From assembly GCA_028716265.1 (NCBI GenBank), contig JAQUQD010000031.1, positions 1-34,083 of the forward strand: a DNA stretch of 34,083 nucleotides, written 5' to 3'. The position numbers and the translations under genes are program-made. Shown piece by piece: positions 1-34,083 of the stretch. The notes beneath the pieces are model-generated. The model worked only from the letters and a program-made list of their open reading frames with translations, was not told the origin of the DNA and searched no databases. Source of the stretch: Bacteroidales bacterium (GTDB taxonomy: Bacteria > Bacteroidota > Bacteroidia > Bacteroidales > JAGONC01). Position 1 is the stretch's first letter, and each line of letters starts with the position of its first letter.

Positions 1-825
1 GCTTCACAAAAAGACTTCAATACGCAGGGCGATCCCACGAACGGTATGTTCGCCAACCGTCCCCAGGGCATGACAGACCGCTCGGTGTATGTAAGAAAGG
101 AAGTGATCAACATCTATCCCGACACGCTTGTCTGGATAAAGGACTATGCCTATTCGTACAACGAACCTGCCACCCAGCGCTATTTCTCCCATCCTGCCTA
201 TGATAATTATCCTGTGGTGGGCGTTACCTGGTCGCAGGCAAAAGCATTCTGCATCTGGAGGACGGAACTGCTGAACACGTACCTGTCCTCCAAGGAGGAA
301 GCCGTCCTGAATGAATTCAGATTGCCCACGGAAGCCGAATGGGAGTGGGCGGCACGGGGCGGTTATGAATTGAATCCATACCCCTGGGGCGGACCCTACA
401 CCCGAAACGGCAAAGGATGTTTTCTGGCCAATTTCAAGCCGATGCGCGGGAACTATGTGGGTGACGGTGGCCAGACAACGGTCGTGGCCGGCCATTATCC
501 ACGCAACGACTTTGGCCTCTACGACATGGCAGGGAACGTTTCAGAATGGACCAATGATGCCTACGATGAATCCACCTACAATTTTGCATGGGATATGAAT
601 CCAACCTATACCTACACCGCTAAGGAAACGGATTCCCCCACACTGAAACGAAAAGTTGTCAGGGGCGGCTCATGGAAAGATGTAGCCTATTATCTCCAGG
701 TCTATTCCCGCAGCTATGAATACCAGGATACAGCGAAATGCTACATCGGATTCCGCTGTGTCCAGAATTATCTGGGCAGGCAAAAAGGCGACAATCCTTC
801 CAAGGCCTCTTACATCTATCGTTAA
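1..825 (+). CDS. gldK: GldK/PorK-like gliding motility/T9SS lipoprotein, SUMF1 (formylglycine-generating-enzyme-like) domain; 5' end outside window
   Basis: Open frame from base 1 (ASQKDFNTQGDPTNGMFANR...), SUMF1 motifs (RLPTEAEWEWAARGG, YPWGG, GLYDMAGNVSEWTND, VRGGSWKD, GFRCV), immediately upstream of gldLMN. Confidence 0.88.
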   Translation, partial: ASQKDFNTQGDPTNGMFANRPQGMTDRSVYVRKEVINIYPDTLVWIKDYAYSYNEPATQRYFSHPAYDNYPVVGVTWSQAKAFCIWRTELLNTYLSSKEEAVLNEFRLPTEAEWEWAARGGYELNPYPWGGPYTRNGKGCFLANFKPMRGNYVGDGGQTTVVAGHYPRNDFGLYDMAGNVSEWTNDAYDESTYNFAWDMNPTYTYTAKETDSPTLKRKVVRGGSWKDVAYYLQVYSRSYEYQDTAKCYIGFRCVQNYLGRQKGDNPSKASYIYR

Positions 826-882
826 CAGTCGATACCATTTCTTGATTTTTTAATTAACAACTTAATATTTTAGAATAGCATT

Positions 883-2067
883 ATGGGACTTAGCAACACA
901 GTCAGGAGCAGAGGATTTAAGAATTTTATGTCCAAACTCTATGGATGGGGCGCATCCGTGGTTATCCTGGGAGCTCTTTTTAAAATCAATCACTACCCGG
1001 GAGCAGATTATATGCTGATCATCGGTCTGGGTACCGAATCACTGATTTTCTTTTTCTCAGGCTTCGAGCCCCCTTACGTGGAGCCCGACTGGAGCCTGGT
1101 GTATCCTGAACTGGCAGGGCTGTATCACGGCGCTGAAGTCGATACCAAGGTGTTAAAGAAAGGGAAACAAAGTCTTACCGGTGAACTGGACACCATGCTG
1201 GCGGAAGCCAAAATTGACCAGGGGCTGATTGATAGTTTGGGCAAGGGCCTGAAGAAAATGAGCGAAAGCACGGCCGTGCTCTCCGAGGTTTCCAATGCAG
1301 CCCTTGCCACCAATGAATATGTCGAAAATGTCAAAGGCGCCTCCAAATCCGTTTCAGAACTTTCGTCGACATATGCTAAAACCTCACAGACCCTGAACAA
1401 GGATCTGGAATCTTCCCAGGAGCACCTCAGTAACCTGAAGAGCGCTTCCCAGTCGGCCGCCACCCTCTCCAAGGTCTATACCGATGCATCCCAGTCGATC
1501 AAAGGCAATCTGACTGCCACTGAACAATTCTCGGAGAGCGTGAAACAAGCGGCACAGTCGGCTGCCACCCTTTCCCAAAAATATGTGACTTCCGCCGAGA
1601 AAATAACGGAATCGGCATCCAAACTCGAGAACATCGGGATGGAATCCAAGGATTTCAACGCCCAGCTAAAGAAAGTGTCGGATAACCTGGCCGCATTGAA
1701 CACGATCTATGAACTGCAACTACAGGGTTCCAACGAAAACGTGGAATCCAACAGCAAACTTCAGGTGACCCTGGGCCACCTGTTGAGCAGCATGAATGAG
1801 TCGGTGGATAAGACAACGAAGTACCAGCAAAATATCGCCGCCCTGAACGCCATGTATGAAAAACAGCTCCAGGGAACGAATAAACAGGTTGAAGTGACCG
1901 ACCAGATGCAGAAAGCACTGGATAAGTTCCTGGAAAACCTCAATGCCTCCGCCAACCTGACCTCAAAGTACAAACAGGAAGTGGATTCATTGACCCAGAA
2001 CCTGGCCGCCCTCAATAAGGTCTATGGAAATATGCTCTCGGCCATGAATGTCAGGATGGGCTCCTGA
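883..2067 (+). CDS. gldL: GldL/PorL-like T9SS inner-membrane motor protein with long repetitive C-terminal coiled coil
   Basis: N-terminal hydrophobic segments (LYGWGASVVILGALFKINHYPGADYMLIIGLGTESLIFFFSGFEPP) typical of GldL; position between gldK and gldM. Confidence 0.9.
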   Translation: MGLSNTVRSRGFKNFMSKLYGWGASVVILGALFKINHYPGADYMLIIGLGTESLIFFFSGFEPPYVEPDWSLVYPELAGLYHGAEVDTKVLKKGKQSLTGELDTMLAEAKIDQGLIDSLGKGLKKMSESTAVLSEVSNAALATNEYVENVKGASKSVSELSSTYAKTSQTLNKDLESSQEHLSNLKSASQSAATLSKVYTDASQSIKGNLTATEQFSESVKQAAQSAATLSQKYVTSAEKITESASKLENIGMESKDFNAQLKKVSDNLAALNTIYELQLQGSNENVESNSKLQVTLGHLLSSMNESVDKTTKYQQNIAALNAMYEKQLQGTNKQVEVTDQMQKALDKFLENLNASANLTSKYKQEVDSLTQNLAALNKVYGNMLSAMNVRMGS

Positions 2068-2119
2068 ATTGGGTAAATATTAACAAAAACGCATTTGAAA
2101 GACTTAATATCAATATCAG

Positions 2120-3730
2120 ATGGCTGGATATAAGGAAACACCGCGACAAAAGATGATAGCCATGATGTATCTGGTGTTGACTTCCTTGCTCGCACTCAAT
2201 GTCTCAAAGGAGATCATCGACACATTCATCATTATGAATGAGAGTATGGAAATCACCACCAGGACATTTACAAGTAAAATGGATAACACGTACTCGAAAT
2301 TCAGTCAGCAGTACTCATTGAATCCAAATAAAGTCGGACCTTTCTGGTCTCAGGCCCAGGATGTACAAAAACTTGCCAATGAACTGATCGACTATATCAA
2401 CAACATCAAGTATGAAGTAATCATAACTACTGACGCGAAGATCAATACGGTGGAAGAGGCCAAAATTGCTCCGCTGGATGAAATAGCATCAAAAGACCGG
2501 TTTACCGAACCCACCCGTTATTTCTTTGGAAGATCGCGGACAGGGGAAGAGGGCGTGGCCGGCGACCTGAAAAGGAAACTGATCGAATTCAGGGCGAAAA
2601 TGCTGCAGTACATGGGATTGCCAAGCGACAGCGACCGTCTTGGACTGATCACCGAAGGGGATTTCAGGGATGCAGACGGAAAGAAGCAGACCTGGGAGCA
2701 GCATTATTTTTACTACACCGTCCTTGCCGCTGACGTGGCCATTCTCAACCGGCTGATCGCAGAGGTTAAAAATGCTGAGTTTGATGTGGTTTCTCATATT
2801 TACAGTGAAGTGACTGCCGAAGACTTCAAGTTCGACCAGATCAGTGCGAAGGTCATTGCCAACAGCCGGTATATCTTCGAAGGGGATAAATACGAAGCTG
2901 AAGTCATCGTGGCAGCGTATGACACCAAACAGAATCCGGCTGTATATTACATGGAGGGAGCGGATACCATCCGCAATATCGATAATGCCAAGCAGGTGGA
3001 TGGAGAGGCCGGAGTGGTAAAACTGAGCATCCCTGCCGGATCCGCCGGGCTGAAGAAATATGCCGGTATCGTTCAGGTGCTGGATCCCTCAGGAATACCC
3101 CAGAACTACTCCTTCAAGGATGAATACATCGTTGCCAAGCCTTCACTGACGGTTTCTGCCACCAAAATGAACGTGTTCTATATCGGGGTCGACAATCCGG
3201 TTTCCATTTCCGTGCCGGGCATCAGCAATGACCTGATCCTTCCCCGTATCAATGTAGGCTCGCTGACACCTGCCCCTGCTGGCAACAATTACAACTATGT
3301 GGTCAGGATCCCGAAGGGTTCGACGGGTAAGGCCGTGATCGCCGTAGAAGCGGAGTACAGCGGTCAGAATATCAATATGGGGAGCTCTGAATTCCGTATC
3401 AAGCGTGTACCTGATCCCAAGGCATTCATTGCCAATGTCAACGACGGACCGGTGTCGAAAAACGCCCTGGTGGCTGCCGGTGCCATCATCCCACGGCCAC
3501 CCGAAGATTTTGAGTTCGACCTGAGCTTTGTGATCACTTCCTTTACTTTTGTGTCTGTGCGCAGCGGCGACATTTTCAGCAGTTCCGGACGAGGGAACCA
3601 GCTTACGCAGGATATGAAAACATTTATCACCAATGCCAAAAGAGGTACCAAAGTGTGGCTGGAAAATATCATTGCCGAAGGACCTGACGGTAACCGCAGG
3701 CTGGGAACCATAACACTTGTTCTTGAATAA
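2120..3730 (+). CDS. gldM: GldM/PorM-like T9SS protein
   Basis: N-terminus MAGYKETPRQKMIAMMYLVLTSLLALNVSKEIIDTF is characteristic of GldM; operon context. Confidence 0.93.
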   Translation: MAGYKETPRQKMIAMMYLVLTSLLALNVSKEIIDTFIIMNESMEITTRTFTSKMDNTYSKFSQQYSLNPNKVGPFWSQAQDVQKLANELIDYINNIKYEVIITTDAKINTVEEAKIAPLDEIASKDRFTEPTRYFFGRSRTGEEGVAGDLKRKLIEFRAKMLQYMGLPSDSDRLGLITEGDFRDADGKKQTWEQHYFYYTVLAADVAILNRLIAEVKNAEFDVVSHIYSEVTAEDFKFDQISAKVIANSRYIFEGDKYEAEVIVAAYDTKQNPAVYYMEGADTIRNIDNAKQVDGEAGVVKLSIPAGSAGLKKYAGIVQVLDPSGIPQNYSFKDEYIVAKPSLTVSATKMNVFYIGVDNPVSISVPGISNDLILPRINVGSLTPAPAGNNYNYVVRIPKGSTGKAVIAVEAEYSGQNINMGSSEFRIKRVPDPKAFIANVNDGPVSKNALVAAGAIIPRPPEDFEFDLSFVITSFTFVSVRSGDIFSSSGRGNQLTQDMKTFITNAKRGTKVWLENIIAEGPDGNRRLGTITLVLE

Positions 3731-3762
3731 TCATTAATATTATAATTTCACCAGGAGGAGAT

Positions 3763-4617
3763 ATGAAAAAAATAATTGCAGCGGGTTTTTTCTTTGGATT
3801 GATCGTGATGGCGCTGTCCTCGACAGCCCAGATCCTCGACAGCCCGCCACGTGATGCTGCGTACGATAAAACCCATATCATCGAGAATACTCCACTGCCC
3901 TATGCCTACGTCCGGGAAGCCGATGTCATGTGGGAAAAACGGCTGTGGAGAGTCATTGATATGGAGGAAAAGATCAACCAGGTATTCTATTATCCAGAAA
4001 TGCCTCATAATCAGTGGAGAAGCTTTATGCAGGTGATCATCGACGCACTCAAGGAAGGATCCATCACAGCATATGATGCCAGCCTGCCGACGGATGAATT
4101 CACGGCACCTCTGACCTTCCAGGAACTGATGAATACGCTGGAAAGAGCTGACACTATGTCCCTGCAGCGGCCCTACCCACCCTATGACTGGTACGACACG
4201 GTGATCTCAGTGACATTCAACCCCTCGACTGTAAAAAAGATCCGTATAAAGGAGGACTGGTTCTTCGACAAGCACCGGTCGATGCTGGACGTGAGGATCC
4301 TCGGCATTTGCCCGGTCGTGGAAGACTATGACGAAAAGGGTGAATTCCGCGCCTTCCGACCCCTGTTCTGGATCTATTTCCCGGAAGCACGGAACATCTT
4401 AGCCAAGGCGGAGGTCTTCAACCGCATGAACAGCTCTAACCGGCTTACCTACGACGATGTTTTCCATAAACGTATCTTCAATAGTTATATTTACAAGGAA
4501 GACAACGTGTTCGACCGGAAAATATCAGAATACGCCACTGGCCTTGATGCTCTCCTGGAAGCAGAACGAATAAAATATGAACTCTTTGAGTTTGAACAGA
4601 ACCTGTGGGAGTATTAA
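3763..4617 (+). CDS. gldN: GldN/PorN-like T9SS protein
   Basis: Signal peptide, then LDSPPRDAAYDKTHIIENTPLPYAYVREADVMWEKRLWRVIDMEEKINQVFYYP, characteristic of GldN; follows gldM. Confidence 0.92.
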   Translation: MKKIIAAGFFFGLIVMALSSTAQILDSPPRDAAYDKTHIIENTPLPYAYVREADVMWEKRLWRVIDMEEKINQVFYYPEMPHNQWRSFMQVIIDALKEGSITAYDASLPTDEFTAPLTFQELMNTLERADTMSLQRPYPPYDWYDTVISVTFNPSTVKKIRIKEDWFFDKHRSMLDVRILGICPVVEDYDEKGEFRAFRPLFWIYFPEARNILAKAEVFNRMNSSNRLTYDDVFHKRIFNSYIYKEDNVFDRKISEYATGLDALLEAERIKYELFEFEQNLWEY

Positions 4618-4697
4618 ACAGTAACCATGAACGATTGAAGAAGGAGAAGGAGAGGTGGAGGGAGATTGACGAAAGGAAGGATGAACGATGAAATAGG

Positions 4698-4732
4698 AGG
4701 GGTTGACCAGGATGAGGGGTCAACCCCTTTTT
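4698..4732 (+). terminator. Rho-independent terminator after gldN
   Basis: Perfect 10-bp stem GGGGTTGACC/GGTCAACCCC (4699-4708/4718-4727) followed by a T-run. Confidence 0.85.
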
Positions 4733-4794
4733 AATTTACCGGACAGGATGAGGCCCGCGGGATCAGACATCGAGAAAAATCATCCGGAATTTAG

Positions 4795-4802
4795 TACTTT
4801 TG
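4795..4802 (+). promoter_or_regulatory. Bacteroidetes -7 element TACTTTTG upstream of recG
   Basis: Exact match to TAnnTTTG, 37 nt before the preferred recG ATG (4839). Confidence 0.5.
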
Positions 4803-4838
4803 TTTACATGCTGTCAGTATGCTATTATTGCAGGCGCA

Positions 4839-6944
4839 ATGAATAACCGGTTTCTTGATACTCCCGTTGAATACCTGAAAGGCATCGGGCCGAAGCGCGC
4901 TGAGTTACTCCGGAACGAACTGGAGATCCATACGTTCGGCGATCTGCTGGAGTATTTTCCCTTCCGGTACGTCGACCGCAGCCGTATTCAGTCCATCCGG
5001 GAGATCACCAGTGACGCGGCATGGGTGCAGCTGATCGGGCATATAGTCCGCGTGCAGACCATCGGAAAAGGTCCGGCCACCAGGCTGGTGGCCGTATTAA
5101 GGGATGATACCGGGGAGATCGAACTAGTCTGGTTCCAGGGAATCAAATGGATCAGGGACAAACTGATCCCAGATGTGGATTTTCTGGTCTTTGGCAAACC
5201 AACCTGGTTCAAAGGTAAATATAACATTCCCCATCCGGAAATGGACCTTGCCAGCGAACGGACCCTCACCGTTACTGAGACCTTGCAACCTTTTTATAAT
5301 TCGTCTGAAAAACTGAAATCCAGGGGATTTAACTCCAAAGAATTCAGTAAGGTCATGAGAGTCCTCACCGGCAATGCCAAGGGAAACCTTCCGGAAACCT
5401 TGCCTCCGGAACTGATCACACAGTTCCGGTTCATCTCCAGAGAGGAAGCCTTAAACCAGATCCACTTTCCAGCAGACAGCAGCATGCTTCAGAAAGCACA
5501 ATTCCGTCTCCGTTTTGAGGAACTTTTCTTCATCCAGCTGAACCTTGTCCAGCTGAAACTACTGCGGAACAAAAAAATAACCGGCCTTACCTTTCCCAGG
5601 ATCGGGGACTTTTTCAATGAATTCTATCATCATCATCTCCCTTTCGAACTCACCGGGGCGCAGAAGAAAGTCCTCAGGGAGATAAGGATGGATACAGGAT
5701 CGGGCAAGCAGATGAACCGATTGCTGCAGGGCGATGTGGGAAGCGGAAAGACGCTTGTGGCGCTGATGGCGATGCTGATGGCCCTCGACAATCGCTACCA
5801 GGCGTGCATGATGGCACCGACCGAGATCCTGGCCATGCAGCACTATGAATCACTGGTGCGATTCCTTGGCGACATGAATGTTCAGTTTGAACTCCTGACC
5901 GGTTCAACACCTGCTTCGAGGCGAAAGGGTATCCATGAACGGCTGAGGAATGGTGAGCTGCAGATCCTGGTTGGAACGCATGCCCTGATCGAAGAGGAGG
6001 TTCAGTTCCAAAACCTTGGACTGGTGGTGATCGACGAGCAGCATCGCTTTGGTGTAGCCCAGCGGGCCCGGTTGTGGGAGAAACGTGAGGTGCCGCCCCA
6101 TGTACTGGTCATGACCGCCACACCCATCCCCCGTACGCTGGCCATGACCCTGTACGGTGATCTCGATGTGTCGGTGATCGATGAACTGCCGCCGGGACGG
6201 AAGCCCGTCAAGACGTACCATTTCAGCGACAGCGCCAGGCTGAAGGTTTTTGGATTCATGAAGCAGGAAATCCGGAAAGGAAGGCAGATCTATGTTGTCT
6301 ATCCCCTCATCAAGGAATCCGAAGCACTCGACCTGAAAGACCTTATGGACGGCTATGAAAGCATCGTGCGGGAATTTCCCTTACCCCACTATGCGGTCAG
6401 CATCGTTCACGGACGGCTGAAACCGGCAGATAAGGATTATGAGATGCAGCGGTTCATCAGGAAGGAAACCCAGATCATGGTGGCCACTACGGTGATCGAA
6501 GTGGGTGTGGACATCCCCAACGCGTCGGTCATGGTGATCGAAAATGCGGAACGCTTCGGCCTTTCCCAGTTGCATCAGCTGCGCGGAAGAGTAGGCCGGG
6601 GGGCTGATCAGTCATACTGCATCCTCATGACAGGCAATAAACTGACTACGGAGGGCCGCAAGCGCATAGAGACGATGGTACGTACCACCGATGGCTTCGA
6701 GATAGCGGAGACCGACCTGAAGATAAGGGGCCCCGGCGACCTGGAAGGTACTCAGCAAAGCGGCATGATCCTCCTGCGCATCACCGACCTGGTCAGGGAT
6801 GAGAGACTGCTGACCATGGCACGCAATGCAGCCATTTCTCTTCTGGAGAAAGATCCGGAACTGAAAAGGACCGAGAACCAGCCTGTCCTTGAACAGCTTC
6901 AGCGAATGAAAAAAATGAGGGCCAACTGGGGCATGATCAGCTGA
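4839..6944 (+). CDS. recG: ATP-dependent DNA helicase RecG
   Basis: LKGIGPKRAELL wedge-domain start, GDVGSGKTLVAL (Walker A), DEQHRFGV, MTATPIPRTLAMTLYGDLDVS, HQLRGRVGRG. Start set at ATG 4839 because the longer ORF start (4800) lies in the promoter element. Confidence 0.95.
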   Translation: MNNRFLDTPVEYLKGIGPKRAELLRNELEIHTFGDLLEYFPFRYVDRSRIQSIREITSDAAWVQLIGHIVRVQTIGKGPATRLVAVLRDDTGEIELVWFQGIKWIRDKLIPDVDFLVFGKPTWFKGKYNIPHPEMDLASERTLTVTETLQPFYNSSEKLKSRGFNSKEFSKVMRVLTGNAKGNLPETLPPELITQFRFISREEALNQIHFPADSSMLQKAQFRLRFEELFFIQLNLVQLKLLRNKKITGLTFPRIGDFFNEFYHHHLPFELTGAQKKVLREIRMDTGSGKQMNRLLQGDVGSGKTLVALMAMLMALDNRYQACMMAPTEILAMQHYESLVRFLGDMNVQFELLTGSTPASRRKGIHERLRNGELQILVGTHALIEEEVQFQNLGLVVIDEQHRFGVAQRARLWEKREVPPHVLVMTATPIPRTLAMTLYGDLDVSVIDELPPGRKPVKTYHFSDSARLKVFGFMKQEIRKGRQIYVVYPLIKESEALDLKDLMDGYESIVREFPLPHYAVSIVHGRLKPADKDYEMQRFIRKETQIMVATTVIEVGVDIPNASVMVIENAERFGLSQLHQLRGRVGRGADQSYCILMTGNKLTTEGRKRIETMVRTTDGFEIAETDLKIRGPGDLEGTQQSGMILLRITDLVRDERLLTMARNAAISLLEKDPELKRTENQPVLEQLQRMKKMRANWGMIS

Positions 6945-6999
6945 AAGGGTAAAACCGATCCTAATCCTGCCTTCTGCCCGTAAACGCTCATATTTTATT

Positions 7000-7007
7000 T
7001 AAATTTG
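7000..7007 (+). promoter_or_regulatory. Bacteroidetes -7 element TAAATTTG upstream of pheT
   Basis: Exact TAnnTTTG match 18 nt before the pheT ATG. Confidence 0.45.
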
Positions 7008-7024
7008 CCCAAAAATATTGCTGC

Positions 7025-9490
7025 ATGAAAATTTCATACCGCTGGCTGAAACGCTACCTCGCCATTGATCTGCCTGCCGAAGAGGTTTCCGGGCTACTGA
7101 CGAACTGCGGGCTGGAAGTGGAAAACCTCGAGATGACCGAAGCAGTGAAAGGCGGACTAAAAGGCGTGGTGATCGGAGAGGTGAAGACCTGCGTCAGGCA
7201 CCCCAATTCGGACCATCTGAGCATCACCACGGTGGATGTGGGTGCCCCGGAGCTCCTTACCATCGTCTGTGGAGCACCCAATGTCAGGGCTGGGCAAAAA
7301 GTTCCGGTGGCCACCATCGGAACAGTGCTTTGGCAGGGAGATCAGTCCTTTGAGATAAAACTATCAAAGATCCGTGGCGAGCTTTCACAGGGAATGATCT
7401 GTGCTGAAGACGAGCTTGGCCTTGGAACATCCCATGCCGGGATCATGGAACTGCCGCCGGATGCACCCGTAGGGAAGCTCGCCAGCGATCATTTTCAGCT
7501 CAGGGAAGAAGTGGTATTCGAGATCGGGCTGACGCCCAACCGTACGGACGCCATGTCGCATCTGGGTGTGGCGCGGGATCTGCTGGCGGCCCTTAAAAGC
7601 CAGGACGCGGCGTATAAAGACCTTCAGCTTCGCATCCCGTCGGTGGACGACTTCAGGCCCGATAACCTCTCCCTGCCCATCGTGGTGGAAGTGGAAGATA
7701 CAGAAGCATGCCCAAGGTATTCCGGGGTGAGCGTAACGGGCGTAGAGGTGGGCGAATCACCTGAATGGATGAGATCGTTGCTGACAGAAGCCGGTATCCG
7801 GCCTATCAACAATGTGGTGGATATCAGCAATTTCGTGATGCTTGAAACCGGCCAGCCCCTCCATTTTTTTGATGCGGATGAAGTGAACGGGCAAAGGATC
7901 GTCGTGAAAAAATTACCTGATAAAACCGCTTTTGTAACCCTTGACCAGGTGACACGTGAACTTTCGGGCGACGACCTGATGATCTGCAACAGCAAGGAGG
8001 GTATGTGCATCGCTGGCGTGTTCGGAGGGATGAAGTCGGGCGTGAGTGAAAAAACCACCAGGGTCTTTATCGAAAGCGCTCATTTCAACCCGAGAAGCAT
8101 CCGTAAAACATCCAAACGTCATGGACTGCAGACCGATTCCTCGTTCCGGTTTGAAAGAGGTGTGGATCCCAACGGGACACTATTTGCCCTCAAGAGAGCC
8201 GCATTGCTTTTAAAAGAATTCGCCGGCGGATCGATCGCATCGGAGATCGTAGACATTTACCCCCATCCCATCCCCGAACAGGTGATCCGTGTCAGGTATG
8301 AAGCTGCTGACAGACTCATCGGAAAACGGATACCCCGTGATCAGATCAGGACCATCCTGAACGATACAGGAATCCGCATCCTTTCAGAGGATTCTGAAAC
8401 CCTTCTGGTTTCAGTCCCTACCTTCAAGCTGGATGTCACCCGGGAAGCGGATGTGGTGGAAGAGATCCTGAGGATCTATGGTTATAATAACATAGAAATA
8501 CCGACAGAAATCAAAGCCTCGGTAGTCTACTCGGAAAAACCTGACCGGGAAAAGGTCAGGGAGGTTGTTTCCGGATTGCTGACAGGTATTGGTTTCCATG
8601 AGATCATGAACAATTCACTCACCAATCCTGACTATTATGAACCTGTGAAGGAATTCGTTCCGGGATCCTTTGCCGAAGTGATCAATCCCCTCAGCCGTGA
8701 ATTGAAGATATTAAGGCAGGCCATGCTTTTCGGAGGATTGGAGTCCATTGTCCATAACATCAACCGCCGCTCTCCTGACCTGAAGTTCTTTGAATTCGGG
8801 AAAACGTATCACCAGCAGCCTGACCAGATCAACTCGGAGGATGTTGTCAGGCGTTACCGGGAAACCGAACACCTGGCCCTGTTCGTAACCGGAAGAAAAG
8901 AGCCCGAGCACTGGCATACCTCCGACGAAGGAGTGGATTTCTTTTACCTGAAAGCGGTGGTGATGAACATTTTGCAGCGCCTTGGCATGGACTCTGCCAA
9001 ACTGACCTTTCAAACGATGGATTCCTCTCTGCTTACGGAAACGTTCGTTGGCATCTGCCATCAGGACAGGGTATTGGCGATGGGGGCGGTTCACTGTGAT
9101 ATCCTGGCTAGATTCAATATCCGGCAGGAAGTCTTTTATGCCGACCTTGACATGGAGATCATTTCCGGGATGCTTAAAGATACCGGTATCGAATTCAGGC
9201 CGTTGCCGCGTTTTCCGGAGGTACGAAGGGATCTGGCCCTTCTGCTGTCAGGAGAGATCCAGTTCGCACAGATCGAACAACTGGCCTTCCAGGTCGAAAA
9301 ACGCCTGCTGAAGAAGATCAGGTTGTTTGATGTCTATGAAGGAGAAAAAATAGGCGAAGGAAAGAAATCCTATGCGGTTACGTTCTTTTTGCAGGATGAT
9401 GAAAAAACACTCACGGACACAGAGATCGACCAGGTGATGGAACGGTTGATGTCGGCCTTTAAACACAAGTTCCAGGCGGTCATCCGATGA
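7025..9490 (+). CDS. pheT: Phenylalanine--tRNA ligase beta subunit
   Basis: MKISYRWLKRYL..., EMAP-like tRNA-binding domain (HPNSDHLSITTVD), PINNVVDISNFVMLETGQPLHFFD, C-terminal anticodon-binding-like domain (FPEVRRDLALLL). Confidence 0.96.
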   Translation: MKISYRWLKRYLAIDLPAEEVSGLLTNCGLEVENLEMTEAVKGGLKGVVIGEVKTCVRHPNSDHLSITTVDVGAPELLTIVCGAPNVRAGQKVPVATIGTVLWQGDQSFEIKLSKIRGELSQGMICAEDELGLGTSHAGIMELPPDAPVGKLASDHFQLREEVVFEIGLTPNRTDAMSHLGVARDLLAALKSQDAAYKDLQLRIPSVDDFRPDNLSLPIVVEVEDTEACPRYSGVSVTGVEVGESPEWMRSLLTEAGIRPINNVVDISNFVMLETGQPLHFFDADEVNGQRIVVKKLPDKTAFVTLDQVTRELSGDDLMICNSKEGMCIAGVFGGMKSGVSEKTTRVFIESAHFNPRSIRKTSKRHGLQTDSSFRFERGVDPNGTLFALKRAALLLKEFAGGSIASEIVDIYPHPIPEQVIRVRYEAADRLIGKRIPRDQIRTILNDTGIRILSEDSETLLVSVPTFKLDVTREADVVEEILRIYGYNNIEIPTEIKASVVYSEKPDREKVREVVSGLLTGIGFHEIMNNSLTNPDYYEPVKEFVPGSFAEVINPLSRELKILRQAMLFGGLESIVHNINRRSPDLKFFEFGKTYHQQPDQINSEDVVRRYRETEHLALFVTGRKEPEHWHTSDEGVDFFYLKAVVMNILQRLGMDSAKLTFQTMDSSLLTETFVGICHQDRVLAMGAVHCDILARFNIRQEVFYADLDMEIISGMLKDTGIEFRPLPRFPEVRRDLALLLSGEIQFAQIEQLAFQVEKRLLKKIRLFDVYEGEKIGEGKKSYAVTFFLQDDEKTLTDTEIDQVMERLMSAFKHKFQAVIR

Positions 9491-9557
9491 TGTCGCCAGG
9501 AGGGTCTTCAGACCGATAAACTTGTGTCTGGAGATGAAATGATATCGATATATTCAG

Positions 9558-9565
9558 TAATTTTG
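9558..9565 (+). promoter_or_regulatory. Bacteroidetes -7 element TAATTTTG upstream of the sigma-54 activator gene
   Basis: Exact TAnnTTTG match 34 nt before ATG 9600. Confidence 0.4.
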
Positions 9566-9599
9566 TATTTTATTCTATCTTTTGGTGCAGACACTGGTC

Positions 9600-10829
9600 A
9601 TGGACATACAGACCATCAAACAAAGGTTCGGTATCATCGGGAACTCCCCTCTGCTTGACAGGGCCATTGACATTGCCCGGCAGGTGGCGGCCACCGATAT
9701 TACGGTCCTGATCACCGGTGAAAGCGGGACGGGGAAGGAAGTCTTTCCCAAGATCATTCATCAGCTCAGTGCCAGGAAACACGGACCCTACATCGCTGTC
9801 AACTGCGGCGCCATCCCTGAAGGGACCATCGACTCGGAACTCTTCGGGCATGAAAAGGGAGCTTTCACCGGAGCGCATGAATCAAGGAAAGGGTATTTCG
9901 AGGTGGTCAACGGTGGGACGATCTTCCTGGATGAAGTGGCAGAACTTCCGCTTTCGACCCAGGTAAGGTTGTTACGCGTCCTGGAAACAGGTGAATTCAT
10001 GCGTGTCGGATCATCCAGGGTGATTAAAACGGATGTGCGCGTAGTGGGAGCCTCCAATGTGAACATACCGGATGCCATTCATCAGGGAAAATTCCGCCAG
10101 GATCTCTATTACCGGCTCAATACGGTGCCGATCTTCGTCCCAACGCTGAATCAGCGGAAAGAAGATATCATTCTCCTGTTCCGGAAATTTGCCTCAGATT
10201 TCGCTGAACGTTACCGCATGCCATCCATCCAGATGAGCGAAGAGGCCCAGGACTACCTGACCAATTACCATTGGCAGGGCAATGTCAGACAGTTGAAAAA
10301 TGTGACGGAACAAATATCGATCATTGAAGAGAACCGGTTCATCACTCTGGAAACACTGAAAAAATACCTGCCTGACAAGCATTATACGGAACTTCCGGTC
10401 CTATATAACAGCGAGCCTTCCAGGAACGGCATTTCTGAAAGAGACTTGTTGTACAAGGTGCTCTTTGACATGAAAAGGGATATCAATGACCTCAAACGGC
10501 TGATGGCTGATATCATGCAACCGGAAGGCGACAGCCATGTGATCCGGGAAGATGACACCCATATCCTGCAGCAACTCTACAATGACATAAATCCTTTCCC
10601 GTCAGGGATACCGGAGGTGCAGATCCATCCCAGGAGCAAGGTGCCGCTCGAGGAGCCCATCCAGCCCTCGGAAGTCCTCGAAGAATCCCTATCACTCGAG
10701 AAAAAGGAAATGGATATGATCAAAAAAGCCTTGGAGAAACACGCGGGCAAACGTAAGAATGCAGCACGGGAACTGGGAATCTCCGAACGCACGCTCTATC
10801 GAAAGATCAAGGAATATAACATTCAGTGA
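9600..10829 (+). CDS. Sigma-54 interacting AAA+ transcriptional regulator (Fis-type HTH), no receiver domain
   Basis: GESGTGKE Walker A, GAFTGA loop, [26 protein letters not shown]-terminal [27 protein letters not shown]+ begins about 40 aa from the N-terminus. Confidence 0.93.
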
Positions 10830-10849
10830 CGGATCATCATCCATCGCAT

Positions 10850-11386
10850 ATGAGACATGGGATCAATACAGGGTACGGCTCCGGGATGGTTTTCATCTTG
10901 ATCTTTCTTCTGCCGGGCATTTTTTCCCTGCCAGGATGCGGAGTCTATTCCTTTACCGGCGCTTCGATCCCTCCCGGTGCCAGTACCATCTCCGTTGATT
11001 ATTTTCCCAACAATGCTCTTTTGGTACAACCAACACTGAGTCAACGATTCACAGATGCCCTGAGGGATAAATTCACCAGCGAGACCAGCCTGAACCTGGT
11101 CAGAGAGAACGGGGATATGTCGATCGAAGGGGAGATCGTCGGCTATTCTGCCAATCCGATCGCCATTCAGGGGAATGAGCAGGCAGCCCTCAACAGGCTG
11201 ACCATTACGGTCAATGTAAGGTTTGTCAACCATCTTGACCCCAAAATGAATTTTGAGCAGAGTTTTTCGCGCTTCCAGGATTATGACAGTTCCAGGAGCC
11301 TTGCTGACGTCGAAGATGACCTGATCGATCAGATCAACCGCGACCTGGTCCAGGATGTTTTCGACAAGGCAGTGGTGAACTGGTGA
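10850..11386 (+). CDS. LptE-family LPS-assembly lipoprotein
   Basis: Lipobox-like LPGC, then GVYSFTGASIPPGASTISVDYFPNNALLVQPTLSQRFTDALRDKF, typical of Bacteroidetes LptE-like proteins; start chosen at ATG 10850 rather than GTG 10826. Confidence 0.8.
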   Translation: MRHGINTGYGSGMVFILIFLLPGIFSLPGCGVYSFTGASIPPGASTISVDYFPNNALLVQPTLSQRFTDALRDKFTSETSLNLVRENGDMSIEGEIVGYSANPIAIQGNEQAALNRLTITVNVRFVNHLDPKMNFEQSFSRFQDYDSSRSLADVEDDLIDQINRDLVQDVFDKAVVNW

Positions 11387-11417
11387 TTACACCCTTTTCA
11401 ATGATGGGATCAAACTG

Positions 11418-12155
11418 ATGAACCGCCAGCGATTTGAACATTTTCTACGATTTCCCTCCGAACTGTCCCCGCGTGAGGCTGAAGACCTGAGTGCCCTGAT
11501 CCATTCGTTCCCTTATTGTCAGACACTTTACATGATGCTTGCCAGGGCATATTCAGGAGATGACAGCGTTTATTTCCAGGGCCACCTGCGAATAGCCGCC
11601 GCACGCGCCATTGACCGCAAACGCCTGAAGGAGATTATCCTTGACCTTCCCGCGACCTCCTCTCCTCCGGAGGCCGTCCTGCAACCGGTCATCAGCGAGC
11701 CGTCAATCCCCGGGTCTGAACAGCTCGATCTGGACCGCTTTCACGAGCTCATCGCTGAGCTTGAGCAAACCTTCCTCGCACTTCAGTCTCAGAAAGCAAA
11801 AACACTGGGCCCGTACGATATTGAAAAAGAGTTCGCTGCGATGGAAATCCAACCTGCTGAAAGCTATTTCGATGGCGAGGGCGAACCGGCAGGCGGACCG
11901 GCTGAATGGTCCTCGGGTGTGGAATCGCATCCCCTGCCATCCAGGTCTGCCTTTTTTGATCCGGTCGACATCGCCCGCAAAAGCGTGATCGAACATGATG
12001 ATATTGCCACGGAAACCCTTGCCCGGATCTATGCCGAACAGGGTCACCATCAGCGGGCTATAAAAATTTATCAGCAATTGATATTGAAATTCCCGGAAAA
12101 AAGTCGTTACTTTGCAGCCCAAATTAAAAATCTGGAAAATAAACCTGGAATTTAA
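11418..12155 (+). CDS. Conserved hypothetical protein with C-terminal TPR-like segment
   Basis: TETLARIYAEQGHHQRAIKIYQQLILKFPEKSRYFAAQIKNLE resembles a TPR; operon position lptE-X-secG. Confidence 0.6.
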   Translation: MNRQRFEHFLRFPSELSPREAEDLSALIHSFPYCQTLYMMLARAYSGDDSVYFQGHLRIAAARAIDRKRLKEIILDLPATSSPPEAVLQPVISEPSIPGSEQLDLDRFHELIAELEQTFLALQSQKAKTLGPYDIEKEFAAMEIQPAESYFDGEGEPAGGPAEWSSGVESHPLPSRSAFFDPVDIARKSVIEHDDIATETLARIYAEQGHHQRAIKIYQQLILKFPEKSRYFAAQIKNLENKPGI

Positions 12156-12167
12156 AAGATCTACGTC

Positions 12168-12494
12168 ATGGCTGCATATATTCTCATATCGGTGCTAATC
12201 TTGGTAGCGTGTGTCCTCCTGGGACTTATCGTATTGGTCCAGAATCCCAAAGGAGGAGGACTGGTTTCCAATTTCTCCTCATCCAACCAGTTCATGGGTG
12301 TGCGTAAGACGGCCGATTTTCTGGAGAAAGCCACATGGACACTGGCGGTGGCCCTTCTGGTGCTGAGCCTAACGAGCATCCTGATCATCCCGAGGAACAT
12401 GAGGGCCTCTGAGGTGCCTCAGAGCGAGATCCAGCAGAGGGTACAGGAAGGTACAGCCATACCGGTGGATTATAAGGCACCTCCTGAAGAATGA
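12168..12494 (+). CDS. secG: Preprotein translocase subunit SecG
   Basis: LILVACVLLGLIVLVQNPKGGGLVSNFSSSNQFMGVRKTADFLEKATW is a SecG signature. Confidence 0.92.
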   Translation: MAAYILISVLILVACVLLGLIVLVQNPKGGGLVSNFSSSNQFMGVRKTADFLEKATWTLAVALLVLSLTSILIIPRNMRASEVPQSEIQQRVQEGTAIPVDYKAPPEE

Positions 12495-12517
12495 TCCGTC
12501 AGGTGACGTAACACTAC

Positions 12518-12558
12518 AAAAAAGTGTCATAATGTCAGAACATTATGACACTTTTTTT
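12518..12558. terminator. Bidirectional-type terminator hairpin between secG and groES
   Basis: AAAAAAGTGTCATAATG-TCAGAA-CATTATGACACTTTTTTT: perfect 17-bp inverted repeat with A/T tracts at the ends. Confidence 0.85.
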
Positions 12559-12568
12559 ATTATCCGGT

Positions 12569-12586
12569 TATGGCATAAAATATGCA
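12569..12586 (+). promoter_or_regulatory. Candidate groES promoter/operator element TATGGCATAAAATATGCA
   Basis: TATGGCATAAAAT is identical to a segment upstream of hsp20; TGGCA-N7-TGCA also has sigma-54-like GG-N10-GC spacing. Confidence 0.45.
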
Positions 12587-12650
12587 AAGCGATCGCAGAC
12601 TTCTGAAATATTTATTATTCATTCATGTATAACTCAAAAATTTCAAACGT

Positions 12651-12929
12651 ATGGCAAAGTTAGCTATTCAACCCCTGGCAGACCGTGTCGTTATCGAACC
12701 CTCACCTGCTGAAGCAAAAACAGCCGGTGGTCTATTCATTCCGGACACTGCTAAAGAAAAACCCCAGAAAGGAACTGTCGTGGCAGTCGGCATCGGGAAA
12801 AAGGATGAACCCATGACCGTAAAAGTAGGCGACACCGTATTATATGGCAAATATGCCGGTACTGAAATCAGCTTCGAAGGAAAGGATTTCCTGATTATGC
12901 GTGAATCCGATATCGTTGCTATCATTTAA
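12651..12929 (+). CDS. groES: Co-chaperonin GroES
   Basis: [47 protein letters not shown]. Confidence 0.97.
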
Positions 12930-12961
12930 AAATTTCTTACTAATACATTAAAAACTTCTGA

Positions 12962-14599
<1,638 letters not shown>

Positions 14600-14625
14600 G
14601 AGGGATTTTCCCTTGTCAAATAAAG

Positions 14626-14652
14626 AAGCCGCCCCCACGTGCGGCTTTTTTT
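14626..14652 (+). terminator. Rho-independent terminator after groEL
   Basis: AAGCCGC-CCCCACGT-GCGGCTT followed by TTTTT. Confidence 0.85.
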
Positions 14653-14655
14653 ATT

Positions 14656-14663
14656 TACATTTG
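14656..14663 (+). promoter_or_regulatory. Bacteroidetes -7 element TACATTTG
   Basis: Exact TAnnTTTG match 26 nt before ATG 14689. Confidence 0.4.
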
Positions 14664-14688
14664 TACATTCTGTAAATCAATCACTATC

Positions 14689-15264
14689 ATGCATAAGGGA
14701 ATATATGCTTTTGTCTGTGCCGCCCTGATATGCGGAATGGCGGTACATAACGCGACCGGGCAAGAGATGCAGGTACGGCAGGACTCATTGTCTGTCGTTC
14801 CTGTCGATAAAACCACCGGTATGATAAACTATCAGGAGGTGGTGACCGAAGAGGGAACAAAGAATGATTTCTTCAACCGGGCTGTCGCCTGGGTGAATAT
14901 AACCTATAAAAATCCCACTTCCGTTACTACCGTTCGCGACCCACAGACCGGAAAGATCGAGGGGAATTACCGCCTGAAGATCTACCAGAGTACCGAAGGA
15001 CAGGAAGGCATGGAGTGGGGAACCATTCTTTATTCGTTCAGGCTGGAGTTCAAGGATGGGAGGTACCGGTACTCGTTCTATGATTTCCTTCTGAAAACCG
15101 ATTCCCGGTATCCAATCGAACGCTGGCTCGACAGGTCGCGGCCGGATTATTCACCCGACTGCGACCTTAAACTACGTAAGGTGGATGAGGTCGTGCAGAG
15201 CCTTATCCTGACCCTGAAACAGTCGATGAAACCCAAATCCGTCAAGGAAGAAGTGGAATGGTGA
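14689..15264 (+). CDS. Secreted DUF4468-like protein
   Basis: Signal peptide; TGMINYQEVVTEEGTKNDFFNRAVAWVNITYKNP...GNYRLKIY pattern resembles DUF4468 (TBP2-like fold). Confidence 0.6.
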   Translation: MHKGIYAFVCAALICGMAVHNATGQEMQVRQDSLSVVPVDKTTGMINYQEVVTEEGTKNDFFNRAVAWVNITYKNPTSVTTVRDPQTGKIEGNYRLKIYQSTEGQEGMEWGTILYSFRLEFKDGRYRYSFYDFLLKTDSRYPIERWLDRSRPDYSPDCDLKLRKVDEVVQSLILTLKQSMKPKSVKEEVEW

Positions 15265-15344
15265 AAATTTACAGCCATGATGCAACTTTTGTGCGGAGAA
15301 ATTATTTAAGATTCTCTTATCAATAATTAAACAAAAACTGTGTC

Positions 15345-16349
15345 ATGAGCGACCGCAAAAAAGACCACATCGACCTGGCCTTCAGGTCCGTAACAGCACG
15401 TGATACCGTTGACAAACGGTTTGATTATGAACCGGTCCTTGCTGCACATCCGAAAGATGACCTGACTGCGTTTCCATTTCTCGGCAAAGAGATGAAGGCT
15501 CCACTCTGGATCTCCAGTATGACCGGAGGCACCGGCCCCGCCCGTCATATCAACCAGAATCTCGCAAGGGTATGCGGAGAGTTTGGACTCGGCATGGGGC
15601 TGGGCTCCTGCCGACCCCTGCTGGAGGACGATACTTTTTTTGAGGATTATAACCTTCGCGGACTCATCGGGGATCAGGCGCCTTTTTTCGCCAATCTGGG
15701 TATCGCACAGGTAGAAAAAGCCCTGGAGGGAAAATGGGTCGACCGGATCCTTGAACTGGTGGTACGCCTGAAGGCAGATGGATTGATCATCCATGTGAAT
15801 CCACTGCAGGAATGGCTCCAGCCAGAAGGCAATCGCATTGCGGTCCCTCCTCTGGAGACTGTGCGGGCCTTTCTCGGGCAGTTCGATCTTCCGGTGATCG
15901 TGAAGGAAGTGGGGCAGGGTATGGGGCCGTCCAGCCTCAGGGCGCTGCTGGAACTCCCACTGGCCGCCATCGATTTTGCGGCCTACGGCGGTACCAACTT
16001 TGCCCGACTGGAAATGCTCCGCGCTCGGCAAACCTGGCAGGAATTCTACGGACCACTGGCCAGTATCGGCCACGACGCAGAAGAAATGATGCAGATGGTC
16101 AACGCTCACATCGACTCGGGCACTCCTGTGCGCTGCCGGCATATCATCGCTTCCGGAGGTGTCCGTAACTTCCTGGATGGATATTACCTGATCAGCAAAA
16201 GTAAGTTGCCTGCCATTTACGGACAGGCCAGTTCCTTGCTCACTTATGCCAATGAGTCCTATGACCGGCTGCGCGATTTTGTGCAAAACCAGATCAGAGG
16301 GCTCCGACTGGTCCAAACGTTTCTCAAATTGAAAATTTCAAAACCCTGA
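15345..16349 (+). CDS. fni: Type 2 isopentenyl-diphosphate delta-isomerase (FMN-dependent)
   Basis: RKKDHIDLAF, PLWISSMTGGTGPARHINQNLARVCGEFGLGMGLGSCRPLLE, HVNPLQEWLQPEG, PVIVKEVGQGM, IASGGVRN. Confidence 0.93.
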   Translation: MSDRKKDHIDLAFRSVTARDTVDKRFDYEPVLAAHPKDDLTAFPFLGKEMKAPLWISSMTGGTGPARHINQNLARVCGEFGLGMGLGSCRPLLEDDTFFEDYNLRGLIGDQAPFFANLGIAQVEKALEGKWVDRILELVVRLKADGLIIHVNPLQEWLQPEGNRIAVPPLETVRAFLGQFDLPVIVKEVGQGMGPSSLRALLELPLAAIDFAAYGGTNFARLEMLRARQTWQEFYGPLASIGHDAEEMMQMVNAHIDSGTPVRCRHIIASGGVRNFLDGYYLISKSKLPAIYGQASSLLTYANESYDRLRDFVQNQIRGLRLVQTFLKLKISKP

Positions 16350-16860
16350 AAAACAGAACCCTGGTTTCTGGTTTTCCCAAACTAAGCAAGGAGAACAAAC
16401 TCCGGTGTGTAGTTTCCCATTTCCATGAACCGGAAAAAGCCTACGCTGAACTGACCTCTTTCTGGCACAGCAATCCTGAAGTTCAGAAAAAGATGGACTA
16501 GTTCATCGAAAACACCATTACCAATTATTTTTTCCCCTGGGCATTGCACCCATTTTTGTGATCAACAGGAAGATATACCTGGTTCCCATGGTGATCGAGG
16601 AGAGTTCGGTGGTGGCGGCAGCATCCAACAACGCTAAATTCTGGTCGGAACGGGGCGGCTTTCATACACGGGTGCTTTCTACGGTAAAGACAGTCCATGT
16701 GCAGTTCATCGGGACCCTCCGTGGTATGGAAAACAGGAATTCGTACGGAGGATTTTTATCTTAAACTATGCGGACCGGGAGGGGGAGGATTTTTACTGGA
16801 GATGTCGCCCGATCTTGAATGGGCGCAAATCCCCCTCGAGCAGCACGGTATCTCACCCGT
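16346..16860 (+). pseudogene. Degraded hydroxymethylglutaryl-CoA reductase remnant
   Basis: Reads LKNRTLVSGFPKLSKENKLRCVVSHFHEPEKAYAELTSFWHSNPEVQKKMD-TAG(16499-16501)-FIENTITNYFFP-[frameshift near 16538]-GIAPIFVINRKIYLVPMVIEESSVVAAASNNAKFWSERGGFHTRVLSTVKTVHVQFIG; isolated MGAN at 16819 resembles the HMGR DAMGAN motif. Confidence 0.85.
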
Positions 16861-16968
16861 TCTGGTATTCTGATCTCCATATTCCGATTATTTTTGACTC
16901 TCCGGGCAATATTGTATCCCTGCCTGCATTATCTTTACAACCATATCACTGAACCAATAAATACAGAC

Positions 16969-17745
16969 ATGAAGACACGTTATCTTTTACTTTTTCTGCT
17001 GATCATCGCCTTCGACGAAGGAACTCTGGCCCAGGACATCATTTACAGAACCGATGGAACCAAAGAAGAGGTCAAAATATTGCAGGTCGGTAATAGGGAG
17101 ATTCAGTACAAAAAATTTGACAATCAGGATGGCCCAGTGTATATTATAAACAAAGAGAATACCGTAATGATTACGTATGAGAACGGGGATTATGACCTGT
17201 TCAGCCGGTCTAATGCGAATAAAGAAATTGATGATCAGGATCTTGAAGTGAATTTTGCAAAGAATGTCTTTGCTTATCATCTCTTTGACCTTGTCTTTGG
17301 CGATTTCGCCCTTTCCTACGAACGGCTGCTCCCGTCGGGGAAAGTGGGGATCAAGGTTCCCGTGGCATTTGGATTTGATGAATATGACAACTGGGATTTC
17401 AATAATGTCTTCTACTCGGGTGTAGGATTGAATTTCTACCCGACCGGGCAGGGAAAGTGGAAATATTTTATGGGCCCGCAGCTTCGCATCGGTTACAGCC
17501 GGGCCAACGACTGGGTGGACTATTTTGATAATCAGGGGAATTACTGGTACAGCGAGGAAGTGGACAGTGAAGGGATATATTCCAAGTTTTTCATTGACAA
17601 CGGCGTCCAATTCATGCCCCTGAGAAACTTCAGTGTATCCGCCATCGGCAGTATCGGGATCAGGTATTTCCCGGAAGCGCCCTACGAGGAAGATGCCGTG
17701 CGGACCGACGGTCAGTTTGCGATCAATTTGTGTTACAGGTTTTGA
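16969..17745 (+). CDS. Secreted/outer-membrane-like hypothetical protein
   Basis: Signal peptide MKTRYLLLFLLIIAFDEGTLAQ, then QDIIYRTDGTKEEVKILQVGNREIQYKKFDN; aromatic beta-barrel-like C-terminus ending FAINLCYRF. Confidence 0.6.
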   Translation: MKTRYLLLFLLIIAFDEGTLAQDIIYRTDGTKEEVKILQVGNREIQYKKFDNQDGPVYIINKENTVMITYENGDYDLFSRSNANKEIDDQDLEVNFAKNVFAYHLFDLVFGDFALSYERLLPSGKVGIKVPVAFGFDEYDNWDFNNVFYSGVGLNFYPTGQGKWKYFMGPQLRIGYSRANDWVDYFDNQGNYWYSEEVDSEGIYSKFFIDNGVQFMPLRNFSVSAIGSIGIRYFPEAPYEEDAVRTDGQFAINLCYRF

Positions 17746-17749
17746 GAAT

Positions 17750-17783
17750 AGGCACGAAGGCACAGAGGCACAGAGGCACAAAG
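17750..17783. repeat. 8-nt tandem repeat array, four AGGCACRR units
   Basis: AGGCACGA AGGCACAG AGGCACAG AGGCACAA AG directly after the stop codon at 17743-17745. Confidence 0.8.
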
Positions 17784-17821
17784 TTTTAACAGGTTTTAGG
17801 GATAAGATAATTTTATATAGG

Positions 17822-19456
17822 ATGAGGGATACGTTTGAGCTGGAAGGGAGGATTGTTGATCTTTTCAGGAGGAGGATCTTCCCGGGGAGAATCATTGTGG
17901 AGGGTGGAATGATCAGCGGGCTGGAGGAAGTTCCGGTATCCGCTACGCACTACATTTTACCCGGGTTTATCGATTCCCACATCCATATCGAAAGCAGCAT
18001 GCTGATCCCGTCGGAATTTGCGCGGCTGGCTGTTGTTCACGGGACGGTGGCCACGGTTTCCGATCCTCACGAGATCGCCAACGTCCTTGGGATCGAAGGC
18101 ATTCGGTTCATGATCGGCAACGGGAAGAAGACGCCCTTCAAATTTTTCTTCGGCGCTCCTTCCTGCGTGCCTGCAACACCTTTCGAGAGCTCCGGCGCCT
18201 CCCTGGGTCCGGAGGAAGTGGAACAGCTTCTGCGGATGCCGGAGATCCATTACCTCTCGGAGATGATGAATTTTCCGGGCGTTCTGGGTGACGATCCCGT
18301 GGTCCTGGAGAAACTGAGGCTTGCGCGTACATATGGCAAGCCTGTGGATGGACATGCTCCCGGGCTCAGGGGGGAGGAAGTGGCAAAATATATCCGCGCG
18401 GGAATCTCCACCGATCACGAATGCTTTGGAATGGAAGAAGCAATGGATAAAGCCATCTACGGTATGCACATCCTGATCCGGGAGGGTAGCGCCGCCAAAA
18501 ATTTCGACGACCTGATACCCCTGCTGAACCATTTCCCTGACCAGGTCATGTTCTGCTCCGACGACAAGCATCCCAACGACCTGGTGGAAGGTCATATCAA
18601 CGATTCTGTGAAACGGGCGATCCGGATGGGATATGATCTGTTTGACGTTTTACGGTGCTGTACCCTGAACCCTTTCCGGCATTACAAACTGCCCGTGGGA
18701 TTGCTTCGGCAACAGGACCCTGCGGATATGATCGTGGTTAGCGACCTGGAGGATATGAACGTGCTGGCCACATACATCCATGGCACCAAGGTGGCTGAAA
18801 ACGGTCGGACGTTGATCCCCTCCGTTGAAGAAACCACCCCGAATTTCTTCAGGGCGAGCAGGATCTCCCCGGATGACCTTGCCGTACCTGCGGAAGGAAC
18901 CCATATCAGGGTTATGGAAGCGTTTGACGGACAGCTGATCACGGAAATGTCGGAGGCGGAAGCTACCCTGAAGGATGGACTGGCCGTGGCTGACCCGGAA
19001 AGAGACCTGCTGAAGCTGGTCGTGATAAACCGGTACAGGCCCTCTCCTCCTGCGGTGGGATTCATTCACCGCTTCGGGCTGAAAAGAGGGGCTATCGCCT
19101 CCACGGTGGCACACGACAGCCATAATATCATCGCCGTAGGGACCAACGACCAGGATCTGGCTAACGCTGTTAACCTGCTGATCGAAAACAAAGGAGGCGT
19201 ATCACTTTCAGCGGGCCCGGTGAACGATGTCCTTCCCCTGCCTGTGGCCGGGATCATGTCGAACCACGACGGATTTGCCGTCGCTTCTCACTATCGTGAC
19301 CTCGACCGGCAGGCCAAAGATCTCGGCTCCTCACTTCAGGCTCCCTATATGACACTTTCCTTCATGACCCTGCTGGTCATCCCCCAGCTGAAGTTAAGTG
19401 ACCAGGGACTCTTTGATGGCTCCACGTTCAGTCACACCAGCCTGTTCATAAAATAA
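17822..19456 (+). CDS. ade: Adenine deaminase
   Basis: GFIDSHIHIESSMLIPSEFARLAVVHGTVATVSDPHEIANVLG, FFGAPSCVPATPFE, DGHAPGL, CSDDKHPNDL; start moved from 17633 to ATG 17822. Confidence 0.93.
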   Translation: MRDTFELEGRIVDLFRRRIFPGRIIVEGGMISGLEEVPVSATHYILPGFIDSHIHIESSMLIPSEFARLAVVHGTVATVSDPHEIANVLGIEGIRFMIGNGKKTPFKFFFGAPSCVPATPFESSGASLGPEEVEQLLRMPEIHYLSEMMNFPGVLGDDPVVLEKLRLARTYGKPVDGHAPGLRGEEVAKYIRAGISTDHECFGMEEAMDKAIYGMHILIREGSAAKNFDDLIPLLNHFPDQVMFCSDDKHPNDLVEGHINDSVKRAIRMGYDLFDVLRCCTLNPFRHYKLPVGLLRQQDPADMIVVSDLEDMNVLATYIHGTKVAENGRTLIPSVEETTPNFFRASRISPDDLAVPAEGTHIRVMEAFDGQLITEMSEAEATLKDGLAVADPERDLLKLVVINRYRPSPPAVGFIHRFGLKRGAIASTVAHDSHNIIAVGTNDQDLANAVNLLIENKGGVSLSAGPVNDVLPLPVAGIMSNHDGFAVASHYRDLDRQAKDLGSSLQAPYMTLSFMTLLVIPQLKLSDQGLFDGSTFSHTSLFIK

Positions 19457-19478
19457 AGCAATAAACCTACATATTTAT

Positions 19479-19508
19479 TTTGTTATTATATTTTTTTATA
19501 TAATTTTG
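19479..19508 (+). promoter_or_regulatory. Bacteroidetes promoter TTTG-N18-TAATTTTG
   Basis: TTTG at 19479-19482 and TAATTTTG at 19501-19508, upstream of the ArsR-like gene. Confidence 0.55.
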
Positions 19509-19525
19509 TATAAAAATTAAACAAC

Positions 19526-19822
19526 ATGCAAAAATCAGGATTGGATATCACAAAATTGGAATCTGCCGCCTCCAGATTAAGGGCTCTTGCCCATCCCATG
19601 CGCATTGCCATCATTGAACTGCTGGAAGAGAATCAGAAAATGAGCGTGACTGAGATCTACAAACATCTCAAGATCGAACAGGCTTCCGCTTCCCATCACC
19701 TGAACATCTTGAAAAGCAAAGGAGTCCTGGTCTCAAGAAGGGATGGAAAAAAGATCCACTATTCTCTGAAAAATGAAGCATTGGTCGACCTGGTGAACTG
19801 CCTCAACCGGTGTGGTGAGTAA
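19526..19822 (+). CDS. ArsR-family winged-helix transcriptional regulator
   Basis: RLRALAHPMRIAIIELLEENQKMSVTEIYKHLKIEQASASHHLNILKSKGVLVSRRDGKKIHYSL. Confidence 0.88.
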   Translation: MQKSGLDITKLESAASRLRALAHPMRIAIIELLEENQKMSVTEIYKHLKIEQASASHHLNILKSKGVLVSRRDGKKIHYSLKNEALVDLVNCLNRCGE

Positions 19823-19842
19823 GTCCCTTTTCGCAACATAGC

Positions 19843-21522
19843 TTATTTTTTCCCGGATAGCTGCCAGGTTTCCTCTGAGACCCAGTTTGCCCTTATATCG
19901 AGGACCTTCTCATAATACTGCACCTTCTCAGGTTCCCTCTTCAGGATATAGTGGCCTGTATCCCACTGTTCATTGCGGTTCCGGTCAAAAATGACCTTCA
20001 TGCGGTATTTGCCCGGATTCAGCCAGGGGAATTCAATTTTGTCCGATTCCCTGCTATGAACGATTCGTTGTTCAACAACCACTTCCTTGTCTGTCAGCAG
20101 CTGTACGATGTACTGGTCGCTGGTGTCAGCACCTGTCACATTGATGATCATGCTTCCGTATTCCTCTTTCTTCCGGTCGCTGAACGGGAAAATGATGGTA
20201 TCATGACTTGTCCCGCGCAGTGAGATGAAAGTCGAATCCGGAATGAACAGCTGGTAGCTGCTGTCAGCCTGCCTACTGAAGGGAATGGTCAGTTTGCGGT
20301 GCAGGCTGTCGCTGAAGACGGATTCAGGGACAAGGGTGTCCTTTCCGGCGATAAGTCTCAGTCGTGAGAGGTCGCTCCGGACGACTGGATGGCTGAACTG
20401 GAGGGTCAGCTGGCGGAAGGGGTCCAGCTTGCCTCCGCGGGTGTTGTTGGTGATGAGAAGCTTTTCCCCTCCCTCATCTTTCTTTGATCTGGTTTCCCTG
20501 ACAATAGGGCTTGTGAGGATGCGGACCGTGTCGAAGATGGCCGTGTGATCGGCCACCTCCATAAAGGCTGTATCCGGGCAGTCCCTCTTCAGCCACAGGA
20601 TCAGTGTGTCCTTTTTTACGTTCCATTCAGGCAAATACCACGGTGCCCCGGGAAGGGAATCGAGCAACCGGAAATTGGGGTGACTGACAGGCATCCTGAA
20701 GACCAGACGCACGGATCCGTTGGAAAATGCCTTATTCTCCAGGATCCGCTGGGAAGAATCAGTTTCCTGAAAGAGATATAGGATCGGTTCCGGCAATACC
20801 GCTCTGGGTTCGGGCGTGCTGTCAGTGAGGTCGATAGCTTCTGGTTCAGCGATGTACCATGGTTTTACCAAAGTATCTGCAAATGCGATCAGCTCGTTGG
20901 GATCATCGTACATGTAATTTCCGTTGACTTCTTTCATTGCAAAAAGAAGGTACTGCAGATCCCTGAGATGATAAAAATGAAAGATACCTGATGAATCGGT
21001 CCGGGCAACATAATAAGGCCGCTCATGGTATGGCACCGAGTCACCCGGCGCATCGAACAGTGCTACATGTACATTGAATTCGGGTTGAAGCGTAAATGCA
21101 TTGACTACCTTGCCATGCAAAGAAAACGAATCCAGGACGGGGCCGGTAGAGAATACGTACCGGTAGTCGGTCAGGGGATTGTTCTCGGTGATGTCGGTAA
21201 TGGCCTTACCCAGGAAGAGGGTATAGGTGGAGTTTTCCCTGAGCGTATCCTTAAAATTGATCGTGACCGCCTTTCCGCGCATTTTGAACTCGGGCTCTTC
21301 CTCAAGCGGAGGGGAGATGATCACCTGTTCCTTTACGCTTTTGACCTGCACATATTCATTGAAGGTCAGCTGGATCTGGTTCTGGCTGAAGTTCACCGAC
21401 CTGTTTTCAGGCTGGCTGATGATAACTTCCGGAGGGGTTATATCCCTGGGTCCGCCGGTGGGGGCGACAGGATTGGCGCATGACCAGACAAACAGGACGA
21501 TAGCCAGCCTGACCAGGTGCAT
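19843..21522 (-). CDS. Ig-like (SbsA-type) domain lipoprotein
   Basis: Lipobox VWSC, then ANPVAPTGGPRDITPPEVIISQPENRSVNFSQNQIQLTFNEYV, typical of the Bacteroidetes family; start at ATG 21522, downstream of the promoter element at 21571-21578. Confidence 0.85.
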   Translation of the reverse strand: MHLVRLAIVLFVWSCANPVAPTGGPRDITPPEVIISQPENRSVNFSQNQIQLTFNEYVQVKSVKEQVIISPPLEEEPEFKMRGKAVTINFKDTLRENSTYTLFLGKAITDITENNPLTDYRYVFSTGPVLDSFSLHGKVVNAFTLQPEFNVHVALFDAPGDSVPYHERPYYVARTDSSGIFHFYHLRDLQYLLFAMKEVNGNYMYDDPNELIAFADTLVKPWYIAEPEAIDLTDSTPEPRAVLPEPILYLFQETDSSQRILENKAFSNGSVRLVFRMPVSHPNFRLLDSLPGAPWYLPEWNVKKDTLILWLKRDCPDTAFMEVADHTAIFDTVRILTSPIVRETRSKKDEGGEKLLITNNTRGGKLDPFRQLTLQFSHPVVRSDLSRLRLIAGKDTLVPESVFSDSLHRKLTIPFSRQADSSYQLFIPDSTFISLRGTSHDTIIFPFSDRKKEEYGSMIINVTGADTSDQYIVQLLTDKEVVVEQRIVHSRESDKIEFPWLNPGKYRMKVIFDRNRNEQWDTGHYILKREPEKVQYYEKVLDIRANWVSEETWQLSGKK

Positions 21523-21570
21523 GAGGATCGTGTATCCGGATTTCCAGCTCAACTCGAATGTTTTGTGATA

Positions 21571-21578
21571 CAAAAGTA
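21571..21578 (-). promoter_or_regulatory. Bacteroidetes -7 element TACTTTTG (minus strand)
   Basis: CAAAAGTA on plus strand = TACTTTTG upstream of the Ig-like lipoprotein gene. Confidence 0.45.
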
Positions 21579-21635
21579 ACAATAGTGGGCAGGAGACCTG
21601 AAGAGGCATCGCACTTTTTTAATAACTTTACACGG

Positions 21636-23585
21636 ATGAAAGCCATCTGTCTCTCCGGTATCCTGTGCCTGCTCACCTTTTTTCCGGATTCTGTCTTTCC
21701 CCAGTACAGACCGGAAACAGAGGCGCTGAACACCATCGCCGCCACTGATCAGAAAGCGATGCGATACCTTCCGAAAAAAAGTCCATCCGGCTCACGGTCC
21801 GGTTATGATGTGACCTATCATCGTTTCAGTTATTTTGTCGACCCTGCCGTTTGGTTTTTAGACGGTTCAGTCACCACTTGTTTCAGAGTCCTTGAAAGTG
21901 ATTTTCAGCAGCTAACCTTTGACCTGAGCCACGCATTGGTGGTTGATTCGGTTATCTTTCACCAGCGTGACGTGATTTACGATCACACGACAGATAGCCG
22001 CTTAACGATCCTTTTAGGAGAGACCCTTCCTGCGGGGCAGCTGGATTCCGTTACGGTATTTTATCATGGGATACCCGAACTTGGGGAAGGGTTTGGGTCG
22101 TTTGAGCAAGCATATCATGCCGGGGAGCCGGTGATATGGACATTGTCGGAACCATACGGCTCAAGCGATTGGTGGCCCTGTAAGGATGGTCTGGATGACA
22201 AGATCGATTCGATCGATATGATTATCACAACGCCCGCCAGGTACCGCGTTGCCGGCAATGGTCTGCTGGTGGAAGAAAAGGAGGTTGGCCCCGACAAGGT
22301 CTATCACTGGAAGCACCGTTATTCCATCGCCCCATACCTCATCGCTTTTGCGGTGACGAATTATGAATTCTATTCCGACTGGTGCGTAACCGGGTCCGAT
22401 TCGGTGGAGGTCCTCAATTATGTTTATCCGGAAAACATAGAGAGTGCCCGAAAGGGTACAGGGGAACTGATCCGGGTGATGCAGTATTTTATCGAGCGGT
22501 TTGGGCCTTATCCATTCCGGGAAGAAAAATATGGTCACGCCCAGTTCAGTCATGGCGGAGGCATGGAACACCAGACCATGTCGTTCATGGGGGGATTCGG
22601 TTTTGAGCTCTCATCGCACGAGCTGGCGCATTCCTGGTTTGGCAACATGATTACCTGCGGCTCCTGGCATGAGGTATGGCTGAACGAGGGCTTTGCCACC
22701 TACTGCGCCGGGCTGGCCTATGAACGTTTTTTCCCGGATCTGTACTGGCGCATCTGGAAAAACAACAACATCGCCTACATCACCCAGGCTCCCGACGGGG
22801 CTGTTTATGTGGCTGACACGACCTCGGTGGCACGCATCTTCAACTCACGGCTGTCGTACAGCAAGGGGGCTTTTGTTCTGCACATGCTCCGGTGGATCAT
22901 TGGGGATGAACTTTTTTTCAGAGCCATCCACAATTACCTGACAGATCCCGCACTGACCTACGGCTTTGCCAGCACCACCGACCTGAAACAACACCTGGAA
23001 GAGGCCTGCCTGCTCGACCTGACCGGATTTTTCGAGGACTGGTACACCGGCGAAGGATACCCTTCCTATACACTCCTGTGCTACCCCTTGCCGGATTCAC
23101 AGTACCAGCTGATCATTTACCAGAAGCAGTCGCACCCGTCGGTCGATTTCTTTGAGATGCCCCTGCCTGTACGTTTTAAAAGTTCAACCGGGGATACCCT
23201 TATGGTCCTTGACCACCACTACTCCGGCGAAGCTTTCGTGGTCAACCCGGGATTTGTCGCTGACTCCATCCTGTTTGATCCCGACCGGTGGATCGTTTCC
23301 AGGGGCAATTCGGTGATCATCAATCCACCGGATGATTCCCGCGACGCCATACAAATGCTTCCCAATCCAACAGGCCAGCTGCTTCAGGTTGTGACGCAAA
23401 CACTGGAGATAGAGTCCCTTATGCTTTTTGACCTTTCCGGGCGACACTTTCAGGTACCCATGGTTACCGTTCTCCCCCGCCGATCCATATCCGTTGATCT
23501 GTCAGCCTGCCCTTCCGGTACTTATCTGTTGAAGATTTACACGCCAACCGGGATCAAGTCAGGTAAAGTGATCAAGATCGATTGA
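21636..23585 (+). CDS. M1-family metallopeptidase with putative T9SS C-terminal sorting domain
   Basis: GGGMEHQTMSFM, HELAHSWFGNMITCGSWHEVWLNEGFATYCAGL (HEXXH-X18-E); C-terminal MLPNPTGQLLQVV...LMLFDLSGR...VDLSACPSGTYLLKIYTPTGIKSGKVIKID. Confidence 0.9.
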   Translation: MKAICLSGILCLLTFFPDSVFPQYRPETEALNTIAATDQKAMRYLPKKSPSGSRSGYDVTYHRFSYFVDPAVWFLDGSVTTCFRVLESDFQQLTFDLSHALVVDSVIFHQRDVIYDHTTDSRLTILLGETLPAGQLDSVTVFYHGIPELGEGFGSFEQAYHAGEPVIWTLSEPYGSSDWWPCKDGLDDKIDSIDMIITTPARYRVAGNGLLVEEKEVGPDKVYHWKHRYSIAPYLIAFAVTNYEFYSDWCVTGSDSVEVLNYVYPENIESARKGTGELIRVMQYFIERFGPYPFREEKYGHAQFSHGGGMEHQTMSFMGGFGFELSSHELAHSWFGNMITCGSWHEVWLNEGFATYCAGLAYERFFPDLYWRIWKNNNIAYITQAPDGAVYVADTTSVARIFNSRLSYSKGAFVLHMLRWIIGDELFFRAIHNYLTDPALTYGFASTTDLKQHLEEACLLDLTGFFEDWYTGEGYPSYTLLCYPLPDSQYQLIIYQKQSHPSVDFFEMPLPVRFKSSTGDTLMVLDHHYSGEAFVVNPGFVADSILFDPDRWIVSRGNSVIINPPDDSRDAIQMLPNPTGQLLQVVTQTLEIESLMLFDLSGRHFQVPMVTVLPRRSISVDLSACPSGTYLLKIYTPTGIKSGKVIKID

Positions 23586-23642
23586 ACCCGATCTCTTCTG
23601 AAGGTCCCCGTGTCTAACAGGCTGGAGTTATCCTTATTTTTT

Positions 23643-23650
23643 TACCTTTG
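23643..23650 (+). promoter_or_regulatory. Bacteroidetes -7 element TACCTTTG upstream of gpmA
   Basis: Exact TAnnTTTG match 31 nt before ATG 23681. Confidence 0.5.
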
Positions 23651-23680
23651 CAGTCAATTTGTCAATTAACAGGTTACGAT

Positions 23681-24424
23681 ATGAAACGATTGGTATTGCT
23701 CCGTCATGGAGAAAGTGTATGGAACAGGGATAACCGTTTTACCGGGTGGACTGATGTGGACCTTTCTGAAAAGGGGATTGAAGAAGCCCGTGAAGCTGGC
23801 CGGGTGCTGAAACGGGAAGGTTTTCAATTAAAGCTTGCCTATACTTCATACCTGAAGAGGGCTATCCGGACACTCTGGCTGACCCTGGACGAGATGGACA
23901 TGATGTGGATCCCTATACGCAATACGTGGCGGCTGAACGAAAAACACTACGGTGCGCTGCAGGGTATGAACAAGAAAGAGATGGCAGCGCAGTATGGCGA
24001 GGCCCAGGTAAAGATCTGGCGGCGCAGCTATGATATTCCACCTGCACCCATGGCACCTGATGATCCGCGCCATGCCCGGTTTGAAGCTAAGTACGCCGGC
24101 CTGGACCCCGTCGATATCCCTTCCACCGAATCCCTTAAGGAAACGGTCATACGACTCATCCCTTACTGGGAAAAGGAAATCATACCCTCACTGAAGAAAT
24201 ATGATGACGTGCTGATCTCTGCCCATGGCAACAGCCTGCGGGCTGCCGTTAAGATACTGAAGAACATCAGCGAACAGGATATCGTCGAATTCAACATCCC
24301 CACAGGCATCCCTTATGTGTTTGAGTTTGACGATGATCTTCAGCTCATGAAGGATTACTTTATTGGCGACCCGGAAGAGATCCGCAAGAAGATGGAGCAA
24401 GTTGCCAATCAGGGCAAGAAGTAG
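23681..24424 (+). CDS. gpmA: 2,3-bisphosphoglycerate-dependent phosphoglycerate mutase
   Basis: [53 protein letters not shown]. Confidence 0.96.
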
Positions 24425-24436
24425 ACCTGCAGGTCA

Positions 24437-25030
24437 TCACACCTCGTAGAAATGCATCTCCATGATGTGCCTGTAGACCTTTTCCTGTAAAAGGTACGAA
24501 ACATTTTTCCCCTGCGCGATGGATTCCCGGATGAAGCTGGAGGAGATGTCCATCAGCGGCGCTTCTATGAATTTTACCTTAGGATGATCCCCGTAGGGAT
24601 GCTCTTCCGTGTAGGGACGGGGATATACGTATAACTCATAGAACTGCAGGATCTGATCGTAATTCTTCCATTTATGGAAAGTGGGAAGCACATCGGATCC
24701 GGTGAGCAGTACCAGGCGTTTTTCGGGATACTTCTCGTGGAGATAGGTCAAGGTATTGATGGTGTAGGATGGCTGCGGGAGATTGAATTCAATGTTGGAG
24801 GCTTTTAGCCGCGGGATATCTTCCACGGCCATGTTCACCATGTAATAACGGTGATGGTCGGCCAGCAGGGTCTTTTTATCCTTGAATGGATTATGAGGTG
24901 AGATGATGAACCAGATCTCGTCCAGATCGGTGAATTCAAGGGCATACTGCGCAATGATCAGATGTCCCAGATGGATCGGATTGAATGATCCGAAAAAAAG
25001 ACCGATGTTGTTAAAATAACCTGCTCTCAT
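24437..25030 (-). CDS. nadD: Nicotinate-nucleotide adenylyltransferase
   Basis: IGLFFGSFNPIHLGHLIIAQYAL, ISPHNPFKDK, ISSSFIRESIAQGKNVSYLL. Confidence 0.94.
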   Translation of the reverse strand: MRAGYFNNIGLFFGSFNPIHLGHLIIAQYALEFTDLDEIWFIISPHNPFKDKKTLLADHHRYYMVNMAVEDIPRLKASNIEFNLPQPSYTINTLTYLHEKYPEKRLVLLTGSDVLPTFHKWKNYDQILQFYELYVYPRPYTEEHPYGDHPKVKFIEAPLMDISSSFIRESIAQGKNVSYLLQEKVYRHIMEMHFYEV

Positions 25031-25629
25031 ATGACTGAATCCTGTATGTCTTTTTCCCCGAGAAACCGGCTGACAACCTGTTCCGCCTCTTTCAGCGCTG
25101 TTTCAAGCCGGTCGTTGACAAGTGTATAGTCGAACCGGCTGGCATAGGTGATTTCCAGGGATGCTTTCTGTATCCGTTCCCGGATGCTGCTTTCAGGATC
25201 TGCTTTGCGGGCCCTGAGGCGTCTCTCCAGCTCCTCAAGCGAAGGGGGCATGACAAAGATAGCCAGGGCCCGGTCGCCGAAATATTGCTTAAGGTTCGTC
25301 CCCCCTTTCACGTCCACATCGAAGAGGATGTGATGACTTTCCTGCCAGATACGCCTGACTTCCTGTTTCAGCGTGCCGTAATACTTTCCGGGATACACCT
25401 GCTCCCACTCGATAAAGGCTTCTTCGCTGATCTTTTTCCGGAATTTCTCAACGCTCAGGAAGTAATAATCCTTCCCTTCGATTTCGTGGCTGCGTGGAGG
25501 CCTGCTGCAGGCGGAAACTGAAAAGACAAGATTCAGCCCCGCTTCCAGAAGATGTTTTACGACGGTTGTCTTCCCTGCGCCTGAAGGAGCGGAGACAATG
25601 ATCACCCTGCCTTTTTTCTCAGAGTACAT
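25027..25629 (-). CDS. gmk: Guanylate kinase
   Basis: VIIVSAPSGAGKTTVVKHLL, FSVSACSRPPRSHEIEGKDYYFLS, YYGTLKQEV, FDVDVKGGTNLK; 4-bp overlap with nadD. Confidence 0.96.
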   Translation of the reverse strand: MYSEKKGRVIIVSAPSGAGKTTVVKHLLEAGLNLVFSVSACSRPPRSHEIEGKDYYFLSVEKFRKKISEEAFIEWEQVYPGKYYGTLKQEVRRIWQESHHILFDVDVKGGTNLKQYFGDRALAIFVMPPSLEELERRLRARKADPESSIRERIQKASLEITYASRFDYTLVNDRLETALKEAEQVVSRFLGEKDIQDSVI

Positions 25630-26494
25630 TGGACAGCTGCTCCTTAATCTTTTCCAGTTCGTCCTTCATCTGCACCACCAGTTTCTGAATGTTCACCTCA
25701 TTGGCTTTTGCGCCCAGGGTGTTGATCTCCCGTCCGATCTCCTGCGAAATAAAGGTGAGCTTCTTACCATTGCTTCTTTCCTCGTTCATGGTTTCCAAAA
25801 AGTAATCACAGTGTTTCCTTAACCTGACCTTTTCCTCACTGATGTCAATTTTGTCGAGATAATAAAGCAGTTCCTGTTCGAACCGGTTGGCATCGAGCCG
25901 GGTTTCATCGGCTATCTCCGCCAGGTTCTTCAGCAGCCTTTCCCTGATCATACTGATCCGGTTCTCTTCATAAGGGATGATCTCTTCGAGGTATGCCAGG
26001 ATCAAATGGATACGTTTTTCCATGTCAGCCTGAAGGATAGCTCCCTCCTGCATCCTGAACAGATTGGCTGCATCCATTGCCCTTTCGGCGGATGACCTGA
26101 TCGTTTCCCACTCTTCCGGAATCATCACCTCTTTTTGCTGACTGAGAACATCCGGTAATCTTGTCAGGAGAGGAAGATAGGGTCTGAAGTCGTCCTCCCC
26201 GATCCCAGCAGCCAATTCACGCAATTCGTCCATATACCTTTGTGCAACGGACATATTGACCGAATAATGATTTTCGTCGGAATTGCTGTCGACCGTGATG
26301 CTCAGGTCGATCTTGCCTCTTTCCAGCCTGTCGGCAAGCATTGACCGTAGCTCCATATCCTTTTCCCTGTACCGCCCCGGAGTCTTGATGCTGATGTCGG
26401 TCTGCTTGCTGTTGAGGGTACGGACCTCAATGTGGATGATCCTGCTGTTGAATTCCACATCTTCCTTTCCGTAGCCAGTCATTGATTTGATCAT
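25619..26494 (-). CDS. YicC family protein
   Basis: MIKSMTGYGKED...VEVRTLNSKQTDISIKTP, C-terminal FISQEIGREINTLGAKANEVNIQKLVVQMKDELEKIKEQLSNV; start placed below the promoter at 26518-26525. Confidence 0.93.
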   Translation of the reverse strand: MIKSMTGYGKEDVEFNSRIIHIEVRTLNSKQTDISIKTPGRYREKDMELRSMLADRLERGKIDLSITVDSNSDENHYSVNMSVAQRYMDELRELAAGIGEDDFRPYLPLLTRLPDVLSQQKEVMIPEEWETIRSSAERAMDAANLFRMQEGAILQADMEKRIHLILAYLEEIIPYEENRISMIRERLLKNLAEIADETRLDANRFEQELLYYLDKIDISEEKVRLRKHCDYFLETMNEERSNGKKLTFISQEIGREINTLGAKANEVNIQKLVVQMKDELEKIKEQLSNVL

Positions 26495-26517
26495 AGGGCT
26501 TTTCTCTTGCGTCATGA

Positions 26518-26525
26518 CAAAGATA
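26518..26525 (-). promoter_or_regulatory. Bacteroidetes -7 element TATCTTTG (minus strand) for yicC-gmk-nadD
   Basis: CAAAGATA on plus strand; exact TAnnTTTG match 23 nt above ATG 26494. Confidence 0.45.
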
Positions 26526-26563
26526 AAAATTTAAAAGAAGGAGGTGAAGGGTAAAATTTTAAC

Positions 26564-26571
26564 TAAATTTG
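26564..26571 (+). promoter_or_regulatory. Bacteroidetes -7 element TAAATTTG for the PLD-family gene
   Basis: Exact TAnnTTTG match 25 nt before TTG 26597. Confidence 0.45.
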
Positions 26572-26596
26572 GAAAGCAACATCAGATCGTTCGGGG

Positions 26597-27670
26597 TTGA
26601 CAAATCCACAGGCGAAATACCAGCTTTTTGAGTATGCGGACGACTACCTTGGAGCCATGCTTGAAGATATCCGTCACGCCCGCAGGTATATTTACCTGCA
26701 GATGTATAAATACGGTAACGGTGAGAATGGGAAGCTCTTCAGGGATGAGCTGACAAGGAAATGCCGCCAGGGGGTGGAGGTCAAGGTGTTGATCGATTCA
26801 TGGGGGGCGTATGTGAATGATTCATTTTTTTCAGAGCTGATCCAGGCCGGGGGAGAGGTCCGCTATTTCAAGAAGATTAAGTTCTTCATCGATTTTTTCA
26901 CCAAGAATCACCGGAGAAATCACCGGAAGCTCCTTGTGATCGACGACCAAATCGTTCACCTGGGGTCGGCCAACATCGTGGAATATGCGAAAAGCTGGCG
27001 GGAAGCCATGTTTCGCATCCGCGGCGATATCGCTATACCGTTCAAGCGAGTCTTTTTAAGTGACTTTCGCATATACAGGAAGTATGTTTTTGAAAAACCT
27101 TCCTATGTCAGGACCATCAGGCATGGTTCCTTTGAGATCCTGCGTGACGTTCCATCCATTGCCATGCAGAGGATCCGGAAGAAGTACCTGGAGCTGATCC
27201 AGGCCGCTGAAAATGAGATCATCATCGAAACCCCCTATTTTCTTCCGGGGACCCAGTTGCGGAAAGGACTGATCAATGCCGCCCGGAGGGGTGTTGCCGT
27301 TAAGGTCTTTCTTCCCAAGCATTCCGATATGAGGATCATCGACATTCTCCGCAACCGGTACCTGGGGATGCTTTGCCGTCACCAGGTGCAGTTCCTTTTT
27401 TATGTGCCCGATAACCTTCATGCCAAGATCATCCTCGCCGACCGGCGTGCATTCATCCTTGGATCTCCCAATTTTGATTTCCGGAGTTTTCGCTACCAAC
27501 ATGAAATCGCCATCCTCGGACGCGATCCGGAGGCGGTCACCCTGGTGGTCGACCACATACTAGGCACGTTGAAAGACGCTGAGCCCTTCAACTACGATCA
27601 CTGGCTGAACCGGCCTTTCGTGGATAAATTCTTTGAGCGGTTACTGATCCCTTTCCGGCACTGGTTCTGA
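26597..27670 (+). CDS. Phospholipase D / cardiolipin synthase family protein
   Basis: Two HKD motifs: HRKLLVIDDQIVHLGSAN and HAKIILADRRAFILGSPNFDFRS; TTG start. Confidence 0.9.
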   Translation: MTNPQAKYQLFEYADDYLGAMLEDIRHARRYIYLQMYKYGNGENGKLFRDELTRKCRQGVEVKVLIDSWGAYVNDSFFSELIQAGGEVRYFKKIKFFIDFFTKNHRRNHRKLLVIDDQIVHLGSANIVEYAKSWREAMFRIRGDIAIPFKRVFLSDFRIYRKYVFEKPSYVRTIRHGSFEILRDVPSIAMQRIRKKYLELIQAAENEIIIETPYFLPGTQLRKGLINAARRGVAVKVFLPKHSDMRIIDILRNRYLGMLCRHQVQFLFYVPDNLHAKIILADRRAFILGSPNFDFRSFRYQHEIAILGRDPEAVTLVVDHILGTLKDAEPFNYDHWLNRPFVDKFFERLLIPFRHWF

Positions 27671-27672
27671 AG

Positions 27673-27722
27673 AAGGCACAAAGGCACAGAATTATATTAA
27701 ATACTTTGTGCCTTTGTGCCTT
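27673..27722. terminator. Bidirectional-type terminator/repeat hairpin between convergent PLD and hsp20 genes
   Basis: Perfect 16-bp inverted repeat (AAGGCACA)x2 ... (TGTGCCTT)x2 with 18-nt AT-rich loop. Confidence 0.75.
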
Positions 27723-27727
27723 ACCCA

Positions 27728-28156
27728 TTAGTGAATCTCTATCTCCTTCGACACCTTCACCTCTTCACGCCTTTTAGGCAAGCTGACTGTCAGGATACCG
27801 TTCTCGTAATCCGCTTTGATGTGATCGCTATCAACGGATTTGGGAACGATGAAGCTGCGGCTGAACGAACCTTTTTCAAATTCAACCATGGTGTACTGCT
27901 CACTGTTCTCTTTCGTGTTACCGGATTCCACCTCAGCAGAGATCGTCAGAAGATCTTTCTCCAATTGAATGTGGAAATCTTTTTTGGCCATGCCGGGAAC
28001 CGCAAGTTCCAGCTGGAATTTATCTGCCTTTTCAATGATGTTGGTCCGGGGAAGGCATCCGCAGTTGCGATGCTCTACACGGTCGGACTCTCTTTCAAAC
28101 AGGTTGTCGAATATATCGGTGAACCTGGATGTCGGGGAAAAACGAACGATCGTCAT
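27728..28156 (-). CDS. Hsp20/alpha-crystallin family small heat shock protein
   Basis: KFQLELAVPGMAKKDFHIQLEKDLLTISAE...FSRSFIVPKSVDSDHIKADYENGILTVSLPKR; start at ATG 28156 (MTIVRFSP). Confidence 0.93.
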   Translation of the reverse strand: MTIVRFSPTSRFTDIFDNLFERESDRVEHRNCGCLPRTNIIEKADKFQLELAVPGMAKKDFHIQLEKDLLTISAEVESGNTKENSEQYTMVEFEKGSFSRSFIVPKSVDSDHIKADYENGILTVSLPKRREEVKVSKEIEIH

Positions 28157-28250
28157 ATCAATGTCCTCCTGATTGGTTAAGTTAGTTTTTTGTTGATGCT
28201 TCCTTTCGTCAAGGATTATACCAGGAGGAAAAATTGATACTTTTATTACA

Positions 28251-28300
28251 ATTTTATGCCATATTGGCATAAATTATTGAATAATAATGACATAATGACA
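28251..28300 (-). promoter_or_regulatory. Candidate hsp20 control region sharing two motifs with groES
   Basis: Minus strand contains TGTCATTATGTCA (28300-28288) and TATGGCATAAAAT (28263-28251); also palindrome TATGCCA-N3-TGGCATA at 28255-28271. Confidence 0.45.
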
Positions 28301-28345
28301 TATTTTTATCATTTATTTCCTTCCTTTCGGCATATTTCTATTGAA

Positions 28346-28353
28346 TATCTTTG
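28346..28353 (+). promoter_or_regulatory. Bacteroidetes -7 element TATCTTTG upstream of the S9 peptidase gene
   Basis: Exact TAnnTTTG match 25 nt before ATG 28378. Confidence 0.5.
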
Positions 28354-28377
28354 CTTTTCAATTTTAAATCAGAAGCG

Positions 28378-30507
28378 ATGAAACAACGGTTCGTTCTTTT
28401 CATCCTTGTACCTGCTGTTTGGCTGATCAGCCTGTCCATTTTTTCAGGATGTGTTAAAAATCAGAAAGCTATGCCCAAACCACCTGTTGCCATTAAGATA
28501 GAGAAAAAGCTGGTCATGCACGGCCATGAACGCATGGATCCCTACTACTGGATGAACCAGCGCGACGATCAGAAGGTGATCGGTTACCTGGAAACCGAAA
28601 ATGCTTATACAGATGCTATGATGGCTCATACGAAAGACCTGCAGAAGCTGCTTTACGATGAGATGCTCTCCCGCATCAGGCAGGATGACGAGTCGGTGCC
28701 TTATAAAAAGGATGGTTACTATTACTATTATCGCTATGAACAGGGAAAAGAATACCCCATTCATTGCCGCAGGAAGGACAGGCTGGAGGATCCCGAGGAG
28801 ATCCTTTTGAATGTCAATGAAATGGCGGAGGGGCATGAATTCTTCAGCCTGGGCTCATACGACATCAGCACCAATAACCAGCTTATAGCGTATTCGGTGG
28901 ATACAGTCAGCCGAAGGCTGTATTCCATTCACATAAAAGACCTGGCCACAGGAGAAGTGTTCCCTGAGACCATTGCCAATACCTCCGGTTCGGTGGCGTG
29001 GGCCAACGACAACAGGACACTGTTCTACGTGGCCAGGGACGAGGTGACCCTGCTTCCCTGCAAGGTGTACAGGCATCTGCTGGGGACAGATCCCGCAGAA
29101 GATGTGCTAGTCTATGAAGAAAAGGATCCCACCTTCAGCACCTCCTGCTTCAAGACAAAATCAAAACGGTTCATCATGATCGGCCTGTTCAGCAGCATCA
29201 CCACCGAGTACCGTTTCCTTGAGGCAGACGATCCTTCCGGAGCGATAAGGGTACTGACACCGCGCGAACGCGGACTGGAATACTATGCTGACCATTTTGC
29301 CGGTCATTTTTATATCAGGACCAACCCCGGAGCAAAGAACTTCATGTTGATGAAAGCGCCCATTGGTGATCCCGCCAGAGAGAACTGGGAGGAGGTCATC
29401 CCACACCGTAAAGACGTATTACTGGAGGAGTTTGAAGTGTTTGACCGGTACCTCGTCCTGAGCGAGAAAAAGGACGGACTGACCCAGCTCCGGATCATGG
29501 ACTGGGAACAGAAAGCCGGTCATTACATCCCTTTCGGGGAAGAAACCTACAGTGCATGGCTTTCGGTCAATCCCGATTTTAGCAGTGAGTGGCTGCGGTT
29601 TGGCTACACTTCACTCACCACTCCCGTTTCCACGTACGACTATAACATGGCCAACTACGAGAAGATACTGCTCAAAAGGGATCCGGTGCTTGGTGATTTC
29701 GATCCTTCCTGTTATGAGGCCAGACGGCTCTATGCCTCCGCTCCGGATGGAGCTTCCGTACCCATTTCGCTTGTATACCGGAAAGGTATTCAGCTTGACG
29801 GAAAGAATCCGGCCTGGATCACTGGCTACGGTTCCTATGGCAGCAGCTATGATCCAAATTTCAGCTCCGTGCGCCTGAGCCTGCTCGACAGGGGATTTGT
29901 CTATGCCATTGCCCATATCCGCGGCGGGGAGGAGATGGGATATGATTGGTACGAACAGGGGAAGATGCTGAACAAGAAGAATACTTTCACTGACTTTATC
30001 GCCTGCGTCGAACGCCTGATCGCATTGAATTATACGGATCCTGATCACATCATCATCAACGGAGGCAGTGCCGGCGGATTACTGATGGGTGCCGTGGTGA
30101 ACATGCGGCCCGATCTCTTCCGGGGGGTCATCGCGGAAGTTCCGTTTGTCGACGTGGTGACGACCATGCTTGACGAAAGCATTCCGCTGACGACAGGAGA
30201 ATACGATGAATGGGGCAATCCCAGTGAGAAAGCATATTATGATTATATGCTGTCCTACTCCCCGTACGACAATGTGGAAGCAAAGGACTATCCTGCCATG
30301 CTGGTGACCGCGGGTTACCACGATTCCCAGGTGCAGTACTGGGAGCCGGCAAAGTGGGTGGCCAGATTACGGGATAGGAAGACCGATGACAATCTGCTGC
30401 TCTTCAAGATCAACATGGATTATGGTCATGGCGGCGCATCGGGCCGTTTCAAGCGGTTTGAGGAGATTGCGCTGGAATATGCCTTTGCCCTTGAGGTGCT
30501 GAAGTGA
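28378..30507 (+). CDS. S9 family peptidase, oligopeptidase B (PtrB)-like, putative lipoprotein
   Basis: MHGHERMDPYYWMNQRDDQKVIGYLETENAYTDAMM, ITGYGSYGSSYDPNFSSVRLSLLDRGFVYAIAHIRGGEEMG, NGGSAGGLLMGAVVNMRPDLFRGVIAEVPFVDVVTTM; N-terminal lipobox-like IFSGC. Confidence 0.92.
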   Translation: MKQRFVLFILVPAVWLISLSIFSGCVKNQKAMPKPPVAIKIEKKLVMHGHERMDPYYWMNQRDDQKVIGYLETENAYTDAMMAHTKDLQKLLYDEMLSRIRQDDESVPYKKDGYYYYYRYEQGKEYPIHCRRKDRLEDPEEILLNVNEMAEGHEFFSLGSYDISTNNQLIAYSVDTVSRRLYSIHIKDLATGEVFPETIANTSGSVAWANDNRTLFYVARDEVTLLPCKVYRHLLGTDPAEDVLVYEEKDPTFSTSCFKTKSKRFIMIGLFSSITTEYRFLEADDPSGAIRVLTPRERGLEYYADHFAGHFYIRTNPGAKNFMLMKAPIGDPARENWEEVIPHRKDVLLEEFEVFDRYLVLSEKKDGLTQLRIMDWEQKAGHYIPFGEETYSAWLSVNPDFSSEWLRFGYTSLTTPVSTYDYNMANYEKILLKRDPVLGDFDPSCYEARRLYASAPDGASVPISLVYRKGIQLDGKNPAWITGYGSYGSSYDPNFSSVRLSLLDRGFVYAIAHIRGGEEMGYDWYEQGKMLNKKNTFTDFIACVERLIALNYTDPDHIIINGGSAGGLLMGAVVNMRPDLFRGVIAEVPFVDVVTTMLDESIPLTTGEYDEWGNPSEKAYYDYMLSYSPYDNVEAKDYPAMLVTAGYHDSQVQYWEPAKWVARLRDRKTDDNLLLFKINMDYGHGGASGRFKRFEEIALEYAFALEVLK

Positions 30508-30516
30508 TCCCTGTTC

Positions 30517-31761
30517 CTAGAAGGTCTCGTTCATCCCAAACCAGAATCCCTGGGCGCCGTATTTGCCCCAGGCATAGTCAAGGGTGATGCACGCCTTTGA
30601 TTTTTTGACGACCATCACCCGAAGCCCGATCCCATAACCTGGATCCACATAATCGAACAGGTCGATGTCAGCGTCACGGTTCGTGGCTGTCGTCGCATTG
30701 ACGAAAGCCACACCGCCGAGCAGATCGGGGTACTTTTTGATGACGGGGATGGGGAACCGGTATTCGGTCTCGATATAGAAGAGGTCCTCTCCACGGAAAC
30801 GTCCCTGTGTATAGGCGCGCCCTGACTTCCCGAACTGGTCCCAGCCCACTGCAGGAAGGTCCATATAGGGAACATGGCCTGTGGTCATAAAATTCCCGTA
30901 GGTCCATATGCCGATCAGATGACGCGGGCGCTTTCTGGATAGATTAAAGTAATCGCGGTATTCGAGCCACAGGAGGGTGGAGTTGGTCGAGCTGCCCAAA
31001 AATTCCGGATTCAGCCGCCAGGAGATGAACGCGTAACGGCCGTTGGTCGGGAAAACCGGGTTATCCCTACTGTCGAACAGAGCATTCAGGGAAATGCCCG
31101 ACAGGAAATACCTCTCAGGATCAAATCCGTTTGTAACGCTGTAGATATAATGGCTGGTGATGACCGGTGGGTTCGTATCCAGATCCAGCAGGTTATCCTT
31201 AATGTTATAATGATAGTCGAGGTGATACCCAAGCCCGATAAAGAAACGGCTGTCGCCGATCTTTTTCATTACTGTTTCATGAAAACGGATAAGGTCAAAT
31301 TCCATCATCTGTGAATCAGGGATCGCCTTTGAGAAAATATCATCTGCATATTCAATGCCTGTGCCTACCGGTTTGGCCGACTGGGGCCCGGTTCCAAGGC
31401 CGTAGGTGGGGGCGGAGGAGAAAAAGACCCGCCAGTCGCCTTTCAGGATCCAGCTGTCGTTCTTGAGAACAATGTTGGATTTGATCAGGTTGATGGATTG
31501 TTTTTTTGTGGTGTAGATGATCGATGCCATGGATTCCGAAAGGTGGGTGGATTCAGCAGGGCCCATATACCAGGTGACGGAAGCGGCAACTCCGTACAGC
31601 AATCCGCTGGTGGGATTGGAGGCAATGGCCGGGAGGATCATCGGGTAGACCTTCTTTTCTTTACCAGGTTTTTTCCCGTTTTGAACGGAAGTCGTATCAG
31701 ATTGGGAATAAATAAGTTGGGAAAAAAATAGCAGAAAAATGAGCAGTAAAAATCTTTTCAT
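30517..31761 (-). CDS. BamA/D15-type surface antigen outer-membrane protein
   Basis: Signal peptide MKRFLLLIFLLFFSQLIYSQ, PAIASNPTSGLLYGVAASVTWY, DSRDNPVFPTNGRYAFISWR, GVAFVNATTATNRDADI. Confidence 0.75.
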   Translation of the reverse strand: MKRFLLLIFLLFFSQLIYSQSDTTSVQNGKKPGKEKKVYPMILPAIASNPTSGLLYGVAASVTWYMGPAESTHLSESMASIIYTTKKQSINLIKSNIVLKNDSWILKGDWRVFFSSAPTYGLGTGPQSAKPVGTGIEYADDIFSKAIPDSQMMEFDLIRFHETVMKKIGDSRFFIGLGYHLDYHYNIKDNLLDLDTNPPVITSHYIYSVTNGFDPERYFLSGISLNALFDSRDNPVFPTNGRYAFISWRLNPEFLGSSTNSTLLWLEYRDYFNLSRKRPRHLIGIWTYGNFMTTGHVPYMDLPAVGWDQFGKSGRAYTQGRFRGEDLFYIETEYRFPIPVIKKYPDLLGGVAFVNATTATNRDADIDLFDYVDPGYGIGLRVMVVKKSKACITLDYAWGKYGAQGFWFGMNETF

Positions 31762-33398
31762 GGCAATGCCTTTTTAATTTTCGCCGTCCGCTTCATCATC
31801 AAAACGGAGATGGTGATCAGCAGCAGCAGTGCACCTGTAAAAGCTGCGATACGTGCAATGTAATCTCCATAGCGCACATAGAATGTGATCCTGTCGTTTG
31901 CGTTGATTGTCTGCCGGATCGCTGTCTCTACCCAGTAGGGGGTTGTCTGCTGAACATCTCCCCGCTGGTTGATGAAAGCGGATATCCCTGTGTTGGCCGA
32001 CCTGGCGATGGATCTTCGCGTTTCGATGGCTCTCATCGAAGAAAAGGTGAGATGCTGGCGGTGTCCGGGAGTGTTCCCCCACCAGCCGTCATTGGTGATC
32101 ACAAAGATCAGGTTGGCGCCTGCGCGGACATACTTCGATACAAACTCTCCATATGCCGATTCATAACAGATCACCGGTGCCACTTTGAGGTTTTTCAGTG
32201 GGATGTGATAGGGTCTTCTCTCCTTATCGGTGCCTAGGCTGCCAACAGTTCCCCCCAGGTTAATGGCAAGCCCTTCCATGAAGCGAAGGTATTTCGCATA
32301 GGGCATGATCTCCACTCCGGGAGTCAGCTTCGACTTATGATACAGCTGGTAGCTTTTGTCCGGTTCTATCAGGATGGCTGTATTATAGGCATCGTAGAAC
32401 TTGTCGGATTCCCCGAATCGCCGGGCCGTATGTGTGAGCGGCTCTCCCGGTTGGAACATCCTGTAGGTGGAGGCCCCAACCACCAGGTAGCGTTCCGGGT
32501 GTTGATCCATGTATTCGGCCAGGTACCGGTAGCTTTTTGAACGAGTGAACTCGCTTTCAAACAGAGGATGTTCCTGCAGGGCGGATTCGGGGCAAACCAC
32601 GAAATCAGTGGCGCTGTCGGCGATGTTGTCCGAAAGGGCCAGGGTACGCCTCAGCACGGAATCCACGCTCAGTCCGTACTGCTCGGAATAGGGATCCAGG
32701 TTGGGCTGGGCAATGACCACATCCACGGGATCAGGCCTCTCCTGATAACGGTGGTAGATGATCGTGGAAACCACCATAGGTGCTGCGATCCAGAAAATAA
32801 CGAAGATGGTTTTGGCCAGGGCCGGAAGCCGGAATTTCCTGGTAGCGTATAACTCTTTCAGGATCAAAAAAATAAGAATATTGGCAACAAGGATCCATAA
32901 CGTACCGCCAAAGATCCCGGTGAACTCGTACCATTGGATCCATCTGGGAAAGGCGGCAAAACTGTTGCCCAGATGCAGCCACGGCCATGAGATCTCCCAG
33001 TGGTTGTGAATAGTTTCAAAGGTGATCCAGTAAACGATCAGGCCCAGGTAGCCGGGAAGGGTATTCGAAAAAGCTCTCCGGGTCATGTGAAACAGGAGGA
33101 AGATCAGTGCCATGAAAAAGGAGTTCAGCCCGATGGCAAGGACAGCTCCTACCCCCGTCGAATTATATATCCACCACGTGGTGAGAAGGTTCCAGATGAT
33201 AAATCCCGGCCAGGCGGTAATGACCAGGGTACCATTGTGGTATTCTCCCTTACCCTGTCTCTGTAAAATGTGATCTTCCACCCACAGCAGGGGGACGAAT
33301 CCGATCATCATCAGAAGGGGAAATCCACGGGCAGGCCATGCAAGGCTCAGGAGAATCCCTGAGAGGACTGAGATCAGGGCTAACTGGTACTTTTTCAT
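31758..33398 (-). CDS. lnt: Apolipoprotein N-acyltransferase
   Basis: Multiple TM segments; nitrilase-type motifs CPESALQEHP, HKSKLTPGVE, PVICYESAYGEFV, ITNDGWWGNTPGHRQHLTFSSMRAIETRRSIARSANTGISAFINQRGDV; 4-bp overlap with the downstream gene. Confidence 0.95.
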   Translation of the reverse strand: MKKYQLALISVLSGILLSLAWPARGFPLLMMIGFVPLLWVEDHILQRQGKGEYHNGTLVITAWPGFIIWNLLTTWWIYNSTGVGAVLAIGLNSFFMALIFLLFHMTRRAFSNTLPGYLGLIVYWITFETIHNHWEISWPWLHLGNSFAAFPRWIQWYEFTGIFGGTLWILVANILIFLILKELYATRKFRLPALAKTIFVIFWIAAPMVVSTIIYHRYQERPDPVDVVIAQPNLDPYSEQYGLSVDSVLRRTLALSDNIADSATDFVVCPESALQEHPLFESEFTRSKSYRYLAEYMDQHPERYLVVGASTYRMFQPGEPLTHTARRFGESDKFYDAYNTAILIEPDKSYQLYHKSKLTPGVEIMPYAKYLRFMEGLAINLGGTVGSLGTDKERRPYHIPLKNLKVAPVICYESAYGEFVSKYVRAGANLIFVITNDGWWGNTPGHRQHLTFSSMRAIETRRSIARSANTGISAFINQRGDVQQTTPYWVETAIRQTINANDRITFYVRYGDYIARIAAFTGALLLLITISVLMMKRTAKIKKALP

Positions 33399-33424
33399 TC
33401 AAAACGACGGTAAGTCCGGCTAAT

Positions 33425-34083
33425 TTAAAAAAGAAAATGGTTGTAGGGGTATCGGAGGATGTGTATTTTTTTGACTTCCTCATACAACATGGCCCTCAGC
33501 TCATCGATGTTGTGACGTGCAGTAGCGGAAATGAAGACACAGGGGACGTTGTTTTTAGCCATCCATGAATTTTTCAGCTCTTCCAGGGTATAGTTTTCAG
33601 CGGAAACGGGTGAAAGATCGTCCGGATCCTTTTCCGTATAGGTATAGATATCTGTTTTATTAAAAACGATGATGGCGGGTTTATCTGCTGCCTGTATCTC
33701 GGTCAGTGTTTGTTTGACGACGTTCATCTGTTCTTCGAAATCCGGATGGGAGATATCCACCACATGAAGCAGAAGGTCGGCTTCCCTGACTTCGTCAAGG
33801 GTTGATTTGAACGATTCGATCAGGTCGTGAGGCAGCTTACGGATAAATCCCACGGTATCGCTGACCAGGAAGGGAAGATTATGGATGACGACCTTTCTGA
33901 CGGTGGTGTCAAGGGTGGCGAACAGTTTATTTTCCGCAAAGATGCTCGACTTGCTGATCAGGTTCATCAGGGTGGACTTGCCCACGTTGGTATACCCGAC
34001 AAGTGCCACCCTGACCAGGCTTTCACGGCTTTTACGCTGGGTGACCTTCTGTTTATCGATTCGGGTCAGTTTTTCTTTCAGCA
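33425..34083 (-). CDS. hflX: GTPase HflX (N-terminal part outside window)
   Basis: VALVGYTNVGKSTLMNLISKSSIFAENKLFATLDTTVRKV, LVSDTVGFIRKLPHDLIESFKSTLDEV; frame remains open to the window edge. Confidence 0.94.
   Translation of the reverse strand, partial: LKEKLTRIDKQKVTQRKSRESLVRVALVGYTNVGKSTLMNLISKSSIFAENKLFATLDTTVRKVVIHNLPFLVSDTVGFIRKLPHDLIESFKSTLDEVREADLLLHVVDISHPDFEEQMNVVKQTLTEIQAADKPAIIVFNKTDIYTYTEKDPDDLSPVSAENYTLEELKNSWMAKNNVPCVFISATARHNIDELRAMLYEEVKKIHILRYPYNHFLF

Follow-up and report, generated by a model that had tools for sequence, protein, structure and literature searches.

A 13-bp palindrome, TGnCAnnnTGnCA, appears from comparison of upstream regions to be an enhancer that, together with a sigma-54 promoter, switches on chaperone genes throughout the class Bacteroidia. 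In the 34-kb window (the whole stretch of DNA analysed here) it occurs three times, every copy at groES or hsp20 (Table 1). We regard as likely a sigma-54 chaperone regulon in which a dimeric activator, most likely the enhancer-binding protein (EBP) referred to here as EBP-1, would act from the phased palindrome. The connection of chaperone genes with sigma-54 is already known: TSS mapping in F. psychrophilum, a member of the same phylum, placed sigma-54 promoters at groESL, dnaK, grpE-dnaJ, lon, htpG and clpB (PMC9723704), and a 2025 survey found predicted -24/-12 elements to be over-represented at chaperone gene families of Bacteroidota and Planctomycetota (PMC12316311). The F. psychrophilum SM4 promoters resemble those described here in being sigma-54 promoters on chaperone genes; they were assigned neither an upstream binding site nor an activator, and distinct activators were suggested among three PF00158 proteins (PMC9723704). 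The survey, in its accessible part, uses -24/-12 matrices only and names no chaperone enhancer site, spacing rule or activator (PMC12316311). In the literature on Bacteroidota we found nothing direct on a known activator, on helical phasing or on rpoN essentiality, and the palindrome, its phasing and the assignment of EBP-1 appear to be new.

An earlier note on this DNA had described two 13-nt motifs shared by the groES and hsp20 upstream regions and proposed a common heat-shock operator or promoter. Re-reading the sequence confirmed motif 1 as TGTCATAATGTCA near groES and TGTCATTATGTCA near hsp20 (Table 1), and motif 2 as TATGGCATAAAAT at 12569-12581 (+) and 28263-28251 (-). Motif 1 is one form of the palindrome. 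A genome-wide scan, which the note had suggested as a check, singled out the two loci: the 3.09-Mb genome contains TGTCATWATGTCA exactly twice, once upstream of groES and once upstream of hsp20; TGTCATNATGTCA has three exact matches, namely those at groES and hsp20 (A or T at the mid-position) plus the intragenic TGTCATCATGTCA; and allowing one mismatch to TGTCATNATGTCA gives 18 sites, of which those at groES and hsp20 are the only intergenic ones by ORF calls. Motif 2 likewise has two perfect genome copies, both at these loci, and its near matches are only modestly more frequent than the control (111 genome sites with up to two mismatches vs 80 for the reversed pattern).

The two copies of motif 2 differ in role. 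The groES copy supplies the -24 part of a sigma-54 promoter; read onward, it gives TGGCA-TAAAAT-ATGCA, a GG-N10-GC -24/-12 element. At hsp20 it runs on into TGGCATAAAATTGTA, a GG-N9-G arrangement that is one off from sigma-54 spacing; its TATGGCA forms the right-hand half of another palindrome, TGCCAATATGGCA, and a good sigma-54 element, CTGGTATAATCCTTGAC, lies further downstream. A TGGCA-type -24, a TGC/TGA -12 and GG-N10-G spacing are found in both predicted promoters (groES TGGCATAAAATATGC; hsp20 TGGTATAATCCTTGA). Upstream of hsp20 in the congener G002 lie TGACAATATGTCA, TGCCATATTGTCA and then TTGGTATAAAACTTGAA, two palindromes and a promoter; the position is kept as the palindrome TGCCATATTGTCA, and TGGCATAAAAT is not retained. 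The 13/13 identity of motif 2 thus joins two different predicted elements with a common TGGCA core. Motif 2 as a shared promoter was rejected, given the difference in role and the wrong sigma-54 spacing of the hsp20 copy; what stands of the common operator is motif 1, as a common chaperone regulatory element. The reported spacings of 44 and 37 nt between the motifs are arithmetically right and disagree because different, non-equivalent elements had been compared. Just 5' of a prolyl oligopeptidase gene divergent from hsp20, TATCTTTG at window positions 28346-28353 (+) matches TAnnTTTG, the -7 box of the primary sigma factor in Bacteroidota.

Table 1. Features of the groESL and hsp20 loci, with positions counted from the first letter of the window.
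Feature	Position	Strand	Basis or remark
EBP-1, predicted receiver-less sigma-54 activator	9600..10829	+	Pfam, alignment, synteny, sole strong EBP in G006/G013/G174
EBP-1 start	ATG at 9600	+	Read from sequence
secG, upstream of groES	12168..12494	+	NCBIfam TIGR00810
Perfect terminator-like hairpin 3' of secG, enclosing the groES enhancer	12518..12558	+	RNA fold
groES putative enhancer (UAS) TGTCATAATGTCA	12525..12537	+	46 bp upstream of -24 element
Predicted groESL sigma-54 promoter TGGCATAAAATATGCA (GG-N10-GC)	12571..12586	+	Overlaps motif 2; conservation in relatives
groES	12651..12929	+	NCBIfam NF001531
groEL	12965..14599	+	ORF; reference for synteny searches
hsp20 distal putative enhancer TGTCATTATGTCA	28288..28300	-	77 bp upstream of -24 element
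hsp20 proximal putative enhancer TGCCAATATGGCA	28257..28269	-	46 bp upstream of -24 element; kept in G002
Predicted hsp20 sigma-54 promoter CTGGTATAATCCTTGAC (GG-N10-GA)	28208..28224	-	G002 ortholog TTGGTATAAAACTTGAA
hsp20	27728..28156	-	PF00011

Footprinting in related genomes, another of the proposed checks, found the motif-1 palindrome kept. Among 75 groES upstream regions (30 relatives and 45 named loci), the palindrome is present in 63 (about 0.4 expected from shuffles) and missing in its exact form from 12, a sigma-54 element is present in 73 (about 2 in shuffles), and the palindrome followed by the element is found in 62, compared with 0.02 in shuffles. Both were present in one of 622 other ORFs of the same loci, which served as a control. 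The word TGnCA-n3-TGnCA ranks first among all XXnXX-n3-XXnXX words in the groES upstream regions and is independently the top word in the pooled hsp20, dnaK and grpE regions; its third base is G in 1/91 left halves and C in 1/91 right halves, which fits dyad symmetry. The enrichment at other chaperone genes for which the earlier note had asked was found at dnaK (sigma-54 element 21/21; palindrome with at most one mismatch 21/21) and at hsp20 genes (29/30 and 25/30, respectively), and for grpE the corresponding figures are 22/23 and 16/23, the palindrome being absent from 7/23. It is patchy at clpB: the ClpB/ClpC genes of relatives have sites in 5/16 only, at distances of 24, 24, 24, 25, 56 and 56, all in phase in the sense given below, and clpB is a possible member of the regulon. 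The genome from which the window comes has this layout at groESL, both hsp20 genes, dnaK (C78) and grpE (C38), and encodes rpoN (PF04552 match G000:C40:11344-11817, E 1.3e-51), which was found in 5/5 genomes checked. That CIRCE is not apparent, as first noted for the two loci, extends to 149 chaperone upstream regions of the relatives and this genome, none of which contains it (TTAGCACTC-N9-GAGTGCTAA, up to 4/18 mismatches). About ten intergenic TGTCAAATTGTCA sites in this genome were set aside as copies of an 8-bp tandem repeat, TGTCAAATTGTCAAATTGTTAAATTG and similar forms, which often adjoins start codons, resembles the palindrome and lacks a sigma-54 promoter.

Sigma-54 enhancers are usually described as distance-flexible. 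An activator confined to one face of the DNA would be expected to lie at steps of the DNA helical repeat from the promoter, and the spacings between palindrome and -24 element are quantised in this way, at about 25, 35, 46, 56, 67, 77 and 88 bp. Distances at groES cluster at 45-47, 55-56, 66-67, 77-78, 87-90 and 109 bp, and the three copies in the window fall on these steps, the groES and proximal hsp20 palindromes sharing one spacing (Table 1). Against a uniform null, and with p-values that ignore the tree, the groES distances within 120 bp (n=46) give, for a 10.6-bp period, a resultant length R of 0.87 (p ~2e-4; p ~4e-4 for the 18 unique distances), the hsp20, dnaK and grpE distances with the phase fixed from groES (n=77) give a mean cosine of 0.72 (p <=5e-5; p 5e-5 for unique distances alone), and a further class-level set of groES promoters gives p 0.004. 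No phasing was seen beyond 120 bp. A helical rule legible over ~25-110 bp is unusual for sigma-54 enhancers.

Sigma-54 promoters require an enhancer-binding protein, and EBP-1 is the most likely candidate here, by elimination and by synteny. It combines an N-terminal AAA+ domain (PF00158) with a C-terminal Fis-type HTH and has no receiver, as seen by Pfam and alignment; its GAFTGA loop reads GSFTGA in most aligned relatives. The order EBP-lptE-TPR-secG-groES-groEL, with at most one small unrecognised gene, is kept in most of 20 relatives from the order, 19 of which have EBP-1 upstream of groESL. Among named loci, 45/80 show this synteny, many of the remaining loci being incomplete, and the same gene order is found in Pedobacter, Sphingobacterium, Mucilaginibacter, Labilibacter and Flavobacteriales. 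Bacteroides and Phocaeicola retain EBP-lptE-TPR-secG with groES not adjoining. Outside the class, the order EBP-lptE-TPR persists with groES not nearby, which suggests that the link of EBP-1 with envelope genes is the older one. A close EBP-1 homolog is found in every class member sampled.

It seems rather unlikely that the palindrome serves sigma-54 control and is bound by another NtrC-type EBP, the synteny of EBP-1 with groESL being incidental. Such a reading can point to three candidates in F. psychrophilum (PMC9723704), to the association of EBP-1 with lptE, TPR and secG even without groES, and to nine PF00158 matches in the genome of the window, some of which are probably NtrC-type EBPs with an HTH. 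With nine matches there, the elimination argument works only in relatives. By PF00158 counts, however, EBP-1 (58-60% identical) is the single strong EBP in G006, G013 and G174, and in seven further genomes EBP-1 and EBP-2 are the only strong ones. EBP-2, a second conserved EBP and the best universal alternative, is unlikely to bind DNA because Pfam scans of two EBP-2 proteins show a receiver and an AAA domain and detect no HTH, and it was rejected as the palindrome binder on this ground. In the single-EBP genome G006, UAS-like sites accompany sigma-54 elements at dnaK, grpE, hsp20 and groES, the groES site being weaker, with one mismatch; groES of G174 was looked for and not located. Two further observations concern EBP-2: in some relatives its gene lies downstream of grpE-dnaJ, at a distance of a few kb, which places an activator with no detected DNA-binding domain next to chaperone genes, and no other strong EBP was found in the 92%-complete relative G058, which gave no GroES match and which may have lost EBP-1 and groES together or may simply lack the contigs.

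A second rival reading takes the palindrome as the site of a repressor or of another response regulator such as RprY, with the sigma-54 element used separately, which we consider improbable. OmpR-type regulators usually bind direct repeats, and RprY is described as OmpR-type, while the palindrome is a dyad; helical phasing relative to the sigma-54 element, across 25-110 bp, also suits an activator better than a repressor. RprY does bind the groES, dnaK and clpB promoters of P. gingivalis by EMSA, in a study that describes no RprY site and in which CIRCE was not found at the chaperone promoters of this species (PMC3646045). It is more improbable still, to the point of being hard to sustain, that motif 1 at groES is merely the stem of the secG terminator and the hsp20 match a product of chance. 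Motif 1 at groES is indeed also the left arm of the perfect secG hairpin, which is followed by a T-run (-23.6 kcal/mol, z -6.8), and a hairpin with a T-run covers the groES palindrome in 35/63 relatives. However, the other 28/63 groES sites keep the palindrome with no terminator hairpin detected by the criterion used, no exact site at hsp20, dnaK or grpE overlaps a terminator, and the spacing is helically phased to the promoter. Because of the hairpin-free groES sites and the sites away from terminators, the palindrome appears to be under selection independently of the terminator, and its placement inside one to be a lineage feature.

In the sigma-54 model that we favour, sigma-54 RNA polymerase would transcribe a chaperone regulon that includes groESL and hsp20. 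Bound to TGnCAnnnTGnCA on a fixed face of the DNA, ~25-110 bp upstream of the -24 element, a dimeric activator would open the promoter complex by means of its ATPase. The most likely activator is EBP-1, whose gene belongs to the cluster with groESL at its end, and in many Bacteroidia, including the genome studied here, the groES enhancer would double as part of the secG terminator. The inducing signal may be heat or misfolded protein, and the receiver-less EBP-1 could be controlled by an inhibitor or by chaperone titration. Sequence shows the palindrome and the promoter, how they are conserved and phased, the synteny and the presence of rpoN; binding of EBP-1 to the palindrome we infer by elimination among genomes. 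EBP-1 is probably the master chaperone activator of the class, in the role taken elsewhere by sigma-32 or HrcA, acting through short-range, helically phased sigma-54 enhancers, without a recognisable sensory domain and in many genomes from an enhancer inside the terminator of its own cluster. HrcA/CIRCE and sigma-32 control the same genes in other phyla, the former as a repressor system and the latter as a dedicated sigma-70-family factor, whereas no CIRCE was found here. For chaperone control in Bacteroidota, the result offers a predicted binding site together with a rule for its spacing, and narrows the activator to one candidate gene. Since GroEL, GroES and GrpE were classed as essential in B. 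fragilis (PMC4072883), RpoN and the activator proposed here may likewise be essential.

EBP-1 shares with PspF and other receiver-less EBPs the N-terminal AAA+ domain (PF00158), the C-terminal Fis-type HTH and the lack of a receiver. It differs from PspF in its proposed targets, which are cytosolic chaperones, in a longer conserved linker, and in its scores, which pass no curated NCBIfam cut-off and lie well below those for PspF (268.8 bits, cut-off 443.55) and every other equivalog. The linker, at residues ~260-363 between the AAA lid and the HTH, is strongly conserved, matches no Pfam domain and is a possible regulatory region; its invariant residues in the alignment are E278, R279, Y283, K284, F287, M289, D292, L296 and K297.
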